Position numbers and translations under genes: made by a program | Source: Rhodocyclaceae bacterium | GTDB taxonomy: Bacteria; Pseudomonadota; Gammaproteobacteria; Burkholderiales; Ga0077523 | Assembly (NCBI GenBank): GCA_020248405.1 | Contig: JADCHQ010000011.1 | Coordinates: forward strand, 1 to 64,000 | Direction: 5' to 3' | DNA: 64,000 nt | The notes under the pieces: model-generated | Database searches by the model: none | The model's input: only the letters and a program-made list of their open reading frames with translations | What the model was told of the DNA's origin: nothing | Shown: positions 1-64,000 of the stretch, one piece after another | Layout: each line of letters opens with the position of its first letter | Position numbering within the stretch: position 1 is the stretch's first letter

Positions 1-134
1 CCGCGCCCCCGACGGGCAGGTGCTGCTGGCCGCGGGCAGCCAGGTGAACCTGGTGGATACCTACCGGCCCGACATCCAGGTGAGCCTCAGCGCGCCCGCC
101 GGGGGCGAGGCGCTCAACGTGGGGCAACTGGTGG
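1..134 (+). pseudogene. Two-partner-secretion adhesin (filamentous haemagglutinin) fragment
   Basis: The plus frame entering at the window edge reads residues typical of the N-terminal TPS carbohydrate-dependent haemagglutination domain: DGQVLLAAGSQVNLVD, a PDIQVSLSAP stretch, then ALNVGQL. This is the beta-helix region of exported FHA-like adhesins. Similarity stops near base 134, where istA sequence in the opposite orientation begins. The frame stays open to 820 only because the antisense of istA has no stop in it. The 5' part lies outside the window, so I cannot tell whether the gene is otherwise intact. I read it as an adhesin gene cut by an IS21-type insertion followed by deletion. The fragment is short, so the family call rests on about 44 residues. 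Confidence 0.55.
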
Positions 135-499
135 GCGGCCAACCGCGCCACCGAGGAGTAGCTGCCACGGAGGCCGTGCTCGCGCACGAGCGCCGCGTGG
201 ATCGCCTTGCCCTGCACGCCGGCCTCCAGCCAGCGCTGCACCAGCGCCCGGTAAGGCTCCACGCTGGAGACCGTGCTGGGCGCCCGGCGGGCCCTGCCCA
301 CCACGGCGACGATGGCCTCGTCGTCAGGCACAACCCCATCGGCCTCGAGCCATCGCTGCGCCCGGGCCAGCGCCCGCAGGGCAGCGAGCTTATCGCGCCC
401 CATCACCCCCGAGCGCGCGATCTCCCGATCCGAATCGCCCGCGCGCATGCGCACGAGCACCTGCCGACACTGAAACACCTCGAATCTCCTGCGCCCCAT
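135..499 (-). pseudogene. istA: IS21-family transposase IstA, N-terminal fragment
   Basis: From the ATG at 499 the minus frame gives an IstA-like start: MGRRRFEVFQCRQVLVRMRA, then a helix-turn-helix segment GDSDREIARSGVMGRDKLAA, then PDDEAIVAVV, and an STVSSVEPYRALVQRWLEAG segment leading into KAIHAALVREHGLRGSYSSV. This matches the DNA-binding N-terminal third of IstA, which recognises the repeats at the element ends. The DDE catalytic domain is absent, because similarity ends near base 135. A GAGGGG ribosome site lies about 6 to 8 bases upstream of the ATG. The product, if made, would be a non-catalytic DNA-binding stub. Confidence 0.7.
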
Positions 500-569
500 C
501 GCCGCCCCCTCGAGGGTGAAAAGCCCGGGAGGGTAGCGTTGGGACTGCTCACTTCGAGATGCCCGTCAG

Positions 570-674
570 TGGCCGGAATACGCCGAAAACGTCCTGGCCG
601 GATTACGCCGAAAACGATTCCCCGGCACCGGCCGGAATATGCCGAAAATGCCGTGGCCGGATTGTACCGAGAGG
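570..674 (-). repeat. Four direct repeats of the IS21 left end
   Basis: Four copies of a 21-base unit with core GGCCGGAWTAYGCCGAAAA lie at 570-590, 595-615, 629-649 and 654-674. Start-to-start distances are 25, 34 and 25 bases. The first three copies are nearly identical; the outermost is the most diverged. They lie between the istA start and the presumed element end. IS21-family ends are known to carry such multiple repeats as transposase-binding sites. Confidence 0.75.
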
Positions 675-786
675 TGACACCGCCACGAGGTGAACCCCGC
701 TCAATTGGCCAGATGCGCCGGCGACCAGTCGACGCCCATGAGAAGGTCGAGCGATTCGGAAGGGTTACATCCGTGCCGGGTGCGCC

Positions 787-818
787 AAAAAAAGCCCCGG
801 CAGGTATCTGCCGGGGCT
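787..818 (-). terminator. Rho-independent terminator of the phasin gene
   Basis: Read on the minus strand, an 11-bp GC-rich perfect stem (arms 793-803 and 808-818, four-base loop 804-807) is followed by a run of seven T (787-793). It lies 35 bases past the phasin stop codon and is the clearest terminator in the window. Confidence 0.9.
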
Positions 819-852
819 GAACCCTTATCTTGCGATAAAGGGGGAGGAGACG

Positions 853-1383
853 TTACGCGGCCCACATCCGGGCGCCGATGGGTACCGGCTCGCTGGTACC
901 AGCGGCAGAGCCTCTGGAGGATGCCTCGGCGAGTTCGGTGAAGTGTCGGCAGGCGATCTGCAGGGCATCCATGGACGAGATGGCGGCACCCAGGGCGTTG
1001 CGCAGGGCGGAAACCGTCAATTCGCCGCCTGGCAGAGCGCCATGCACCAGGGATTTCTCAGCAGCTTCGAGAGCTTCACGGCTGAAGTGGTCCATGCCAC
1101 TGTCCACGAGTTTCACCATGTGGTTTTGAGCGGCCTGGAAAATTTCCATTAGCTCCCTGGCGTAGGTTGACCCCAGGTCCACCGGAAACGCGCCAGTGCG
1201 GAGCACACTGCCCCCTACCGTGGCACCAGAGGAAGCCAACAAGGCATTCGTGTAGCGGGTGGCCATGGCGCTGTTGAGTACCACGAGGCGCTGCACCGCC
1301 TCCACCCACACCCGTCCGGCCGCCGCCAAGGTCTCTTGCTGAGCCTTGTTCATTGCGACAACCAACTCCGGGGTGGCGTACAC
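853..1383 (-). CDS. Phasin-family PHA granule-associated protein
   Basis: The 176-residue product is helix-rich and has no signal peptide. Its N-terminus VYATPELVVAMNKAQQETL resembles the MYATPEQ...NKA start of betaproteobacterial phasins. These small amphipathic proteins coat polyhydroxyalkanoate granules and set their number and size. I chose the GTG at 1383 because AAGGAG lies exactly six bases upstream. The TTG two codons earlier at 1389 would sit directly against that ribosome site. The gene is divergent from phaR, has its own promoter (TTGACA/TATCTT) and ends in a strong terminator, so it is monocistronic. Two candidate PhaR sites flank its promoter, which fits PhaR repression of phasin genes in PHA producers. 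The body is less conserved than in canonical PhaP, so the exact phasin subtype is uncertain. Confidence 0.72.
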   Translation of the reverse strand: MYATPELVVAMNKAQQETLAAAGRVWVEAVQRLVVLNSAMATRYTNALLASSGATVGGSVLRTGAFPVDLGSTYARELMEIFQAAQNHMVKLVDSGMDHFSREALEAAEKSLVHGALPGGELTVSALRNALGAAISSMDALQIACRHFTELAEASSRGSAAGTSEPVPIGARMWAA

Positions 1384-1456
1384 TTTCAACTCCTTGATCA
1401 GTCACTAGGAACCTGTCAACGCTTCGGTGCCACGCGCAGACGGCGCTCCGTTTTGC

Positions 1457-1523
1457 TGCGACGCAATAACTCAGAAGATAGGGCTGGCAAAGGTCTTTGT
1501 CAAGTATCTTTTTTTGCGCTGCA
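1457..1523. promoter_or_regulatory. Two candidate PhaR operators (TGC-N3-GCA)
   Basis: TGCGACGCA at 1457-1465 lies just downstream of the predicted phasin start site, inside a longer imperfect dyad TTGC-N6-GCAA (1453-1466). TGCGCTGCA at 1515-1523 lies just upstream of the phasin -35 box. PhaR proteins are reported to bind TGC/GCA-type dyads at phasin and phaR promoters, so these sites could repress phasin and feed back on phaR. The match is by eye. Two such 9-mers in about 236 bases would be uncommon by chance. Confidence 0.5.
1475..1503 (-). promoter_or_regulatory. Sigma-70 promoter of the phasin gene
   Basis: On the minus strand a perfect -35 box TTGACA (1503-1498), a 17-base spacer and a -10 box TATCTT (1480-1475) predict a start near 1468, about 85 bases upstream of the phasin GTG. 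A second TTGACA at 1419-1414 has no matching -10 box and was not used. Confidence 0.7.
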
Positions 1524-1619
1524 GCATTCGCGGTTGGTCCATCGCACCTGTCTACGCGCCCACGGGCTTAAATGAAGCATAGAACATGCCAGACACAACC
1601 ATCCACCACGAGGCCCCCC

Positions 1620-2192
1620 ATGGCTGAAGAAATCCGCCTGATCAAGAAGTACCCGAACCGCCGCCTCTACGACACGGCCACCAGCACCTACATCACCCTG
1701 GCTGACGTGAAGACGCTGGTGCTGGAGGGGGTGAACTTCAAGGTGGTGGAAGCGAAGTCCGGCGAGGACCTCACCCGCAGCATCCTGCTGCAGATCATCC
1801 TGGAAGAGGAGACCGAGGGCGCGCCCATGTTTTCCTCCGACACCCTGTCCCAGATCATCCGCTTCTACGGCAGTGCCATGCAGTCCATGATGGGCACCTA
1901 TCTGGAAAAAAATGTCCAGACCTTCATGGATATCCAGCGCAAGCTGCACGAACAGTCCATGGCCAAGCTGGGCGAAAACCCCATGCTCAACTCCGAGACA
2001 TGGTCGCAGTTCGTGAAGATGCAGGGTCCGGCCATCCAGGGGCTCATGACCAGCTACCTTGAGCAAAGCGCCAACAGCTTCGTTGAGATGCAGCAGCAGT
2101 TGCAACAGCAAGCCCGCAACATGTTCTCGGGGTTCCCCTTCGTACCCTTTGGCACCACGGCCAAGCGCAATCCGGACGATCCCAAGCGGTGA
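1620..2192 (+). CDS. phaR: Polyhydroxyalkanoate synthesis repressor PhaR
   Basis: The 190-residue protein begins [20 protein letters not shown], the hallmark of the PHB/PHA DNA-binding domain (residues 5 to 65, including [13 protein letters not shown]). Two PHB-accumulation-regulatory repeats follow, around [14 protein letters not shown] and [11 protein letters not shown]. The tail is rich in glutamine and methionine and probably contacts granules. PhaR represses phasin synthesis until it is titrated onto nascent PHA granules. I chose the ATG at 1620, where conserved sequence begins and an AGGAG-like GAGG lies just upstream; an in-frame ATG at 1572 would add an unconserved tail. The phasin gene is divergent and rimO follows 31 bases downstream, an order seen in other Burkholderiales. 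Confidence 0.93.
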
Positions 2193-2223
2193 ACCGGCAC
2201 CCCTCACTGGCGGATCGCGCGTC

Positions 2224-3555
2224 ATGAAGCCGCGTCCCGCCGCCGCGCCCACGGTGGGTTTCGTGTCGCTGGGCTGCCCCAAGGCACTGGTGGACTCAGA
2301 GCGCATCCTCACCCAGTTGCGCGCCGAGGGTTACGGCATCGTTCCGCGCTATGAAGAGGCCGACCTGGTGGTGGTGAACACCTGCGGGTTCATCGATTCG
2401 GCCGTGGACGAATCCCTGGGCGCCATCGGCGAGGCGCTGCGCGAGAACGGCAAGGTGGTGGTCACCGGTTGCCTCGGCGCCAAGGGCGAGGTGGTGCGCA
2501 AAGCCCATCCCGCCGTGCTGGCCGTCACCGGCCCCCACGACACCGAGGCCGTGATGACGGCCGTGCATGCACACCTGCCCAAACCCCACGATCCCTTCAC
2601 GGATCTGGTGCCGCCCCAGGGCGTGAAACTCACACCCAGGCACTACGCCTACCTGAAGATCTCCGAGGGCTGCAATCACCGTTGCACCTTCTGCATCATC
2701 CCCTCCATGCGCGGCGATCTGGTGAGCCGCCCCGTGGGAGAAGTGCTGCAGGAAGCCGAGAATCTGGCGCGCGCCGGCGTGCAGGAGTTGCTGGTGATTT
2801 CCCAGGACACCAGCGCCTACGGCGTGGACGTGAAGTACCGCACCGGGTTCTGGAAAGGCCGGCCCGTGAAGACCCGCATGGCCGATCTGGTGCAGGCGCT
2901 GTCCAGCCTCGGCGTGTGGGTGCGGTTGCACTACGTCTACCCCTACCCCCACGTGGACGATGTGGTGCCGCTCATGGCAGGGGGCAAGCTGCTGCCCTAC
3001 CTGGATGTGCCCTTCCAGCACGCCAGCCCGCGCATCCTCAAGCTCATGAAGCGCCCCGCCAGCGCCGAAGACAATCTGGCGCGCATTCGCGCCTGGCGCG
3101 AGATCTGCCCCGACATCACGATCCGCTCCACCTTCATCGCCGGCTTCCCGGGCGAGACCGAGGCGGAGTTCGCCGAACTGCTGGCCTTCCTCGAAGAAGC
3201 GCAACTGGACCGCGTGGGCTGCTTTGCCTACTCCCCCGTGGAGGGCGCTGCCGCCAACGCCCTGCCCGATGCGGTGCCCGCCGAGGAGCGCGAAGACCGC
3301 CGCCGCCGCTTCATGGCGGTGCAGGCACGCATTTCCGCGCGCCGCTTGCAGCGCTTCGTGGGGCGCGAACTGGAAGTGCTGGTGGACAAGGTGGACGGCA
3401 ACGCCGCCGTGGCCCGCGGCCCTGGCGATGCGCCGGAAATCGACGGCCGTGTGCTGGTGGACCGGGCGCGCTGGCTCAAGGCGGGCCAGCTAGCCCGGGT
3501 GCGCATCACGCGCGCCGACGAGCACGACCTGTTCGCCGAGTCGCTGCTGCAGTAG
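2224..3555 (+). CDS. rimO: Ribosomal protein S12 methylthiotransferase RimO
   Basis: This 443-residue radical-SAM enzyme adds a methylthio group to a conserved aspartate of ribosomal protein S12. The N-terminal UPF0004 domain supplies Cys18 ([12 protein letters not shown]), Cys54 (VNTCGF) and Cys83 (TGCLGA) for the auxiliary 4Fe-4S cluster. The radical-SAM cluster motif is Cys150-x3-Cys154-x2-Cys157 ([10 protein letters not shown]). The C-terminal 65 residues are TRAM-like. [12 protein letters not shown] and the [10 protein letters not shown] context favour RimO over the tRNA enzyme MiaB. The ATG at 2224 is where conservation begins; an earlier start would overlap phaR. It lies 31 bases after phaR, so co-transcription is likely. 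Confidence 0.95.
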
Positions 3556-3568
3556 CCATTCGAGCGCC

Positions 3569-3949
3569 GTGAAGCAGCGCCTGCTCGCCTGGGCGAAGCG
3601 CCTCCGGCAAGACACCCTTGCCCTGTGGTTCGCCGCGCGCCACCCGGGCACGCCGCTGGCGCCCAAGCTGCTCGCGCTGTTCCTGGCGGCCTATGCCTTC
3701 AGCCCCATCGACCTTATCCCCGACTTCATCCCGGTGCTGGGCTACCTGGACGAGGCCATCCTGCTGCCGCTGGGCATCGCCCTGTGCCTGCGCATGATTC
3801 CGCCGCCCGTTCTGGAGGCGTGCCGCGCGCAAGCTGCCGGCTGGCTCGAAGCGCGCCGCGGCAAGCCCGCGAGCCGCTGGGGTGCCGCCTTCATCGTAGC
3901 CGTGTGGATCGCCGCGGGCGTGCTGCTGTGGTCGGCCGTGGCCGGCTGA
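3569..3949 (+). CDS. DUF1232 (YkvA-like) membrane protein
   Basis: The 126-residue protein carries the DUF1232 signature LAAYAFSPIDLIPDFIPVLG (residues 41 to 60), followed by GYLDEAILLPLGIAL. The core forms two hydrophobic helices. A final transmembrane segment lies near residues 106 to 125 (FIVAVWIAAGVLLWSAV). The function of the family is not established. It starts with GTG 14 bases after the rimO stop and probably belongs to the same transcript. No catalytic residues can be named. Confidence 0.8.
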   Translation: MKQRLLAWAKRLRQDTLALWFAARHPGTPLAPKLLALFLAAYAFSPIDLIPDFIPVLGYLDEAILLPLGIALCLRMIPPPVLEACRAQAAGWLEARRGKPASRWGAAFIVAVWIAAGVLLWSAVAG

Positions 3950-4013
3950 CCCCGCGGCCTGCACGATGGGCCTACACTTCGGGCCCGAGCACCCGTCCCG
4001 AGAAACGCTTGCC

Positions 4014-5471
4014 ATGGCCGCCCCACTGCACACCCTGCCCGCCCATCGCCTCGCCGCCCTGATCCGCGCCCGCAAGGTGGGCAGCCTTGAGCTGCTGGAC
4101 CACTTCCTCGCGCGCATCGCCTCCTACGACGGCGCCCTCAAGTCGGTGTGCGTGCTCGATACCGATCGCGCCCGCAAGCGTGCCCGGGCTGCCGACCGGG
4201 CGCTGTCAAAGGGCGAGCGGCGCGGCCCGTTGCACGGCCTGCCCATGACGGTGAAGGAGTCCTTCGACGTGGCCGGCCTGCCCACCACCTGGGGCCGCCC
4301 CAACCTGAAGGGCAACGTGCCCGCCACCAACGCCCGCGCCGTGCAGTGCCTGTTGGATGCCGGCGCCGTGATCTTCGGCAAGACCAACGTGCCCGCCCTG
4401 CTGGCCGACTGGCAGACCTTCAACCCGCTGTACGGCACCACGTGCAATCCCTGGGACCCGAGCCGCGGGCCCGGAGGCTCCTCGGGCGGCGCCGCCTCCG
4501 CGCTGGCAGCGGGCCTCACCGGGCTGGAGCTGGGCAGCGACATCGGCGCCTCCATCCGCAACCCGGCCCACTTCTGCGGCGTGTACGGTCACAAGCCCAC
4601 CCGGGGCGTGGCCTCTGCCGAGGGCCAGACGCTGCCGCCCTTCATCACCGACAACGACATCGCCGTGATCGGCCCGCTGGCGCGCAGCGCCCGCGACCTG
4701 GAGATCGCCCTGCAACTCATGGCCGTGCCCGACGCCATCGACGCGCGCGGCGTGCGCATCGCCTTGCCCAGGCCGAAGCCGCGCGCCTGGCGGCAGTGGC
4801 GCGTGGCGGTGATGGACACGGCCGACACCGCGCCAGTGGACGCCGCGGTGCGCGAAGGCATCGGGCGCGTGGCGGGGTTCCTGCGCCGTCGGGGCGCCAA
4901 AGTCAGCCACACCGCCCGCCCCGCCATCGACCGGCACGAGGCCCATCGCGTGTACGTGCTGCTGCTGCGCGCCGCCACCTCTCGCAACCAGTCCGACGCC
5001 GACTTCGCCCGCAACCTGGAGAAGGCAAGGCGCCTGCCCCGCGACGCCACCGGCTACGCCGCCTGGATGCTGCAGGCCAACACCCTGCACCATCGCGAGT
5101 GGCACCAGCTCAACGAAGCGCGCCATCACATGCGACTGGCGTGGGAGGCGTTCTTCCGCGACTGGGACGTGCTGCTGTGCCCGGCCGCCGCCACCACCGC
5201 CTTCCCCCACAACCAGGCCGGCGAGCGCTGGGAGCGCATGGTGATGGTGGACGGCACCCCCCAGCCCTCCACCACGGCACTGTTCTGGGCGGGGTTTTCC
5301 GGCATGGCCGGCCTGCCCTCCACGGTGATCCCAGCCGGGCTGGCGGCCGACGGCCTGCCCACGGGCGTGCAGATCGTGGGGCCGCAGTACGGCGACCTCA
5401 CCACGCTGGCGCTGGCGTGCGCCCTGGAGACGGATTTCGGCGGCTTCCAGCCGCCGCCGGCCTACGCCTGA
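4014..5471 (+). CDS. Amidase-signature family hydrolase
   Basis: The 485-residue enzyme has the Ser-cisSer-Lys machinery of the amidase-signature family: Lys81 in MTVKESFDV, the Gly/Ser-rich GPGGSSGGAAS (residues 153 to 161) supplying the cis-Ser, and Ser180 in GSDIGASIR as likely nucleophile. Such enzymes hydrolyse carboxamides such as indoleacetamide, nicotinamide or aryl amides. No GatB or GatC lies nearby, so it is not the tRNA amidotransferase subunit. The ATG at 4014 is preferred because similarity begins a few residues in; an ATG at 3966 would add 16 unconserved residues. The 3' end overlaps the convergent helicase gene by 10 bases. The substrate cannot be read from sequence. Confidence 0.88.
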   Translation: MAAPLHTLPAHRLAALIRARKVGSLELLDHFLARIASYDGALKSVCVLDTDRARKRARAADRALSKGERRGPLHGLPMTVKESFDVAGLPTTWGRPNLKGNVPATNARAVQCLLDAGAVIFGKTNVPALLADWQTFNPLYGTTCNPWDPSRGPGGSSGGAASALAAGLTGLELGSDIGASIRNPAHFCGVYGHKPTRGVASAEGQTLPPFITDNDIAVIGPLARSARDLEIALQLMAVPDAIDARGVRIALPRPKPRAWRQWRVAVMDTADTAPVDAAVREGIGRVAGFLRRRGAKVSHTARPAIDRHEAHRVYVLLLRAATSRNQSDADFARNLEKARRLPRDATGYAAWMLQANTLHHREWHQLNEARHHMRLAWEAFFRDWDVLLCPAAATTAFPHNQAGERWERMVMVDGTPQPSTTALFWAGFSGMAGLPSTVIPAGLAADGLPTGVQIVGPQYGDLTTLALACALETDFGGFQPPPAYA

Positions 5472-7414
5472 GCGCTTGGTACGGCCGCGGCTTCGGCTTC
5501 GAGAAAGGCCACGGCCTCGGCCTCGTGGCGGCTGCGGCGCATGGGCGGCAGGCTCTGCCAGACCCGCCGGCCATAGGCCTTGGTGACCAGCCGCGGGTCG
5601 CAGATCATGAGCACGCCGCGATCGGTCTCGTCGCGGATCAGCCGTCCCGCGCCCTGCTTGAGCTGGATCACCGCCTGGGGCAGCTGGTAGTCCATGAAGG
5701 CATTGCCGCCGGCGGCATTGATGCGCTCGATGCGCGCCGTGAGCACCGGGTCGTCCGGCGGCGCAAAGGGCAGCCGGTCGATCACCACCAGCGACAGGGT
5801 TGGACCGCGCACATCCACCCCCTCCCAGAAGGACTGGGACCCCACCAGCACCGCATTGCCCAGCCGGCGGAAGCGCGCCAGCAGCTCGGTGCGCGAGCCA
5901 TCGCCCTGCATGAGCACGGGCAGCTCCAGGGCGCGCTCGCGCAGCGCCTCCTCGAGCAGCGTGCGCGCCTCGCGCATGGCCCGCAGGCTGGTGCACAGCA
6001 CGAAGGCGCGCCCGCCCGCAGCGATGATGAGCGGCAAGGCGGCGCGCACCACGGCCTCGGTGTAGCCGGCCGAGTTCGGCTCGGGCATCTCCTCGGGGCA
6101 GTACAGCAGCGCCTGGTGGGGGTAGTCGAAGGGACTGTCCCAGGCGCGGGTGGCGGCTTCATCCAGGCCGAGCTGCGCGGTGTAGTGGGTGAAATCGCCC
6201 TTCACCGACAGGGTGGCGGAGGTGAAGATCCAGGCGCGCGGCTGGGCCGCCAGCTGGCGCGCGAACACCTCGCCCACCGACAGCGGCGTGGCGTGCAGTT
6301 GCAGACCGGCGGGAAACACCTCCATCCAGCGCACGTGCTGGGCATCGTCGCCGGTGCGCCAGCGTTTCAGGCGTTGCAGCTGGTCGCAGGCGCGCACCCA
6401 GGCGCGCTGCAGCCCCTCGCTGCGATCGGCCTGGAATTCCAGCAGCGAGGACAGGTGCTCGAGCTTGGTCCACAGGGCCTCCAGCGCCGCCACGAAAGCC
6501 TCGCGGCCCAGGGCCGCCGACGCCGGCAGCCGGCCCTGCTCGGCCTGCCACGACAGGCGCAGGTCGCGCACCGCCTTCTCCAGCGCCAGGGCCGCCTCCG
6601 GCAGGGCAGCGAAATCCTGCGCCGCGGCCACCGCTTCCAGCCGCGCGTCCCGCGCCAGCTCGATCAGCTGCACCGAGGAGACCGTTTCGCCGAAGAACAG
6701 ACTGGCGGTCTCGGGCAGTTGGTGAGCCTCGTCCAGAATCACCGTGTTGCACGACGGCAGCAGCTCGGCCACGCCCTCGTCGCGCAGCACCACGTCGGCG
6801 AAGAACAGATGGTGGTTCACCACCACCACGTCGGCCTCCAGCGCCGCCTTGCGCGCCTTCATGACGAAGCACTCGTCGAAGTACGGGCACTCGGAGCCCA
6901 GGCAGGTGTCGCGTGTGGAAGTCACCCGCGACCAGATGCCCGCGTCCTCGGGCACCGTGCCAAGGCCGCTGCGATCGCCCGTGTCGCTCACCCGGGCATA
7001 GCTCACGATCTCGCCCAGGTAACCCACGTCGGCGCGGCTGTCGAAGCGCCCATCGGTCTTGGCGCGCTCCAGGTGGTATTGGCAGACGTAGTTGGCGCGT
7101 CCCTTCAGCAGCGCCAAGCTCGCGTGCACGTCCAGCGCGGCGCGCACCATGGGCAGGTCGCGCCCGAACAACTGGTCCTGGAGGGTCTTGGTGCCCGTGG
7201 ATACGATCACCTTGCCGCCCGACAGCAGCGCCGGTACCAGGTACGCGAAGGTCTTGCCGGTGCCCGTACCGGCTTCGGCCACCAGCACTCCGTGGCTGGC
7301 GATGGCCGCCTCGATGGCCAGCGCCATCTCGAGCTGCTGGGCGCGCGGCCGGTAGCCGGGCACGGCGCGCGCCAGCGGGCCGTCGGCGGCGAAGACGCGC
7401 GTGAGATCGTTCAC
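5462..7414 (-). CDS. DinG/YoaA-family ATP-dependent DNA helicase (XPD-like)
   Basis: This is a superfamily-2 helicase of about 650 residues with an iron-sulphur domain. Walker A is AEAGTGTGKT (residues 47 to 55). Cysteines 111, 171, 176 and 182 (YVC and TCLGSECPYFDEC) fit the four 4Fe-4S ligands. The DEAH box is at 228-231 (VILDEAHQL). A C-terminal motif VI QGAGRLIRDETDRG is present. YoaA and DinG unwind DNA 5' to 3' and act on damaged or R-looped DNA at stalled forks. YoaA, about 640 residues, is the closer size match. The start is uncertain. I used the GTG at 7414 (VNDLTRVFAADG), the first in-frame start before conserved sequence; the frame stays open upstream to 7588 with low-complexity residues. 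Confidence 0.88.
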   Translation of the reverse strand: MNDLTRVFAADGPLARAVPGYRPRAQQLEMALAIEAAIASHGVLVAEAGTGTGKTFAYLVPALLSGGKVIVSTGTKTLQDQLFGRDLPMVRAALDVHASLALLKGRANYVCQYHLERAKTDGRFDSRADVGYLGEIVSYARVSDTGDRSGLGTVPEDAGIWSRVTSTRDTCLGSECPYFDECFVMKARKAALEADVVVVNHHLFFADVVLRDEGVAELLPSCNTVILDEAHQLPETASLFFGETVSSVQLIELARDARLEAVAAAQDFAALPEAALALEKAVRDLRLSWQAEQGRLPASAALGREAFVAALEALWTKLEHLSSLLEFQADRSEGLQRAWVRACDQLQRLKRWRTGDDAQHVRWMEVFPAGLQLHATPLSVGEVFARQLAAQPRAWIFTSATLSVKGDFTHYTAQLGLDEAATRAWDSPFDYPHQALLYCPEEMPEPNSAGYTEAVVRAALPLIIAAGGRAFVLCTSLRAMREARTLLEEALRERALELPVLMQGDGSRTELLARFRRLGNAVLVGSQSFWEGVDVRGPTLSLVVIDRLPFAPPDDPVLTARIERINAAGGNAFMDYQLPQAVIQLKQGAGRLIRDETDRGVLMICDPRLVTKAYGRRVWQSLPPMRRSRHEAEAVAFLEAEAAAVPSAQA

Positions 7415-7641
7415 GGGGTGCAAGGTCAGCGGCGGGCGGCGCCAGGGCGGGCAGGCTGCGGGGTGCCGGATGGGGATCGACTCACCCGCGAAGCATGGCG
7501 CAGGGCCCGCGCGCGGGCAATACCAAAGGCACGGGCGTTCCGTGGCCAGCCCCCCCTCCCCGCGGGAGCACACGCCTCGGCCCGGCACGGCGCAGGTATG
7601 CTGCCGGTTTCGCCAGTCTGCCCGTGTGCCGGAGCGCCTTC

Positions 7642-8331
7642 ATGAGCACCCCCTCGCTGCCCCTTGCCGGCCACCGCATCCTGCTCACCCAGGCTGGCGA
7701 TTTCATGGGCCCCGCCCTGGCCCGCGTGCTTGCCGGCCAGGGCGCCGAGGTGGTGGCCTCCCTGGAAACCCTCGATGCCCCGGGCGCGGCCGAGGCCGTT
7801 GTGCAGGGCGCCGGCACGCTGCATGCCGTGGTGGCCAACCTGGGCATTCCCGCGCCGGCCACGCCCGCCGACGCGGTGGACGATGCGCAGTGGCGCCACT
7901 GCTTCGCCACCATGGTGGACCCCCTGCCACGCCTGCTGCGGGCGGTGCTGCCGCAGATGCGCGAGCGGGGCGCGGGGCGCTTCCTGGTGATGGGCAGCGC
8001 CTCGGCGCTGCGCGGCATGAAGCGCACTTCCTCCTACAGCGCGGCGCGCGGCGCCCAGCTGGCCTGGGTGCAGGCCGTGGGCGTGGAGCTGGCGCCGCTG
8101 GGCATCCGCGTGAATGCCATTGCCCAGAACTTCGTGGACAACCCCACCTACTTCCCGCCCGCGGTGCAGGCCGACCCCCGCTTCCAGGAGCGCCTGCGGC
8201 GTGAAGTGCCGCTGGGCCGTCTGGTCTCGGCCGAGGAGGATGCCGCCTTCGCCGCCTACCTGCTGTCGGGGCCGGCCGACTGTTTCGCGGGACAGGTGTT
8301 CCCCGTGAGCGGCGGCTGGGCGGTGCGCTGA
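7642..8331 (+). CDS. Probable halohydrin dehalogenase (SDR-derived)
   Basis: The 229-residue protein has the short-chain dehydrogenase fold length but lacks both SDR hallmarks. The glycine-rich NAD(P) motif is replaced by Thr16-x4-Phe21-x-Gly23 (TQAGDFMG). The catalytic Lys is replaced by Arg in Ser119-x12-Tyr132-x3-Arg136 (GSAS...SYSAAR). These two patterns, T-x4-F-x-G and S-x12-Y-x3-R, are the published fingerprints of halohydrin dehalogenases, which convert vicinal halohydrins to epoxides and open epoxides with azide, cyanide or nitrite without a nicotinamide cofactor. The region NFVDNPTYFP (163-172) and the end GQVFPVSGGW also resemble HheC. GGAG lies about seven bases before the ATG. A methyltransferase gene follows after nine bases, so the two are probably co-expressed. 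The alternative is an orphan SDR with a lost cofactor site. Confidence 0.78.
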   Translation: MSTPSLPLAGHRILLTQAGDFMGPALARVLAGQGAEVVASLETLDAPGAAEAVVQGAGTLHAVVANLGIPAPATPADAVDDAQWRHCFATMVDPLPRLLRAVLPQMRERGAGRFLVMGSASALRGMKRTSSYSAARGAQLAWVQAVGVELAPLGIRVNAIAQNFVDNPTYFPPAVQADPRFQERLRREVPLGRLVSAEEDAAFAAYLLSGPADCFAGQVFPVSGGWAVR

Positions 8332-8340
8332 GAACGCGCC

Positions 8341-9177
8341 ATGTCCGGTTTCGTGCTCGATTTCTACGACCGCCTCGCGCCGGAGTACCACCTCATGTTC
8401 GCCGACTGGCGGGCAGAGGTGATGCGCCAGTCGGCGCTGCTCGCCCGCCTGCTGCGCGCCGAGGTGCCCGGCGCCAGTCACGTGCTCGACTGCGCCTGCG
8501 GCATCGGCACCCAGGCCATCGGCCTGGCGCGCGCGGGCTACCAGGTTACCGCCACCGACCTGAGCCCCGGCGCGCTGCAGCGCGCCCTCGAGGAAGCGCA
8601 ACACTTCCAGGTGGACCTGCGGTTCGCCACGGCCGACTTCCGCCGCCTGGAGGACGCGTTGCAGGACCGCTTTCACGTGGTGTGCTGCCTGGACAACGCC
8701 ATCGCGCACCTGCAGGAGGACCACGAGCTGCACGCCGCGTGCGCCTCCATGGCCAGGCGGCTGCACCCCGGCGGCCTGCTGGTGCTGAGCATCCGCGACT
8801 ACGACCGCATCTTCGCGCCCTGCTTCGCCGCCGCAGCCGACCCCGGCCTGCCCGGACTGCCCGGACTGGCCCGCGGCGGCGAGCAATCCCTGCCTGGCGG
8901 CACCCTGCCGCGGGTGTTCGACGGCCCGGACGGGCGGCGCATCGCCTTCCAGGTGTGGGACTGGAGCAAGGACCGCCGCTCCTACGCCGTGCACCAGTAC
9001 TTCGTGCACGGCGACGGGGACGCGCCGCGGGCCACGCACTACTCCTCGCGCTTCCGGGCGCTGCGCCGGGCCGAGCTGGGCGGCGCGTTGCTGGCCGCGG
9101 GGCTGCGCGAGGTGCGCTGGCTCATGCCGGAGCACGTCGGCTTCTACCAGCCCCTGGTGCTCGCACGCGCGCCCTGA
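8341..9177 (+). CDS. Class I SAM-dependent methyltransferase
   Basis: The 278-residue cytosolic enzyme has motif I VLDCACGIGTQ (residues 48 to 58), an acidic end to strand 2 (TATDLS) and a motif IV-like VVCCLDNAIAHL. The layout resembles glycine/sarcosine N-methyltransferases (LDCACGIGTQAIGLA), but the substrate cannot be assigned. A proline/glycine stretch, DPGLPGLPGLARGG, is an unusual low-complexity insert near residue 165. It lies nine bases behind the halohydrin dehalogenase candidate and is probably in its operon. The 3' end is convergent with mscS, 18 bases away. A link to small-molecule methylation alongside the dehalogenase is inference from position only. Confidence 0.8.
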   Translation: MSGFVLDFYDRLAPEYHLMFADWRAEVMRQSALLARLLRAEVPGASHVLDCACGIGTQAIGLARAGYQVTATDLSPGALQRALEEAQHFQVDLRFATADFRRLEDALQDRFHVVCCLDNAIAHLQEDHELHAACASMARRLHPGGLLVLSIRDYDRIFAPCFAAAADPGLPGLPGLARGGEQSLPGGTLPRVFDGPDGRRIAFQVWDWSKDRRSYAVHQYFVHGDGDAPRATHYSSRFRALRRAELGGALLAAGLREVRWLMPEHVGFYQPLVLARAP

Positions 9178-9195
9178 GGACGCGTGGGGGGCCGT

Positions 9196-10020
9196 TCAGA
9201 CGGAGGGAAGCAGGCGCACTTCGCGCTGCGGGAACGGAATCGCGATGCCGTCCCTGCGAAAGCGCTCCAGGATGGCCTGGTTAATCTCCGCCCCGGCGGC
9301 GGCGAAGTCGTCCACCGTAGTCCAGGGCTTGACGGCGATGTTCACCGAGGAATCGGCCAGCACAGAAACGCCGATCACCGGCTCCATGTGGCCCAGCACC
9401 CGCGGGTTGGCCTTGAGGATCTCGCTCACCAGGGCGATGGCGCGCTGCACGTCGGTGTCGTAGGCCACGCCCACCGACAGGTCCAGCTGTCGCACGTTGC
9501 CATAGTTGTGGAGGATCTCGCCAACGATCTTGCGATTGGGGATCACCACCCGGGAGCGGTCGGTATGGGAGAGGATGGTCTTGAACAGCGCGATCTCCTC
9601 CACCCGGCCCTCCTCCCCCACGATGGAGATGTATTCGCCCACGCGGAAGGGCCGGGTGAAGATGATGGTGAGCCCCGCCACCAGATTGCTCAGCACGCCC
9701 TGCATGGCCAGCGCCACACCCGCGCCGGCCACGCCCAGGCCGGCGATCAGCGGCAGCAGCTCCACCCCAAGGTTCTGCAGCGCCATGACGCCGAATAACC
9801 CCAGCACCAGCAGCCGCATGATGCGCACCAGCAGTTGCCGCACGGGCACTTCGAGCTCCAGCGGCTCCAGCAGGCGCGCCAGCATGCTCCCCGCCCAGCG
9901 CCCCGCCAGCACGCCGGCCACGACGATAAGGATGCCCACCGCCAGCCGCGGGCCGAATTTCAGGGCCATGTCGAGGGCCACCGTCTTGATCTGAGCAACC
10001 GTCTGCAGATGTTCGTCCAC
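9196..10020 (-). CDS. mscS: Small-conductance mechanosensitive channel MscS
   Basis: The 274-residue inner-membrane channel has three hydrophobic segments (about 24-44, 66-86 and 91-115). The pore helix GLGVAGAGVALAMQGVLSN is followed by the MscS signature TIIFTRPFRVGEYI, then the beta domain (SIVGEEGRVEEI...VVIPNRKIV) and an alpha/beta C-terminal domain. It opens under membrane tension to release solutes during hypo-osmotic shock. Length matches E. coli MscS (286). It starts at GTG 10020 with GGAGA just upstream, and a TACAAT -10-like box faces it at 10054-10049. The divergent gene set begins at 10104 to 10190. Confidence 0.93.
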   Translation of the reverse strand: MDEHLQTVAQIKTVALDMALKFGPRLAVGILIVVAGVLAGRWAGSMLARLLEPLELEVPVRQLLVRIMRLLVLGLFGVMALQNLGVELLPLIAGLGVAGAGVALAMQGVLSNLVAGLTIIFTRPFRVGEYISIVGEEGRVEEIALFKTILSHTDRSRVVIPNRKIVGEILHNYGNVRQLDLSVGVAYDTDVQRAIALVSEILKANPRVLGHMEPVIGVSVLADSSVNIAVKPWTTVDDFAAAGAEINQAILERFRRDGIAIPFPQREVRLLPSV

Positions 10021-10047
10021 GTTTGTTCTCCGGGGCAGGGAAACGCC

Positions 10048-10076
10048 ATTGTATGCAGTAGGCCGCCGCTACAATG
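10048..10076. promoter_or_regulatory. Symmetric divergent promoter element
   Basis: CATTGTA at 10048-10054 and TACAATG at 10070-10076 form a perfect 7-bp inverted repeat with a 15-base centre. Each strand therefore carries TACAAT, a five-of-six match to a -10 box, one facing mscS and one facing the 10190 gene set. No good -35 box is visible at 16 to 18 bases, so promoter use is inferred. The dyad could also be an operator. Confidence 0.45.
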
Positions 10077-10103
10077 CGCGCTCTCCCCTATCGTCGTCCC
10101 CTC

Positions 10104-10193
10104 ATGCGCTCCACCCGCCCGCCGCTGCTCCCAGGCGCCGCCTCGCCGGTGCGCATCATCCACGCGCGCCGTGGCGCGGCGGTGGCGCCGTGA
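10104..10193 (+). CDS. Possible 29-residue leader ORF
   Basis: A short frame (starting MRSTRPPLLPGAASP) runs from the ATG at 10104 to a TGA at 10191-10193 that overlaps the GTG start of the next gene in a GTGA junction, the arrangement used repeatedly in this window. It begins about 22 bases after the predicted transcript start and has no clear ribosome site. It could couple translation to the downstream gene or be a chance frame. Confidence 0.25.
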   Translation: MRSTRPPLLPGAASPVRIIHARRGAAVAP

Positions 10194-10672
10194 AGCGTCC
10201 GTGGTTCGCGCCGCCCTTCCAGCCGCCGCGCGTGGTGGAAGGCGATGGCTTCTCGCTGCGCCCGCTCACCGTGCGCGATGCGGTGCAAGACTTCGCTGCC
10301 GTCATGGGCAGCCGCGAGGCGCTCTGGGCGCTGTTCGGCGAGGGCTGGCACTGGCCGCCCGAGAATTTATCCCTCGAGGCGGACCTGGTGGACCTGGCCT
10401 GGCACCAGAAGGAATTCGAGCTGGGCACCTCCTTCGCGTGGACCGTGGCGGCGCGCCACGAGTCCCGGCTGCTGGGCTGCGCCTACCTGTTTCCCGCGCG
10501 GTTGCCGGGCTGGGAGGCGGACGCCTTTTTCTGGGTGACGAGCGATGTGCGCCAGCGCCTGGAAGCGCCCGTGGAGGCCGCCTTTCGCACCCTGCTCGCG
10601 GCCTTTCCGTTGCAGCGCATCGCCTGGCCGGGCCGTGCGCTGCCCTGGCACCTCTGGAACGGCGCACCGTGA
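10190..10672 (+). CDS. GNAT-like acetyltransferase family protein
   Basis: The 160-residue protein has an N-terminal strand-helix pattern typical of GNAT enzymes (GDGFSLRPLTVRDAVQDFAA), a central FAWTVAARHESRLLGCAYLF segment and an AFFWVTSDVRQRLEAPVEAA segment. The acetyl-CoA loop is poorly conserved, so enzymatic activity is uncertain. GTG at 10190 is chosen because conserved sequence starts soon after. The gene ends in GTGA, with the next start overlapping, so it is translationally coupled to the membrane protein that follows. No substrate can be inferred. Confidence 0.5.
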   Translation: MKRPWFAPPFQPPRVVEGDGFSLRPLTVRDAVQDFAAVMGSREALWALFGEGWHWPPENLSLEADLVDLAWHQKEFELGTSFAWTVAARHESRLLGCAYLFPARLPGWEADAFFWVTSDVRQRLEAPVEAAFRTLLAAFPLQRIAWPGRALPWHLWNGAP

Positions 10673-10971
10673 TCCTGCGCACGTTGCTGCTGCTGGCCCT
10701 TGGTGCCCTGGTGCTGCTGGCTTTCCTCCCGCGCCCCGATGCCCGCCAGATCGAGGCCCGCATGCAGCGGCGCGCCGCGGCCTTTCGCATCGCCCTTCGC
10801 CAGACGCTCTACGGCACGGCAGCGGCGCTGCTGGCGGCGGCCACGGCGTTCGGGCTGTGGCATTGGCTGCGCCATGACGACCGCGTGGCCCTGGCGGCAG
10901 CGGCCGTGGCGGCACCCGGCGCGCTGCTGCTGGCGTGGATGTGCTGGCGGGTGGGCGTGCGGCCGCGCTGA
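10669..10971 (+). CDS. Small two-helix membrane protein, unknown
   Basis: The 100-residue protein has hydrophobic segments at about 3-18 (LRTLLLLALGALVLLAF) and two closer to the C-terminus (about 48-65 and 74-92), with a charged middle containing DARQIEARMQRRAA. I do not recognise a family. It starts at a GTG that overlaps the preceding stop by four bases (GTGA), so it is expressed with the GNAT-like gene. The DUF2237 gene begins 44 bases downstream. Confidence 0.6.
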   Translation: MILRTLLLLALGALVLLAFLPRPDARQIEARMQRRAAAFRIALRQTLYGTAAALLAAATAFGLWHWLRHDDRVALAAAAVAAPGALLLAWMCWRVGVRPR

Positions 10972-11015
10972 ACCGCGCCAGGGCTATCATCCCCGTCGTT
11001 CTTCTCTTCCGCGCC

Positions 11016-11387
11016 ATGTCCACCGCCCGCAACGTCCTCGGCGAACCTCTCGCCGCCTGCTGCTTCGACCCGCTCACCGGCTACTTTCGCACCGGCAGTT
11101 GCGTCACCGACGCAAGCGACGCGGGCAGCCACGTGATCTGTGCCAGGGTCACGCCGGAATTCCTGGCCTTTTCCCTGTCGCGGGGCAACGATCTGGTGAC
11201 GCCGGCGCCGCAGTACCGGTTTCGCGGCCTCAAGCCGGGCTACCGCTGGTGCCTCTGCGCGCTGCGCTGGCGCGAGGCCCTGGAGGCGGGCGTGGCGCCG
11301 CCGGTGGTGCTGGCCGCCACACACGAGCGGGCGCTGCGATTCGTGTCGCTCGACCAGTTGCGCAGCCACGCCCTGGATGGTGCCTGA
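11016..11387 (+). CDS. DUF2237 family protein
   Basis: The 123-residue protein matches DUF2237 along its whole length: NVLGEPLAACCFDPLTGYFR at the start, GSHVICARVTPEFLAFS, GNDLVTPAPQYRFRGLKPG, RWCLCALRWREALEAGVAPP and VVLAATHERALRFVSLDQL at the end. It has conserved cysteines at CC, CV, IC and WCLC but no established function; it is cytosolic. The ATG at 11016 is where family conservation begins. It forms a tight run with the lipoprotein gene nine bases downstream. Confidence 0.9.
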   Translation: MSTARNVLGEPLAACCFDPLTGYFRTGSCVTDASDAGSHVICARVTPEFLAFSLSRGNDLVTPAPQYRFRGLKPGYRWCLCALRWREALEAGVAPPVVLAATHERALRFVSLDQLRSHALDGA

Positions 11388-11396
11388 CCCCCGCCC

Positions 11397-11750
11397 ATGG
11401 CGCTTCGGCCCTTGTTCGCGCTGCCCTGGTCCCTGGCAATCGCCGGGTGCACTACCGTGGTGATCCCACGGGAGGTGGAGGTGCCCTTCCGGTGCGACGA
11501 CGATCGCCGCTTCACCGCCGTGTTCCAGCGCAATCCCGACAGAGCGCTTTTGCGCATCGCGGGTCGGGAGTTGCTGCTGCCGGGCACCGCCAGCGGCTAC
11601 AAGCAGGCGGCGCACTACAGCGATGGCCGCAATTCGCTGTACGGCAGTGGCCTCGCGGCCACGCTGGAAATCGAGGGGCTGCCGCCTTCGCAGGGCTGCG
11701 CGCGGGTGGTGGAGCCCGCGCCACCGCGGCCAAAAACACCGCGCCGGTGA
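11397..11750 (+). CDS. MliC-like lipoprotein (putative C-type lysozyme inhibitor)
   Basis: The 117-residue protein has a short signal peptide ending in a lipobox (SLAIAGC, Cys18). A domain like membrane-bound lysozyme inhibitor of C-type lysozyme follows: VPFRCDDDRRFTAVF, ALLRIAGRELLLPG and then GYKQAAHYSDGRNSLYGSG. MliC/PliC proteins guard peptidoglycan against host lysozyme from the outer membrane. The inhibitor loop normally reads SGxxY and YxxGxxxxW; here GYK and YSDGRNSLY preserve the pattern only partly, so inhibition is inferred. Its stop overlaps the tag start by GTGA. Confidence 0.62.
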   Translation: MALRPLFALPWSLAIAGCTTVVIPREVEVPFRCDDDRRFTAVFQRNPDRALLRIAGRELLLPGTASGYKQAAHYSDGRNSLYGSGLAATLEIEGLPPSQGCARVVEPAPPRPKTPRR

Positions 11751-12346
11751 ACGCCTCCGAGCCGCAGCGCTGCGCCTGGGCGCAGCAGGCCGGCCCCCTG
11801 GATCGCCAATACCACGACACCGAGTGGGGCGTGCCCGTTCACGATGACCGGACGCTGTTCGAGTACCTGATCCTCGAAGGCGCCCAAGCCGGCCTTTCCT
11901 GGAGCCAGGTGCTGGCGCGACGCGAGGGCTACCGCGCCGCTTTCGCTGGCTTCGATCCAGCCAAGGTGGCGCGCTTCACCGAGGCGCACTGCGCGCGCCT
12001 GTTGCACGACCCGGGCATCATTCGCAACCGCCTCAAGGTGGCCGCTGCGGTGAGCAACGCCCGGGCGTTTCTGGCGCTGCAAGAGGCCCACGGCAGCTTC
12101 GATGCGTGGCTGTGGCGCTTCACCGAGGGACGGCCGCTGCAGAACGCCTGGGCCCACCATCAGCAAGTGCCTGCCAGCACGCCGCTGTCCCAAGGGCTTT
12201 CCAGGGCGCTCACCCGGGCGGGATTCCGCTTCGTGGGCCCCACCATCGTGTATGCCTTCATTCAGGCGGTGGGCATGGTGAACGACCACACCACCGACTG
12301 CTTCCGCCACGAGCCGGTGCGCCGTCTGGGCGCCAGCCCCACCTGA
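11747..12346 (+). CDS. tag: DNA-3-methyladenine glycosylase I (Tag)
   Basis: The 199-residue enzyme excises 3-methyladenine from alkylated DNA. It carries the Tag zinc-snap residues: Cys9 (QRCAWA), His23 (QYHDTEWG) and the C-terminal pair in MVNDHTTDCF. DTEWGVPVHDDRTLFEYLIL and EGAQAGLSWSQVLARREGYR are diagnostic, with the base-binding Glu and Trp in place. Length is close to E. coli Tag (187). It starts at GTG 11747, overlapping the preceding lipoprotein stop by four bases. The frame is open upstream to 10700 without conserved content. Confidence 0.94.
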   Translation: MNASEPQRCAWAQQAGPLDRQYHDTEWGVPVHDDRTLFEYLILEGAQAGLSWSQVLARREGYRAAFAGFDPAKVARFTEAHCARLLHDPGIIRNRLKVAAAVSNARAFLALQEAHGSFDAWLWRFTEGRPLQNAWAHHQQVPASTPLSQGLSRALTRAGFRFVGPTIVYAFIQAVGMVNDHTTDCFRHEPVRRLGASPT

Positions 12347-12458
12347 TGCCCGCCGCCGCGGCGCAAGGCCTGTAGCATTGGCGCCATGGCCCTTGCCGCA
12401 ACCCCCGTTTCCGCTGCCAAACCAGCCCCGCTCACCACCGCAGGCGCACCCCACGGCC

Positions 12459-13457
12459 ATGAATGATCCGCTGCATCCCGCCGCCTCCACTGCCCTCGTT
12501 TCGGTGGTGATTCCGGTCTACAACGAGGCCGATAACCTGACCGACCTGGTGGGGCGCGTGCACGACGCGCTGGCGCCCTCGGGCCGCGGCTTCGAGCTGA
12601 TCTGCGTGGACGACGGCTCCCGCGATGGCTCGGCTGCCATCCTGGAGGCGCTCGCTGCCGCCCGGCCGTGGCTCAAGCCGGTTTACCTGATGCGCAACTA
12701 CGGCCAGTCCACCGCACTGCAGGCGGGCTTCGACGCCGCCGCGGGCGAGTTCGTGGTCACCCTCGATGGCGACCTGCAGAACGACCCGGCCGACGTGCCG
12801 CGCCTGCTGGACCACCTGGACGCCAACCCCGACGTGGACGCCATCTCCGGCTGGCGGCGCGAGCGCCAGGACGCCGCCCTGTCGCGCAAGCTGCCCTCGC
12901 GCCTGGCCAACGGCCTGATCTCGCGGGTCACCGGCGTGAAGCTGCACGACTACGGCTGCGCGCTCAAGGTGTATCGCGCCCGCGTGATCCGCGACCTGCG
13001 CCTGTACGGCGAGCTGCACCGCTTCATCCCCGCGCTGGCTGCCGAGGTGGGGGCGCGCATCGTGGAGATGCCTGTCGCCCACCATGCGCGCACCCGCGGC
13101 GTGTCCAAGTACGGCATCGACCGCACCTTCCGCGTGCTGCTCGACCTGCTGTGGATCAAGTTCATGCTGCGCTTCCTGCACCGCCCCATCCACGCCTTCG
13201 GCGGGCTGGGCCTGACGCTGGGCGCGCTGGGCGGGCTGATCCTCGCCGGCCTCACCGTGGAGAAGATGGCGCTGGGCCACGACATCGGCGGCCGTCCGCT
13301 GCTGCTGCTGGGCGCCCTGCTGGTGCTCATCGGCGTGCAGCTGGTGGCCACCGGCGTTCTGGGCGAGCTGCTCACGCGCATCTGGCACGAGCCCCAGGGC
13401 CGGCCCCAGTACATGACCCGCAGCGCGCCGCGGCCCGCGCCGCGCCGCCCCGGCTGA
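12459..13457 (+). CDS. GT2 polyprenyl-phosphate glycosyltransferase (ArnC/DPM1-like)
   Basis: The 332-residue protein has a cytosolic GT2 domain: VSVVIPVYNEADNL (residues 14-27), DDGSRDGS (51-58) and the metal-binding DGDLQNDP (103-110). Two C-terminal transmembrane helices follow at about 243-265 and 277-300. This is the architecture of ArnC and GtrB enzymes, which load a sugar onto undecaprenyl phosphate at the inner leaflet. It leads a four-gene set with a flippase-like protein, an ArnT-like transferase and a PAP2 phosphatase, whose starts overlap or touch. The sugar is unknown. No arnA, arnB or arnD lies nearby, so aminoarabinose is not implied. Confidence 0.87.
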   Translation: MNDPLHPAASTALVSVVIPVYNEADNLTDLVGRVHDALAPSGRGFELICVDDGSRDGSAAILEALAAARPWLKPVYLMRNYGQSTALQAGFDAAAGEFVVTLDGDLQNDPADVPRLLDHLDANPDVDAISGWRRERQDAALSRKLPSRLANGLISRVTGVKLHDYGCALKVYRARVIRDLRLYGELHRFIPALAAEVGARIVEMPVAHHARTRGVSKYGIDRTFRVLLDLLWIKFMLRFLHRPIHAFGGLGLTLGALGGLILAGLTVEKMALGHDIGGRPLLLLGALLVLIGVQLVATGVLGELLTRIWHEPQGRPQYMTRSAPRPAPRRPG

Positions 13458-14393
13458 GTGACGAAGCTGCTGCTGCGACTGGCGGGCGGCTTCGCCCTGC
13501 TGGCGGCGGTGGTGTGGTTCGTGGGGCCGGAGCGCATCACCGGCGCGCTGCGCCGCGTGGAGCCAGCGGTGTTCGCGGCCGCCCTGGCGCTGGCGGTGGC
13601 TTCCAACGTGACGAGCGCCGCGCGCTGGGCGGCCATTGCCCGCGCCCTCGGGCTGCGCGCGCCCACTGCGCCGCTGGTGCCCATGTATTTCCGCGGCATG
13701 ACCAGCAATACGCTGCTGCCCGGCGCCACCGTCTCGGGCGACCTGCTGCGCAGCGCCGAGCTCTCCCGCCTAGGCAACCCGCTGCTGGAGTCGGCCGCCT
13801 CCGTGGCCTTTGACCGGCTGTCCGGCCTGTGGACCCTGTGTGTGCTGTCCTTCGTGGCCGCCGGCGCCGCGGCCGCCGCCGGCGTGACGCTCTCGGGCGC
13901 CCAGGGCGACCGGGCGGTGCTGGCGGGCTACGGCGCGGCGCTGGGCTTCATCGTGGTGGCGCCCTTCCTGCCCTGGCCCACGGCATGGCTGCGCCGCCTG
14001 CCCTTGGCGGCAGCGGCCAAGCTCTCCGACCTGGCCGACCGGGTGCGCGATCCGGCCACCGGGCTGCGCCGTCGCCTCGCCGCCACCCTGGGCCTGTCGC
14101 TGCTGGTGCAACTGCTCTCGGCGGGCGCGCTGGCGGCCTGCGCCGGATCGCTGGGGCTCGGCGTCGCGCCGCTGGTGATGTTTGCCGCCGCGGCGCCCAT
14201 CTTCGTGATGGCCGCCCTGCCGCTGGGCGTGGCCGGGTTCGGCACCCGCGAGTTGGCGGCCGTGGCGGTGCTGGGCGCGGCGGGCGTGCCGCCCGATCTG
14301 GCCGCCGGCACCGGGCTGCTGTACGGCCTGTGCGGCGTCATCCAAGGCGCGGCGGCCGCGCCGCTGTTCCTGCTACCATCGAAACGTCCATGA
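13458..14393 (+). CDS. UPF0104 / LPG-synthase-TM-like flippase protein
   Basis: The 311-residue polytopic protein has about eight hydrophobic segments and family landmarks: ARWAAIARALGL, MYFRGMTSNTLLPGATVSGD, AFDRLSGL and PLGVAGFGTRELA. The lysylphosphatidylglycerol-synthase membrane-domain fold (UPF0104) includes flippases for lipid-linked substrates. It starts with GTG directly after the previous stop and ends in an ATGA overlap with the ArnT-like gene, so it is tightly coupled. In this setting it may move the glycosylated polyprenyl phosphate across the inner membrane; that role is inferred from context. Confidence 0.78.
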   Translation: MTKLLLRLAGGFALLAAVVWFVGPERITGALRRVEPAVFAAALALAVASNVTSAARWAAIARALGLRAPTAPLVPMYFRGMTSNTLLPGATVSGDLLRSAELSRLGNPLLESAASVAFDRLSGLWTLCVLSFVAAGAAAAAGVTLSGAQGDRAVLAGYGAALGFIVVAPFLPWPTAWLRRLPLAAAAKLSDLADRVRDPATGLRRRLAATLGLSLLVQLLSAGALAACAGSLGLGVAPLVMFAAAAPIFVMAALPLGVAGFGTRELAAVAVLGAAGVPPDLAAGTGLLYGLCGVIQGAAAAPLFLLPSKRP

Positions 14394-15976
14394 GCGCTGT
14401 GCCCACGGCTTCACTTTCCGCGGACCTGCGCCGCAACCCCGGCCTCGCGCTGCTGCTGCTCGCGGGCGTGCTGCTGTCCTTCTTCACCGGCCTGGGCGCC
14501 GTGCCGCTGTTCGACCTGGACGAGGGGGCCTTCGCCGAGGCCACCCGCGAGATGCTCGATCGCGGCGATTACATCTCCACCTTCCTCAACGGCGAGCCCC
14601 GCTACGACAAGCCGGTACTGGTGTACTGGCTGCAGGCGTTGTCGGTGCTGGCCTTCGGCGTGAACGAATTCGCCTTCCGCCTGCCCTCGGCGCTGTGCGC
14701 CACGGGCTGGGTGCTGGTGGTGCTGCTGTTCGTGCGCCGCGTGGCCAGCGCGCGCCCCGCGCTGCTGGCCGCCGGCTTCACGGCCACTGCCGCGGGCATC
14801 ACCGTGATCGGCCGCGCCGCCATTGCCGACGCGCTGCTCAATTTCCTCATCGTCACCGCCATGGCGAGCGCCTACCTGTACCTGCGCGAGGGCCGGCGCG
14901 CCTGGCTGCTGTGCGCCTACATGTCCATGGGCTTCGGCCTGCTGGCCAAGGGCCCCGTGGCGGTGCTGGTACCCCTGGCCACCACCTTCCTCCACTGCCT
15001 GAGCCGGCGCGACCTGAAGACCTGGCTGCGCGCGGTGCTCGACCCGGCGGGTATCGCGCTGATGCTGGCCATCGCCGCGCCCTGGTACGCTGCCCAGTAC
15101 TGGAAGGAGGGCGATGCCTTCGTGCGAGGCTTCCTGTTCAAGCACAACGTAGACCGCTTCCGCGCGCCCATGCACGGCTTCGACGGCAGCCTGTTCTTCT
15201 ACGTGCCCTGGCTGCTGGTGGCCACGCTGCCCTTCCTAACGCCGCTGCTCAACACGGGCCGCGGCCTGCGGCAGATCTGGGCCGATGATCTGCAACGCTT
15301 CTGCCTGCTGTGGTTCGGCTTCGTGTTCCTGTTCTTCTCGGCCTCGGGCACCAAGCTGCCGCACTACGTGTTCTACGGCTACACGGGGCTGTTCATCCTC
15401 ATGGCGCTGCAGGCGCCGCGGCTGCGATCGGGGGTGCTGGCGCTGGTGCCGGCGCTGGGGGTGTTCGCCCTGCTGGGCGCGGTGCCGTGGCTGGTGGAGA
15501 CGTTCTCGCCGCGCCTGGCCGATCCCTACTACCGCGAGGCCCTCGCCGCGGTGCGCCAGGGCCTCGGCGCCGGCTTCGGGAGCTTCACCGTGGCCGCGTG
15601 CGCGGGCGTGGTCGCGCTCATGGCGCTGCGCCGCGTGCCGCTGGACACGCGCCTCATGGCCGCCGGGGTGGCCCAGGCCGCCGCCATGGCGCTGTTCGTG
15701 CTGCCCGCCGCGGGCGAGGCCCAGCAGGCGCCAGTGAAGGAGGCGGCGCTGCTGGCGCGCAGCCACGGCTGGGAGGTGGTGATGTGGGGCCTCAACACGC
15801 CTAGCTTCATGGTCTACTCGGAGCGCCTGGTGCAACGGCGCGACCCGCGCCCCGGCGAGATCGCGCTCGTGCGCATGAAGAAGCTGCGCGAGCAGCCCAG
15901 CGGCGAGGCTGGCTTCGAACTGCTCTACCAGCGCAATGGCATCGCCCTGGTTCGCGTGCCCGGAGCGGCGCGATGA
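14390..15976 (+). CDS. ArnT/PMT-family lipid glycosyltransferase
   Basis: The 528-residue GT-C protein has about twelve transmembrane helices. The first periplasmic loop carries the catalytic motif FDLDEGAFAEATREML (Asp44-Glu45), followed by YDKPVLVYW; this matches ArnT/PMT enzymes that move a sugar from polyprenyl phosphate to lipid A or protein. Later landmarks are FGLLAKGPVAVLVP and KLPHYVFYGYTGLF. It overlaps the flippase-like gene (ATGA) and the downstream PAP2 gene. With the ArnC-like enzyme it forms a complete donor-making and transfer pair. The acceptor is unknown. Confidence 0.88.
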   Translation: MSAVPTASLSADLRRNPGLALLLLAGVLLSFFTGLGAVPLFDLDEGAFAEATREMLDRGDYISTFLNGEPRYDKPVLVYWLQALSVLAFGVNEFAFRLPSALCATGWVLVVLLFVRRVASARPALLAAGFTATAAGITVIGRAAIADALLNFLIVTAMASAYLYLREGRRAWLLCAYMSMGFGLLAKGPVAVLVPLATTFLHCLSRRDLKTWLRAVLDPAGIALMLAIAAPWYAAQYWKEGDAFVRGFLFKHNVDRFRAPMHGFDGSLFFYVPWLLVATLPFLTPLLNTGRGLRQIWADDLQRFCLLWFGFVFLFFSASGTKLPHYVFYGYTGLFILMALQAPRLRSGVLALVPALGVFALLGAVPWLVETFSPRLADPYYREALAAVRQGLGAGFGSFTVAACAGVVALMALRRVPLDTRLMAAGVAQAAAMALFVLPAAGEAQQAPVKEAALLARSHGWEVVMWGLNTPSFMVYSERLVQRRDPRPGEIALVRMKKLREQPSGEAGFELLYQRNGIALVRVPGAAR

Positions 15977-16749
15977 ACCCGCCTGTTGCATGGCGCTCGC
16001 CGAGTGTGTGGGCAGTGCCGGCGGCGGCCCTCGCCGCGGCGCTGCTGCTGGCACTCACCGGCGCCAATCGCGCCGCTTTCTCGGCCATCAACTCGTGGAG
16101 CCATCTCACGGGGCCGTTGCCCTGGGCTTTCGTCACGGTGCTGGGCGACACGGCGGTGGCGTTGGCACTGTTCACGCCCTTCGTCCTGCGGCGGCCCGCC
16201 CTGGTCTGGGCACTGGCCCTCGGCGCGCTGCTGGCCGCGGCCTTCGTGCACGGCATCAAGCCGCTGGCCGATCTGCCGCGTCCGCCCTCGGTGATGGCGG
16301 CCGGCGCCATCACGGTGATCGGCCCGGCCTACAAGGCCCATTCCTTTCCGTCTGGCCACACCACCACCATCTTCGTGGCGGCCGCGCTGCTCTGGCTGCA
16401 CTTTCCCTCGCCCTGGATCCGCGCGGCGGCGCTTGGCACAGCGGTGCTGGTGGGCCTGTCCCGCGCCGTGGTGGGCGTGCACTGGCCGGTGGACATCGCC
16501 GCGGGAGCCGCGGGCGGCTGGTGCTGCGCGGTAGCGGGCACGGCCCTGGCGTGTCGCTTTCCTGCTGGAACCCGCGCGCCTGTGCAGGCAGTGCTGGCAC
16601 TGGCGGGCAGCGGCTGCGCCGTGGCGCTGCTGGCGGGCTTGAAGACGGGCTATCCCCAGGCGCTGCAACTGCAATATGCCGTGGGCGCGGCGGCGTTGGG
16701 CGCGCTGGCGGTGGCGGTGGTGGAGCGCGCCACGGGTGGTGTGCGCTGA
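15973..16749 (+). CDS. PAP2-family membrane phosphatase
   Basis: The 258-residue protein has six or seven transmembrane segments and all three PAP2 signature motifs: Lys96-x6-Arg103-Pro104 (KPLADLPRPP), PSGH at 126-129 with catalytic His129, and Ser163-Arg164-x5-His170 (SRAVVGVH). Such enzymes dephosphorylate undecaprenyl pyrophosphate, phosphatidate or lipid A. It overlaps the ArnT-like gene by four bases (ATGA) and closes the glycan module, where recycling of the polyprenyl carrier would be a sensible role. Confidence 0.88.
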   Translation: MNPPVAWRSPSVWAVPAAALAAALLLALTGANRAAFSAINSWSHLTGPLPWAFVTVLGDTAVALALFTPFVLRRPALVWALALGALLAAAFVHGIKPLADLPRPPSVMAAGAITVIGPAYKAHSFPSGHTTTIFVAAALLWLHFPSPWIRAAALGTAVLVGLSRAVVGVHWPVDIAAGAAGGWCCAVAGTALACRFPAGTRAPVQAVLALAGSGCAVALLAGLKTGYPQALQLQYAVGAAALGALAVAVVERATGGVR

Positions 16750-16772
16750 CGGGCCGCCACGCCGCACTCGCC

Positions 16773-17414
16773 ATGGCCCAGGACGCTTCCCGCCCCGATT
16801 TCTGGGAAACCCGCTACCGCGACCGCGTCACCCCCTGGGATGCGGGTGGCGCGCCAGAGCGCTTCGTGGACTGGGCGCGCGGGCTGCCGCGCGGCAGCCG
16901 CGTGCTGGTGCCCGGCTGCGGCTCGGCCCATGAGGTGAGGGTGCTGGCGGAAGGCGGCGCCCACGTGCTTGCCATCGACTTCAGCACCGCGGCCGTGGCT
17001 CTGGCCCGCGAGCGCCTTGGTAGCCTGGCCCACCGGGTGGTGGAGGCGGATTTCTTCCACTTCGACGCCGGCGAGGGCTTCGATGCGGTGTACGAGCGGG
17101 CTTTCCTGTGCGCCTTGCCGCGCCACCTCTGGCCTGCCTACGGGCAGCGCATGGCCGAGGTGCTGCAACCCGGTGGCCAGTTGAGCGGCTATTTCTTTTT
17201 CGACCACAACACCCGCGGCCCGCCCTTCGGCACCTCGGAGCAGACCCTGTACACGCTGCTGGGCAGCGCCTTCAGCCTTGAACGGGACGAAGCCGTCGCC
17301 GGGTCGCTGCCCATGTTCGAGGGCAAGGAACGCTGGCAGCAGTGGCGGCGCCGCGACACGGACGCTGCGCGCCCATCCGGCCCCGCAACGCTGCATGGGA
17401 TGTCCCGCCGCTAA
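16773..17414 (+). CDS. TPMT-family SAM methyltransferase
   Basis: The 213-residue enzyme resembles the thiopurine S-methyltransferase superfamily: PDFWETRYRDRVTPWDAGG at the N-terminus, motif I VLVPGCGSAHEV (residues 45-56), LAIDFSTAAV and VYERAFLCALP. Bacterial members methylate thiols, selenium, tellurium or small thiocyanate-like anions; the substrate is not readable here. It starts at ATG 16773, 24 bases after the PAP2 gene, and its stop overlaps the stop of the convergent DUF2238 gene by three bases. Confidence 0.85.
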   Translation: MAQDASRPDFWETRYRDRVTPWDAGGAPERFVDWARGLPRGSRVLVPGCGSAHEVRVLAEGGAHVLAIDFSTAAVALARERLGSLAHRVVEADFFHFDAGEGFDAVYERAFLCALPRHLWPAYGQRMAEVLQPGGQLSGYFFFDHNTRGPPFGTSEQTLYTLLGSAFSLERDEAVAGSLPMFEGKERWQQWRRRDTDAARPSGPATLHGMSRR

Positions 17415-18040
17415 CGGCCAAGGCCTCGCACCGCCAATTGCCGGTCGTGCAGACCGCCCAGCAGCAGCTGGCTTGCCAGTGCTCCCACCAGCGCCAGGAA
17501 CATGTCCCACTGGGTGTCCCAGACATCGCCCTGGGTGGCGAGAAACGCCACCGCGGCCTCGCCCGTGCCCACCGCCACCCACCATTCGATCAGTTCGTAG
17601 AAGGCGCTGATGGCGAGGCAGATGCAGGTCACGATGAGGGCCAGCCAGCCCCGCCCGGACACCACGCGGTTGCGCAGCAGGATCTCGCGCGCCACCAGCG
17701 CGGGCACGAAGCCCTGCATGATGTGCCCCAGCCGGTCGTAGTGATTGCGGGCCAGGCCCAGGGTGTCGCGCAGCCAGTTGAACAGCGGCATTTCGGCGTA
17801 GGTGTAATGCCCGCCCACCATGAGCACGATGGCGTGCAGCAGCACCAGCACCAGCACCAGCGGCGTGAGCCGCGCGCGGGGGAACAGCGCCGCCAGCACC
17901 AATGCGGCGGCCAGGGCGGGCGCCGACTCGAGAAACCAGATGAAGCCATCCCGGGGGTGCCACGCCGACCAGGCCAGCACCAGGGAAAACACGGCGAGCA
18001 CGGCCAGGTGCAGGCGGCGCTCGGCCGCGGTGGGTCTCAC
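17411..18040 (-). CDS. DUF2238 (YjdF-like) membrane protein
   Basis: The 209-residue integral membrane protein has about six helices and the DUF2238 hallmarks GGHYTYAEMPLFNWLRD, NHYDRLGHIMQGFVPAL, ISAFYELIEWW and GDVWDTQWDMFLALVGA. Function is unknown. I chose GTG 18040 because it overlaps the upstream stop in a GTGA junction and precedes the first helix. The frame is open farther upstream to 18103, inside the preceding gene. It is the last gene of a minus-strand run that begins near 22830. Confidence 0.85.
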   Translation of the reverse strand: MRPTAAERRLHLAVLAVFSLVLAWSAWHPRDGFIWFLESAPALAAALVLAALFPRARLTPLVLVLVLLHAIVLMVGGHYTYAEMPLFNWLRDTLGLARNHYDRLGHIMQGFVPALVAREILLRNRVVSGRGWLALIVTCICLAISAFYELIEWWVAVGTGEAAVAFLATQGDVWDTQWDMFLALVGALASQLLLGGLHDRQLAVRGLGR

Positions 18041-18924
18041 TGCAACGCGTCCACTTTCAGATACCAGCGGCGCGTCTGGGTGGCGGCATCGCGGCTGCGC
18101 CAAGCACTGCCCTCCTCACCGCGCAGGAGTTCGCGGTCCACGCCGCCCAGGTCGATCCACTCGCCCAGCCGCCCGGTCACCACGGTGTCGAGGCGCCGCA
18201 CGTCCACGGCGCCGGGCGGCGCCAAGCCTTCGCGGGTGGCCGGATCGCGCGCGGCGAACTGGTCGCCGCTGGCGCTGATCTCCACCGTCACTTCATCGCC
18301 GCGGGTGCGCGGCCGCACGTGGAAGCCCGCCAGCACACCCACGTAGCGGGTCGACTCGATGACCCGGGTTCCGCCAGGGCCCACCACCGTCTGGCGGGTG
18401 GGCAGCGGTGTGCTGGCGCCTGTAGCCACGAAGGCGCTGTTGCCCTCGAGCACCTGCACGCTTCGTCCAGCGCGCTCGGCGGCGGCCGACTGGCTGCCAT
18501 AGACCCGCGCCTCGATCGCCTGCGCGCGAGCGGCCTCAGCCGTCCGCGGGCTGCCGGGCTCGCCGGGCAGCATGACTGCGGCGTCACTGCCGCCCACGGT
18601 GCCGCGCAACCCGGCGCCTGAACGGCCGCGCACCAGATCGGCATCCTGGCTCACGGTCACCAGCAGACGTCGCGGCCGTTTGTCCACCAGGGCCAGCACC
18701 TTTCTCACCTCGGCCAGTTGGCGCGGGGTGGCGCGGATGACCAGCTGGTTACCCAGCGCACTCACTGAGCCTTCCGGCTCCACCAGCGGCTGCAGCACGG
18801 TCAGCACTTCGGCGGCCTTGCGGTAGGCCAAGTCCACCACCTCGATCACCAAACCCTGGGGCCGCGCTGGCAGCGGCGCCGCCAGCACCACCGCCAGCAG
18901 CAGCCAGGCCAGTGCTGCGCGCAT
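18037..18924 (-). CDS. Exported protein with a secretin N-domain
   Basis: The 295-residue protein starts with a signal peptide (MRAALAWLLLAVVLAAPLPA). A secretin N1-like domain follows at about 25-95: VIEVVDLAYRKAAEVLTVL, NQLVIRATPRQLAEVRKVL and PRRLLVTVSQDA. The rest (VSQDADLVRG, then ARVYGS... and EVTVEISASGDQF) resembles the periplasmic approach to a secretin barrel, but the membrane-spanning secretin core is absent. It stands alone, with no pilus or type II secretion genes within about 5 kb. Its stop overlaps the DUF2238 start (GTGA), and mtfA lies nine bases upstream. Function is unknown. Confidence 0.7.
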   Translation of the reverse strand: MRAALAWLLLAVVLAAPLPARPQGLVIEVVDLAYRKAAEVLTVLQPLVEPEGSVSALGNQLVIRATPRQLAEVRKVLALVDKRPRRLLVTVSQDADLVRGRSGAGLRGTVGGSDAAVMLPGEPGSPRTAEAARAQAIEARVYGSQSAAAERAGRSVQVLEGNSAFVATGASTPLPTRQTVVGPGGTRVIESTRYVGVLAGFHVRPRTRGDEVTVEISASGDQFAARDPATREGLAPPGAVDVRRLDTVVTGRLGEWIDLGGVDRELLRGEEGSAWRSRDAATQTRRWYLKVDALQ

Positions 18925-18933
18925 GGCGATGGC

Positions 18934-19713
18934 TCAGGCCGCCAGCGCCGCGAGGCGGGCGGCGGGATCCTGGCGGTAGAACAGGCGCAACTGCTCGTAC
19001 ACCGAGGGGTAGGCTGCGCGCACCGCCTCGGGCACCTCGAAGAAGCCCTCGGACACCACGGCGAAGAACTCGGCCGGCGACTCCGCAGCATAGGGATCGA
19101 TGGCGGTGCATTCGCGCCGCGCCACCCGGCGGCGGAAGTCCGCGAAGGCGGCGCTGAAGGCCGCCGACCAGGCCGCCCGGTCCATGCCCCGATGCAACGG
19201 CGGAAACCCGTTGGCCGCGCCATTGGCCATGTCCAGCTTGTGGGCGAACTCGTGGATCACCACGTTCACGCCATCGCCCTGGGCAGCGCGCGCCACGTCG
19301 GCCCAGGACAGCACCACCGGCCCGCCCAGCCATGCCTCGCCGGCGCGGGCGTGGGGGTCCTCGTGCACCACACCCGCCTCGTCGGTCCAGGTGTGCGCCA
19401 CCACGAACTCGTCGGGATACACCACGATCTCGCTCCATCCGCCGTAGGCCGACAGGTCGAGCTCGAGGATCAGCAGGCAGGCCTGCACCGCCACGTCGGT
19501 CTTCATGGCCTCGGTGAGTTCCAGGCCGGGGGCAGCCCAGAAGCGCTTCTCCGCCAGGAACAGCGTGCTCCAGCGGCGCAGGCGGCCCTGCTCGCCGGCA
19601 TCGAGGGCGCTCACGAAGCCGTAGCGCGCTACGCTGGCCCACCACAGGCTGTCATCGATGGGGGCGCGCCGCAGGACACGCTCGCGCCGCCACTGCCGCA
19701 GGCTGAAGGGCAT
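18934..19713 (-). CDS. mtfA: MtfA-family zinc metallopeptidase
   Basis: The 259-residue protein has the zincin motif His154-Glu155-x2-His158 (VIHEFAHKLDM) and a third ligand candidate Glu215 in ESPAEFFAV, matching E. coli MtfA (265 residues). E. coli MtfA binds the glucose regulator Mlc and has aminopeptidase activity; the Mlc partner may not exist in this organism. FWAAPGLELTEAMK and YPDEFVV are further family signatures. The ATG overlaps the rmuC stop by one codon (ATGA), so the two are translationally coupled. Confidence 0.92.
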   Translation of the reverse strand: MPFSLRQWRRERVLRRAPIDDSLWWASVARYGFVSALDAGEQGRLRRWSTLFLAEKRFWAAPGLELTEAMKTDVAVQACLLILELDLSAYGGWSEIVVYPDEFVVAHTWTDEAGVVHEDPHARAGEAWLGGPVVLSWADVARAAQGDGVNVVIHEFAHKLDMANGAANGFPPLHRGMDRAAWSAAFSAAFADFRRRVARRECTAIDPYAAESPAEFFAVVSEGFFEVPEAVRAAYPSVYEQLRLFYRQDPAARLAALAA

Positions 19714-21128
19714 CACCCGCCTTCCGCGGCGCGGGGCCCGGTTTCGGGCTCCACCTCTTCCAGGACCTGCCCCAGGCGCGCCATCTCGTCCGGGTTTTCC
19801 AGCTCCACCTTCTCGATCTGGCCGAAGCGCCGCACGATCTTGTCGCTGGAGATGCGCACCTCCTCGGCATCCTCGTGGGCCTGGCGGATGTGGTTGGCGA
19901 GCTTGCGCATGCGCTCTTCGAAGCGCCCGAAGTCCTTGCCCAGCTTGCCCAACTCGTCCTTGATCACGTGCACCTGGCGGCGGGTTTCCACGTCCTTGAT
20001 CACGGCCCGGGCGGTGTTGAGCACCGCCATCATGGTGGTGGGCGAGACGATCCACACGTGGCGCTGCATGGCGTGCTCCACCACTTCCGCATGGTAGGCG
20101 TGGATTTCGGCGAACACCGCCTCGGCGGGCACGAACATCACCGCCCCGTCGGCGGTTTCTCCCGGGACGATGTAGCGCCTGGCAATGTCGTCCACATGCT
20201 TGCGCAGGTCGGCGCGGAACTGCCGCTGGGCAGCAGCCCGGTCCGACTCGGCGAGGCTGGAATCGAACATGCGGTGGTAGTTCTCGAGGGGAAACTTGGC
20301 ATCCACCGCCACGATACCCGTGGGTTCGGGGAGCCGCAGCAGGCAATCCACGCGCATGTCGTTGCCCACGCTGGCCTGGAAAGCATAGGCCGAGGGCGGC
20401 AGGATGTTGCGCACCAGGGCCTCGAGCTGGATCTCGCCAAAGGCGCCCCGCGAGCGCTTGTCACCCAGCAGCTCCTGCAGGCTGACCACGTTGGTGGTGA
20501 GGCCGTCGATCTTGCGCTGTGCCTCGTCGATGGTGGCGAGACGCTCCATCACGCTCACGAAGGTTTCGTTGGTGCGGCGGAACCCCTCCTCCAGCCGCTC
20601 GGACACCTTGCCCTGGATCTGCTCCAGGCGGGCGTCGGCGGAGCGCGTGAGGGTCTCGATGCTGGCGGTGAGTTGCTGGGAGAGCGCGCGTACCGAATCC
20701 TGCAAGGTCTGCGCCTGGGTCTTGCCCTGCTCCCCCAGCGCCGCCAGGGTCTTGCCGAGCATATCGGTGCGCACCTCGGCCACGCGCTCCAGCAACTGCT
20801 CGCGGTTGGTGGCCATGTCCTGGCTCTGGGAGAGCTGGATGGCAACCATGGCTTCGCGGGTCTGGCGAAGCTGGCCATCCACCGCCAGTCGCAGCCGCTC
20901 CACGTTGTCCGCCTCCACCGCGGCGAGCCGGTCACCGAGGGAGTTGAGGCCGTCGTTCACGTCCTTGAGCATGGCGTAATGCTTGGCTTCCAGCATGTCG
21001 GTGACGCGCACTGCCAGATCGGCCTGCTGGCGGGACAGCGACATGAGGCGGGAAACCAGAAACACCAGGGCCGCAAACAACAACGCGGCCAACGCAAACA
21101 GCACCAATTCAGAAACGGAGAAGCTCAT
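19713..21128 (-). CDS. rmuC: DNA recombination protein RmuC
   Basis: The 471-residue protein has an N-terminal membrane anchor (LVLFALAALLFAALVFLVS) and a long coiled coil to about residue 210. The RmuC nuclease-fold domain follows, with FGEIQLEALVRNILPP, VDCLLRLPEP, VAVDAKFPLENY and FVPAEAVFAEIHAYH. The length matches E. coli RmuC (475). RmuC limits recombination at inverted repeats and is predicted to have a restriction-endonuclease-like core; the Asp in AVDAKFP and its Lys fit that core. It precedes mtfA by an ATGA overlap. Confidence 0.93.
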   Translation of the reverse strand: MSFSVSELVLFALAALLFAALVFLVSRLMSLSRQQADLAVRVTDMLEAKHYAMLKDVNDGLNSLGDRLAAVEADNVERLRLAVDGQLRQTREAMVAIQLSQSQDMATNREQLLERVAEVRTDMLGKTLAALGEQGKTQAQTLQDSVRALSQQLTASIETLTRSADARLEQIQGKVSERLEEGFRRTNETFVSVMERLATIDEAQRKIDGLTTNVVSLQELLGDKRSRGAFGEIQLEALVRNILPPSAYAFQASVGNDMRVDCLLRLPEPTGIVAVDAKFPLENYHRMFDSSLAESDRAAAQRQFRADLRKHVDDIARRYIVPGETADGAVMFVPAEAVFAEIHAYHAEVVEHAMQRHVWIVSPTTMMAVLNTARAVIKDVETRRQVHVIKDELGKLGKDFGRFEERMRKLANHIRQAHEDAEEVRISSDKIVRRFGQIEKVELENPDEMARLGQVLEEVEPETGPRAAEGG

Positions 21129-21200
21129 GCCGCCGAGTATAGCGGCGGGCTCGCAGTCGGACGCCGCGGCGCCGGCGAACCGGCGCCAACACCATGTATC

Positions 21201-21647
21201 TCAGCGCGGCGCAGACTGCGCGGCCCTGGACAACCGGGCCGCCGCGATGGCTTGGTCCCACTCTTCGCGGGTGACCTGGGACAGCAATTGCGCCCGGTGC
21301 GACCAGATCCGTTCCATCTGCTGCTGGCGCTGGTCCAGGGCTGAATCGATCAGTCGATCGAAGTCCTGGGAGGTGGAGTCGTAAGGGCGAATCAGCCTTT
21401 CCACCACGGCGGTGTCCTTGGCCACTTCCTTGTTGAGCACCTCGATGTCGTCACGCGCCCGCCCCAGGACGCGCAGCGCGGCGGCGCGCCGGGCATCGTC
21501 GGCAACCGAGGCCTTGAGCGGCCCCTGCAGGTGGCGCGCCATGAGCGCACCGAGTCCCTGGGGGGCGGACCCGAAGGCCCCCCCGAACAGTACGATGAAC
21601 AGCGCGACCAGCATCTCCCCGCCGCTCAGTCGGTGAGCGCGCGCCAC
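21201..21647 (-). CDS. Small membrane-anchored protein, unknown
   Basis: The protein has up to 148 residues, with one N-terminal hydrophobic segment (MLVALFIVLFGGAFG, about 12-26) and then a helical, charged domain (RRAAALRVLGRARDDIEVLN, then RQQQMERIWSHRAQLLSQ). I do not recognise a family. The GTG at 21647 overlaps the preceding lipoprotein gene by 22 bases. An ATG at 21614, just after its stop, is an alternative start but sits right on GGGGAG. It lies in a minus-strand run between the lipoprotein gene and rmuC and probably acts in the envelope. Confidence 0.6.
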   Translation of the reverse strand: MARAHRLSGGEMLVALFIVLFGGAFGSAPQGLGALMARHLQGPLKASVADDARRAAALRVLGRARDDIEVLNKEVAKDTAVVERLIRPYDSTSQDFDRLIDSALDQRQQQMERIWSHRAQLLSQVTREEWDQAIAAARLSRAAQSAPR

Positions 21648-22063
21648 TCGGCAGCGCTGGTTTCGCGGCGCATGGCGAGCACCACATCGCGGTACTCCCC
21701 GAGCACAGCCCGGCGGCGGGCCGTGAAGCGGGCGATCACCTGATCGGCCTGCTCGCGAGTGGCGTCGTAGTCGGCATCGAGGGCCTCGGCCTCCATTACG
21801 AGCCCGGCGGCGTCGCGGTCGAAGGCCTCCCGCAGGCCGCCCAGACGCTCGCCCAGTGACTTGAGCCGCCGGGCACGGTCAGCATCGAAAATGGTCTTGT
21901 CCACCAGCGCGGCCCACTGCACGGCATCGCGCGCGGTGGGTGCCGGCGCATCGCGCGAGGCCGAACAAGCCGCCAGCCCCGCCGCCAGAACCCCCATGAG
22001 CAACCGCAGCGCAACCAGCCGCGCGCCGCGGTTGGTCACCGCCACGACGCGGGGGCGCCTCAC
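21626..22063 (-). CDS. Putative lipoprotein, unknown
   Basis: The 145-residue product has an N-terminal signal with a lipobox, LLMGVLAAGLAACSAS (Cys near residue 29), then a mostly helical region (KSLGERLGGLREAFDRDAAG, DADYDATREQADQVIARF). No family is recognised. GTG 22063 is chosen because it overlaps the hydroxylase stop in a GTGA junction. Methionine at the VLAAGL segment would be too late for a full signal peptide. It probably acts with the small membrane protein encoded immediately downstream, which overlaps it by 22 bases. Confidence 0.62.
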   Translation of the reverse strand: MRRPRVVAVTNRGARLVALRLLMGVLAAGLAACSASRDAPAPTARDAVQWAALVDKTIFDADRARRLKSLGERLGGLREAFDRDAAGLVMEAEALDADYDATREQADQVIARFTARRRAVLGEYRDVVLAMRRETSAAEWRALTD

Positions 22064-22830
22064 GCCGGCTGCCGCTCCATGCTGGGGTTGCGCGCGGTGT
22101 GTCGCTTGTCGAGCTCGCGCAATTCGGGTCTCACGTGCCGGGTGCTGTAGCCGTTGAAGATGTGGCCCAGCAACCCGCGGTCGAGGTCGCTGGTGCCCAT
22201 GAGCCAGTCGGCAATGGGAAACGTGAGGTTCATGTTGCGCTCCATCATGATTCCCTGGTTGTGATGGGCCGTATGGTGCCGCCGGATGGTATTGACGAAG
22301 GGCGCATGGCGCACGAACCAGTTCTCGTGCACGTGGCAGCAGTAGTGGAAAGTTTCGTAGAGGAGGTACTGCCCCACGATGGTGACCATGAGAACGTAGC
22401 CTGCGTTGGCGTTCACCAGCCATCCCAGGGTCAGGGCAAAGGGCACGCCGAAGGAGATGAAGGTGGCCAGCGCCCGCCATGGGAAGAAGATGATGCGGAA
22501 TTCGCGCGTGGAATCCACCGTCATCTCGTTGCTGGTGAAGTACTGGTGGTGCTGGCGTGTGTGGCGATCGTAGATGGCACGCAACGCCCAGACATCGATG
22601 AGGCGGTGCATCACGTACTTGTGGATCCACCATTCGAACAGATTCGAGACGAAGAACACCGGCACCACCAGCAGCCACTCCCAGGAGGGGTTGTCCATGC
22701 GCCACAGGCACCAGCCGATCACCGTGATGCCCACGGCGTACATGACGCCCACGTGCACGAGGCCGTGGTACCAGGGGCTGATCTGAGCCTTGTATTCCTC
22801 GCGGAAGCGGCGTTGTCTTTCGCTCATCAT
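22060..22830 (-). CDS. Fatty acid hydroxylase / sterol desaturase superfamily protein
   Basis: The 256-residue membrane enzyme has about four hydrophobic segments and the spaced histidine clusters that bind its diiron centre: HKYVMH, HTRQHH, ETFHYCCHVHENW and HHTAHH. Members hydroxylate or desaturate lipid carbons using O2. FFVSNLFEWWIHKYVMHR is typical of bacterial members; the substrate lipid is unknown. The start is firm: GGAGG lies eight bases before the first ATG of an ATGATG pair. It is the first gene of the minus-strand run to 17411, in which most junctions overlap. Confidence 0.87.
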   Translation of the reverse strand: MMSERQRRFREEYKAQISPWYHGLVHVGVMYAVGITVIGWCLWRMDNPSWEWLLVVPVFFVSNLFEWWIHKYVMHRLIDVWALRAIYDRHTRQHHQYFTSNEMTVDSTREFRIIFFPWRALATFISFGVPFALTLGWLVNANAGYVLMVTIVGQYLLYETFHYCCHVHENWFVRHAPFVNTIRRHHTAHHNQGIMMERNMNLTFPIADWLMGTSDLDRGLLGHIFNGYSTRHVRPELRELDKRHTARNPSMERQPA

Positions 22831-23255
22831 GACCGTGTCCTCCGGCTAGGGCGCGCGCTGCGGCGCTCAGGGGCATCGATCGCCGGATTATGCCTCGAAC
22901 GCCGCGCGCCCGAGCGTAGCCTCGCCGGCCTGCGTCCCGGCGGGGTGTACGTCTTCACCCGCGAGGGGCCGGGATCGTTCGTCATTTCCTCGGAGGCGGA
23001 AGAAGGCTGTCCTCCAGCCCCAGGGCCATCGCGGCCCGTTCCCGCCGGAAGCCTTGACGGGGGCGACGCTCGCCGTCGACGGGCTGCCGCGTTGCCGGCC
23101 GCTCGAGCGAGAGAACACGCGCCACGGGTGAACAGGGATTCATGAGCGCGCTCATCGAGTTATCCCTTGGCAGGCGTCGGCCATTCCAGACGGGCACGCC
23201 GTTCGGCATACTCCTTGCTTTACAGTGGTGGTTGATCTCGGCGGCATGATGCGCA
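22831..23255. other. Gene-free divergent spacer upstream of the kinase operon
   Basis: This 425-base stretch separates the fatty-acid hydroxylase gene (minus) from the kinase gene (plus). I see no conserved reading frame, no RNA gene and no clear -35/-10 pair. The only notable structure is a perfect 14-bp palindrome at 23142-23155. Open frames on the minus strand read as arginine/proline-rich noise. Confidence 0.6.
23142..23155. promoter_or_regulatory. Perfect 14-bp palindrome, possible operator
   Basis: ATGAGCGCGCTCAT is self-complementary over all 14 bases and lies about 100 bases upstream of the kinase start in the divergent spacer. A perfect palindrome of this length is unexpected by chance in about 400 bases (roughly a few per cent). 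No protein can be assigned to it. Confidence 0.35.
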
Positions 23256-25691
23256 ATGAGCTTTCTCACCAACTTGTTGTTTGACCGGTTGATCACCCGC
23301 GTCAAGACCGCGGCGGAGCCGCGCGGACAGGGCCGGCAAGAGGCTGTCGCGAAGCTCAAGAAACTCGGGGCAGGGGTGATCGAGCCGACCATCCTCGCGC
23401 TCACCGATGCGGACGAAAACGCCACGGCCGCTCTGGTGGAGGTGCTGTCCGCGCTGGTCAGCAACAAGACCTTCCCGGTCTTCATAAGGGGCATGTTTCA
23501 GGGTGGCCCTCGCGTGGTCGCCGGCATCGCCGCGGCCCTGAAAGGCAGCCGGGACTATTCGCCCGGACTGCTGCTGGAGGCGCTGTCCACGGAGGGCGTA
23601 TCGCGATCCGTGCTACTCGAAATAATCAACGCGCAGCGCGGCCGCTTCACTACCCGAGAACTGCTCGCGGCCGCCTACGCACAACAGCCAAACGAGAAGG
23701 CGGCGCTGTTCCGCATCATCGCCGAGACCGCCGATGCCTCGATCCTGCCGGATCTGCTGGCGCGGCTCGACGGCAAGGACGCCGACGCGCGCCTGCACAT
23801 CATCACCATGCTGTCGAACTTCAACCACCCAGACGTCTCGCGTGCATTGCAGGGGCAACTGCGCGACGGCAGCAAGGCCATCCGTGCCGCCGCACTGTCT
23901 GCGCTCGCGGAAATGGACGGTTCGGTGGATGTCCAGGCCGTCGCGAACCTGCTCCGCGACCCCGCCCTTGACGTCCAGTACCGCGCCATCGACGTGCTTA
24001 TCCGAGCCAATCATCCCGACACCGTCCACCACCTGGTGGAGGTGCTGAAGGACGAGAACGAGTACGCGCGCCGCGCCGCCGTGGAGGTGATCAACGAGGT
24101 GGGCGACGTCGAATCGGTGAAGTACCTGCTCGCGGCGCTCAAGGACAGCGACTGGTGGGTGCGCAGCCGGGCCGGCGACGCCCTCGGAAAAATCGGCGGC
24201 CCGAAGGTGATCGACGCCGTGCTGCGGCTGGTCCGCGACCCGGATGAGGAAATTCGCCGCGCCGCGATCGAGATCCTCAACCAGACCAAAGACGAGCGGG
24301 CGGTGTCGCACCTGATCGAGGCCACGCGCGACGAGGACTGGTGGGTCAGCGAGCGCGCCGTCGACGCCCTGGCCGAAATCGGCAGCAAGCGGGCGCTACC
24401 CCATCTCGAGGAGATGTTGCACACGGCGCCGGCACGCTCGCTGCCAGTCGTGGTTCGCGCTGTTGGCCGCCTCGGCAACGCGCGCGTCTTTGACCTGCTG
24501 CAGCCCTTCACCTCCAGGCCCGAGAAGGAAGTGCGCGTGGAGGCACTGCAGGCAATCGCGCGCGTGGTGGACACGGGCCGCGCAGAGCAGGTCCGTGCCC
24601 AGCTTCAGGCGCAGGCCGAGTCCGCCGACGACACCATCGCGCGGGCCGCCGGCATGGCCCTGGCGGAACTGCAGCAACGGCTGAACGCCGGTGGCGACCT
24701 GCCTTCTGGCGTGGGCGCCGCCATGAGCCAGGCGGCGCTCGCAGGATCCCGCATCGACGACCCGTCCCGCGCGCAGGGCGCGGAGGGGGAGCGCCCGCGA
24801 CTGCCCCCGCTCGACCAGCCGGCGCCGGCGATCGCCGCAGCCCTGCCGGGCAGGCTCGACATCAAGAACCTGCGCAGCGGCGACATTGTCGAGGGGCGCT
24901 ACCGTTTCATCGAACCCATTGGCAAGGGGGCGTTCGGCAGCGTGCTGCTGATGGATGACACGGTCGTGAACGAGCGGCTGATTTTGAAGTTTCTCAATCC
25001 GCACGTGCTGGAAGACGAGGAGATGATGAAGCGCTTCGTGCACGAGCTGCGCTATTCGCGCAAGATCACGCATCGGAACGTCATTCGCATCTATGACTTC
25101 CTTCAATTGCAGGGGATCTATGCCATCTCCATGGAGTACTTCCCTTCGCACACGCTGGGCAGCGAGGTCGTGGACGAGAAGCCGCTGCCGCTGCGGCGTG
25201 CCGTCGGCTTCGGCATCGACATGTGCGCCGGCATGGCGGTTGCGCACCAGGTCGGCATCGTGCACCGCGACCTCAAGCCCGCGAACGTGCTGATCAACGA
25301 CGAGGGGCTGCTCAAGATCGTGGACTTCGGCGTCGCTGCCGCGCATCGCGAGGGTGATACGCAACTCACCAGGACCGGCTATGCCATCGGCTCGCCCAGG
25401 TACATGGCCCCGGAGCAGATCCTCGGCCAGAAGGTGGACGAACGCGCCGACATCTATGCCATCGGCGTCATCCTCTACGAGCTTGTCACTGGGGTGCCGC
25501 CTTATGCCCACGGCGACCACATGTCCATCATGTACCAGCACACGCAGGGCAAGGCGCGGCCGCCCCGGGAAGTGAACCCGCAGCTGCCGCCACGCCTCGG
25601 CGACCTTGTGATGAAGGCGATGGCCGTGGAACCGGCAAATCGTTTCCAGAGCATGGACGAACTTCGCGCCGCACTCGAGGCGCACGCCTGA
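23256..25691 (+). CDS. HEAT-repeat Ser/Thr protein kinase
   Basis: The 811-residue cytosolic protein joins about 490 residues of HEAT/PBS-lyase-type repeats to a complete Hanks-type kinase. Repeat units such as DSDWWVRSRAGDALGKIGG and DEDWWVSERAVDALAEIGS recur at about 31-residue spacing. The kinase starts near residue 548: Gly-rich loop IGKGAFGSV (about 555), catalytic Lys578 (LILKF), HRD at 670-672 (VHRDLKPANV), DFG at 690-692, APE in YMAPEQ, and DIYAIGVILYELVTG. All catalytic residues are present, so activity is expected. No transmembrane segment or extracellular sensor is seen. Its stop overlaps the first PilT-like start (TGATG), placing kinase and two motor ATPases in one operon. The HEAT array probably serves as the interaction surface. 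The start codon lacks a good ribosome site. Confidence 0.9.
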   Translation: MSFLTNLLFDRLITRVKTAAEPRGQGRQEAVAKLKKLGAGVIEPTILALTDADENATAALVEVLSALVSNKTFPVFIRGMFQGGPRVVAGIAAALKGSRDYSPGLLLEALSTEGVSRSVLLEIINAQRGRFTTRELLAAAYAQQPNEKAALFRIIAETADASILPDLLARLDGKDADARLHIITMLSNFNHPDVSRALQGQLRDGSKAIRAAALSALAEMDGSVDVQAVANLLRDPALDVQYRAIDVLIRANHPDTVHHLVEVLKDENEYARRAAVEVINEVGDVESVKYLLAALKDSDWWVRSRAGDALGKIGGPKVIDAVLRLVRDPDEEIRRAAIEILNQTKDERAVSHLIEATRDEDWWVSERAVDALAEIGSKRALPHLEEMLHTAPARSLPVVVRAVGRLGNARVFDLLQPFTSRPEKEVRVEALQAIARVVDTGRAEQVRAQLQAQAESADDTIARAAGMALAELQQRLNAGGDLPSGVGAAMSQAALAGSRIDDPSRAQGAEGERPRLPPLDQPAPAIAAALPGRLDIKNLRSGDIVEGRYRFIEPIGKGAFGSVLLMDDTVVNERLILKFLNPHVLEDEEMMKRFVHELRYSRKITHRNVIRIYDFLQLQGIYAISMEYFPSHTLGSEVVDEKPLPLRRAVGFGIDMCAGMAVAHQVGIVHRDLKPANVLINDEGLLKIVDFGVAAAHREGDTQLTRTGYAIGSPRYMAPEQILGQKVDERADIYAIGVILYELVTGVPPYAHGDHMSIMYQHTQGKARPPREVNPQLPPRLGDLVMKAMAVEPANRFQSMDELRAALEAHA

Positions 25692-26800
25692 TGGCGCGCA
25701 TCGACGCCTTCCTGGCGCTGGGCATGCAGCAGGGCTGTTCGGACATCCACCTGGCCGTGGGCGTGCCGCCCATGCTGCGGATGTTCGGCGACCTGATGCC
25801 GATCCGGTTCCGCGACCTGCGCGACTCCGAACTGGAGAGCTACATCGGGGAGATCCTGACGCCGGCCCAGGCTGAGCGTTTCCGGAAGGGTGAGGACCTC
25901 GACTTCTCGTACGTATCCGCGGAAGGCGCCCGGTTCCGCGCAAACGTGTTCCGCAAGGAAACGGGAATCGGCGCGACTTTCCGCACGATCCCCACCGAGA
26001 TACCACCCATTGACAACCTGGGGCTGCCGCCGATCGTGAGGAAGCTCTGCGATTTCCACCAGGGGATGATCCTCGTCACCGGGTCCACCGGTACCGGCAA
26101 ATCCACCACCCTCGCGTCCATGATCGACCTGCTCAATCAGACCCGGCGGCTCAACATCGTGAGCCTCGAGGATCCGATCGAATTCGTGCACCGCAGCAAG
26201 CAGGGCCAGGTGATCCAGCGCGAGCTGGGCACCCACATCCCGTCCTTTGCCGAGGGCGTACGTGCCGCCATGCGAGAGGATCCGGATGTGATCCTCGTGG
26301 GCGAGCTCCGGGATGCCGAGACCATCTCCATGGCGATGACAGCGGCAGAGACCGGGCACCTGGTGCTCGGAACCCTGCACACCACCGGGGCGGTCAAGAC
26401 GATCGACCGCATCGTCGACGCCCTGCCGATCGAGGAACGGGAGCAGACAAAGAGCTTCCTGTCCCAGAGCCTGCTCGCCGTGGTGACGCAGGTTCTGGTC
26501 AAGACCCCGGAAGGCCGCGGCCGCAAGGCGGTCTGCGAAGTCATGGTGATGACCAAGGCCATCGCGAAGCTTATCCAGACCGACCAGACGCACCAGATTC
26601 CCAACCAGCTGCTGACAGGCCGGGACCTCGGTATGCAGATGCTCGACCAGGCGCTGTTGCTGGCGATCCAGGCCAAGCAGATCGACCCGGACGACGCGTA
26701 CACGTATGCGAACGACAAGCGCACGTTCGGCAAATTCGTGACCGACCCTGGCATCCTGCCAAAACTCGACCCGGTGCCGGCCGCCGGGCCCGGCGGCTGA
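25691..26800 (+). CDS. PilT-like retraction ATPase, paralogue 1
   Basis: The 369-residue hexameric AAA-type motor has an N-terminal PAS-like PilT domain (SDIHLAVGVPPMLRMFGDL), Walker A GSTGTGKST (131-139), Asp box SLEDPIEFVHRSK, Walker B DPDVILVGELRD (from 197) and His box ETGHLVLGTLHTTGA. PilT proteins power type IV pilus retraction at the inner membrane. The AIRNLIRE motif needed for retraction in canonical PilT is diverged here (AIAKLIQTD), and the C-terminal tail differs. It starts at ATG 25691, sharing one base with the kinase stop. Because the kinase and a second PilT are linked, it may be a regulated or accessory motor. No pilin genes are near. Confidence 0.92.
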   Translation: MARIDAFLALGMQQGCSDIHLAVGVPPMLRMFGDLMPIRFRDLRDSELESYIGEILTPAQAERFRKGEDLDFSYVSAEGARFRANVFRKETGIGATFRTIPTEIPPIDNLGLPPIVRKLCDFHQGMILVTGSTGTGKSTTLASMIDLLNQTRRLNIVSLEDPIEFVHRSKQGQVIQRELGTHIPSFAEGVRAAMREDPDVILVGELRDAETISMAMTAAETGHLVLGTLHTTGAVKTIDRIVDALPIEEREQTKSFLSQSLLAVVTQVLVKTPEGRGRKAVCEVMVMTKAIAKLIQTDQTHQIPNQLLTGRDLGMQMLDQALLLAIQAKQIDPDDAYTYANDKRTFGKFVTDPGILPKLDPVPAAGPGG

Positions 26801-26816
26801 CGCGGCCTGCGGCGCC

Positions 26817-27878
26817 ATGGCCAGGATCGACGAATTCCTCGGCGAGATCCTCGATCGCGGGGGTTCGGACCTGCACTTCCTGGCGGGCGATCCACCGCGG
26901 ATTCGTCTGCATGGCGACCTTATTCCCCTGCGGCCGGAGCCCCTGGGTGCGGAATTCACCCGCGAAACCCTGCTCGAGATCATGCCAAGGAAGGCCCACG
27001 CGCGCTTCGACAGCCATGACGGCGCCGACTTCGCCTACGCGCTTGCCGGACGGGGCCGTTTCCGTGTCAACGTGTTGCGACACCTGAACGGGATGGGTGC
27101 GGTGTTCCGCGCAATCCCTGCGACGGCCCTGACCATGGAGCAGCTGAACCTGCCGGAGTCGGTGCGGCAGCTCGCGCGCGCCAACAGCGGCTTGATCCTG
27201 GTCACCGGCAAGACCGGCTCGGGCAAGTCGACGACCCTCGCGTCCATGATCGACGACATCAACGTGCGCGTAAAAGGTCACATTCTGACAATTGAGGACC
27301 CAATCGAGTTTGTTCACCCCCGCAAAGGCTGCCTGATCAGCCAGCGCGAGATCGGCGTGCACGCCCAGAGCTTCTCCGCGGCGCTGCACTCGGCGCTGCG
27401 CGAGGACCCGGACGTGATCCTCATTGGCGAGCTGCGCGACCTGGAGACCATGAGCATCGCGGTCACGGCCGCGGAGATGGGCATCCTGGTGATGGGCACA
27501 CTGCACACTAACGGCGCCGCGCAGACGGTAGACCGCATGATTCACGTGTTCCCGGCCGACAAGCAGTCGCACGTGCGGACGATGCTGTCCACGTCACTGC
27601 GCGGCGTCGTGTCGCAGCAGTTGCTGCAGCGCGCCGACGGGTCCGGGCGTGTCGCGGCACTCGAGATTCTCGTCAACACGCCTGCAACCGCGAACCTGAT
27701 CCGCCAGGGCAAGCTCGATCAACTGGAGAACACCATGCTGGGCGCCGCCGCACTGGGCATGCGCACCATGGACAGTTCCATTCAGTCCCTGCTGGACCAT
27801 CGGCTCATATCGGGTAGCGAGGCCTTCAAGAAGGCGATCAACAAATCTCGCTTCGAGGCGGTCCGCGACCAGGATTGA
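26817..27878 (+). CDS. PilT-like retraction ATPase, paralogue 2
   Basis: The 353-residue PilT-family ATPase has SDLHFLAGDPPRIRLHGDL at the N-terminus, Walker A GKTGSGKST (131-139), IEDPIEFVHPRKG, Walker B DPDVILIGELRD and a His box EMGILVMGTLHTNG, in which the first histidine of the usual TGHLV is isoleucine. The AIRNLIRE region reads TANLIRQGK, nearer to canonical than in paralogue 1. It begins 16 bases after paralogue 1 and ends the operon. The two proteins share layout but differ throughout, so this is an old duplication and they may form mixed or paired hexamers as PilT/PilU do. Pilus retraction is the inferred role. Confidence 0.92.
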   Translation: MARIDEFLGEILDRGGSDLHFLAGDPPRIRLHGDLIPLRPEPLGAEFTRETLLEIMPRKAHARFDSHDGADFAYALAGRGRFRVNVLRHLNGMGAVFRAIPATALTMEQLNLPESVRQLARANSGLILVTGKTGSGKSTTLASMIDDINVRVKGHILTIEDPIEFVHPRKGCLISQREIGVHAQSFSAALHSALREDPDVILIGELRDLETMSIAVTAAEMGILVMGTLHTNGAAQTVDRMIHVFPADKQSHVRTMLSTSLRGVVSQQLLQRADGSGRVAALEILVNTPATANLIRQGKLDQLENTMLGAAALGMRTMDSSIQSLLDHRLISGSEAFKKAINKSRFEAVRDQD

Positions 27879-28041
27879 CTGGGCGTCCAGGGCGCTCGCC
27901 CCGGGCAGGCCTGCGTGCCGGCCTGGGCGCTAACCACTAAGGGGCCGCCCATGGGGCCAACCCACGCTTAGCCCACCGAACTAACGCGCGACCCATTATC
28001 CTTCGCGCGTGTTTCAACCCTCCCCGCCCAAAGGACATGCT

Positions 28042-28608
28042 ATGCCCAAAATTCACCGCGCCGCGCTCGCCGCGGGTTTCGCCATCACCACTGCAGCGAC
28101 AACCGCCGCCGTGCACGCCGCCGATCAGGGCTTCTACGTGGGCCTGGGCACGGGTCAAATGGTCACCGCCGATTACGTAACGCCCGGCGCCAGCGCGCTT
28201 TTCGACGAAAAGAGCACCCCCTGGCGTGGATTCGTGGGCTATCGGCTGGGGCTGATCCCGATCCTCGATTTCGCACTGGAAGGCGGATACCGCAGTTTCG
28301 GTACCGCAAAGGCAACCGTGGGTGGCGTTGCGTCGGAGTACAAGACCTCGGGCTTCGACGGCGCGCTGCTCGCCATCTTTCCTTTGCTGGGCTTCGACCT
28401 GTTCGGCAAGGCCGGGGTGCTTCGCTACGATCTCGACCGCAACTGGGGGGGCAACACCAGTTCCTTCAACGGCACGGCACCCATGTACGGCGTGGGCGCG
28501 GGCTTCCGGGTGTGGCGCGTGGGGGTACGGGTGGAATATGAGCGGTTTGAGGTGGATCAGCTCAAGGGGCTGGACGGCGCCATGGTGAGCGCGACCTTCA
28601 GATTCTGA
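28042..28608 (+). CDS. Outer-membrane beta-barrel protein (OmpA/OmpW-like)
   Basis: The 188-residue protein has an N-terminal signal peptide (AALAAGFAITTAATTAAVHA, cleavage near residue 27). Alternating amphipathic strands (GFYVGLGTGQMV, FVGYRLGLIPILDFALEGGY, VRVEYERFEVDQL) lead to a C-terminal ATFRF, the BAM signature ending in Phe. This is a small eight-stranded barrel of the OMP_b-brl type. It is preceded by AAGGA eight bases before the ATG and follows the pilT pair after 163 bases. Its role, as porin or adhesin, cannot be told. The 3' end faces the convergent dsdA gene with 49 bases between. Confidence 0.75.
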   Translation: MPKIHRAALAAGFAITTAATTAAVHAADQGFYVGLGTGQMVTADYVTPGASALFDEKSTPWRGFVGYRLGLIPILDFALEGGYRSFGTAKATVGGVASEYKTSGFDGALLAIFPLLGFDLFGKAGVLRYDLDRNWGGNTSSFNGTAPMYGVGAGFRVWRVGVRVEYERFEVDQLKGLDGAMVSATFRF

Positions 28609-28657
28609 GGGCGCCGGTAGCCCTCTGGCGCGCTGTGGCGGGTGCGCAGTGCCCCGC

Positions 28658-29926
28658 TCAAGCCCCCGCCAGCAGCCCCTCGAACACGGCGTCCGGCAGA
28701 AGCGCCCCGCCGGTGGTCCACAACACGTGAGTGTGAGCGGGCGGCAGGGATGCCTGCCGCTCGACGCACGCGCAGGCCTCGAAGGCGGCCGCCGCCGAAG
28801 GCTCCAGCCGCAGCCCCGCCACGCGCCAGGCCGCATCCACCCAGCGCAGCATGGGATGGTCTTGCACCGTCACCACCGCCTCCACCAGCGGCGCCACCAC
28901 CCGGGCCGAAAACTGCGAGGCCGTGGCGCAAGCCAGCCCATCGGCCAGCGTTCGGTTGGTAAGGCCGGCCTCGTACACCGACACCGGCCGGGCGAGACCG
29001 CAGGCAAGCTGCACCAGCATGGCAGGCGACTGCACCGGCTCCACGAACACGCAATGGACCGCGTCGCCGAACGTATGCTTGAGGCCGGTCGTGACACCGC
29101 CTGGCGCACCGCCCACACCGCAAGGCAGGTACACACGTAATGGATGCGCCGCATCCACCGCCACGCCGGCTGCATGGAGTTGCCGCGCCAGCTCCGCTGC
29201 CGCCGTTGCGTAGCCGACGAACAGATGGCGCGAGGACTCGTCGTCCACGAAGTGCGCGCCGCGGGTTGCCGCCGCCACGGTTCGCGCCGCCGCCACCGCC
29301 GCGCCGTAGTCGCCCCCGTGCTCCACCACACGCACGCCCAGCCGGCGCAGGCGATCCTTCTTCCAGGCCTTGGCGTCGGCGGACATGTGCACCTCCGCCT
29401 GGAAGCCCAGCGCCCGGGCGGCCAAGCCCACGCTGAAGCCCAGGTTTCCGGTGCTTCCCACCACGATGGTGTGGCGGGAGAAGCGCTGCGGCCAGGGCGG
29501 CTGGGCCAACCGCGCGGCGCTGGCATCGGAGAAGCCCTGGGATCGCGCCACCTCGAAGGCAAACCACAGCACCTCGAACACCCCGCCGCGCGCCTTGATA
29601 CAGCCCGTCACGGGCAGGGCGTGGTCGGCCTTCACCAAGGCGCGCCCGGGCGGACGCAGGCCCAGGGCCGGGCCCAGCGCGGCCGGCAAGGGCAGCAGTT
29701 CCGAACCGATGCACCCGGCGCTGGCGCGCAGCTCCGGGAACAGCACTGCCAGCAGCGGCGCGGCCCGCGTCCACAGGGCCTGGGCTGCGGCAATCTCCGC
29801 GCCGCTCACGTCGCAGTCGGCCAGGGCCTGGGCGGCGGGCCGCCGGTTCGGGTTGACCCACACCACCGGATCGGCACGGCCCACGGCCGCAGGCACTGCA
29901 GCCAGGACAGGGTTGTCGGGGCTCAC
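28658..29926 (-). CDS. dsdA: D-serine dehydratase (D-serine ammonia-lyase)
   Basis: The 422-residue PLP enzyme converts D-serine to pyruvate and ammonia. The PLP lysine is Lys111 in HALPVTGCIKARGGVFEVL, which matches E. coli DsdA, as do VGSTGNLGFSVG, VHMSADAKAWKKDRLR, FVDDESSRHLFVGY and the glycine loop LPCGVGGAPGGV. Length is close to DsdA (442). GTG 29926 is chosen because it overlaps the oxidoreductase stop (GTGA), so the two are co-translated. Together they suggest D-amino-acid catabolism. Specificity for D-serine rather than D-threonine rests on family similarity. Confidence 0.92.
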   Translation of the reverse strand: MSPDNPVLAAVPAAVGRADPVVWVNPNRRPAAQALADCDVSGAEIAAAQALWTRAAPLLAVLFPELRASAGCIGSELLPLPAALGPALGLRPPGRALVKADHALPVTGCIKARGGVFEVLWFAFEVARSQGFSDASAARLAQPPWPQRFSRHTIVVGSTGNLGFSVGLAARALGFQAEVHMSADAKAWKKDRLRRLGVRVVEHGGDYGAAVAAARTVAAATRGAHFVDDESSRHLFVGYATAAAELARQLHAAGVAVDAAHPLRVYLPCGVGGAPGGVTTGLKHTFGDAVHCVFVEPVQSPAMLVQLACGLARPVSVYEAGLTNRTLADGLACATASQFSARVVAPLVEAVVTVQDHPMLRWVDAAWRVAGLRLEPSAAAAFEACACVERQASLPPAHTHVLWTTGGALLPDAVFEGLLAGA

Positions 29927-31239
29927 GAGCCACGGTCCTTCAGGCCGTAGGCCAGGTAGGCGCCGGCAAGATAGACGCGTCGCAGGAAAGGCAGCGGAAA
30001 GCGCGCCAGGCCCGCACCGGTGACCGGCGTGTCGCGCGCCACCGCGGCGCCCATCACCATGTCCGCCGCGAGCCCGCCGCCGTGGGTGGCCAGCGCCACG
30101 CCGCTGCCTAGGTAGGCCATGGCGTAGGCCACGGAGGGATCGTCCGGCACCGTGTTCACGTGGGGCATGAGGTCGCGGGACAGGCACACGTTGCCGTGCC
30201 AGAAGTGCTCGCTGCCCACCCCGCGCAGGTGCGGCCACTTGCGGGCGATGGCCTCCTCCAGCGCGCGGCGCCGCGCGCGCAGCGAGGCATCGGAGTCCCG
30301 CACCCCGGCGCGGCCGCCGAAAAGCAGCCGGCCGTCGGGCATGCGGCGCCAGTAGTACACCAGGTTGCGGCTGTCGGAGTACACGCGCGTGCCGAGCATG
30401 CCCGTGGCAGCCCACTCCCCTTCGCTCAGCGCGCGGGTCACCACGATGTTGCTGGCCGCCGGCAGCAGCCGGCCGCGGAAGAAGGGGTGCAGGCCTTCGG
30501 GCGTGTAGCCGTTGGTGGCCATCACCACCCGCTTCGCCCGCAGCGTGCCGCCGGGCGTGGCCAGGCGGTGGCCACCCGGCCCGCGCTGCCAGGCCAGCAC
30601 CGGCGTGCCTTCGAACACCCGCACGCCGCGCCTGGCTGCGGCCGCGGCCAGGCCGCGCGCCAACTTCAGCGGATGCAGTCCGAAGCCGGTCCGAAACAGG
30701 ATGCCGGCGTGGGCTGCCGGGCCGCGCAGGTACCCGCCGGCGTCCATAGCCTCGGCATCGAGGAACTCCACGCCCGCGTGGCCGAGGGTGTCGCGGCAGG
30801 TGCGTACCCGGGCGCGCAGTTCGTCCACCATGCCGGCCCGGTGCGCCACCACCAGCCACCCGTCGGGTTGCTGTTCGCAGTCGATGGCCTCGTGGCGAAC
30901 CAGCGCGCGCACCGTTTCCACCGCCTCCAAGCCCAGCCGGAGGGAACGGCGTGCCGCCTCCAGGCCCCAGCGGCGGATGCGCTCCTCCAGTCCCAGCTTG
31001 CCCACGGAGACGAGGGCGAAACCGCTGTTGCGACCGCTCGCGCCCCAGCCCACGGTGTTCGCCTCCAGCAGCGCCACCTCCGCTCCGTGCGCGGCGGAGA
31101 GTCGCAGCGCCGCCGCGAGCCCGGTGTAGCCGCCACCGATCACGGCTACGTCCACGGCGAGGTCACCGCCAAGCGGCACGCGCCGCGCCGGGGGGGGGCC
31201 GGCCGTTTGCTCCCAGTAGGGCGACGCGGGCACACTCAC
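29923..31239 (-). CDS. FAD-dependent amine/amino-acid oxidoreductase (DAO family)
   Basis: The 438-residue flavoprotein has a Rossmann motif VAVIGGGYTGLAAAL (residues 31-45), the GG-doublet-like GASGRNSGFALVSVGK region typical of PuuB/DAO enzymes, and a C-terminal YAMAYLGSGVALATHGGG FAD motif. Relatives oxidise gamma-glutamylputrescine, glycine, sarcosine or D-amino acids to imines. There is no signal peptide, so it is cytosolic or membrane-associated. It is translationally coupled to dsdA by GTGA, favouring an amino-acid or peptide-derived substrate. No puuA, puuC or puuD lies nearby. The substrate is unassigned. Confidence 0.82.
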   Translation of the reverse strand: MSVPASPYWEQTAGPPPARRVPLGGDLAVDVAVIGGGYTGLAAALRLSAAHGAEVALLEANTVGWGASGRNSGFALVSVGKLGLEERIRRWGLEAARRSLRLGLEAVETVRALVRHEAIDCEQQPDGWLVVAHRAGMVDELRARVRTCRDTLGHAGVEFLDAEAMDAGGYLRGPAAHAGILFRTGFGLHPLKLARGLAAAAARRGVRVFEGTPVLAWQRGPGGHRLATPGGTLRAKRVVMATNGYTPEGLHPFFRGRLLPAASNIVVTRALSEGEWAATGMLGTRVYSDSRNLVYYWRRMPDGRLLFGGRAGVRDSDASLRARRRALEEAIARKWPHLRGVGSEHFWHGNVCLSRDLMPHVNTVPDDPSVAYAMAYLGSGVALATHGGGLAADMVMGAAVARDTPVTGAGLARFPLPFLRRVYLAGAYLAYGLKDRGS

Positions 31240-31545
31240 GCGCCGCCCCCGGCCAGTGATCGTTTCCGCCGGTCAGCCAGGCGATGCAGTGCCGGGTGTG
31301 CGCAGTATTGTTCTTTCCCCACCAACCGTGACAGGTCGTCCACCACCCCGCCATCAGCACCCCCCTGACCATGGCGCTCACCCGCCCGCCATCTCCAACG
31401 GAAACCAGGCAAATCCCGCTGTGGGCCAGCCTTGCAATGAACTGGGCGGCGCGTAGTCAAGCGGCCGTTTCCCTCATTCACCATGGTGCGAACCGGGCCC
31501 ACGGCGGCGGCAATACCAGCAGGCAAGGGCTGCACCGGGCAACGC
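31240..31545. other. Gene-free spacer between oxidoreductase and C69 hydrolase genes
   Basis: This 306-base stretch lies between two minus-strand genes. I see no conserved reading frame, terminator hairpin with a T-run, RNA gene or promoter that I would defend. It may contain the oxidoreductase promoter, which would make the oxidoreductase/dsdA pair a separate transcript from the peptide-transport operon. Confidence 0.55.
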
Positions 31546-32838
31546 TCATGGCTGCAGCGCGGCCGCCGCGTTGAACTGCTGCCACATGGCGGCGTAGGCC
31601 GGGTCGCCCTGCACGGCAAAGGGCCGGCTTGACAGCCGGGCGAGCCAGCGGTCGGCGGCCTCGTCGGCGAGCCGCCAGCACTCCGTCACGAAGGCCCGCT
31701 TCTCGGCGGTGGTGCCCTTCATCACCCGTGGTCCTTCGGCGAAGAAGCGGTCCTCCAGCGCGTCGAACTCGGCCCGCAGTTCCGGCTTCACGGCGCGGTA
31801 GTCGGCCATCACGCGGCGGTGCAGCCGCTCGTACTTCCACCAGTAGGCCCCGGGCGTGTCGGTCTCGCGGGGCATGGGCCCCAGGTCGGGCAGGTCCACG
31901 CCGCAGAACACGGGCTTGAGGATCTGCACGTCCGGGCCCGAGGCGGCGTTGGCCCAGCCCATCACGCGGCCATCCAGGGCCACGCTGATCAGCGCGCCGG
32001 TGGCCTGCCAGAAGCGGAACTCGTAGGGCGCGGCATGCATGCAGATACGCGTGGGCCGCTCGCCCTGGAAGGGGTGGTAGCCGGGATCCTCGCCGGTGTA
32101 GCGCAGCAGGTCGGCCATGGTGCGCACGGTGATGCGCCCGGCGTGGCGGGCCAGGAAATCGTGGGAGGCCCGCTGCCGCTCATCGGGCGCAGTGCACCAG
32201 CTCTTGGCCTCGTCGGTGAAGCGGGCGCGGAAGTCCGCCTTGGGCCCGGGGTCGCCCTGCAGGGAGCTGCGGTACCAGTCATCGCGGACGCTGTGGACGT
32301 TGGAGATGCTGGCGAAACCCTGCACGCGCTTGGCCGCCCAGTGCCGGCCGGCGGTCTGGATTTCCACCGCGCCCTTCATGTCCGAAACGATGAAGCCGCC
32401 GTCGAAGTGGCTGTTGCCACGCAGCTCGCAGTTGCCGCCCTGGCCGTATTCCTCCAGCAGGCCGGCGATCACGTCCACGGCCTCGTCGCAGTCGCGGGCG
32501 CGCTCCAGCATCAGGCGCAGGTGGTCGATGAGCATCACCCCGTCGCCCTCGGAGGCCTGATTGGTGAACACCGCCTCGTTGCCGCAGGCCACGCCCCACT
32601 CGTTGAAGCCGATCTCCGCGCCGTAGGTCCAGAAAGACTTGTTCAGCACCACGTCCCAAGTGACGCGCGGCTGGCGGATCACCCGGTGGCTCACCCGCAC
32701 CACGGCGCCTTCCCCCCAGTCGCGCCGCGGCAGGCGCACCAGGTGCTGGGCCTCGTTGATCTCGGTGTCGGCGTTCTTGGCCAGCAGTACCGCGCCGTCG
32801 GTGGTGCTGCCAGGCAGGGCCACGAAGGTGTCGCACAT
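31546..32838 (-). CDS. C69-family (secernin-like) hydrolase
   Basis: The 430-residue protein begins MCDTFVALPGSTTDGAVLLA, with Cys2 as predicted N-terminal nucleophile of the Ntn-hydrolase fold, followed by KNADTE. NKSFWTYGAEIGFNEWGVAC, GNEAVF and RGNSHFDGGFIVSD fit the C69 dipeptidase/secernin family. Relatives cleave dipeptides or acylated amines, but many are uncharacterised. The ATG at 32838 has GGAGA eight bases upstream. It lies 23 bases behind the Dpp transporter ATPase, so it most likely acts on what the transporter imports. The substrate is inferred. Confidence 0.82.
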   Translation of the reverse strand: MCDTFVALPGSTTDGAVLLAKNADTEINEAQHLVRLPRRDWGEGAVVRVSHRVIRQPRVTWDVVLNKSFWTYGAEIGFNEWGVACGNEAVFTNQASEGDGVMLIDHLRLMLERARDCDEAVDVIAGLLEEYGQGGNCELRGNSHFDGGFIVSDMKGAVEIQTAGRHWAAKRVQGFASISNVHSVRDDWYRSSLQGDPGPKADFRARFTDEAKSWCTAPDERQRASHDFLARHAGRITVRTMADLLRYTGEDPGYHPFQGERPTRICMHAAPYEFRFWQATGALISVALDGRVMGWANAASGPDVQILKPVFCGVDLPDLGPMPRETDTPGAYWWKYERLHRRVMADYRAVKPELRAEFDALEDRFFAEGPRVMKGTTAEKRAFVTECWRLADEAADRWLARLSSRPFAVQGDPAYAAMWQQFNAAAALQP

Positions 32839-32861
32839 GGTGGGTCTCCGGAAAGGGCGGT

Positions 32862-33866
32862 TCAGGAATCGGCGAAGTGGCAGGCGGCGGCCTGGGTGGC
32901 GCGGACGGTGCGCAGCCACGGCACACCGGCGCGGCAGGGCTCGGCCGCCAGCGGGCAGCGCGGCGCGAAGGCGCAGCCCTCGCGCGGGGTGGCCAGGTCG
33001 GTGGCGGGCTGCGCGCGCCGGGCGCGCTTGCCCCCGCCCACGCGCGGCACCGCCGAGAGCAGCATGCGGGTGTAGGGATGCGCGGGCCTGCCGAAGATCT
33101 CCTCGCGGCCACCCTGCTCCACGAGGCGGCCGCGATACATCACCGCCACCCGGTCGGACACGTGCCGCACCACCGACAGGTCGTGGGCCACGAACAGCAT
33201 GGCCAGGCCGAGCTCGTGGCGCAGATCGTCCAGCAGGTTGAGGATCTGCGCCTGGATGGACACATCCAGGGCGGCCACGGGCTCGTCGAGCACCAGCAGC
33301 GCCGGCCGCACGGCCAGGGCGCGGGCCAGGCCCACCCGCTGGCGCTGCCCGCCGCTCATGCCCCGCGGCAGGCGCTCGGCCAGCGAGGGCGGCAGGCCCA
33401 CCAGCGCCATAAGCCGGCGCACCTCGGCACCCACCCCGGCGCGCGGCACCACCGCGTGGAAGCGCAGCACCTCGGACAGCGTCTGCGCCACCGTCATGCG
33501 CGGATTGAGCGAGGAATACGGATCCTGGAACACCATCTGTACCTCGCGGCGCAGCCGCCGCTGCCAGTCGGGCATGGGGTCGTGCACCGGGCGGCCGCGA
33601 TAGAGGATCTCGCCACCAGCCACCGGATGCAGCTGCAGGATGGCGCGGCCCAGCGTGGTCTTGCCGCTGCCGCTCTCGCCCACCAGGCCCAGGGTCTCAC
33701 CAGGGCCGATGCGCAGGCTCGCCCCGCGCACCGCCTCCACCGCCGTGGCCGGCCTGCGCAGCATCACGTCCAGCGCCGCGCGCGGCCGCGGAAAACGCAC
33801 GTCCACGTCGCGCACCTCCAGCAGCGCACCCGCTCCGGGCGCCGGGCCTGCAGGCGCGGCGCTCAC
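32862..33866 (-). CDS. Oligo/dipeptide ABC transporter ATPase (DppF/OppF-like)
   Basis: The 334-residue ATPase has Walker [17 protein letters not shown], signature MSGGQRQRVGLARALAV, Walker B LLVLDEPVAALDVSIQAQIL and a switch His in FVAHDLSVVRHV. The C-terminal oligopeptide/dipeptide extension contains the FAPRCPLAAEPC iron-sulphur-like Cys cluster typical of DppF. GTG at 33866 overlaps the DppD stop (GTGA), so the two ATPases are co-translated and probably pair as a heterodimer. It is the last transporter gene before the C69 hydrolase. Confidence 0.92.
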   Translation of the reverse strand: MSAAPAGPAPGAGALLEVRDVDVRFPRPRAALDVMLRRPATAVEAVRGASLRIGPGETLGLVGESGSGKTTLGRAILQLHPVAGGEILYRGRPVHDPMPDWQRRLRREVQMVFQDPYSSLNPRMTVAQTLSEVLRFHAVVPRAGVGAEVRRLMALVGLPPSLAERLPRGMSGGQRQRVGLARALAVRPALLVLDEPVAALDVSIQAQILNLLDDLRHELGLAMLFVAHDLSVVRHVSDRVAVMYRGRLVEQGGREEIFGRPAHPYTRMLLSAVPRVGGGKRARRAQPATDLATPREGCAFAPRCPLAAEPCRAGVPWLRTVRATQAAACHFADS

Positions 33867-34858
33867 GACATCCGCTCCGGAAACAGGCACGCCGAAGCGT
33901 GCCCCGGTGCACGATCCTCCAGGCGCACCGGATTTTCGCGGCACTGGGCCGAGGCGAGGGCGCAGCGCTCTGCAAAGGGGCAACCGGGTGCGGGATCCGC
34001 CAGGTCGGGGGGCTGCCCGGGGATGGGGTCGAGGCGGCGGCCGGCGCGGTCCACGCCCGGGCTGGAGCGCAGCAGCCCGAGGGTGTAGGGGTGGCGCGGG
34101 TTGCCCAGCACCGCGGCCGCGGGCCCCGTCTCCACCACGGTGCCCGCGTACATGACGGCGATGCGGTCGCAGGTCTCGGCCACCACGCCGATGTCGTGGG
34201 AGACCAGCACCATGGCCATACCGCTGGCTTCCTGCAGGTCGGCGAGCAGCGCGAGGATCTGCTCCTGGATGGTCACATCCAGCGCCGTGGTAGGTTCGTC
34301 GGCCAGCAGCAGCCGCGGCTTGCAGGCCATGGCCATGGCGATGACGGCCCGCTGCAGCATGCCGCCGGACCACTGCCACGGATGGTCGTCGTAGCGGCGT
34401 TCCGGCTCCGGGATGCCGGTGGCGCGCATCAGCGCGATGCCCTGCTCCCGTGCCGCGGCGCGCGACAGCCCGCGGTGCACCCGCAGGCCCTCGGTGAGCT
34501 GGTCGCCGATGGGCCACACGGGGCTCAGGCTGGTCATGGGGTTCTGGAACACCATGGCGATGTCGGTGCCGCGTACCTGGCGCATGCGCCGCTCGGGCAG
34601 GGCAAGCAGGTCGGCGCCGTCGAACAGGACCTGCCCGACGCGCACCTGCGCCGCCGGCTGCGGCAGCAACCGCAGCACCGCGCGGCACAGCACGCTCTTG
34701 CCGCTGCCGGATTCGCCCACCAGCCCGAGGGTCTCGCCGGCGCGCACCTCCAGCGACACGCCGCGGCTGGCGAGCACCTCGCCGCCGCGCACCCGGAAGG
34801 CCACCTCCAGGTCGCGCACCTGCAGCAGCGGCGGCGCGCCCTCAGTGGCCGGTGACAT
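33863..34858 (-). CDS. Oligo/dipeptide ABC transporter ATPase (DppD/OppD-like)
   Basis: The 331-residue ATPase has Walker [18 protein letters not shown]-loop [11 protein letters not shown], signature [16 protein letters not shown], Walker [21 protein letters not shown] and switch SHDIGVVAE. The C-terminal extension carries a [16 protein letters not shown] cysteine cluster as in DppD/OppD. Its start overlaps the DppC stop by 17 bases, and its stop overlaps the DppF start. It energises peptide uptake with DppB/C. Confidence 0.92.
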
Positions 34859-35711
34859 GGCGGTCGCCCAGGCGGTGGGTGAGCCCGTCGCCTACCAGCG
34901 CGAGGGCTACGCCGGTGAGCACGATCATGAAGCCCGGCAGGGTGCTGATCCACCACGCCTGCTGCATGAAATCCTTGCCCTCGGCCACCATGGCACCCCA
35001 CTCGGGCACGGGCGGCGGCACGCCCAGGCCGAGGAAGCTTAGCCCGGACACCAGCAGGATGTTGAGCACGAAGTCGGACATGGAGAACACGATGGAGGAG
35101 TTGACGATGTTGGGCAGCGCGTGGCGCAGCAGGATGCGCCACGCGGGATAGCCCAGGGTGCGCGCCGCCAGCACGTAGTCCTTGCCGGCCTCCACCAGCA
35201 TCTCGGCGCGCGCCAGCCGCGCGTACATGGTCCAGCCCACCAGGAACACGGCGATGTAGATGTTCTGGGTGCCGGGCCCGAGGATGGCGAGGATCACGAT
35301 GATCAGCACCAGGAAGGGAAAGGCCAGCGCCGTGTCGATCACGCGCATGAGCACCGCGTCGAACAGGCCGCGCTTCAGGCCCGCCCAGGCGCCCAGCAGC
35401 ACGCCCACGAGCATGGGCAGGTAGGTGGTCCAGAAGCCGATCACCAGGTCGGTGCGGATGGCGAACAGCGCCCGGGTGAAGATGTCGCGGCCCAGTGAAT
35501 CGGTTCCGAACCAGTGGGCCGCCCCGGGCGGCAGTAGCGCCGCGCCGTAGTCCTGGCGCAGCGGGTCGTAGGGCGTGAGCCAGGGCGCGAACACACCCGC
35601 CGCCACGATCAGCGCCAGCAGCGCCATGCCGATGCGAAGCGACGGCGACCAGCGCAGCAGCTCGGCTTGCACGCCCCCTGGTGCGTGGCCCGCATGGGCC
35701 GCCACGCTCAC
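34842..35711 (-). CDS. Peptide ABC transporter permease (DppC-like)
   Basis: The 289-residue permease has an N-terminal helix, the OppC-type first periplasmic loop (PLRQDYGAALLPPG, then FGTDSLGRDIFTR) and five further helices. The EAA loop for ATPase contact reads KDYVLAARTLGYPAWRILLR. The C-terminal SGLSFLGLGVPPPVPEWGAM is typical of DppC. It lies 49 bases after DppB and overlaps DppD by 17 bases. It forms the inner-membrane pore with DppB. Confidence 0.92.
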   Translation of the reverse strand: MSVAAHAGHAPGGVQAELLRWSPSLRIGMALLALIVAAGVFAPWLTPYDPLRQDYGAALLPPGAAHWFGTDSLGRDIFTRALFAIRTDLVIGFWTTYLPMLVGVLLGAWAGLKRGLFDAVLMRVIDTALAFPFLVLIIVILAILGPGTQNIYIAVFLVGWTMYARLARAEMLVEAGKDYVLAARTLGYPAWRILLRHALPNIVNSSIVFSMSDFVLNILLVSGLSFLGLGVPPPVPEWGAMVAEGKDFMQQAWWISTLPGFMIVLTGVALALVGDGLTHRLGDRHVTGH

Positions 35712-35760
35712 GGGGCCGCCCCGGCCGCCGGCTGGCCCGCCCGCCCGCGCCCGGGCGCGC

Positions 35761-36699
35761 TCATGGCCGCACCCGCCGGTCGATGAGGGCGTGGGCCAGG
35801 TCGGCCAGCAGGTTCACGCCCAGCACCAGCAGCGCGAACACCACCGTGAGCCCCTGGATGACGGGATAGTCGCGGGTGGACACAGCGTGCACCAGCAGCA
35901 TGCCCAGCCCCGCTACGGAGAACACCGACTCCACCACCACACTGCCGGAAATGAGCCAGCCGATATTCACCGCCAGGATAGTGATCACCGGGATGGCCGC
36001 GGCGCGCAGCACGTACTTGAACAGCACCCGCGACTCCGACAGACCCTTGGCCCGCGCCACCTCCACGTGCTCGGCCGTCATGGCGTCCAGCATGGCGGCG
36101 CGCAGCGACTGGATCAGCAGCGGCGCCAGGAACAGCGCGATGGTGAGCGCCGGCAGGAACAGGTGATGCACGTGGCCGCCGAAGCCCTTGCCGAAGCCGG
36201 CGATGGGAAACCACTTGAGCGTCAGGCCGAAGCCCAGGATCAGGATCAGCCCGATCCAGAAGGAGGGCATGGCGAAGGCCACCGTGCCGCTCAGGCGGAT
36301 CAGGTGGTCGGCCAGGCGCTGGCGGCGCGCCGCCGCCCACACCGCCAGCGGCACGGCCATCAGCACCGACAGCAGCGTGGCGTAGGCGAGCAGGAACACC
36401 GAGGGAACCAGCCGCTCCCAGACGATGGCCGCCACAGGGGCCCGCTGGATGATGGAGGTGCCCAGGTCGCCGGTGAGCGCATTGCCCACGAAGCGCGCGT
36501 ACTGGACCAGCAGCGGCTTGTCCATGCCCAGCCGGGCGTGGATTTCGGCCACGGCCGCATCGCTGGCGCGGCCCTGGAGCATGATGCGCACCGGGTCGCC
36601 CGGCACGAGGTGGATGGCCAGGAAGGCCACCAGCGTAACGCCCAGCAGCACCGGAACGGCCTGCAACAGACGCGACGCAACGAAACGCAGCACCCACAT
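35761..36699 (-). CDS. Peptide ABC transporter permease (DppB-like)
   Basis: The 312-residue permease begins MWVLRFVASRLLQAVPVLLG, the standard DppB/OppB start, with VPGDPVRIMLQGRASD and a large first periplasmic loop. The EAA motif is EHVEVARAKGLSESRVLFKY. Six transmembrane helices are expected. It lies 45 bases downstream of the substrate-binding lipoprotein gene, in the order SBP, B, C, D, F. Confidence 0.92.
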   Translation of the reverse strand: MWVLRFVASRLLQAVPVLLGVTLVAFLAIHLVPGDPVRIMLQGRASDAAVAEIHARLGMDKPLLVQYARFVGNALTGDLGTSIIQRAPVAAIVWERLVPSVFLLAYATLLSVLMAVPLAVWAAARRQRLADHLIRLSGTVAFAMPSFWIGLILILGFGLTLKWFPIAGFGKGFGGHVHHLFLPALTIALFLAPLLIQSLRAAMLDAMTAEHVEVARAKGLSESRVLFKYVLRAAAIPVITILAVNIGWLISGSVVVESVFSVAGLGMLLVHAVSTRDYPVIQGLTVVFALLVLGVNLLADLAHALIDRRVRP

Positions 36700-36744
36700 G
36701 GCGGTGGCGCGCGGCGGCCCCCGTGGAGCCGCCGCGGGCTCAGC

Positions 36745-38358
36745 TTACTTGTTGCGGATCACGTCCTTGAGCCACCACCAGCCGTTCTTCGCCGTCTGCC
36801 ACCCCTCCACGTACTCGTGGCGGGCGTTGAGCACCGGGGAGAAGTTGAGCGGCACGCTGTAGCCGTCGTGGTAGACCGTGTCCTGCACCTTGGCGTAGAG
36901 CTCGGCGCGCTTCGCGGTGTCGGCCTCCTTGCGGGCCTCGTCCAACAGCTTGCCCACGGCATCGTTGCGGTAGCCGCTGAAGAAAGACTTGGTGCTGCCG
37001 CGACCGTCCGCCTGCAGCGTGGCCAGCTCGTCGGTGTCGTTGATGTCGCTGGTGATGTAGGACACATACACCATGTACTGGCCCTTGGTGGTCATGTCGA
37101 AGGCGGTACCCACGTCGAACTCCACGATCTCCACCTTGAGGCCCGCCTCGGTCCAGCCCTGCTGCAGGATGGTGGCGATCTGTTTGGAAGGCGCGTTGCC
37201 CGTATCCACCATGAGCTTGATGGTCTGGCCCTTGTAGCCGGAGGACTTCACCAGCGCCTTGGCTTTTTCCAGGTCGTAGGGGATCTTCTCCACGGCGTCA
37301 GAGTGGAAATTCACCTTGGGCATGTAGGAGTTAGGCACCGTGCCGTATCCGAAGAACACCACCTTCATGATGGCATCGCGGTCGGCGGCGTAGTTGAGCG
37401 CAAGGCGCAGGTCCTTGCTGTCCAGCGGCTTGGCCCGGTGGTTGGTGTAGACGTAGTCGAGCCGGAAGATGGGCACTTCCTCTAGCTTGATGCCGGGCGC
37501 GGTTTTGAGAGACTCGGCCTGGTTGAAGGGCACCACGGCGATGGCGTCGAAGTCGCCGTTCTTCAGGCCCAGCACGCGCGCATTGCTGTCGGGTACGTAG
37601 CGCATGTCCACCTTGTCCACGTAGGGAAGGGGCTGGCCGTCCTTGCCCTTCTCCCAGTAGGCGGGGTTCTTCGCCAGCACCAGCTTCGTGCCGCGGGCGT
37701 ACTCCTCCACCGTGAAGGGCCCGGAGCACACGGGCTTCTGGCCGAAGGCCTCGGCGCCGGCCTCGTAGGCCTTCTTCGAGACCACCGCCGCGCCATAGGC
37801 CGACAGCGCCGAGAGCACCGGCGTGTAGGGGCGCTTGAGGGTGATCTTCACGGTCCTGTCGTCCACCGCCTCCACGGCCTTGACGGGCTCGTACAGGAAG
37901 CCCAGCGGCGCGCTGTCCGCCGAAGCCTTCTTGAGGGAGAACAGCACGTCGGCCGCCGTGACGGGGTCGCCGTTGCTGAACTTGGTGTCGCGCAGCTTGA
38001 AGGTGTAGGTGAGCTTGTCCTCGGAGACCTCCCAGGACTCCGCCACGCCGGGGCGCAGGCCGTCTCCGGTGGCGTCGGGCTCCACCAGCGAGTCGCAGAT
38101 CTGCTCGATGGCATAGATGGAGCCGTTGTCATTGGGAATGAAGGGGTCGAGGGTGGCGGGCTCCTCCAGACGGGCGAACACCAGGGTGCCGCCACGCTTG
38201 GGGCCGGTGGGCGCGGATGCGGCGGGTTGCGCACCGGATGCGGGCGCCTTGGGCTCTTCTTTGGAGCAGGCAACGAGCAGCAGGGCGACGGCGGCGGCGG
38301 TGGCCATGGCGAGCGGGCGCACCGGAGTGGCCAGCGAAGAACGGGCTGTGACGGGCAT
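36745..38358 (-). CDS. Peptide-binding lipoprotein of ABC transporter (DppA/OppA family)
   Basis: The 537-residue family-5 extracellular solute-binding protein has a signal peptide with lipobox LLLVACS (Cys31), so it is a lipoprotein at the periplasmic face. KRGGTLVFARLEEPATLDPF, SWEVSEDKLTYTFKLRDTKF and GDPVTAADVLFSLKKA are SBP_bac_5 hallmarks. ATG 38358 has GGGAGA about nine bases upstream. It is the first gene of the transporter operon and is divergent from the DUF1840 gene. Ligand class (di- or oligopeptide, or nickel-like) is inferred from family; the C69 hydrolase and D-serine dehydratase downstream favour peptides. Confidence 0.92.
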   Translation of the reverse strand: MPVTARSSLATPVRPLAMATAAAVALLLVACSKEEPKAPASGAQPAASAPTGPKRGGTLVFARLEEPATLDPFIPNDNGSIYAIEQICDSLVEPDATGDGLRPGVAESWEVSEDKLTYTFKLRDTKFSNGDPVTAADVLFSLKKASADSAPLGFLYEPVKAVEAVDDRTVKITLKRPYTPVLSALSAYGAAVVSKKAYEAGAEAFGQKPVCSGPFTVEEYARGTKLVLAKNPAYWEKGKDGQPLPYVDKVDMRYVPDSNARVLGLKNGDFDAIAVVPFNQAESLKTAPGIKLEEVPIFRLDYVYTNHRAKPLDSKDLRLALNYAADRDAIMKVVFFGYGTVPNSYMPKVNFHSDAVEKIPYDLEKAKALVKSSGYKGQTIKLMVDTGNAPSKQIATILQQGWTEAGLKVEIVEFDVGTAFDMTTKGQYMVYVSYITSDINDTDELATLQADGRGSTKSFFSGYRNDAVGKLLDEARKEADTAKRAELYAKVQDTVYHDGYSVPLNFSPVLNARHEYVEGWQTAKNGWWWLKDVIRNK

Positions 38359-38519
38359 CTTCAGGGATCTCCCAGGGGACGTTGTTCGAGCGTCGCTGCG
38401 GGGCGCGCCGGGTGCGGCACGCAAGCGACTCGTCCGTAAGGTAACAAGAACCGGACCACCGCGGAGGACATCTCGCATCGCGGTACCATTCGCCCTCCCT
38501 GAATGCGAGGTAATCACCG

Positions 38520-38816
38520 GTGATCGTTCGCTTCGACAGCGCGGCTGGGCAGTTCCTGATGAACGGCGAGGTGGCCGTCGCGCTGCTGCGGCACATGGGC
38601 CACTCGGGCGCCGTGCCCGGCGCGCTGCTGGCCGCCGACCTACCGGCGGCCATCTCGCGTCTGGAAGCCGCGGTGGCTCCCCTGCCGCCCGCCGGGCCGC
38701 TGGATGAGGCCAGCGGCGAGCCGGGCGTCAACCTGCGCCAGCGTGCCTTTCCCATGCTGGAGCTGTTGCGGCGGGCCGCGAGCAAGGGCTGCGACGTTCT
38801 CTGGGACAAGGCTTGA
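38520..38816 (+). CDS. DUF1840 family protein
   Basis: The 98-residue protein matches DUF1840: VRFDSAAGQFLMNGEVAVAL, GHSGAVPGALLAADLPAAIS and a C-terminal VNLRQRAFPMLELLRRAA with DVLWDK. The family is common in betaproteobacteria and has no known function. It starts at GTG 38520 with GAGG about eight bases upstream. Its stop overlaps the protease start (TTGA), so the two are co-translated. Confidence 0.85.
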   Translation: MIVRFDSAAGQFLMNGEVAVALLRHMGHSGAVPGALLAADLPAAISRLEAAVAPLPPAGPLDEASGEPGVNLRQRAFPMLELLRRAASKGCDVLWDKA

Positions 38817-40207
38817 GCATCCCGGCTGGTGCTGGCGGCGGGGTGGCCTCCGCGCCAAGGCCACGGTCCTCCCCGCCCGCCCCGCGCAAAGGGCGCTGGC
38901 GCCTGGCGTGCCGCGCGCCCTGGGTGGCGGCCGTCGTGCTGGCCCTCGGGCTCGCCATTCCTCCGGCTGCCCTTTCCCAGCCCCCCGAACCCCCGCAGCT
39001 TTCCGCCCAGGCGCGCGCGGTCTTCGAGGCGGCGCGCGACAAGCTGCTGCAGATCCGCATCGTGGAGCGCAGCACCCAGGCCCAGGCCACCATCGGCTCG
39101 GGCTGGGTGGCCGGCGCCGACGGGCGCGTGGTGACCAACTATCACGTGGTGTCGCGCTACGTCACCGAGCCCGAGCGCTATCACGTGGAATTCGTGCGCG
39201 GCGACGGCTCGGTGGGCCCGCTCGAGGTGCTGGCGGTGGACGTGGTGGAAGACCTGGCGGTGGCGCGCATGGCCGGGCGCGGCCTGCCGGCCTTCGCGCT
39301 TGCCGAGGGTGAACTGCGCAAGGGTGACCGCGGCTTCGCCATGGGCAATCCCCACGACCTTGGCCTCACCATCGTGGAAGGCACCCACAACGGCCTGGTG
39401 GAGAACACGCTGGCGGAGCGCTTCCACTTCACCGGCGCCATCAACGAGGGCATGAGCGGCGGGCCGGCGGTGACCCCCGAGGGCCACGTGTACGGCGTGA
39501 ACGTGGCCAAGATGCGCGACAACAACCTGGTGAGCTTCCTGGTGCCGGCGCGCTTCGTGGGCGCGTTGCTGGCGCGGGCCCCGGCGGCGCCGCCGCAGGC
39601 CGAGGCGCTGCGCGCCAGCGTGGCGCGGCAGGTGCTCGAGCGCCAGGAAAAACTGCTGGCCGGCGTTTTCGGGCAGCCCATTCCGGCCAGCGTCATGGGC
39701 CGCTACAGCGTGCCCGATTCGCTGGGCAGCTTCATGCGCTGCTGGGGCGACACCACCACCGAGCGAAGCAAGCCCTATGTGAGCACCTACAAGGTGTGCG
39801 ACGCCCAGGCCTCGCTGTTTCTGAGCGATGAACTGGACACGGGCGGCCTCGCCTTCGGCCACGTGCTGCTCAGCAGCGCGAAGCTCGATGCGCTGCGCTT
39901 CTCCACCCTGCTGGAGCAGACCTGGGCCAATGTGCCCTCCGTCAACAGCTCGGGCACCAGCGAAGACCTCACCGCCATGCGCTGCCGCGAGCGTTTCGTG
40001 CGCTCCGCGAGCGGCACGGTGCGCGCCGCCCTGTGCCTGCGCGCCTACCGGCGTCTGGAGGGCATCTACGACCTGCGGCTGAAGCTGGTGACGCTGGAGC
40101 CGCGGCGCGAGGCGCTGGTGAGCTGGTTGAGCGCCGACGGGCTGTCCATGAACAACGCCCTCGAACTCTCCCGGCGCTACCTGGACGCGGTGCGATGGAA
40201 ACCGTGA
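38813..40207 (+). CDS. Trypsin-like (S1/DegP-type) serine protease with C-terminal domain
   Basis: The 464-residue protein has a basic N-terminus and a signal or anchor helix (PWVAAVVLALGLAIPPAALS, about 36-55). A trypsin-fold domain carries His111 (VTNYHVV), Asp147 (VVEDLAV) and Ser215 (NEGMSGGPAV), so it is probably active in the periplasm. There is no PDZ domain. A 220-residue C-terminal region with four cysteines (MRCWGD, YKVCDAQ, MRCRER, ALCLRA) is unfamiliar and may be a disulphide-bonded sensing domain. It begins with TTG overlapping the DUF1840 stop and overlaps the FHA gene by 13 bases. The target is unknown. Confidence 0.78.
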   Translation: MSIPAGAGGGVASAPRPRSSPPAPRKGRWRLACRAPWVAAVVLALGLAIPPAALSQPPEPPQLSAQARAVFEAARDKLLQIRIVERSTQAQATIGSGWVAGADGRVVTNYHVVSRYVTEPERYHVEFVRGDGSVGPLEVLAVDVVEDLAVARMAGRGLPAFALAEGELRKGDRGFAMGNPHDLGLTIVEGTHNGLVENTLAERFHFTGAINEGMSGGPAVTPEGHVYGVNVAKMRDNNLVSFLVPARFVGALLARAPAAPPQAEALRASVARQVLERQEKLLAGVFGQPIPASVMGRYSVPDSLGSFMRCWGDTTTERSKPYVSTYKVCDAQASLFLSDELDTGGLAFGHVLLSSAKLDALRFSTLLEQTWANVPSVNSSGTSEDLTAMRCRERFVRSASGTVRAALCLRAYRRLEGIYDLRLKLVTLEPRREALVSWLSADGLSMNNALELSRRYLDAVRWKP

Positions 40208-41145
40208 TCCTGGTGGAGTTGCTCGGGCGCGGCGGCGAGGCGCTGCACCGCATCCGTCTGCCCGGGCTGCCCGCCACCGTGGGCCGCGCCCTGGACAACG
40301 ATGTGGTGGTGGACGACCCCACGGTGGCCGCGCACCACCTGCGCATCGAGCGCGACGAGCAGGGCCGGCTGCGCGCCGTGGACCTTGGCAGCCGCAACGG
40401 CCTGTTCGAGGGGCGCCGGCGTGTCGCCGAGGTGCTGTTGGGCCCCGGGGTACGCCTGCGCATCGGGCACACCAACTTGCAGGTGCGCACATCCGAAGAC
40501 CCGCTGCCGCCGGAGCTGCCGGTGGATGTGGATAGCCGTTGGGGTTCGCAGAAGTCTTTCACTGCCGCGCTGTTGGCATACCTGGCCATGCTGGGCTTGG
40601 CCGTCTTCGCCACGGCATTCGATGGCTTCGAGCCGGTGCGGCTGATAGCCTCCCTGCCCGCGGCGCTGCTGGCGCCGGCGCTGTGGGCCGGGCTGTGGGC
40701 CGCCATGGGCCGGGTGGCTGGTGGTCACGCCCAGTTCTGGGCCCATGCAGCCCTCACGCTGGCAGCAGGGGCTGGCTCGCTCGTGCTGGGCGCGACGCTT
40801 GAACTGTGCGCCTTTGCCTTCTCGGTTCCGGCACTTTCTGGTCAATCGGTCATTGCCCTTGCCGTGGCCTTCGGCGCCCTGCTCCAGGCGCAGTTGCGCC
40901 TGGTGACCCGCCAGCCCCGCGCGCTGCTGCTGGCGGCCGCGGCGGCGGTGTCGTTGATGGCCCTGTCGGCGGCGTGGCTGTCCGACTGGCTGGCCAATCG
41001 CGATGACGTGGACCTCCTGCCCGTGATGCACACCCTGGCCCCGCCCACCCTGCGCGTGGCGCCGGGTGTCAGCGTCGAGAGGCTAGTGGAAGACGCCCGC
41101 GGCATCGAGGCGCAGTTGCAGCGCCTGCGGGAAGAAGAGCCGTGA
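40195..41145 (+). CDS. FHA-domain membrane protein
   Basis: The 316-residue protein has an N-terminal FHA domain: ATVGRALDNDVVVDDPTVAA and then DLGSRNGLFEGRR (residues 27-75). About four transmembrane helices (118-138, 143-165, 177-204, 210-255) and a short periplasmic tail follow. FHA domains bind phosphothreonine peptides in the cytosol. Gly30-Arg31, His48 and Asn68-Gly69 are kept, but the Ser that contacts phosphate is Ala45, which could weaken phospho-recognition. It overlaps the protease gene by 13 bases, suggesting the two work together across the membrane. Whether it reads a kinase is unknown; a Ser/Thr kinase is encoded 15 kb away. Confidence 0.82.
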   Translation: METVILVELLGRGGEALHRIRLPGLPATVGRALDNDVVVDDPTVAAHHLRIERDEQGRLRAVDLGSRNGLFEGRRRVAEVLLGPGVRLRIGHTNLQVRTSEDPLPPELPVDVDSRWGSQKSFTAALLAYLAMLGLAVFATAFDGFEPVRLIASLPAALLAPALWAGLWAAMGRVAGGHAQFWAHAALTLAAGAGSLVLGATLELCAFAFSVPALSGQSVIALAVAFGALLQAQLRLVTRQPRALLLAAAAAVSLMALSAAWLSDWLANRDDVDLLPVMHTLAPPTLRVAPGVSVERLVEDARGIEAQLQRLREEEP

Positions 41146-41148
41146 CCC

Positions 41149-42624
41149 TCAGCGCTCGGCCGCCGGGCCGCCCGTGTCCCCGTCGCCCCATCCACCGCCC
41201 AGGGCACGGATGAGGGCCACGGTGCCCTGGGCCTGGGCGCCGAGCACGCGGTTGGCCTGGCGCTCGGCGTCGAGCTGGGTGCGCTGGGCGTCGATCACGT
41301 CCAGGTAGCCCACCGCGCCGGCGTCGTAGCGCGCCTGGGCAATGCGGGTGGCGCGGCGTACCGCGTCCACCGCCTCGAACAGGGCGCGGGCCTGGCCATC
41401 GAGGGCGCGCAACCCGGCGAGGCTGTCCTCCACGTCGCCGAAGGCCACCAGCACCTGCTGGCGGTAGTTCGCCACCGCCTCCTCGTACTGGGCGCGGACG
41501 CGCTTCAGGTTGGCGCGGTTGCGGCCGCCGTCGAGGATGGGCACGGAGACGAGGGGCCCGAAGAACGGACCCAGGATCCAGGTGCGGCTGTTCCACTTGA
41601 GCACATCGCCCAGCTCGTCCGCCTCGAAGCCGCCGATGGCGGTGAGCCTCACCTGGGGGAAGAAGGCCGCCTTCGCCACGCCGATGCGCGCATTGGCCGC
41701 CTCCAGCGCCGCCTGGGCGGCCACCACGTCCGGGCGGCGCTCCAGCAGCGACGAGGGCAACCCCGGTGGAATGACCGGAATGCGATAGGCGGGCGCCTGG
41801 GGGGCCACCGCCAGCGCCGCTGGCGGACGCCCCACCAGTACCGCCAGCGCCGTTTCCAGCCGGTCGCGCACGCCGCGAGCGGCCTCCAGCTCCGCCGTGG
41901 TGGCCGCCAGCTCGCCCTGGGCGCGGGTCACGTCGAGCTCGGAAATGGCCCCCGCCTCGCGGCGTATGAGCAGCAGCCGCAGCGCTGCCCGGCGCAGCCG
42001 TTGACCCTCCATGAGCAGCACAACGTCACGGTCGGCTTCACGCACCTGGAAATAGGTGCGGGCGATGTCCGCGTGCAGCGCCAGGGTTACCGAGCGGAAG
42101 CTGGCCTCCTGCCCGGCCAGGTCCTTGCGCGCCGCGGCGATGTTCGAGGACACCCGCCCGAACAGGTCGAACTCGTAGGACAGCGCACCCTGGGCGCGCC
42201 ACACCGTGCGCGAGGGCATGTTCGTGTCCTGGGGCAATCCCTGGGACGAGGGCGAGAAGCGCGAGTTGAAGAAGCCCACGCCTGCGCTCAGCTCGGGGCT
42301 TCGGTCGGCCCTGGAGATGCCCAGCAGCGCGCGGGCCTGGGTGACGCGGCTGGCGGCTGCCGCGAGCGCCGGGCTGGCGGCGCTGGCATCGGCGATGAGC
42401 TGGTCGAGCACCGGATCCCGGAACGTCTTCCACCAATCGCCCCGGGGCTGGGCCTCGGCGGGCTCGGCCCGCTTCCAGGACCCGCGCTCCTCCGGCGGCA
42501 GCGCCAGCGCCGCCTGCCGGAACGCGCCCGGCACCTCCACCTGCGGCTGCTGGAACTTGGGCGTGAGGTTGCACCCCGCCAACAGCAGCGAACAGGCGGC
42601 CGCCAGCATGCGGCCATCAGCCAT
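41149..42624 (-). CDS. Outer-membrane efflux channel (OprM/NodT family)
   Basis: The 491-residue outer-membrane factor is a lipoprotein (lipobox LLLAGC, Cys18). It has the two repeated OEP domains: WWKTFRDPVLDQLI near residue 64, SYEFDLFGRVSSNIAAARKD, LERRPDVVAAQAALEAANAR and the second repeat ending in YLDVIDAQRTQLDAERQ. It forms the trimeric barrel and periplasmic tunnel of a tripartite RND pump. The ATG has AAGGAGG six bases upstream. Its start overlaps the pump stop by eight bases, so the order is MFP, pump, channel. Confidence 0.93.
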   Translation of the reverse strand: MADGRMLAAACSLLLAGCNLTPKFQQPQVEVPGAFRQAALALPPEERGSWKRAEPAEAQPRGDWWKTFRDPVLDQLIADASAASPALAAAASRVTQARALLGISRADRSPELSAGVGFFNSRFSPSSQGLPQDTNMPSRTVWRAQGALSYEFDLFGRVSSNIAAARKDLAGQEASFRSVTLALHADIARTYFQVREADRDVVLLMEGQRLRRAALRLLLIRREAGAISELDVTRAQGELAATTAELEAARGVRDRLETALAVLVGRPPAALAVAPQAPAYRIPVIPPGLPSSLLERRPDVVAAQAALEAANARIGVAKAAFFPQVRLTAIGGFEADELGDVLKWNSRTWILGPFFGPLVSVPILDGGRNRANLKRVRAQYEEAVANYRQQVLVAFGDVEDSLAGLRALDGQARALFEAVDAVRRATRIAQARYDAGAVGYLDVIDAQRTQLDAERQANRVLGAQAQGTVALIRALGGGWGDGDTGGPAAER

Positions 42625-45600
42625 GGGAGCCTCCTTCCCCGGCGAGCGGCGAGGGGTGGCCGCCCGGCGGCCGCACCAGCGGCCTGCGGCCGCGCACCAG
42701 CACGTAGAACACCGGCGTGAGGAACAGGCCGAACAGTGTCACGCCCAGCATGCCGAAGAACACCGCGATGCCGATCGCCTGGCGCATCTCGGCCCCCGCG
42801 CCACTGGCCAGCACCAACGGCAGCACGCCCATGATGAAGGCAAAGGAGGTCATGAGGATGGGCCGCAGCCGCAGCCGGCAGGCCTCCAGCGCCGCCTGCA
42901 CGGTGCTGCGCCCGGCCAGCTCCAGGTCGCGGGCGAATTCCACGATCAGGATGGCGTTCTTGCACGCCAGCCCCGCGAGCACGATGAAGGCGATCTGCGT
43001 GAAGATGTTGTTGTCACCCTGGGGGAAGTTGGCCCCGAGGATGGCCAGCGCGATGCCCACCACCGTGGTCTCTCCCACCGTGAGCCACACCCCTAGGATG
43101 GCGAACAGCAGGCACAGGGGCACGATGAGGATCACCGCCAGCGGCAGGCGCAGGCTCTCGTACTGCGCCGCCAGCACCAGGAAGGCCAGCAGCACGCACA
43201 GCGGGAACACGAACACCATGGTGTTGCCGGCCAGGATCTCCTGGTAGGTGAGGTCGGTCCACTCGTAGCCCACGCCCTTGGGCAGGGTCTCGGTGAGGAT
43301 GCGCTTCATGGCGTCCTGGGCCTGGCCCGAGGAGAAGCCCGGCGCCGGCCCGCCGTTCACGTCGGCGGTGACGTAGGTGTTGTAGCGCTGCACCCGGTCG
43401 GGGCCGAAGGAGTTGCGCGGCGTGAGCAGCGAGGACAGCGCCACCATCTGGCCGCCGGCGCCGCGAATGCGGATGCGGCCGATGTCCTCGGCATGCAGGC
43501 GGTAGGCCGCGTCGGCCTGCACAATCACCTGGTAGGTGCGGCCGAAGCGGTTGAAGTCGTTCACGTACAGCGAGCCCAGGTTCACCTGCAGCGCGGCGAA
43601 GATCTCCTCCAGGCCGATACCCATGCGCTTGGCCTTCTCGCGGTCCACGTCGGCATAGATCTGCGGCACGTTGATGGTGTAGCTGGAGAACACCCCGGCC
43701 AGCTCCTTGCTGCCGTAGGCCTTGGCCAGGGTGGCCTGGAGGGCCTCGTTGAGCGCCTTGAAGCCCAGGTTGGCCTTGTCCTCGATCTGCAGGCGGAAGC
43801 CGCCGATGGTGCCCAGCCCCTCCACCGGCGGCGGCGGGAACACCATCACGAAGGCGTCCTGGATGCCGCCCAGTTCCTCGTTGAGCTTGAGAAAGGTGCC
43901 CCAGAGCGAGGTCTCGAAGCCCTTGCGCTCGGCGAAGGGCTTCAGGCCAAAGAAGGCGATGCCCTCGTTGGGGTTGTTGGTGAAGCCATTGATGGACAGC
44001 CCCGGGAAGGCCACCGAATCGGACACCGCCGGGTGCTTGAGGCCGATCTCGCCCATGCGCTTGATCACCGCCTCGGTGCGGTCCAGGGAGGCGCCGTCGG
44101 GCAGCTTGGCGAAACCCACCAGGTACTGCTTGTCCTGGGTGGGCACGAAGCCCTTGGGCACTTCCTCGAAGAGCACCACGGTGAGGCCGATGAGCCCGGC
44201 GTACACCAGCATCACCAGGCTCTTCACGTTCAGCAGCCGGCCCACGCGCCGCTCGTAGCGCGCCGAGGCGCGCCCGAAGAAGCGGTTGAAGGGCCGGAAG
44301 AACCAGCCAAGCAGCACGTCGATGCCCCGTTGCAGGAGGTCGGGCTTCGCGCCGTGGGGCTTGAGCAGCACCGCCGCCAGCGCTGGCGAGAGCGTAAGCG
44401 AGTTCACCATGGAGATCACCGTGGAGATGGCGATGGTGAGGGCGAACTGGTTGTAGAACTGGCCCGACAGCCCGGAGACGAAGGCCGTGGGCACGAACAC
44501 CGCGCACAGCACCAGCGTGGTGGCCACGATGGGCCCGCTCACCTCCTTCATGGCCTGGTGGGTGGCCGCCAGGGGGGCGAGCCCGCGCTCGATGTTGCGC
44601 TCCACGTTCTCCACCACCACGATGGCGTCGTCCACCACAATGCCGATGGCCAGCACCAGACCGAACAGGGTGAGGGTGTTGATGGAAAAGCCGAACAGCA
44701 GCAGCAGCCCGAAGGTGCCCACGATGGACACGGGCACGGCGATGAGCGGGATCACCGAGGCGCGCCAGGTCTGCAGGAACACGATCACCACCAGCACCAC
44801 CAGCGCCACCGCCTCGAACAGCGTGGTGACCACGGCCTTGATGGAGGAGCGCACGAACTGCGTGGGGTCGTAGACGATCTTGTAGTCCAGCCCCGGGGGG
44901 AAATCGCGCTTGAGCTCCTCCATGGCCTCGCGCACCTGGCTGGAGAGCTCCAGCGCATTGGCCTTGGGCGACTGCCACACGGCCACGCCGATGGAGGGCT
45001 TGTTGTCCAGCAGGCTGCGCAGCGAGTAGGTGTTGGCCCCGAGCTCGATGCGCGCCACGTCCTTCAGGCGCACCATCCCGGTGGCCGAGGAGCGCACGAT
45101 GATCTCGCCGAACTCCGCCTCGTCCACCAGGCGGCCCCGGGCATTGACGTTGAGTTGGAAGGCCGCCGCGCCGTTGGCCGGGGGCGCGCCCAGCACGCCG
45201 GCGGCCACCTGCACGTTCTGCTCCTGCAAGGCGCGCACCACGTCGGTGGCCTGAAGCCCTAGGGCGGCCAGCCGCGGCGGCTGCAGCCACACGCGCATGG
45301 CGTAGTCGCCGCCCCCGAACACCTCCACCAGCCCCATGCCCTCGATGCGCTGCAGGCGGTTGCGCACGTTGAGCACGGCGTAGTTGCGCTGGTAGAGCTC
45401 GTCGTAGCGGTCGTCGGGGGAGATCAGGCTCACCACCAGGGTGAGGTTGGGCGAGGCCTTCTGGGCCACCACGCCGATGCGGCGCACCTCCTCGGGCAAC
45501 CGCGGCAGCGCGCGCTGCACGCGGCTCTGCACCTGGCTTTCGGCGCGGTCGATATCGCTGCCCACCTTGAAGGTGATGGTGAGCTGGTAGGAGCCGTCGG

Positions 45601-45856
45601 CGGTGCTCTGGGACGACATGTAGAGCATGTCCTCCACGCCGTTGATGGCCTCCTCCAGGGGCGAGGCCACCGTGTCGGCCAGCACCTGCGGGTTGGCGCC
45701 GGGGAACTGGGTGCGAACCTGCACCGAAGGCGGCACCACCTCCGGGTACTCGGACACCGGCAGGCGGAACATGGCCAGCAAGCCGGCGATGAAGATGAAG
45801 ATCGACACCACCGAGGCGAAGATCGGCCGGTCGATGAAGAAGCGCGACAGGTCCAT
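42617..45856 (-). CDS. RND-type multidrug efflux pump (HAE1 family)
   Basis: The 1,079-residue inner-membrane antiporter starts MDLSRFFIDRPIFASVVSIF, the HAE1/AcrB start. FPGANPQVLADTVASPLEEA and the TM4 acidic pair (GIVVDDAIVVVENVER) that carries protons are present, as is a duplicated 12-helix layout with large periplasmic loops. The closing part, FARDLELAGRSTVQAALEAC and then RPILMTSFAFIMGVLPLVLA, is standard. It exports hydrophobic or amphiphilic drugs. It follows the MFP gene after 18 bases. The substrate range is not readable. Confidence 0.95.
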   Translation of the reverse strand: MDLSRFFIDRPIFASVVSIFIFIAGLLAMFRLPVSEYPEVVPPSVQVRTQFPGANPQVLADTVASPLEEAINGVEDMLYMSSQSTADGSYQLTITFKVGSDIDRAESQVQSRVQRALPRLPEEVRRIGVVAQKASPNLTLVVSLISPDDRYDELYQRNYAVLNVRNRLQRIEGMGLVEVFGGGDYAMRVWLQPPRLAALGLQATDVVRALQEQNVQVAAGVLGAPPANGAAAFQLNVNARGRLVDEAEFGEIIVRSSATGMVRLKDVARIELGANTYSLRSLLDNKPSIGVAVWQSPKANALELSSQVREAMEELKRDFPPGLDYKIVYDPTQFVRSSIKAVVTTLFEAVALVVLVVIVFLQTWRASVIPLIAVPVSIVGTFGLLLLFGFSINTLTLFGLVLAIGIVVDDAIVVVENVERNIERGLAPLAATHQAMKEVSGPIVATTLVLCAVFVPTAFVSGLSGQFYNQFALTIAISTVISMVNSLTLSPALAAVLLKPHGAKPDLLQRGIDVLLGWFFRPFNRFFGRASARYERRVGRLLNVKSLVMLVYAGLIGLTVVLFEEVPKGFVPTQDKQYLVGFAKLPDGASLDRTEAVIKRMGEIGLKHPAVSDSVAFPGLSINGFTNNPNEGIAFFGLKPFAERKGFETSLWGTFLKLNEELGGIQDAFVMVFPPPPVEGLGTIGGFRLQIEDKANLGFKALNEALQATLAKAYGSKELAGVFSSYTINVPQIYADVDREKAKRMGIGLEEIFAALQVNLGSLYVNDFNRFGRTYQVIVQADAAYRLHAEDIGRIRIRGAGGQMVALSSLLTPRNSFGPDRVQRYNTYVTADVNGGPAPGFSSGQAQDAMKRILTETLPKGVGYEWTDLTYQEILAGNTMVFVFPLCVLLAFLVLAAQYESLRLPLAVILIVPLCLLFAILGVWLTVGETTVVGIALAILGANFPQGDNNIFTQIAFIVLAGLACKNAILIVEFARDLELAGRSTVQAALEACRLRLRPILMTSFAFIMGVLPLVLASGAGAEMRQAIGIAVFFGMLGVTLFGLFLTPVFYVLVRGRRPLVRPPGGHPSPLAGEGGSHG

Positions 45857-45874
45857 GGGGGCGGGCTCCGGCGC

Positions 45875-47116
45875 CTACGGCTTGCCGGAGGCGGCGGCGG
45901 GCTTGTCGGCGGCGGGCTTGCCGGCTGGGGGTTTCTCCGGGGGCTGGTCCGCGGCGGGCTTTTCGGTCGCAGCCTTGGCGCCAGCCGCTGCACCCTCGGG
46001 CGCGGGGTTCACCGGCTGGCCGGGCCGCACGCGCATGAGGCCGTTCACGATCACCTGCTCGCCCGCCTTCAGGCCCTCCAGCACCACCCGCTCGCTGCCC
46101 ACCGCCTGGGCGATCCTCACGGGCCGGTAGGCAGCCTTGCGATCGGCCCCCACCACGTACACGAACTTGCGGTCCTGGTCGGTGCCCACGGCGGCATCGG
46201 GCACCACCACCGCCTCGGCCTCGCCAGCCGGGTCGGACAGGCGCACGCGCGCATACAGCCCGGGCACCAGCGCGCCATCGCGGTTGTCCAGCAGGGCGCG
46301 GCAGCGCACGTTGCCGGCGTCCTGGTCCACGCGGTTGTCCACGTACACCAGGGTGGCCCGGTGGGGAAAACCCTGCTCGCCCGCGAGGCCCACCGCCACG
46401 GGCAGGCGCCCGCCCTTGGCGGTGCCGCGGCCCTTCAGCCCGTACTGCACGAAGGTGCGTTCGTCCACGTCGAAGGTGACATAGATGGGCCCGGAGGACA
46501 CGATGGTGGTGAGCACAGGCGACTCCGGGCCCTCGGTCTGCACGAAGTTGCCGGCGGTGATCTCGGCCTTGCCCACCCGGCCCGAGATGGGCGCGGTGAT
46601 GCGGGTGTAGGACAGATCCAGGCGCGCCGCCTCCAGCGCCGCCTGGGCCGCCTTGATGGAAGCCTCCAGGTCGCGCACCGCCGCGGCTTTCTCGTCCAGC
46701 TCGCGCTGGGAGGTGGCCTGGCTGGCCATGAGCTTTTCGGTGCGGGCCAGTTCGATGCGCGCCAGCTCCAGGCGCGTCTGCAGTGCCGCCGACTCCGCCT
46801 CCGCCCTGGCCACCCGCGCCTGCACCGGCCGCGCATCGATGCTCACCAGCAGATCACCCCGGCGCACTTCCGAGCCTTGGGAGAAGTGGATCTCCTGGAT
46901 GTAGCCAGTGATGCGCGAACGCACCGCCACCGCCTCCACCGCCTCCAGCCGCGCCGGGAACTCCTGCGACGCCACCACCGCCTGCAGCCGCGCCGGCGCG
47001 AGGGTGACCGCGGTGCCCTCGCCGCCCGCGGAGGCGCCGCCGCCCTCCTCCTTCTTGCCGCAAGCAGCCACGGCGGCCGCAAGGGCCACAAGCACAAACA
47101 AGCCGGACAATCGCAT
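45875..47116 (-). CDS. RND membrane-fusion adaptor (AcrA/MexA-like lipoprotein)
   Basis: The 413-residue periplasmic adaptor is a lipoprotein (VALAAAVAACGKKEE, Cys19). It has the biotinyl-lipoyl half-motifs AVRSRITGYIQEIHFSQGSE and then RLDLSYTRITAPISGRVGKA, flanking a coiled-coil hairpin (ARAEAESAALQTRLELAR...). A C-terminal beta domain and a Lys/Pro/Ala-rich tail of 40 residues (KPAADKPAA repeats) follow; the tail is unusual in length and may be disordered. ATG 47116 has GGAGA six bases upstream. It is the first gene of the operon. No regulator of the TetR or MarR class lies adjacent. Confidence 0.94.
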   Translation of the reverse strand: MRLSGLFVLVALAAAVAACGKKEEGGGASAGGEGTAVTLAPARLQAVVASQEFPARLEAVEAVAVRSRITGYIQEIHFSQGSEVRRGDLLVSIDARPVQARVARAEAESAALQTRLELARIELARTEKLMASQATSQRELDEKAAAVRDLEASIKAAQAALEAARLDLSYTRITAPISGRVGKAEITAGNFVQTEGPESPVLTTIVSSGPIYVTFDVDERTFVQYGLKGRGTAKGGRLPVAVGLAGEQGFPHRATLVYVDNRVDQDAGNVRCRALLDNRDGALVPGLYARVRLSDPAGEAEAVVVPDAAVGTDQDRKFVYVVGADRKAAYRPVRIAQAVGSERVVLEGLKAGEQVIVNGLMRVRPGQPVNPAPEGAAAGAKAATEKPAADQPPEKPPAGKPAADKPAAASGKP

Positions 47117-47216
47117 GGGGTCTCCTAGAAGGGCTGCGGCGGCGGGCGGCGCCAGGATGCCACGACACCGCTCAACGGCCCAATGGTATTGCCTTTCGCC
47201 GCCGGGCCACACGGGG

Positions 47217-47813
47217 TCACGGCGCATAGGGCGGGTCGAACAGGCCGCCAAGCCCCGGAAATGCACTCGGCGAATCGGGCAGGCCGCCGGGTGACTCGGA
47301 ACAGGCCAGCGTGTCGGCCCAGAACACTTTGCCGCTGCCGCCGTACTTCAGCGGCAGGCGGCCCATGCGCTCGTGGAAGGCGCCCAGCGCGGCCTCGCCG
47401 GCAGCGTCCACCAGGCCCCGGCGGCGCATCTCGGCTAGTGCTTCGCAATTGGCCTCCACCTCGTCGCGGGTGTCGCGGCGGATGTGGGCGCATTCGTGGA
47501 AAAACATGAAGTCCCGCGCCAGGGGCAGCTTGGCGCGCATGCCCTCGGTGACCACGGCATCGATGACGATCTTGGGACGGCCGTCGGGCTGGCGGCGCAC
47601 CACCGCGGCGCTGCCGCCCAGCTCGGGGTGGCGCTCGCCCACCTTGCCGTTGCCGATGTACTCCTCGGGCACGCGATAGGGCTGGCCGCCGCGCTCCACC
47701 TCGCAGAACACCTCGCGGCCATCGGCCAGAACGAAGGCATGGGCGGCTGGCGCCGCCGGGACGGCCAGCAGTGCGGCCAGCAGCGGCCACCGGCGGATGA
47801 GGAAGCACCACAT
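47217..47813 (-). CDS. Exported protein with HExxH metallopeptidase motif
   Basis: The 198-residue protein has a signal peptide (LLAALLAVPAAPAAHAFVLA, cleavage near residue 26) and a single zincin-type motif His106-Glu107-x2-His110 (FFHECAHIRRD) followed by acidic RDEVEANCEALAEM, which may give the third ligand. It contains four cysteines, suiting the periplasm. I do not recognise a family. The gene follows no partner closely (59 bases to the SDR gene upstream). An in-frame GTG at 47822 would add three residues. Confidence 0.65.
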   Translation of the reverse strand: MWCFLIRRWPLLAALLAVPAAPAAHAFVLADGREVFCEVERGGQPYRVPEEYIGNGKVGERHPELGGSAAVVRRQPDGRPKIVIDAVVTEGMRAKLPLARDFMFFHECAHIRRDTRDEVEANCEALAEMRRRGLVDAAGEAALGAFHERMGRLPLKYGGSGKVFWADTLACSESPGGLPDSPSAFPGLGGLFDPPYAP

Positions 47814-47872
47814 GTCCGCCACCTTACCGAAAAGCCGGAGCGCGGGCGATGCGCACGGCTCGCGGACTCGCC

Positions 47873-48670
47873 TCAGCGCGCGGTGTTGCCGCCGTCCACG
47901 GGCAGCGCCACGCCGGTGAGGTAGCTGGAGGCATCGCTGGCCAGGAACAGCACCACGCGCGCCACTTCGTCGGGAGTGGCGAGCCGGGGGATGGGAAAGT
48001 GCTCGCGGGCGAAGGCCTCGGCCCGCGCCAGGTCCACGGGCGCGTGATCCGCCGCCAGGCCGGGATCCGCCCAGTGCTCCACGCGGGTGTCGCCAGGGCA
48101 TACGGCGTTCACCCGGATGCCCTCGTGCCCGTGATCCAGCGCCATGGCCCGGGTCATCTGGATCACCGCGCCCTTGCTCGCGCAGTAGGCCACGGCATCG
48201 GCCGCCCCCACCAACCCCCAGTCCGAGGCGTTGTTGACGATGGCGCCACCGCCGGCGGCGCGCAGGTGCGGCAGGGCCAGCCGGCTCATGCGCCACACGG
48301 CCGTGACGTTGAGGTCCAGGGTCCGGCTCCAGTCCGCCTCGCTGGTGGTCTCGGCGCTGCCGCGCAGCACTACGCCAGCGTTGTTGAACAGCACATGCAG
48401 CCCGCCTCCAGCCGCCGTTACCGCCGCCATCACCCGCACGCAATCCTCGGCCCTGGCGTGGTCGGCCGCCAGGAAGCGCACCACGCCCCCGGCGCGCTGC
48501 ACCGCCTCGTCGGCGCCCAGTTGCGCTTCCGCGGCCCGGCCCAGCGGCTCGCGCCGGCCGGTGATCCACACCCGCGCCCCCTCGCGCGCGAACAAGCGTG
48601 CCGCGGCCTTGCCGATGCCCGCGGTGCCGCCGGTTACCAGCACCACCCGGCCCGTGAACAGGCCGCTCAA
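47873..48670 (-). CDS. Short-chain dehydrogenase/reductase
   Basis: The 265-residue protein is a complete classical SDR: GRVVLVTGGTAGIGKAAARL (TGxxxGIG), LFNNAGVV (NNAG), NNAS for the catalytic Ser, and Tyr-x3-Lys in AYCASKGAV. C-terminal VALPVDGGNTAR is the usual closing strand. It is NAD(P)-dependent; substrate unknown. The start is unclear: TTG at 48670 (LSGLFTG) is the first start after the upstream gene's stop, and no ATG is available without overlap. Unlike the 7642 protein, this one keeps the cofactor motif. Confidence 0.83.
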   Translation of the reverse strand: MSGLFTGRVVLVTGGTAGIGKAAARLFAREGARVWITGRREPLGRAAEAQLGADEAVQRAGGVVRFLAADHARAEDCVRVMAAVTAAGGGLHVLFNNAGVVLRGSAETTSEADWSRTLDLNVTAVWRMSRLALPHLRAAGGGAIVNNASDWGLVGAADAVAYCASKGAVIQMTRAMALDHGHEGIRVNAVCPGDTRVEHWADPGLAADHAPVDLARAEAFAREHFPIPRLATPDEVARVVLFLASDASSYLTGVALPVDGGNTAR

Positions 48671-48698
48671 GGACCCGCCCCGGCAACGGGCCCGCGCC

Positions 48699-50351
48699 TC
48701 ACGGAGCCTGCGCCTCCAGCGCCTCGAAGCGCGCCACCACGGCCTTGGCGGCACGCGCCGAGGCCACCATCACCAGCTTCATGGAGGCCCGCGTGGCGCC
48801 CACGAACAGTCGGCGCAGCGCCTGCTCGTCGAGGGTCTCGAAGTCGATCTCCGTGAAGATCACGCACGGCGCCGACTGGCCCTTGAAGCGGAACACGGAC
48901 TCCAGCAGCACCTCGCCCTCGCTGTAGTCGGGGTTGCCGAACAGGTCGTAGCGCCCGGTGAAGCCGCGCAGCCGGTGCGGCCCTAGCTGCGTGAAGGCTG
49001 CCAGCGCCGAGCCCTCGCGGCCGCGGTAGGTGAGTACCGCGATCATGTGGCGCGAGAAGCCCAGGCCCACGCAGCGCGTGATGGCGCTCTTGGTCTGCTC
49101 GATGAGGCTGGCGGTGTCGGCGTAGGTCTCCACGTCCAGTCCCGAATCGGGCAGCGGCGAGCCGGCGCGGCCGGCGGCGGCACCGAGCCGGTTGAGCGAG
49201 GCCACGATGTCCGCCGGACTGCGGTAGTTGGTGTCTGCCCGCAAGCCCACCCAACCGGGCAGCTCCACGGGCTCGCGGCGGTAGAGGTTCTGCATGGGGT
49301 CCTCGAGCCACCAGGCGCGCCCGGCGGGGGACAGCAACCGCAGCAGGGGATCGCGCCAGGCGGGATCGAAATCCTGCCCCTCGTCCACAGTCAGTTCGTC
49401 GAAGCGCCAGCCCGGTCCGGGGTCGCGCGCGGCGAAGGCCTGCTCCAGCCGCGCGAAGGCCTCGGGCTGGGTGAAGTCGGGCGACTCGCCCGCCTCCCGC
49501 AGAGCGCGCTCGCAGAGCTGGTGATAGGTGGCCACCACGCCGCCGGCGGGCGCCACGCGCGCCATGTGGTCCGCAAGCGGCCGGTTGAAGCACACATACA
49601 GCGGCCGCCGGCCAGCGGCCACGGCGTCGCGGTACACCGCCGCGGCGAGCTGGGTCTTGCCCGAACCCGCCGTGCCGCGCACCCGCAGCCGGAAGGGCGA
49701 GAATTCCAGCCGCCGGCCCCATTCGGCCAGCCCGCCCGAGAGGCGGGTGTGCAGCGATTCGGCGCCGGCGCTCCACGCGCCGATGTCGGGCACCAGTTCC
49801 AGCACGGAGCGGAAAAAGCGGTGCACGCGCGCCACGTCCACCGGGACGGCCGGCGCTTCAGCCAAGGCCTCCCGCACCAGTTGCGGCAGTTGCGAGCGGC
49901 GCCGGCTGTCCACGATGCGCTCGGGCGGCAACCCGGCGATGCCGGGGTTGCGCACCACGTAGTCGGGGCAGTAGAGCATCACATCCGGGTGCAGCCGAGC
50001 GCCCTGGGCGGTGGCGGCGTAGCGCGAGGCGAGCGCGTCGGCGCTGCGCGCCATCTGCGCCGAGACCTTCTTCGCGCCACCGGGATACTTCTTGACGAGG
50101 CCCTCGGCGGTCTCCTCGAGCAGCCCGGATTTCTGCTCAATGAACAGCACGCGCCCCGAGGGCGCTATCACCACGAAATCCACCTCGCCGAACACGGCTC
50201 GGTTGGACTCCAGGCGCGTCCAGTGCACGCCGTGGTAGACGCTCCAGCCGTCGGGCAGGTTCTCGCCCAGCAGCGCCAGGGTCTCGATCTCGCGGGCGGC
50301 GGCGCCCGTGGCCTCCAGGGCGCGCCAGCCCTGGGGAATGACGTCGGCCAC
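48699..50351 (-). CDS. NERD-nuclease / UvrD-like helicase fusion protein
   Basis: The 550-residue cytosolic protein starts with a NERD domain. VYHGVHWTRLESNR is followed by FGEVDFVVI (Asp58) and FIEQKSG (Glu72-Gln-Lys74), matching the PD-(D/E)xK nuclease pattern. A superfamily-1 helicase follows: Walker A RGTAGSGKTQL (Lys232), DEGQDFD (323-329), and C-terminal NYRSPADIV, RFKGQSAPCVIF and LFVGATRASM. Such fusions are widespread but mostly uncharacterised; roles in DNA repair or phage defence are proposed. It starts with GTG. The upstream gene ends 21 bases before. No defence genes are adjacent. Confidence 0.85.
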   Translation of the reverse strand: MADVIPQGWRALEATGAAAREIETLALLGENLPDGWSVYHGVHWTRLESNRAVFGEVDFVVIAPSGRVLFIEQKSGLLEETAEGLVKKYPGGAKKVSAQMARSADALASRYAATAQGARLHPDVMLYCPDYVVRNPGIAGLPPERIVDSRRRSQLPQLVREALAEAPAVPVDVARVHRFFRSVLELVPDIGAWSAGAESLHTRLSGGLAEWGRRLEFSPFRLRVRGTAGSGKTQLAAAVYRDAVAAGRRPLYVCFNRPLADHMARVAPAGGVVATYHQLCERALREAGESPDFTQPEAFARLEQAFAARDPGPGWRFDELTVDEGQDFDPAWRDPLLRLLSPAGRAWWLEDPMQNLYRREPVELPGWVGLRADTNYRSPADIVASLNRLGAAAGRAGSPLPDSGLDVETYADTASLIEQTKSAITRCVGLGFSRHMIAVLTYRGREGSALAAFTQLGPHRLRGFTGRYDLFGNPDYSEGEVLLESVFRFKGQSAPCVIFTEIDFETLDEQALRRLFVGATRASMKLVMVASARAAKAVVARFEALEAQAP

Positions 50352-50372
50352 AGGGTCCCGGACCGCGCGGTC

Positions 50373-51578
50373 TCAGACCACGAAGCCCGCCAGCAGCCCC
50401 AGGATCTGGGCCACCGGGAACTCCATCAGCAACAGCGGCACCAGCGGCACAGCCGCCGCCAGGGCCAGGATGAGCAACACGCGCCGCGACACCAGCAGCG
50501 GCGAGATGGCGTCCACGCGCTCGTAGAGCACGCCGATGTCGGCCACCGGCCCCAGTTCGGCGGCGTCCAGCAGGCCCTCCGCATCGGGCTCGGGCTTGCC
50601 GTCGATCCAGCGGGCATGCACGCGCTGGCCGTGGCGCACCAGCAGGCCGTGGTATTCGTCCCAGGCGTCGTAGGCCATGTTGCGAATGGGCACCACGAAC
50701 AGCAGCATGGGAGCCACCGCCAGCAGCATCAGGGCGCCCACCAGCACCGCGGCCGTGTACGGCTCCTGGCGCAGGCTGAATTCGCCGCTCACGAATTGCT
50801 CCGCCAGGCCGGCGCAGGCCAACGCCGCGACGGCGAACACCAGGGGCAATTGCACCAGCGGCAGATCCTCCAGAAAACCCAGGCCGCCGGCGGCATCGGG
50901 ATGGGTGGGCGCGAAGCACAGCGGCAACCGCCGCAGCCGCTGGCACAACACCAGCAGCGCCACCCACAGCCGCCAGAGCCAGCCCAGCAACAGAAGCGAG
51001 GACAGCGGCTTCACCACGAAGCCGTACCACAGGCCCGCCAGGCCCAACCGGCCATCGGCCAGTCTCGCCCACGCGAGCAGGTCCAGCTCGCCATTACGCA
51101 GGAAGTCCAACACCGCGGGCGCGAAAGCCAGCGACACAATCAGCACGTTGACTAGGCGCCACTCGCGCAGCGCGCGGTACTCCCGCAGCGCCGCGCGCAA
51201 GCCCTGCTCCGCGGCCTCTTCGCGCAGCAGCCCGCTCGTCCAGAACTGCGATAGGACCCACGGTAGGAAAAACCGCACCAGCGCGGCGCCGCCGATCAGC
51301 ACCGGCACCACCACCAAGCAGCGCACGTGCACCATGAACACCCGGTCCAGGGGTTGGGCATAACCGCCGGCGCGCGAGTCCAGCCACGCCAGGGCGAGCA
51401 GCACGAGTTCCAGCATCAGACCGACGGCCAGCCCCAGGCGCACCGGGTCGGTCTTCAGCCACCACCACGGGCGCGCGCCGGTGAGGAAGTCCCAGATGCC
51501 CGCTTCGTCCAGCGCGAAGGGGGGCGGCGGATCGGTTGGGGGCGCGGACGGGGGAACCGCCGGGTGCGGGGATGACAT
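50373..51578 (-). CDS. Large polytopic membrane protein, unknown
   Basis: The 401-residue protein has a proline-rich cytosolic N-terminus (about 40 residues, PPTDPPPPFALD) and about six to seven transmembrane segments (50-66, 85-106, 145-160, 186-212, 243-260, 276-300, 370-390). Two loops are charged: LREEAAEQGLRAALREYRAL and ARWIDGKPEPDAEGLL. I do not recognise a family. It is the gene before the NERD helicase on the minus strand (21-base gap), and the two may be one transcript. Confidence 0.65.
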   Translation of the reverse strand: MSSPHPAVPPSAPPTDPPPPFALDEAGIWDFLTGARPWWWLKTDPVRLGLAVGLMLELVLLALAWLDSRAGGYAQPLDRVFMVHVRCLVVVPVLIGGAALVRFFLPWVLSQFWTSGLLREEAAEQGLRAALREYRALREWRLVNVLIVSLAFAPAVLDFLRNGELDLLAWARLADGRLGLAGLWYGFVVKPLSSLLLLGWLWRLWVALLVLCQRLRRLPLCFAPTHPDAAGGLGFLEDLPLVQLPLVFAVAALACAGLAEQFVSGEFSLRQEPYTAAVLVGALMLLAVAPMLLFVVPIRNMAYDAWDEYHGLLVRHGQRVHARWIDGKPEPDAEGLLDAAELGPVADIGVLYERVDAISPLLVSRRVLLILALAAAVPLVPLLLMEFPVAQILGLLAGFVV

Positions 51579-51624
51579 GGGGATAGCATACCGGCAGCGA
51601 GGCGCCCGGCGCTTGTGCCAGGGT

Positions 51625-52722
51625 TCAGGTCACGGCAACCCGCAACCCGTCCAGCGTTTGCCGCGGCCGCGCGCAGCGCATCACCGCGGCCCGCAACTCG
51701 CCCACGGTGGGATCCAGGGGCAGCTCCACCGCGTCTGTGTCCAGATCGACGCCGGCCCGCGCCTGTAGCTGCGCGAGCAATGCCACGATCTCCAGCGAAT
51801 CCACACCCAGGGCGGCGAGCGGCGTATCGGCGCCGGGAGTGCCCAATGGGGGTGGCGCGCGCTGGGCGATGGCGTCGTGCAGAGCGGCGCACACCGCGTC
51901 GAGAACCGCAACGCTGTGGGCCGCAAGGGGCACGCGGCCGCCCCCTGGACGCGAAAAGGGCGAGCCCGCCAACGCCAGGCAGGCGAGTGCCGCCACGGCC
52001 TCGCGCGCCCTGCCGGCAGCGGCGCTGCGGCACGGGGCGGCGGCCATGGGCTCGCCCACGATCACCTCCACGCCCAGGCCGCGCGCGCCCCCGATGCGCA
52101 GCAGCGAGGGCAGGAAGGCCTCGTCCCCAACCCATGCGGCGAGCGGCGTCGGCCGGCCATCCGCGCGATAGCGAAGCGCCACGGGAAGCACCGGCACGCC
52201 GGTTCGCACGCTGCTCTCGAAGGCCGCGCCGAAAAATGGCGCGACGCTCTCGCCGGTGGTGGTGGTGGCTTCCGGAAACACGCACACCCACGTGCCCGCC
52301 TGCAGTCGCGCCTCGATTCGCGACAGGGCGCCTGGCAGGGCCGCGGGGCGCTCGCGGTGCACGAACACGCCGCCCGAGAGCGCGATGAGGCGGCCCACCA
52401 GCGGCCAGCGGCGCAGGGCTTCCTTGGCCACGAAGCCGCACGGCAGGACCGCCCCCAGGGCGATGGTGTCCACCCAGGACACATGATTGGCCACCACCAG
52501 GCAGACGTGAGAAGGCAAGGGACTGCCCTCGACCCGAAGCGCTATCCCCAGGTCCTCCAGGGCGCCCCGGCACCAGCGCTGGATCATGGACGCCCGCCAC
52601 CTGCGGGGCAGCAGCGCCCCCGCCGAGGCAAGGCTCAGGAACCCCCCGGCGAGCCGAGCGGCCACCCGCGCCAGCACCAGCGCCTGCCGCAAGGCGTGGC
52701 GCAAGGGGCGGCCCTCAACCAC
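51625..52722 (-). CDS. PlsC acyltransferase fused to an acyl carrier protein
   Basis: The 365-residue protein has a membrane-anchored acylglycerophosphate acyltransferase domain. The H(x)4D motif is at His80/Asp85 (ANHVSWVDT), with a glycerophosphate-binding FPEAT (149-153). At the C-terminus is an acyl-carrier-like domain: TPLAALGVDSLEIVALLAQL, with Ser309 as phosphopantetheine attachment site. PlsC acylates lysophosphatidate. The attached carrier would hold the acyl donor in cis, instead of a free ACP or acyl-CoA. The start is uncertain: GTG 52722 overlaps the small upstream gene by eight bases and lacks a clear ribosome site; GTG 52764 is an alternative with a 50-base overlap. Confidence 0.82.
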   Translation of the reverse strand: MVEGRPLRHALRQALVLARVAARLAGGFLSLASAGALLPRRWRASMIQRWCRGALEDLGIALRVEGSPLPSHVCLVVANHVSWVDTIALGAVLPCGFVAKEALRRWPLVGRLIALSGGVFVHRERPAALPGALSRIEARLQAGTWVCVFPEATTTTGESVAPFFGAAFESSVRTGVPVLPVALRYRADGRPTPLAAWVGDEAFLPSLLRIGGARGLGVEVIVGEPMAAAPCRSAAAGRAREAVAALACLALAGSPFSRPGGGRVPLAAHSVAVLDAVCAALHDAIAQRAPPPLGTPGADTPLAALGVDSLEIVALLAQLQARAGVDLDTDAVELPLDPTVGELRAAVMRCARPRQTLDGLRVAVT

Positions 52723-53038
52723 CCACTGGCCCGGGGGCGCTCCATCGAGACGGCAAGGGCACACCGCCCGTCTCTGCCCTGCCCGGCGGCGCGGCTGGCA
52801 CGGGCTCGGCGTGCCGGCTGATCCAGTGCGCGGCCTGCGCAGCGGAAAGCGGCCGCAAGGCGCCGTACAGCTGGTCGGCCTCGCGGCGCAACTCGAACCA
52901 GTGTCCCCCGTCGCCGCGAAACAGGGTCAGCTCGGCCTGCGGGCTGCCCTCGGGGCCCCGTTCCCAGGCGTGCTGCACCCGCTGGGCCGCGCCCGTGTCG
53001 TAGGTCACTCCGTCGATGGTCTTGCGAATGGCACGCAT
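52715..53038 (-). CDS. Small conserved-looking protein, unknown
   Basis: The 107-residue protein starts MRAIRKTIDGVTYDTGAAQR, then RGPEGSPQAELTLFRGDGGH and FELRREADQLYGAL. This two-layer beta pattern (Y-D-T, LTLFR, HWFEL, LYG) looks like a small soluble fold, but I recognise no family. The ATG at 53038 has GGGAG six bases upstream, a firm start. It lies directly upstream of the PlsC-ACP fusion with overlap, so it is likely expressed with it. It is divergent from the tartrate dehydrogenase-like gene. Confidence 0.6.
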   Translation of the reverse strand: MRAIRKTIDGVTYDTGAAQRVQHAWERGPEGSPQAELTLFRGDGGHWFELRREADQLYGALRPLSAAQAAHWISRHAEPVPAAPPGRAETGGVPLPSRWSAPGPVGG

Positions 53039-53225
53039 GCATGGCTCCCGTTGAGGCGGGCCGGAGGGCCCGCTCTGCGACGGCGCGCAGACTGGCACGC
53101 CCATGTGTCGGCGGCTTTACAGCGCCGTGCCGGGCCCACTGCCGGGAGGGCCTAGAATCGGCCGGGAAAGGCGCCGTCCGAGCGCCCGGGGTCAATCCCA
53201 TGTCTTCCACAGGGGGAGTTAAACA

Positions 53226-54302
53226 GTGGCTACCCATCGCATCGCGGTGATTGCCGGCGACGGCATCGGCAAGGAAGTCATGCCCGAGGGGCTGCGGGTG
53301 CTCGACGCGGTGGCGCGCCGGCACGGCATCTCGCTGCGGGTGGACGAATTCGACTGGAGTTGCGACAACTACGACCGCCACGGCTGGTGGATGCCGCCCG
53401 ACTGGCGCGCCCGCATCGAGGGCCACGACGCCATCTACTTCGGCGCCACCGGCTGGCCAGCGCGCGTGCCCGATCACAAGTCGCTGTGGGACTCGCTCAT
53501 CCAGCTACGGCGCGGCTTCGACCAGTACGTGAACCTGCGTCCGGTGCGCCTCATGCCCGGCGTGCCCTGCCCGCTGGCGGGGCGCAAGGAAGGCGACATC
53601 GACTACTGGGTGGTGCGCGAGAACACCGAGGGCGAGTACTCCTCCGTGGGCGGACGGCTGTTCGAAGGCACCGACTACGAGATGGCCATGCAGCAGTCCA
53701 TCTTCACGCGCCGCGGCACCGACCGCATTCTGAAGTACGCCTTCGAGCTGGCGCAGCGCCGCCCTCGGCGCACCATCACCTCGGCCACCAAATCCAACGG
53801 CATCGCCATCACCATGCCCTTCTGGGACGAGCGCTTCGCCGCCATGGCCAAGCACTACCCGGAAGTGAAGACCAGCCAATACCACATCGACGGGCTCACC
53901 ATCCAGCTGGTGCTCAACCCCCAGCGCTTCGACGTGATCGTGGCTTCGAACCTGTTCGGCGACATCCTCTCCGACCTGGGGCCCGCCACCGCCGGCACCA
54001 TCGGTATTGCGCCCTCGGGCAACATCAACCCCGAGCGGGTGTTTCCCTCGCTGTTCGAGCCGGTCCATGGCTCGGCGCCGGACATCTTCGGCCGCGGCAT
54101 CGCCAATCCCATCGGCCAGATATGGTCGGGCGCCATGATGCTCGAGCACCTGGGCCATCCCCAGGCGGCTGCCGCCGTGGTGCGTGCCATCGAGGACGTG
54201 CTGCGCAACGGGCCGCGCACCCCGGACATGGGCGGCAAGGCCACCACCATGGACGTGGGCAAGGCGGTGGCTGCGTGCGTGGAGACGCAGGCGGCGGCAT
54301 GA
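53226..54302 (+). CDS. Tartrate dehydrogenase/decarboxylase-like (beta-decarboxylating DH)
   Basis: The 358-residue enzyme is in the isocitrate/isopropylmalate dehydrogenase family. HRIAVIAGDGIGKEVMPEGL begins it; RENTEGEYSSVGGR and the substrate loop YVNLRPVRLMPG follow; NLFGDILSDLGPATAGTIGI and PSGNIN complete the family signature. DNYDRHGWWMPPDWRARIEG and the FGATGWPARVPDH stretch resemble tartrate dehydrogenase (TtuC/YeaU) more than LeuB, and no leucine genes are near. It would oxidise D-malate, tartrate or a related 2-hydroxy acid with NAD. GTG 53226 has GGGGAG about seven bases upstream. The dioxygenase gene follows 70 bases later. Confidence 0.87.
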   Translation: MATHRIAVIAGDGIGKEVMPEGLRVLDAVARRHGISLRVDEFDWSCDNYDRHGWWMPPDWRARIEGHDAIYFGATGWPARVPDHKSLWDSLIQLRRGFDQYVNLRPVRLMPGVPCPLAGRKEGDIDYWVVRENTEGEYSSVGGRLFEGTDYEMAMQQSIFTRRGTDRILKYAFELAQRRPRRTITSATKSNGIAITMPFWDERFAAMAKHYPEVKTSQYHIDGLTIQLVLNPQRFDVIVASNLFGDILSDLGPATAGTIGIAPSGNINPERVFPSLFEPVHGSAPDIFGRGIANPIGQIWSGAMMLEHLGHPQAAAAVVRAIEDVLRNGPRTPDMGGKATTMDVGKAVAACVETQAAA

Positions 54303-54372
54303 TACGGGCGGCGCGCCCTGCGGCGAGCGGGGCCGCTATCATGGCGGCCGGTCAAGCCGGGGGGACGTGCAC

Positions 54373-55218
54373 ATGGCCTTGCAGGTGACGGTGATGGACG
54401 CGCCCTGCGGCGCGCGGGTGACGGGCGTGGTTCTGTCGCAACCGCCGGCGGCCGCGCAGGTGGCCGGCATCCGCGCCGCCTGGCTGCGCCACCAGGTGAT
54501 CTTCTTTCCGGACCAGAAACTTGCCGTGGAGGACCTGGAGCGCTTCGCCCAGTGCATGGGGCCCTTTGGCGAAGACCCCTACATCGCGCCCATTCCCGGG
54601 CATGCCCACGTGGTGCAGGTGAAGCGCGAACCCGACGAAACCACGCCCATCTTCGCCGAGTCGTGGCATTCCGACTGGAGCTTCCTGCCCACGCCGCCCG
54701 CGGGCACGGTGCTGTATGGCAACATCATCCCTCCCGCGGGCGGCGACACGCTGTTCGCCAACCAGTACCTGGCGTGGGACGAGCTGCCCTCCCACCTGCG
54801 CCGGGCGGTGGACGGGCGCATGGGTATCCACTCCGCACGCCGCGGCTACGCGCCCCAGGGCATGTACGGCGAGCGCGACAAGGGCCGCTCCATGGCCATC
54901 CGCTGGGGCGAGAGCGCCCTGCGCACCCAGCTCCACCCCATGGGCCGCGTGCACCCCGAGACCGGCCGCACCGCGCTGTTCGTGAGCCCGGGCTATACCA
55001 TCGGCATCGAGGGCATGCCCGAGGACGAGGCCCATGCGCTGCTGCTGGCGCTGTTCCGCCACCAGTCGCAGGAGCAGTTCGTGTACCGGCACCGCTGGTC
55101 CGAGGGCATGCTCACCCTGTGGGACAACCGCTGCCTGATCCACGCGGCCACGGGGGGCTATGAAGGCCACCGCCGGCTGCTGCACCGGATCACGGTGGGA
55201 GAGCGGGCGGCAGCCTGA
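54373..55218 (+). CDS. TauD/TfdA-family 2-oxoglutarate-dependent dioxygenase
   Basis: The 281-residue enzyme has the Fe(II) facial triad: His99-x-Asp101 (SWHSDWSF) and distal His257 (LWDNRCLIHAATGG), with a C-terminal arginine (HRRLLHRI) for 2-oxoglutarate. FFPDQKLAVEDLERFAQCMG is typical of TauD/TfdA. These enzymes hydroxylate sulfonates, phenoxyacids or amino acids. Substrate is unknown. The ATG follows GGGGA by eight bases. A glpD-like reading frame begins eight bases after the stop, so the two were co-transcribed before the second gene was broken. Confidence 0.87.
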   Translation: MALQVTVMDAPCGARVTGVVLSQPPAAAQVAGIRAAWLRHQVIFFPDQKLAVEDLERFAQCMGPFGEDPYIAPIPGHAHVVQVKREPDETTPIFAESWHSDWSFLPTPPAGTVLYGNIIPPAGGDTLFANQYLAWDELPSHLRRAVDGRMGIHSARRGYAPQGMYGERDKGRSMAIRWGESALRTQLHPMGRVHPETGRTALFVSPGYTIGIEGMPEDEAHALLLALFRHQSQEQFVYRHRWSEGMLTLWDNRCLIHAATGGYEGHRRLLHRITVGERAAA

Positions 55219-55226
55219 GCCGCGCG

Positions 55227-55410
55227 GTGCAGACACCCGGCGGCGCCGACGCGGCGCGCCGCGCTGCGCTGGCGCGGCTGCGCAGCGCGGCCGGACCCTG
55301 GGACGTGCTCGTGGTGGGCGGCGGCGCCACGGGCCTGGCCACCGCGCTGGATGCCGCCGAGCGTGGCCTGCGCACGCTGCTGCTGGAGGCTGGGGACTTC
55401 GCCTCCCGCG
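55227..55410 (+). pseudogene. glpD-like FAD oxidoreductase, N-terminal fragment
   Basis: From a GTG eight bases after the dioxygenase stop, the first 60 or so residues are those of a glycerol-3-phosphate-dehydrogenase-like flavoprotein: PWDVLVVGGGATGLATALDA (the dinucleotide-binding motif), then ERGLRTLLLEAGDFAS. The match ends at about 55410, just where the conserved GTSSRSTK segment should follow. Instead the plus strand is the antisense of an Rhs fragment, and the frame stops at 55466. Almost all of the catalytic and cap domains are gone. Either a rearrangement broke the gene or two sequences were joined in assembly. Confidence 0.72.
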
Positions 55411-55928
55411 CGGTGTACTGGCTGGCATTGCCCTCCTCCGCGCCGCTCGTCTGGCTCTGCCCGTAGGGGCTGTAGGCGTAGCTGGTGAGCACGCTCTGGT
55501 CTTCGCGGGTGAGGGCGATCACGCTGCCCAGGGCGTCGGTGAGGAATCTGCGCGCGCCCTGCGCGCTGTAGCGCGCCAGCATCTCGTCGATGCTTAAGGA
55601 TGTGAGCAGCGTGGTGCTCTGCCCCTCGCGGATCTCGCCGATCGCCTGGGCGCCGTCGTAGACGTAGCGCGTGCTCTGGCCGTTGACCCGCCGCTCGCTG
55701 CGACGGCCCAGCGGGTCGTAGCGGAAGCTCGCCTCCAGCCCCGGGGCGCTCAGGCTCACCAGCCGCCCGCGGGTGTCCCACCCGTAGGTGGTGGCATCGG
55801 CCGCGTTGGCGCGGTTTTGCTTGCGGATCAGCGCGCCGCTCGCGTCGTAGCTCAGGTCGTAGGTCTTCGCCTGGGGCGTGTTGGGCTCCAGGGTGATCTG
55901 GGTCATGCGGTTGGCCGCGTCGTAGGTG
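55411..55928 (-). pseudogene. Rhs/YD-repeat protein core fragment, toxin tip missing
   Basis: Read on the minus strand, about 173 codons carry Rhs/YD repeats: CTYDAANRMTQITLE, YDLSYDASGALIRK, WDTRGRLVSL, YDPLGRRSERR, YDGAQAIGEI, and the conserved core end LTDALGSVIALTREDQSVLT and SYAYSPYGQS. Rhs proteins are polymorphic toxins with a variable C-terminal tip. Here the sequence ends at about QYTARE, just before the DGTGLYYYRARYYD motif that precedes the tip, and the tip and immunity gene are absent. The N-terminal side ends at about 55928. There is no start codon of its own. It abuts the glpD fragment at about 55411. Confidence 0.78.
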
Positions 55929-56051
55929 CATGACCGGCGCGGCTGTGGTGCTCGCTTGGCGATACCACCGTGCTGGCCCAACCCTTTGCCGCGCCGCCAT
56001 GCCGTTGGAAGCATCGCCAACCCAGACAGGCACCCCAAACCGAAGCCCCGC

Positions 56052-56486
56052 CTAACCACCCCGCCGCCAGAACACCCACGGCGCCGCCGCGGTGAAGGCC
56101 ACCAGCGCGTAGTACACCGGGCCGGATACGGGGTCGCGGGCGGTGAACACCTCCATCCACGTCATGCCCCGCAGGCCGATGCCCACAGCGAGGTCGGCCG
56201 CGAGCACCAGGCTCGCCGCCGCGATGCCCACCCCCAGGGCCGCGCCTGCGCCCGTCTGGCGGCGCAGGCGCCCGCCCGCCCATCGGCCGGCCAGCACGAT
56301 GGCGCTCAGCATGAAGGGCGCTTCCAGGAGTTCCGCCGCACGCACGCCCAGCCGCGGCTCCAGCCACAGCACGCGAAGGGGGCCAAGCACGAAACCCGTG
56401 CCGAACACGGCGGCGAAGTACAGGGCGGCCCAGCGCAGCACGGTGGCCACCGTGGAGCCCCTGCCGGTTGGCGGCGGATCACCCAT
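56052..56486 (-). CDS. Small polytopic membrane protein, unknown
   Basis: The 144-residue protein has about four transmembrane segments (15-35, 53-70, 79-103, 122-140) and short charged loops (LRVLWLEPRLGVRAAELLEA). I do not recognise the family. It lies 34 bases downstream of rlhA on the same strand and may be in its transcript. Its 3' end is 123 bases from the Rhs scar. The ATG at 56486 is the only good start before the first helix. Confidence 0.6.
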   Translation of the reverse strand: MGDPPPTGRGSTVATVLRWAALYFAAVFGTGFVLGPLRVLWLEPRLGVRAAELLEAPFMLSAIVLAGRWAGGRLRRQTGAGAALGVGIAAASLVLAADLAVGIGLRGMTWMEVFTARDPVSGPVYYALVAFTAAAPWVFWRRGG

Positions 56487-56520
56487 GGCGGTGCTGGCTC
56501 CCGTGGCAGCGGGCTGGGCG

Positions 56521-58539
56521 CTATGGGCCGGTGGCGGGCAGGTCCTGCGCCGCCCGGGCGACGACTCCCTCGGCCGCTGGCAGCGCGCCCTTCGCCGGCC
56601 GCCCCGCCCTGGCGCGATAGAAACGCACTGGCGAGACGGGCACGTCCTTGAGCACCGCCTTGCGGATGCGGCCCACCACGTGCATCTCGCAGGGCTTGCA
56701 GTCGAACTTGAGGGTGAGCCGCTCGTCGCCGTGGACGATGGTGAGCGGCTCGGCCTTCACCTGCCCCTGCACACCCGGCACGCCCTTGGCCTGCTTGGGG
56801 CACAGCGACAGCGAAAAGCGCACGCAATGCTTGGTGATCATGAGCGGCACCTGGCCGGTTTCCTCATGCGACTCGTAGGCCGCGGCGATCACCTTCACGC
56901 CGTGGCGGGCATAGAAATCGCGCGCCTTGTGGTTGAAGACATTGGCAAGGTAGGTGAGGGTGTCCTCGGGATAGGGCACGGGCGGCTCCACGCGCCGCCC
57001 CGGGGGCAGCGGGCGCCAGGCGGCGGCACGGGCAGCCTCCAGGCGCTCGATGGCTTCGCGGCGCAGGGCGTTGAGCACCGAGGCGGGCAGAAACCAAAGG
57101 CCGGAGAGTTCCAGCGTCAAGCCCTCGAGGGTGAACAGGGTGTTGCCAAGACGGTCGAGCTGGGCACGCAGGGCTTCGGCGGCCCTTGCGGCATCGCGCG
57201 CGGGCTCGCGGGCATGTGCCGCCTGCGACACAGCGCGGTGGCCCTGCTCGTCGGTGGCTTCCAGGCCGAAGCCGTCGTCCGTTTCGAACAGACGCAGCCG
57301 CAGGCCCATGCGGCGCTCGGCGCTCCTGCGGGCCAGGCGTTCGTCCCAGGCGGCATCGCGGTTACGGTGCAGAGCCGTGTCGCGGCACAGGCCGGGCAGG
57401 TCAGCAAGCGGCTCGTTGGGAGTCACGCGCCAAAGGCCCTCCCCCGCCGGCTCGGCCACGTTGACGCGGATGCCGCGCAACTGGCGCTTGGGATCGTAGT
57501 AGGTGAGGCCGTCGCCGTTGCGCAGCGGCGCCTGCGCGTGCACCTCGAACCAGTCGGAGCCGGTGCGGGTGACGTGGCCCAGGGGCAGGCCCACGTGCTT
57601 GGGCGAGTCGAAGGCGCCGATGTCATCCTGGCGGCCATTGACGAAGTAGTCGGTGGCGCCGCGGTTGAAGTCGCGCGAGGGCTCGGGGGTGAAGAAAAAA
57701 GTGCAGCGGCCCGCGGAAGCGCGCGCCAGGCCGGGGCTGTCATCGAGGATGGCATCGAGCAACTGGCGGTAGCGGGCCGTGGTGTTCTTCACGTAGCCCA
57801 TGTCCTTGTAGCGGCCCTCGATCTTGAAGGAGCGGATGCCTGCCTCCACCAGCGCGCGAAGATTGGCGCTCTGGTCGTTGTCCTTGAGCGACAGCACATG
57901 GCGCTCGTGGGCGAGCACGCGGCCCTGGGGATCGGTGACGGTGTAGGGCAGGCGGCACTCCTGGGAGCAGTTGCCGCGGTTGGCGCTGCGGCCGGTGTGG
58001 GCGTGGCTGATGAAGCACTGGCCGCTGTAGGCCACGCACAGGGCGCCATGGATGAAGAATTCCAGCGTGGCCTCGCGCGCCTCGGCGGCGATGGCGCGAA
58101 TCTGCTGGAGCGTGAGCTCGCGCGCCAGCACCATCTGCGCAAAGCCCGCGTCCTGGAGGAAGCGCGCCTTGGCTGGCGTGCGGATGTCGCACTGGGTGCT
58201 GGCGTGCAACTGGATGGGCGGCAGGTCTAGTTCGAGCAGGCCCATGTCCTGCACGATGAGCGCATCGGCGCCCGCCTGGTGCACGTCGAAGACCACGCGC
58301 CGCGCCTGCTCGAGCTCGTCATCGCGAAAGATGGTGTTGAGGGTGACGAACACCCGGGCGCCGAAGCGGTGCGCGTGGCGCGCCAGGCGCTCGATGTCGC
58401 GGGGCTCGTTGGCGGCATTCACCCGGGCGCCGAAGGCCGGGCCGCCGATGTACACCGCGTCGGCGCCATGGTTCACCGCTTCTATGCCGATGTCGGCCGT
58501 GCGGGCGGGGGACAGCAGTTCCAGTTCGGGACGGGGCAT
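56521..58539 (-). CDS. rlhA: 23S rRNA 5-hydroxycytidine C2501 synthase RlhA (U32 peptidase family)
   Basis: The 672-residue protein matches E. coli RlhA/YdcP (653) end to end: LELLSPARTADIGIEAVNHG, ADAVYIGGPAFGARVNAANE, HASTQCDIRTPAKARFL, then the U32 signature with Cys168, Cys175, Cys191 and Cys195 (IHGALCVAYSGQC, NRGNCSQECRLPY). A C-terminal DUF3656-type domain with LANVFNHKARDFYARHGVKV follows, then KHCVRFSLSLCPKQAKGV and FDCKPCEMHVVG. It is longer than the tRNA hydroxylase TrhP, so the rRNA enzyme is the better call. It makes 5-hydroxycytidine at 23S position 2501, a modification linked to growth-phase and oxidative state. Confidence 0.9.
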   Translation of the reverse strand: MPRPELELLSPARTADIGIEAVNHGADAVYIGGPAFGARVNAANEPRDIERLARHAHRFGARVFVTLNTIFRDDELEQARRVVFDVHQAGADALIVQDMGLLELDLPPIQLHASTQCDIRTPAKARFLQDAGFAQMVLARELTLQQIRAIAAEAREATLEFFIHGALCVAYSGQCFISHAHTGRSANRGNCSQECRLPYTVTDPQGRVLAHERHVLSLKDNDQSANLRALVEAGIRSFKIEGRYKDMGYVKNTTARYRQLLDAILDDSPGLARASAGRCTFFFTPEPSRDFNRGATDYFVNGRQDDIGAFDSPKHVGLPLGHVTRTGSDWFEVHAQAPLRNGDGLTYYDPKRQLRGIRVNVAEPAGEGLWRVTPNEPLADLPGLCRDTALHRNRDAAWDERLARRSAERRMGLRLRLFETDDGFGLEATDEQGHRAVSQAAHAREPARDAARAAEALRAQLDRLGNTLFTLEGLTLELSGLWFLPASVLNALRREAIERLEAARAAAWRPLPPGRRVEPPVPYPEDTLTYLANVFNHKARDFYARHGVKVIAAAYESHEETGQVPLMITKHCVRFSLSLCPKQAKGVPGVQGQVKAEPLTIVHGDERLTLKFDCKPCEMHVVGRIRKAVLKDVPVSPVRFYRARAGRPAKGALPAAEGVVARAAQDLPATGP

Positions 58540-58560
58540 GGCCCGGAGCCTAGCGGACTT

Positions 58561-59784
58561 TCACCGGTGCGCCGAGGCGGGCACGGCGGGCACGCCGAAC
58601 TCGCGCCGGCACACCTCGCCGAGGCGCGCCACCCCCGCTTCCATGACCTCGGGCGAGGGATGGGCGAAGCACAGGCGCATCCAGCGCCGGCCGGCCTCGG
58701 CGTCGGTCATCCACTCGGCGCCGGGGTTTAGCGCGATGCCGGCCCGGGAGGCGATGTCGAACAGCCGGGTGGTGTCCACGGGTTCGGCCGCCCGCATCCA
58801 CAGGAAGATGCCGCCGGGCGGATCGACGAAGCGCACGGTGTCGCCGAAGTGCCGGTGCAGGCTCGCGGCCAGGGCGCGCGCCTTGCCCTCCAGCACGCCG
58901 CGCAGCCGCGCGAGATTGCTGTCGAAGTACTCGCGGCAGAACCGGGCGAGCACCATCTGCTCCAGGGCGCCCGAGCCGCCATCGCTCTTCACGCCCAGGA
59001 TGCGGCTCATGAGCGGCCAGTCGGCCACCAGATAGCCCAGACGCAGGGCCGGGGCGATGGTCTTGGAGAAGGAGCCGATGTGCACCACCCGTCCATCGGC
59101 ATCCAGCGCGCGCATCGCTGGCGGGCGCGCGCCGCTCCAGGTGAGGTCGGCGTAGCACTCGTCCTCGAACACAGGCACGTCGAAGCGCGCGGCCAGCGCG
59201 AGGATCTCCCGGCGGCGCGCCTCGCTCATCACCGTGGCGGTGGGGTTCTGCACCGTGGGGATGGTGTAGACGTACTTCGGCCGCACGCCCGACGCCGCCA
59301 GGCTGGAAAGGGCGGCCTCGAGCGCATCAGCGCGCAGCCCGTCCTCGTCCACGGGCACGCCCACGATGCGCGCCCCGCGGCGCTTCAGGCGCGTGATGGC
59401 GCCGCCGTAGGTCATCTCCTCCATGATCACGGTGTCGCCCGCACCCACCAGCACCTCGTTGACCAGATCCAGCCCCTGCAGCGAGCCGGAGGTGATCAAC
59501 ACCTCGTCGGCCGTGCAGCGGATGCCGGCATCGCGGCCGAGCTTGGCGGCGATGAACTCGCGCAGGCCGCGGTGGCCGAGCGGCCCGCTGTCCATGCCGT
59601 AGGTGCAAAGCGAGCGGCCCTCGCTGCGCAGGGCGTCGGCGGCGCAGGCGATGAGTTCGTCCACCGGCACGCAGCCGGCGTCGTTGTGCCCCCCCACGAA
59701 GTTGAAGGGCGGGAAGCCGCTCCAGCGGGCGGCGGCGGGCGGAAGGTCGGAGCGCAGGAAAGCGCCGAAGTCGAAGGTAGTCAT
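58561..59784 (-). CDS. PLP-dependent aminotransferase (class I/II, LysN/MocR-like domain)
   Basis: The 407-residue aminotransferase has the PLP lysine Lys241 in IGSFSKTIAPALRLGY, YTIPTVQNPTATVM as the Asn-Pro motif, FEDECYADLTW for the PLP-binding Asp/Tyr pair, and YGMDSGPLGHRGLREFIAAK at the N-terminus. This layout is that of 2-aminoadipate/aromatic aminotransferases related to the MocR domain, but there is no wHTH domain. The amino donor and acceptor are unknown. It is 111 bases downstream of the acyl-CoA synthetase gene and could be in that operon or separate. Confidence 0.88.
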   Translation of the reverse strand: MTTFDFGAFLRSDLPPAAARWSGFPPFNFVGGHNDAGCVPVDELIACAADALRSEGRSLCTYGMDSGPLGHRGLREFIAAKLGRDAGIRCTADEVLITSGSLQGLDLVNEVLVGAGDTVIMEEMTYGGAITRLKRRGARIVGVPVDEDGLRADALEAALSSLAASGVRPKYVYTIPTVQNPTATVMSEARRREILALAARFDVPVFEDECYADLTWSGARPPAMRALDADGRVVHIGSFSKTIAPALRLGYLVADWPLMSRILGVKSDGGSGALEQMVLARFCREYFDSNLARLRGVLEGKARALAASLHRHFGDTVRFVDPPGGIFLWMRAAEPVDTTRLFDIASRAGIALNPGAEWMTDAEAGRRWMRLCFAHPSPEVMEAGVARLGEVCRREFGVPAVPASAHR

Positions 59785-59895
59785 GGCGGGGCGGGAGCAT
59801 ACGACGGGACGCCCAGCGGCGCCCCGTCGTGACTCCCCCCTCCCCCGCGGCAGGCCGGCATATGCGCCGTGTCACTGCCGCTTCGCCCCGCGGGA

Positions 59896-61464
59896 TCAGT
59901 CCGTTTCAGCCGCCTGGGCCACAGCCCGGCTTCGCAGGATGCGGTGCTGTATCTTGCCCGTGGCGGTGCGCGGCAGGTCGGATTCGCCCACGAACACCAC
60001 CTGCTTGGGCCGCTTGTAGCCCGCGAGCCGCTCGCGGCACCAATCTATCAACTCCGCCTCGGTGACCCGGTGGCCGTCGCGGCACACCACCACAGCGCGC
60101 ACGCTCTCGCCCCACTTCGGATCCGGCACGCCGATCACCGCCACCTCGCGCACGGCCGCATGGGCGGCGAGCACCGCCTCCACCTCGGAAGGATAGATGT
60201 TCTCGCCGCCGCTGATGATCATGTTGCTCTTGCGGTCCACCAGGTGGATGTAGCCCTGAGCGTCGCGATAGGCCATGTCGCCCACCGAGCACCAGGCGCC
60301 GCGGAAGGCCTCGGCGGTTTTCTGCGGGTCTTTCCAGTAGCCATCGAACACGAAGGGCGTACGCGAGTGCAGCTCGCCCACCTCGCCGTCGGGCACTTCA
60401 TTGCCCTCGCCATCGAGGATGCGCACCGGCCCGGTGCCGACCCACTCGCGGCCCACGGAGCCGAGCTTGTCGAGCTGCTCGTGGGGGCGCAGCAGGGTCA
60501 CCCAGCCGGCTTCGGTGGAGCCATAGAGCTCGTAGAGCCCGGCATTGCGGAAGTAGGCCATGGCGGCGAGCTTGGTGTCGCGCCGCGCGGGGGCGGAGGA
60601 GATCATCAGCCGGCGCACGCTCGACACGTCGTACTTCGCGCGCACGTCCTCGGGAAGTGCCAGCACGGTGACGTAGTGGGTGGGCACCAGCGAGGTGAAG
60701 CTGATCCGCTCGCGCTCGAAGGTGGCCAGCAGAGCCTCGGGGTCGAAGCTGCCCCGGTCGTCGATCACCACCGCCGCGCCCAGGTAGGTGAAGGTGAAGG
60801 AGAAGTACAGCGAGTTGGCGTGGCACATGGGCATCACCAGCAGGGCGCGGTCCTCGCGGGTGAAGCCCATGTCCAGGGCGGTGGCAAGGGCGATCAGCGC
60901 CGATCCGGCGTGGCTGCGCACGGCGCCCTTGGGGCGGCCGGTGGTGCCCGAGGTGTACATGAAGGCCCACGGCTCGGAAGGCAGCACCGCCGCCTGGGGC
61001 GCTTGCGCCGGCGCGGCAGCCATCAGGGCCTCGTAGCCCGCCCAGCCCCCGGGAGCAACCGGGCTGCCGAAGTGGATGAAGCGCCCCGCCATGGCGGTGA
61101 GGCGGCCACGCAGCGGTTCGACGCGATCGAGCAGGGCGTCCTGCACGATCACCGCGCGCGCCTCGCAGTGCTCCAGGATGTATTCGATCTCGGGCGTGAC
61201 CAGCCGGAAGTTGAGCGGCACCGCCACCAGCCCGGCGCGGGCCAGCGCCACGTAGATCTCCATCCACTCCACGCAGTTGTAGGCGAGGATGCCCACGCGA
61301 TCGCCCTTGGCGAGCCCCAGGCCGTGGAGCGCGGCCGCCAGCCGGCTGGCGCGCTCATCCCACTGGGCGAAGCTCAGCGCCCGGCGCGAGTCCTTGGCGC
61401 CGGGATCGGCGGGGCGCAGCCGCGCATGGGCGGCCACCATCTCGGAGACATTGAGCAGGTCCAT
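59896..61464 (-). CDS. Acyl-CoA synthetase (AMP-forming ligase)
   Basis: The 522-residue ANL-family enzyme has motif A1 FMYTSGTTGRPKGAVRSH (about 168-184), A3-like GLYELYGSTEAGW, and YWKDPQKTAEAF, GDMAYRDAQGYIHLVDR and SNMIISGGENIYPSEVE, with the catalytic Lys504 in TATGKIQHR. It activates a carboxylic acid as an adenylate, then thioesterifies it to CoA. ATG 61464 has GAGG five bases upstream; the frame is open farther upstream into the next gene. It lies seven bases after the ThDP enzyme gene, so the two are likely one pathway. The acid is unknown. Confidence 0.92.
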   Translation of the reverse strand: MDLLNVSEMVAAHARLRPADPGAKDSRRALSFAQWDERASRLAAALHGLGLAKGDRVGILAYNCVEWMEIYVALARAGLVAVPLNFRLVTPEIEYILEHCEARAVIVQDALLDRVEPLRGRLTAMAGRFIHFGSPVAPGGWAGYEALMAAAPAQAPQAAVLPSEPWAFMYTSGTTGRPKGAVRSHAGSALIALATALDMGFTREDRALLVMPMCHANSLYFSFTFTYLGAAVVIDDRGSFDPEALLATFERERISFTSLVPTHYVTVLALPEDVRAKYDVSSVRRLMISSAPARRDTKLAAMAYFRNAGLYELYGSTEAGWVTLLRPHEQLDKLGSVGREWVGTGPVRILDGEGNEVPDGEVGELHSRTPFVFDGYWKDPQKTAEAFRGAWCSVGDMAYRDAQGYIHLVDRKSNMIISGGENIYPSEVEAVLAAHAAVREVAVIGVPDPKWGESVRAVVVCRDGHRVTEAELIDWCRERLAGYKRPKQVVFVGESDLPRTATGKIQHRILRSRAVAQAAETD

Positions 61465-61471
61465 GGCGGCC

Positions 61472-63187
61472 TCAGGCCCGGCGCGCCTTCTCGGCCTCGT
61501 CCCAGGCCGTGAGGGCGTGATGGTCGGGCACCCAGCCCAGGCCCTTGCCGGCATCGGAGGAAAGGGCATCGCGCGTCACCACCACGTCGATGAGCGCTGG
61601 CGCGTGCTCGAAGGCGTCCCGCAGCGCCCCTTCCAGACGCGCCGGATCGGTGACCCGCTCCGCGTGCAGCCCCAGGCCGCGGGCCATCATGGCGTAGTCG
61701 GACCAGGCCAGCGTGGTGCCCACCACGCGCCCGCCGTAATTCATCTCCTGGTCGATGCGCTCGATGTTCCAGGCGGCGTTGTTGGACACGATGAACACCA
61801 CCTTCGCGCCGTGGCGCGCCGCCGAGTCGATGTCCATGGCGTTGATGCCGAAGGCGCCGTCGCCCGTGACCACCGCCACCTGGCGGCCGGGGAAGGCCAG
61901 CGCGGCGGCGATGCCGTAGGGAACGCCCACGCCCAGGCAGCCGAAGGCACCCGAGTCGAGGTAGGTGCCGGTCTCCAGCCCCATGCGCGCGAAGCTCAGG
62001 ATGTCACCGCCGTCGGCGATGCCGATGGCGTCTTCCCGCAGCACCGCCGACAGGGCGGCGAAAATGCGGTTGGGGTGCATGTGGCCGTCCTTGCCGGCGG
62101 GCGCCGCGGCAAGCGAGGCGGCGTACTTGCCGGAGCGGCGCAGGTGCTCGGCGCGCAGCGCCGCGGTCCACTCGCGATCGAGGTTGGCCGAGGGCGCCCG
62201 CAGCGCGGTGGCAATGGCGTCCATGGCGAGCGCCGGGGTGGCGAACAGCTCGGCCACGCCGCGGCGGTTTTCGCGCAGTTCCTCGGCGTTGTCACCGATG
62301 CGCACCACGGCCGCCTTGGGCAGCACCGCTGGCGAGCCGTAGCCCAGCTGGTAGTCGAGCTTGCGGCCCACCACCACCACCAGGTCGGCCTCCTGCATGG
62401 CGCGGCCGCGCATGGCGCCCACCACGGCGGCATGCTCGCGCGGCACCAGGCCGCGGGACTCCTGGGTGTCCAGGTACACCGCACCGCTGGCCTCGAGAAG
62501 CTTCAGCAATGCATCGCTGGCCCCCTGGGCGCCGCGGCCAGTCACCACCAACGGGCGGCGGGCGGCGGCGATGGCGGCAACGGCCCGTTGCACGTCGGCG
62601 GGATCGGGCGGGATGCGGCGCGCAGGCCGCGTCTGCATCCACTCGGGCAGCAGCACCGCCGCGGGCACGGGGCTGCGCAGCACGTCGGTGGGAATCTCCA
62701 GGTACACCGCACCGGGCGGGTTGCCGTCGCCCGCGGCGGTGGACCAGCCCTTGTCCAGGTCTCGGGCGATGCTGCCGGCCACGCGCAGCGTGCGGGCGCT
62801 GCGGGTGACGGGCTTCAGGATGGACACGTGATCGATGCCCTGCAGCGGCCCCAGGTCGTCCTGGGGCACGGGGGCGCAACCGCCGATCAGCAGCAGGGGC
62901 ACCCGCTCGAGGTTGGCATTGGCCATGGCGGTGACGCAGTTGGTGACCCCCGGGCCGGCCGTGGCCAGGGCCACCCCCACCCCGCCCGTGAGCACCGCGT
63001 GGGCGTGGGCCATGTGCACCGCCGCCCCCTCGTCGCGCACGTCCACGATGCGCACTCCGCGCTGGCCGAGGTGATCCCAGATGGGCTGGATATGGCCGCC
63101 CTGCAGGCCGAACACGCGGTCCACACCGCGGGCCACCAGCCAGTCGGCCACCGCCTCCGCAACGCTGCGCGCTTGGTTGGCCTCCAT
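61472..63187 (-). CDS. Thiamine-diphosphate-dependent enzyme (acetolactate synthase-like)
   Basis: The 571-residue protein has the three-domain ThDP layout: N-terminal catalytic Glu53 (VRDEGAAVHMAHAHAVL), middle domain, and C-terminal ThDP-binding GDGAFGINAMDID (442-454) closing with Asn469-Asn470 (VSNNAAWN). Relatives include acetolactate synthase, oxalyl-CoA and 2-hydroxyacyl-CoA lyases and sulfo- or glyoxylate carboligases. No regulatory small subunit lies near, so it is not a normal anabolic IlvB. Linkage with an acyl-CoA ligase seven bases downstream favours a CoA-ester lyase or decarboxylase. The start ATG overlaps the stop of a mini-ORF (TGATG) and has GGGAGAG upstream. A GntR regulator gene is next upstream. 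Confidence 0.9.
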   Translation of the reverse strand: MEANQARSVAEAVADWLVARGVDRVFGLQGGHIQPIWDHLGQRGVRIVDVRDEGAAVHMAHAHAVLTGGVGVALATAGPGVTNCVTAMANANLERVPLLLIGGCAPVPQDDLGPLQGIDHVSILKPVTRSARTLRVAGSIARDLDKGWSTAAGDGNPPGAVYLEIPTDVLRSPVPAAVLLPEWMQTRPARRIPPDPADVQRAVAAIAAARRPLVVTGRGAQGASDALLKLLEASGAVYLDTQESRGLVPREHAAVVGAMRGRAMQEADLVVVVGRKLDYQLGYGSPAVLPKAAVVRIGDNAEELRENRRGVAELFATPALAMDAIATALRAPSANLDREWTAALRAEHLRRSGKYAASLAAAPAGKDGHMHPNRIFAALSAVLREDAIGIADGGDILSFARMGLETGTYLDSGAFGCLGVGVPYGIAAALAFPGRQVAVVTGDGAFGINAMDIDSAARHGAKVVFIVSNNAAWNIERIDQEMNYGGRVVGTTLAWSDYAMMARGLGLHAERVTDPARLEGALRDAFEHAPALIDVVVTRDALSSDAGKGLGWVPDHHALTAWDEAEKARRA

Positions 63188-63303
63188 CACGCTCTCCCGG
63201 TGGTGAAGTGGAGGCAGCGCCCTGGGGCGCAGGCCTTGCAAGCGGTGGGAAGGCGCCTGGCGCGAAGGGGGCGCGCGGGGCGCGGGGCGTGGATGCGGTT
63301 CAT
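63187..63303 (-). CDS. 38-residue ORF with strong ribosome site, coupled to the ThDP gene
   Basis: A reading frame of 38 codons (MNRIHAPRPARPLRARRLPT, then two cysteines in CKACAPGRC) starts at an ATG that has GGGAG six bases upstream and ends in TGATG, sharing its stop with the start of the ThDP gene. It lies between the GntR gene (stop at 63338) and the ThDP gene. It could be a leader peptide or an arginine-rich small protein. Its codon choice is not distinctive. Confidence 0.4.
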   Translation of the reverse strand: MNRIHAPRPARPLRARRLPTACKACAPGRCLHFTTGRA

Positions 63304-63337
63304 GGTGAACTCCCTGGTGAAGATCGGCGGTGCGCGT

Positions 63338-64000
63338 TCAGGAGGCGGCCGCACGGCGGCGCGTCCGCGGCACGGCAGCCGCCGCAGGCGCGGGGCGGGC
63401 GGCGATGCTCTCTGCCAGCGCGTCGGAGGCGTTGTTCACGTGCGCCCGGGACAACTGCCCCGCGCGCTCGGCATCGCCCGCCAGCACAGCCTCGAGAATG
63501 GCCTCGTGGTCGTCCCAGATGTCACGAGGCGCCTCGGCCCGCGCCAACACCTCGCCCATGACGCGCCGCAGGCAGGTCCAATGGGGCGCGCACACCTGGG
63601 CCACGAGGGGATTTCCCGACAGCCGGTAGAGCAGAAAGTGGAATTCCATGTCCGCCGCGATCATCCGGGCGAAGGAACCGCTTTTCACCGCTGCACGGCC
63701 CCGCTCGATGGGGGCCTTGCCCTCGGCGGCGGCGGAGCTGGAGCGGCGGGCGGCGAGGCTGGCCGCGAGGCCATCCATGGCGCCACGGATTTCGTAGAGA
63801 TCGCGCACCTGGGCAGGGTCGAGCGGAGCCACCATGAGGCCTCGCCCCGGCGCATCGCGCAGGACGCCGTGGCGGCTGAGCAGCAGAAGGGCCTGTTGCA
63901 CGGGCTGGCGCGACACCCCCAGGGCGGCGGCGATGTCTTCCTGAATGAGGCGCGACTCGGACCCGAAACGCCCTTCGGTGATGTCCGACAGGATCGCCTC
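63338..64000 (-). CDS. GntR-family transcriptional regulator (FadR/FCD type), 5' end outside window
   Basis: About 221 codons are visible and the gene runs off the right edge. At the N-terminal side the wHTH recognition region reads ESRLIQEDIAAALGVSRQPV and then QQALLLLSRHGVLRDAPGRG. The effector-binding FCD domain follows: LDPAQVRDLYEIRGAMDGLA, MIAADMEFHFLLYRLSGNPL, the metal-binding histidines in HFLL and DDHEAILEAVLAGD, and RAHVNNASDALAES. It ends 34 bases before the mini-ORF and ThDP gene and is on the same strand, so it probably controls that operon, with a small organic acid as ligand. Confidence 0.9.
   Translation of the reverse strand, partial: EAILSDITEGRFGSESRLIQEDIAAALGVSRQPVQQALLLLSRHGVLRDAPGRGLMVAPLDPAQVRDLYEIRGAMDGLAASLAARRSSSAAAEGKAPIERGRAAVKSGSFARMIAADMEFHFLLYRLSGNPLVAQVCAPHWTCLRRVMGEVLARAEAPRDIWDDHEAILEAVLAGDAERAGQLSRAHVNNASDALAESIAARPAPAAAAVPRTRRRAAAS

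Follow-up and report, generated by a model that had tools for sequence, protein, structure and literature searches.

What does the gene at 7642..8331 on the forward strand of the DNA analysed here (a stretch of 64,000 nucleotides from a Rhodocyclaceae bacterium, below called the window) encode? A first-pass annotation proposed an undocumented halohydrin dehalogenase (HHDH), with two family fingerprints, without the cofactor motif of short-chain dehydrogenases (SDRs) and with Arg for their catalytic Lys. The question is whether these features identify a dehalogenase, and if so which one. We conclude that the product is almost certainly a D-type halohydrin dehalogenase (halohydrin hydrogen-halide-lyase), as far as activity can be predicted. 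The D-type assignment is based on sequence, motifs, tree position and predicted fold.

Reading frame and fingerprints

The HheD-like gene (7642..8331, +) runs from ATG to TGA and encodes 229 amino acids. The sequence GGAG at 7631..7634 (+) is a possible ribosome-binding site. Since it lies 7 bases 5' of the ATG at 7642, this start is more plausible than the mechanical ORF start at 7495.

Two fingerprints of the family had been pointed out in the protein, and both are exact in the translated frame. Motif 1, TQAGDFMG (T16-x4-F21-x-G23, residues 16-23; 7687..7710, +), replaces the glycine-rich cofactor motif of SDRs; its meaning, a nucleophile or halide pocket, is taken from PMC11976700. Motif 2, SASALRGMKRTSSYSAAR (S119-x12-Y132-x3-R136, residues 119-136; 7996..8049, +), would supply the catalytic triad. 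A third element, the loop NFVDNPTYFP from N163 to P172 (8128..8157, +), is predicted by homology to line the halide pocket, and the C-terminal end reads GQVFPVSGGWAVR. The first-pass annotation likened this loop and end to those of HheC. Both elements are indeed present, but it is HheD2 that they equal (NFVDNPTYFP and GQVFPVSGGWAV). In an alignment of 50 homologues T16, F21, G23, S119, Y132, R136, N167, Y170 and P172 are all invariant.

Could this be an ordinary NAD(P)-dependent SDR in which HHDH-like motifs have arisen by chance? General Pfam and NCBIfam models do give the protein SDR names, as expected for any HHDH, and an HHDH-specific model was not returned by these searches, which therefore do not decide the matter. 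Yet among the SDR-named NCBIfam matches listed, none reaches its curated cut-off. The classical SDR signature (T-G/A-x3-G/A-x-G with Y-x3-K) is absent from the protein, where TQAGDFMG and YSAAR stand instead. Thus the cofactor motif is missing and the catalytic Lys is Arg, just as first described, whereas SDRs of the same genome keep both SDR motifs. Chance pairing of the two fingerprints had been called unlikely, and the numbers agree: when the protein was shuffled 200,000 times, both appeared together in 0.044% of the shuffled sequences, and roughly at their actual positions in 0.0005%. For a protein of SDR fold shuffled sequences are a weak control, so seven SDRs encoded in the same genome were compared as well. 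These are more telling on chance co-occurrence. All seven have an SDR-type motif 1 (TG/TA-x3-G-x-G) that contains no aromatic residue, plus Y-x3-K. The tree, the PDB search and the fold search described below also favour an HHDH, and we consider an SDR with fortuitous motifs extremely improbable.

Searches, tree and predicted fold

In a phmmer search against the PDB, HheD2 (7b73) comes first with an E-value of 1e-90, followed by 8xxb (6e-78), HheB (2e-47), 6a41 (1e-29) and HheG (2e-23); ordinary SDRs begin at about 1e-17. Entry 7b73 is HheD2 (PMC9629495), with which the Foldseek title agrees, and over the aligned stretch it is identical to a protein of the marine gammaproteobacterium HTCC2207. 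Entry 8xxb is, according to its Foldseek title, a triple mutant of HheD8 with chloride. Pairwise identity to our protein is 64% for HheD2 (222 residues), 57% for HheD8, 43% for HheB, 35% for 6a41, 31% for HheA2 and 26% for HheC. The HheA2 query sequence matches 1zmo over its whole length. The same-genome SDRs are 26-33% identical to the protein, a range that overlaps the HheA2 and HheC values, so that percent identity alone cannot separate distant HHDH subtypes from SDRs. Judged by sequence, the predicted D-type assignment is far above this noise. Clustering with HheD enzymes at no less than 57% identity marks the D subtype, a bound that comes from the range in PMC4989007; the protein clusters in this way, at 64% to HheD2 and 57% to HheD8.

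The first-pass annotation named a position among NAD(P)-dependent SDRs as the outcome that would count against an HHDH. In a maximum-likelihood tree of 36 proteins, with the seven same-genome SDRs in and HheE, HheF and HheG left out, the protein falls among the D-types, grouped with HheD2 and HheD8, and one branch (support 100/99) splits off all seven SDRs. Its neighbours are proteins of Piscinibacter sakaiensis and of Betaproteobacteria bacterium Ga0077523 (L004). HheB forms the next branch outside the D-types; HheA2, HheC and 6a41 lie together on another. Support for the node that unites the D-types is weak (83/77) and is 99/95 for the node that also takes in HheB; branches outside the D-types are long. 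We therefore make no claim on the relations between HHDH subtypes. Misassignment owing to the omission of HheE, HheF and HheG is unlikely, because HheG scores 2e-23 in the PDB search and HheD2 1e-90.

An AlphaFold2 model built with 50 sequences has a mean pLDDT of 84.9 and a pTM of 0.84. Foldseek ranks four chains of HheD2 (7b73) first, at a TM-score of 0.91, followed by HheD8, HheB and 6a41, with every dehydrogenase lower. Sequence and fold searches thus both place HheD2, HheD8 and HheB ahead of any dehydrogenase, which bears out the proposal of a halohydrin dehalogenase candidate, and the model supports a predicted HHDH fold. Its confidence drops in the active-site loops: residues 122-125 fall below a pLDDT of 50, and the blocks 121-130 and 161-190 lie at 55-68. 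The halide-pocket residues are conserved among the 50 homologues, while the pocket geometry is modelled at low confidence.

Distribution and gene neighbours

The first-pass annotation described halohydrin dehalogenases as rare, which does not hold for this group. One scan of GTDB genomes returned at least 208 relatives. The best 80 of these are 62-75% identical to the protein, and 80 of 80 have both fingerprints. They are mostly beta- and gammaproteobacterial; a few bins carry other labels. Of 12 genomes of the same genus, its own counted, ten have a single strong match, with an identity of at least 66%. In its own genome the next best match in a protein search is an ordinary SDR. D-types had been named up to HheD38 by a 2016 review, with HheD to HheD6 verified by experiment and HheD19-38 being 57-95% identical to those (PMC4989007). 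"Undocumented" is therefore right for the individual sequence and wrong for the subtype: the gene is new only as one more sequence of a D subtype that is already well described and common. Piscinibacter sakaiensis 201-F6 (L065) has a D-type HHDH that is 70% identical to our protein. Some D-type HHDHs (L032, L058, L079, L020) come from bins that carry the labels Desulfatitalea, Deltaproteobacteria and Kapaibacterium, through either transfer or mis-binning.

Do the neighbouring genes suggest a substrate? An ORF resembling SAM methyltransferases (8341..9177, +; PF13649) starts 9 bases past the HHDH stop and is possibly co-transcribed with the HHDH gene. Upstream and divergent lies a DinG/YoaA-like helicase gene (5462..7588, -; PF13307), which is not part of the system and whose listed start is probably too far upstream. 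Neither gene recurs beside homologues in tblastn searches, which included eight same-genus loci of 6.5-15 kb. Clustering of ORFs around the best 80 of the at least 208 homologues found no neighbour common to the whole family. The gene appears to stand alone amid differing contexts, and with no neighbours kept throughout the family, context reveals no substrate. Farther off in the window, the ORF at 1572-2192 looks by eye, from its translation, like a PhaR-type polyhydroxyalkanoate regulator, which fits a betaproteobacterial host.

Some relatives do share arrangements among themselves. In freshwater loci of Comamonadaceae type (L023, L026, L028, L030, L031, L038, L070 and, in part, L078) there is one that is absent from the window. 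A small conserved gene (RKxYPLxxEGRHPDRVLDAxKHxVRKYLKRERRR) precedes the HHDH gene by no more than about 10 bases, and between the HHDH end and a convergent gene for a secreted-looking alpha/beta hydrolase, named by eye, there are 1-2 bases. This arrangement could hint at function there. In the HheD2/Porticoccaceae group (L060, L044, L073, L077, L080 and, in part, L056) the HHDH gene is flanked by a GNAT-like gene on one side and, on the other, by a conserved gene whose product starts MSLIPEKP.

Predicted reaction and comparison with known enzymes

The Ser-Tyr-Arg mechanism and the roles of the motifs have been described (PMC4989007, PMC11976700). By analogy with HheC, HheD2 and their kin, we infer the same activity for the present protein, together with a tetrameric state. 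Ser119 would hydrogen-bond the hydroxyl of a vicinal haloalcohol, and Tyr132, its pKa lowered by Arg136, would accept the hydroxyl proton. The substrate oxygen would then attack the neighbouring carbon, so that the epoxide closes and the halide leaves into a pocket made up of motif 1 (T16/F21/G23) and the loop of residues 163-172. NAD(P) would be neither bound nor used in the reaction, because the halide pocket occupies the site where SDRs hold the nicotinamide. Since the reaction is reversible, halide, azide, cyanide and similar nucleophiles should be able to open epoxide rings.

What such an enzyme does for its host is a matter for speculation. One guess is that it detoxifies or uses haloalcohols together with an epoxide hydrolase from another part of the genome. 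The genome does encode an epoxide hydrolase of PF06441, on another contig; it also has a type II haloacid dehalogenase. These could process the epoxide or a haloacid further, which is compatible with a haloalcohol pathway and is not evidence for one.

Another suggestion keeps the HHDH fold and residues and supposes that the natural reaction of D-types is some other epoxide or alcohol chemistry with another nucleophile, dehalogenation being a side activity. There is a single D-type match per genome where searched, D-types occur in many genomes from varied habitats, and a haloalcohol gene neighbourhood was not found around D-type genes. We know of no alternative substrate for D-type HHDHs. The detoxification role is only "assumed" in the literature (PMC11536340), whereas the D-type enzymes tested to date show HHDH activity (PMC4989007), and we consider the suggestion rather unlikely. 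More doubtful still is its wider form, in which D-types, ours included, would be widespread proteobacterial enzymes whose true job is some epoxide or alcohol reaction of ordinary metabolism that has gone unrecognised, and not the dehalogenation of xenobiotics. Returning to the haloalcohol role: because D-types are common in Pseudomonadota and have no shared neighbourhood, its assumed form, detoxification, is worth testing in culturable species. With this gene, a family of use in biocatalysis also gains a further natural D-type sequence.

Among known enzymes, HheD2 (HTCC2207, 7b73, L060) is closest: it shares both fingerprints, the pocket loop and the C-terminal end, and is the best fold match. 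It differs in its host and in its gene neighbours, a GNAT-like gene lying upstream in HTCC2207. HheD8 (8xxb) belongs to the same subtype and is more distant at 57% identity; its pocket loop is NFVENPTYFP, and the deposited sequence is engineered. HheB (4zd6), of another subtype, has motif 1 with Tyr for Phe, as the family pattern T-x4-F/Y-x-G allows, and the pocket loop HWTQNKEYFWP. HheC (1pwx) and HheA2 (1zmo) share the fingerprints and the Ser-Tyr-Arg triad but represent other subtypes with other C-termini. The HheC loop (NYLHSEDSPYFYP) and end (TGQVFWLAGGF) are unlike those of our protein, and HheC is reported to share an operon with an epoxide hydrolase (PMC11976700), which the gene described here does not.

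Follow-up and report, generated by a model that had tools for sequence, protein, structure and literature searches.

In the literature surveyed, lipid A lacking one or both phosphates has so far been described from few groups (Aquifex, Caulobacter, and rhizobia and their relatives). In Aquifex pyrophilus, GalA replaces both phosphates (PMC6581854). The RgtE-LpxE-RgtF (1,1)-GalA system, known from Mesorhizobium and Oligotropha among others, puts a uronic acid in place of a lipid A phosphate; its donor synthase (a GT2), its lipid A phosphatase and its polyprenyl-phosphate-sugar transferase are often encoded in a cluster. The genes rgtE, rgtF and lpxE are clustered in Mesorhizobium loti (PMC5644692) and carry consecutive locus tags in Oligotropha, where GalA occurs at C-1 and C-4' (PMC7663294), and RgtF action requires that of LpxE first (PMC7795004).

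A gene quartet of comparable composition lies in the window, that is, the whole stretch of 64,000 nucleotides analysed here:

12459..13457, + strand: GT2, putative polyprenyl-phosphate sugar synthase, ArnC/RgtE-like, 332 aa (PF00535)
13458..14393, + strand: FLIP, UPF0104/LPG_synthase_TM protein, flippase-like, candidate flippase of the lipid-linked sugar, 311 aa (PF03706)
14390..15976, + strand: GT39 (GT-C), putative polyprenyl-phosphate-sugar:acceptor transferase, ArnT-like, not ArnT, 528 aa (PF13231/PF02366)
15973..16749, + strand: PAP2 phosphatase of the Aquifex-LpxE type, predicted lipid A phosphatase, 258 aa (PF01569)

The four reading frames lie on the same strand, at the coordinates and with the zero-gap or 4-base-overlap junctions that an earlier note on this DNA had described. 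The spacings read from the sequence are 0, -4 and -4 bases: the GTG start of FLIP (13458) directly follows the TGA stop of GT2 (13455-13457), the ATG of GT39 (14390) overlaps the FLIP stop (14391-14393) by 4 bases, and the ATG of PAP2 (15973) overlaps the GT39 stop (15974-15976) in the same manner. The quartet, for which the same replacement of a phosphate by a uronic acid is predicted here, differs from the RgtE-LpxE-RgtF system in having a UPF0104 gene between GT2 and the transferase, in its PAP2 of the Aquifex LpxE type and in its host, which belongs to the Betaproteobacteria; GT39 is likened to RgtF by role and gene context, not by sequence. The arn operon (ArnBCADTEF) likewise has an ArnC-like GT2, an ArnT-like transferase and a flippase of the polyprenyl-phosphate sugar (in the window, a candidate), whereas in the quartet UPF0104 replaces ArnE/F, PAP2 is extra and sugar-synthesis genes are lacking.

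Quite possibly, the quartet forms an operon of the RgtE-LpxE-RgtF kind that modifies lipid A, a sugar taking the place of one of its phosphates. Judging from its family, GT2 would use the UDP-sugar to charge polyprenyl phosphate at the cytoplasmic face, and the UPF0104 protein, judging from its fold, would flip the resulting polyprenyl-phosphate sugar to the periplasmic face. There PAP2 would remove one lipid A phosphate to create the acceptor, a step suggested by its resemblance to LpxE and its pairing with LpxF-like partners, and GT39 would finally move the sugar to the freed position, with release of Und-P. The acceptor itself is probably lipid A or LPS.

The families named in the earlier note (ArnC-like, UPF0104 flippase-like, ArnT-like and PAP2) were upheld by Pfam and NCBIfam matches, and the genes form one conserved unit. 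GT2 matches PF00535 (E 2.5e-30) and the solved ArnC 9hwj (E 8.7e-57), its closest NCBIfam model being ArnC at 210.7 bits, under the cut-off of 529; its identity is 38% to E. coli ArnC and 48.5% to a Sinorhizobium meliloti GT2 whose gene adjoins flippase-like and GT39 genes. FLIP is placed among the LPG_synthase_TM/UPF0104 membrane proteins by PF03706 (E 1.3e-32), by TIGR00374 (56.5 bits, above the cut-off of 43.2) and by a predicted MprF-like fold, the top six PDB matches of its AlphaFold model (pLDDT 89.2) all being MprF. GT39 matches PF13231 (1.4e-15), PF02366 (1.5e-15) and the solved ArnT 5ezm (E 3e-22), conserves the DLDEG and KP motifs and has ArnT as its closest NCBIfam model, at 135.9 bits with the cut-off of 567 not reached. 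An ArnC-like synthase, a flippase candidate of MprF-like fold and an ArnT-like transferase fit, as a capability, the making, flipping and transfer of a lipid-linked sugar that the note had envisaged. In a tree built by a quick method and containing several long branches, GT39 does not join the clade that unites E. coli ArnT with the ArnT of this genome (value of 96 for that clade), which argues that the quartet is a system apart from arn; two sequences called ArnT by score alone (L120_5916 and L091_2742) grouped with the window family, giving two label changes rather than one.

The association of the four genes extends to other genomes, a check that the earlier note had called for. The quartet was found in identical order in all ten same-genus loci from genomes carrying GT39 (L004-L013), an eleventh same-genus genome, 64% complete, giving no GT39 match. 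Over the 15 loci L004-L018, PAP2 and GT2 were each present in 14 and FLIP in 12, whereas each of the three was absent from all 14 control loci (L019-L032) harbouring GT39 proteins of other families with about 30% identity and having flanks of the same short length, about 1.5 kb. The contrast between 10/10 same-genus loci and 0/14 controls indicates an association beyond chance. Looser forms of the quartet occur in Gammaproteobacteria and Campylobacterota. Among cultured bacteria, Sulfuricella sp. T08 has the quartet, Parasulfuritortus cantonensis has two PAP2 and two transferases, and Ectothiorhodospira species have a GT39 with GT2 and FLIP close by. When the 39 of 80 named loci with at least 3.5 kb of flank on each side are considered, PAP2 is present in 27, GT2 in 25 and a FLIP-type gene in 26; all three partners accompany GT39 in 16 loci and at least one in 33, the remaining 6 without any of them counting against the lipid A reading. 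In a phylum-wide search, matches passing E 1e-60 were found in 54 of 299 genomes, only 4 of which (own genome included) exceeded 350 bits; the other 50, at 205-283 bits and nearly all of one family, were not counted as the same module.

The PAP2 protein (PF01569, 2.8e-21) has its best match in Aquifex aeolicus LpxE (Aq_1706, PDB 6ebu), which heads the lists by sequence, profile, Foldseek and VIA-align. The profile match to 6ebu has an E of 2.7e-32 against 2.2e-12 for the runner-up, and the structure model (pLDDT 95.9) superposes on it with a TM of 0.87 by target length, an rmsd of 1.6 and a Z of 21.7. Identity between the two is 27-28%; at 258 residues, the window protein exceeds the roughly 170-180 of the Aquifex enzyme and carries additional C-terminal helices. 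In the catalytic columns, K96, R103-P104, P126-S-G-H129, R164, H170 and D174 are invariant across 38 aligned rows. The window protein gave no match at 1e-5 to the NCBIfam LpxE model PRK09597, which only one of the 38 window-type PAP2 proteins touched (7.3e-6). LpxE orthologues of known function are very divergent, the Aquifex and Francisella enzymes sharing 13.8%, and the Aquifex enzyme also acts on C55-PP and PGP (PMC6581854). Its resemblance to LpxE thus leaves the substrate of PAP2 undecided.

A further clue comes from relatives whose loci encode a second transferase (GT39b). At least two PAP2 were found in 14 of the 20 loci with GT39b against 3 of the 60 without (p 1.3e-8), and the link held over 33 groups of related loci (6/10 against 2/23, p 0.004). 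Ten of the second PAP2 proteins or domains were compared with NCBIfam, and eight matched the model of the lipid A 4'-phosphatase LpxF (E 1.4e-26 to 1e-48), at scores of 94-166 bits that lie below the cut-off of 400, and at one locus (L077, 7467-9107, minus strand) a single open frame joins LpxF-like and window-type PAP2 domains. The pattern has exceptions: two loci (L105 and L106) have an LpxF-like PAP2 and no GT39b in the stretch covered, and the second PAP2 of the Competibacteraceae does not resemble LpxF and is fused to GT2 in three loci. Such a fusion would also suit carrier supply and counts against the lipid A phosphatase reading. An LpxF search of the window's genome gave no matches and carries little weight, as its control also gave none.

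If lipid A is the acceptor, the replaced position would rather likely be C-1 and not C-4'. It is conceivable, if doubtful, that a separate phosphatase-transferase pair serves each lipid A phosphate within a so far undescribed, widespread family of remodelling operons. An LpxE-type phosphatase and GT39 would then act at C-1 and an LpxF-type phosphatase and GT39b at C-4', both pairs drawing on a single uronic-acid donor synthase and a single UPF0104 protein. Environmental Beta- and Gammaproteobacteria and Campylobacterota, sulfur oxidisers among them, would commonly carry such operons. On this view, the window's bacterium has only the C-1 pair, so its lipid A would carry a uronate at C-1, and its arn operon could decorate the C-4' phosphate. 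Old chemical work on Ectothiorhodospira reportedly found a phosphate-poor, uronic-acid-containing lipid A; this is not counted here as evidence, and a literature search on that lipid A yielded no usable report.

The alternative that survives best, although unlikely, is a lipid-linked sugar module that is complete in itself and serves an unspecified acceptor (the core, the O-antigen, another glycan or a protein); PAP2 would there only renew the carrier by converting Und-PP to Und-P, the role that the earlier note had given it. The closest NCBIfam models of all 38 window-type PAP2 proteins are indeed Und-PP phosphatases, the match being a weak one to SepP (best E 1.2e-15), and to the three PAP2-GT2 fusions can be added four loci without FLIP in which GT2 is preceded by a protein of the DedA family, whose members are Und-P flippases according to a review (PMC12826051). 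The same source states, for L-Ara4N, that transfer from a polyprenyl-monophosphate donor releases Und-P and not Und-PP (PMC12826051). As such donors immediately yield Und-P and BacA is encoded in the genome, carrier renewal by PAP2 fits poorly, and it leaves the LpxF-like partners and the fused LpxF-like/window-type frame unexplained; what probability it keeps derives from the activity of LpxE enzymes on C55-PP (PMC6581854). On balance, PAP2 more likely makes the acceptor than recycles the carrier.

Regarding the sugar, a hexuronic acid, galacturonic or glucuronic, is somewhat favoured. A UDP-glucose dehydrogenase is encoded within the cluster in four relatives (L063, L070, L071 and L085) and a UDP-sugar epimerase in two (L083 and L085); such genes suggest a hexuronic acid, for which galacturonate is a candidate, although they were seen in no more than 5 of 80 clusters, one lineage accounting for three of these, and do not occur in the window. 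The genome of the window's bacterium encodes a UDP-glucose dehydrogenase (56% identical) and an epimerase that shares 46% identity with its L083 counterpart, the specificity of the latter being judged from a motif only. Both enzymes also serve Ara4N and other polysaccharides. The 136 neighbouring ORFs scanned contain 123 Pfam families, whose 25 commonest include no other nucleotide-sugar family and no deacetylase family; the tally, drawn from 297 candidates, leaves out same-genus and near-duplicate loci, ORFs more than 2.6 kb away and the longest ORFs. A hexuronic acid on lipid A would be known chemistry, which weakens the suggestion that sugar and acceptor may be new. The absence of arn sugar-synthesis genes stands for the window and not for the genome, since a complete-looking arn operon with its own ArnC, ArnT and ArnE/F is found on another contig (C45) of the same assembly.

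Two further explanations appear very improbable, and about equally so. In the first, an amino sugar (glucosamine or galactosamine) would be added onto a retained lipid A phosphate, as by Lgm/FlmK: the Bordetella lgm locus is described as four genes, including one for an ArnT-like transferase, that modify lipid A phosphate with GlcN (PMC4993483, PMC11401268). The LpxF-like phosphatases adjoining the relatives' genes argue for phosphate removal instead, and the commonest neighbour families supply no deacetylase. We take the Lgm/NaxD deacetylase to be YdjC-like, and the genome gave no match to YdjC (PF04794) in a search where the E. coli control matched; with the LpxF-like partners of relatives, this led to the reading being dropped. 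In the second, a protein or a phospholipid such as PG would be glycosylated, in keeping with the PMT-type Pfam domain of GT39 and with the UPF0104 protein predicted to flip glucosaminyl-PG in Pseudomonas (PMC12713373). The glycolipid loci concerned (GpgSDF/HexSDF), however, combine a GT4 synthase with a deacetylase and have neither GT39 nor PAP2, and this explanation fits neither the LpxF-like partners nor the ArnT-like transferase. Least probable of all is a second Ara4N route with paralogous ArnC and ArnT supplied by the arn operon elsewhere, for which speak the ArnC-like GT2, the ArnT-like GT39, the use of UDP-GlcA for Ara4N and the Sulfuricella-type loci, where an ArnT-clade GT39 and an ArnC-like GT2 directly follow the quartet, but which is opposed by the place of GT39 outside the ArnT clade of the quick tree, by GT2 and GT39 scores far below cut-offs that the arn operon's ArnC (344.3 bits) and ArnT (250.5 bits) also miss while scoring higher, and by that operon having its own set.

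If the lipid A phosphate-for-sugar reading is true, phosphate-lacking lipid A would become predictable from DNA in many environmental members of the Beta- and Gammaproteobacteria and of the Campylobacterota, the number of phosphatase-transferase pairs per genome predicting which phosphates are replaced. The UPF0104 protein would become a candidate flippase of polyprenyl-phosphate uronic acid, for which the literature surveyed names none; under the paired-operon view above it would be the first. Each swap would turn a surface phosphate into a carboxylate, and so alter metal binding and peptide sensitivity.

No plasmid record covers 80% of GT39, 115 of 538 cover 80% of GT2, every one at less than 60% identity, and the GT39 matches on Azospirillum plasmids are ordinary GT2-GT39 pairs without PAP2. 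Three stretches of the viral contigs searched fit a pattern and none encodes a relative, and the PAP2 model had no match at E <= 0.001 in a viral structure library. The window gave no matches in an Rfam gathering scan or a tRNA scan, and no promoter-like sites were found between 12200 and 17500; the same region has 6 terminator-like sites, given no weight here, where shuffled sequences average 2.2, and the majority of the 6 are intragenic.

All four genes of the module that the earlier note described as joined by zero-gap or 4-base overlaps were found on the + strand at the place given there, separated by 0, -4 and -4 bases. Pfam and NCBIfam assign them to the following families:

12459-13457 (+), GT2 synthase, nearest ArnC
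13458-14393 (+), LPG_synthase_TM/UPF0104 protein (FLIP)
14390-15976 (+), PMT-type transferase (GT39), nearest ArnT
15973-16749 (+), PAP2 phosphatase

In NCBIfam, GT2 falls well short of the curated cut-off for ArnC, as does GT39 of that for ArnT. In a tree of 113 transferase rows, built by a quick maximum-likelihood method, the window GT39 family lay outside the ArnT clade (9 rows, support 96), whose members are E. coli ArnT, ArnT-clade neighbours and the ArnT of this genome itself; some branches were long, and two rows labelled by score grouped with the window family. A second transferase type of the relatives, GT39b (18 rows, support 95), was separate from both. Judged by these sequence relationships, the window transferase is not ArnT.

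The named relatives of the window's genome are metagenome assemblies of betaproteobacteria, which makes this organism probably a betaproteobacterium too. The absence of arn sugar-synthesis genes, as previously noted, holds for the window but not for the genome (3.7 Mb, 46 contigs), where NCBIfam best matches reveal a complete-looking arn operon:

contig C45, 70000-88000 (locus L121), genes matching ArnT, ArnF/ArnE, ArnB, ArnC, formyltransferase, UDP-4-keto-pentose synthase and ArnD

Only the formyltransferase and UDP-4-keto-pentose synthase exceed their cut-offs, the others being best matches below theirs. ArnA is split: its formyltransferase and its decarboxylase are encoded separately. A single SMR protein matches ArnF/ArnE. 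The quartet therefore constitutes a parallel system. In Sulfuricella-type loci (L045, L046, L048, L087, L104) an ArnT-clade GT39 directly follows the quartet; L094 and L098 have one upstream, in divergent orientation. In all of these the two systems stand side by side.

Conservation across genomes, the check proposed in the earlier note, was borne out within the genus: GT39 occurs in 10 of 11 other genomes (the exception being 64% complete), and all 10 carry the full set with its gene order unchanged. The gene set is fuller or looser in L014-L018, five loci that belong to other families of the order, where tblastn detected PAP2 in 4/5, GT2 in 4/5 and FLIP in 2/5. Each of the three partners was absent from all 14 loci of ~30%-identical GT39 proteins (L019-L032). 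The best 80 of 492 relatives, taken as the named-genome set, include Betaproteobacteria (among them Sulfuricella, Thiobacillus, Parasulfuritortus), Gammaproteobacteria (Ectothiorhodospira, Thioalkalivibrio, Competibacteraceae) and Campylobacterota (Hydrogenimonas, Sulfuricurvum, Sulfurospirillum), with other phyla represented by single loci. Among the 39 of these loci with at least 3.5 kb on each side, PAP2 lies near GT39 in 27, GT2 in 25 and a FLIP-type gene in 26; 16 loci have all three partners, 33 have at least one and 6 lack them all. Phylum-wide the family is sparse (>350 bits in 4/299 sampled genomes, own genome included).

The window PAP2 belongs to the Aquifex LpxE type of phosphatase. 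Its top solved match is LpxE 6ebu, both as a single sequence (2.5e-10; next 3e-4) and as a profile (2.7e-32; next 2.2e-12), and its AlphaFold model (pLDDT 95.9) superposes on 6ebu with TM 0.87 of target and rmsd 1.6 (next TM 0.60), the Z scores being 21.7 for 6ebu, 18.7 for Bacillus PgpB and 15.2 for E. coli PgpB. NCBIfam points the other way: for all 38 PAP2 family members the closest models, weakly matched, were those of Und-PP phosphatases, and only a single member touched the LpxE model. The substrate cannot be read from the PAP2 fold alone, since lipid A, C55-PP and PGP are all substrates of Aquifex LpxE (excerpt of PMC6581854).

The partner genes suggest lipid A as the target. Among the best 80 of 492 relatives, at least two PAP2 were found in 14/20 loci with GT39b versus 3/60 without (6/10 versus 2/23 when counted by 33 groups of related loci, p 0.004). 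NCBIfam LpxF, the lipid A 4'-phosphatase, was matched, always under cut-off, by 8 of 10 second PAP2 proteins or domains tested, the other two both being from Competibacteraceae. LpxF-like PAP2, counted with a custom HMM plus one inspected frame (L077), is present in 12 of the 80 loci, and GT39b in 10 of these 12 versus 10/68 others (p 5.6e-6, a value that ignores kinship). The inspected frame, on one metagenome contig and adjoining both transferases, reads:

L077:7467-9107 (-), single open frame of 547 residues with LpxF-like and window-type PAP2 domains

These associations suggest that the phosphatases and transferases form two pairs, one of window-type PAP2 and GT39, the other of LpxF-type PAP2 and GT39b. 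LpxF being the 4'-phosphatase and LpxE the 1-phosphatase, C-1 would be the site of action of the window pair. PAP2-GT2 fusion proteins occur in Competibacteraceae (L074:4195-5901, L082:9160-11025, L090:5443-7293).

Regarding the sugar, Hydrogenimonas-type loci L063 and L070 carry GT39b, UDP-glucose dehydrogenase, GT39, GT2 and FLIP in order on one strand (likewise L071, which stops inside GT2), Sulfuricurvum L083 has an epimerase between two PAP2 genes, and GT2 and FLIP of Sedimenticola L085 are preceded by an epimerase and a dehydrogenase. The top PDB name for these epimerases is 5u4q, a dTDP-glucose 4,6-dehydratase, but they also resemble, among others, Bacillus 6zl6, a UDP-glucuronate 4-epimerase; together with the dehydrogenases, this suggests UDP-GlcA or UDP-GalA as donor. 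The window's genome encodes a UDP-glucose dehydrogenase, a UDP-sugar epimerase that shares 46% identity with the one in L083, one BacA and two PAP2 proteins; no YdjC deacetylase was found in it. A scan of 136 further neighbour ORFs yielded no rival sugar pathway among the 25 commonest families. DedA-like VTT domains (5 members) ranked second, and such proteins lie just upstream of GT2 in L107, L109, L110 and L112, all devoid of FLIP, as would fit if DedA and FLIP proteins both helped to move polyprenyl lipids.

In the proposed mechanism, GT2 would make a polyprenyl-P-hexuronate, which the UPF0104 protein, whose model resembles the MprF flippase domain, may flip; PAP2 would take off one lipid A phosphate, and GT39 would set the sugar at the vacated position, releasing Und-P. 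Such a swap predicts a lipid A mass change of +96.07 Da per site. Making, flipping and transfer are retained from the earlier interpretation; recycling by PAP2 is poorly supported, as comparable pathways release Und-P (excerpt of PMC12826051) and such a cycle would need no carrier phosphatase. Among described systems, rgtE-lpxE-rgtF comes closest; its genes are clustered in Mesorhizobium loti (excerpt of PMC5644692) and have consecutive locus tags in Oligotropha, for which chemistry showed GalA at C-1 (excerpt of PMC7663294), LpxE acting ahead of RgtF (excerpt of PMC7795004). Among the papers searched, mostly open-licence ones, none described a quartet-type module from Betaproteobacteria, Gammaproteobacteria or Campylobacterota, and none named a UPF0104 protein as flippase of a uronic-acid donor; given this coverage, the silence is weak evidence of novelty.

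Other neighbours were recorded. In 14 of the 80 named-genome loci (L041, L043, L051, L052, L055-L058, L074, L082, L085, L089, L090, L093) a DUF3108 protein is encoded close to GT39 or to the flippase-like gene. Further features are:

L103:3482-4471 (+), FAD-dependent oxidoreductase of a Campylobacterales locus, flanked by GT39 and GT2
window 18037-18924 (-), short ORF carrying a Secretin_N domain and matching Secretin weakly, no obvious secretion cluster around it
window 16767-17414 (+), TPMT-family methyltransferase on the PAP2 strand, beginning 17 bases past PAP2

TPMT-family HMM matches near the quartet were seen in 0/72 other named loci and in 5 of the 8 closest (L033-L040).
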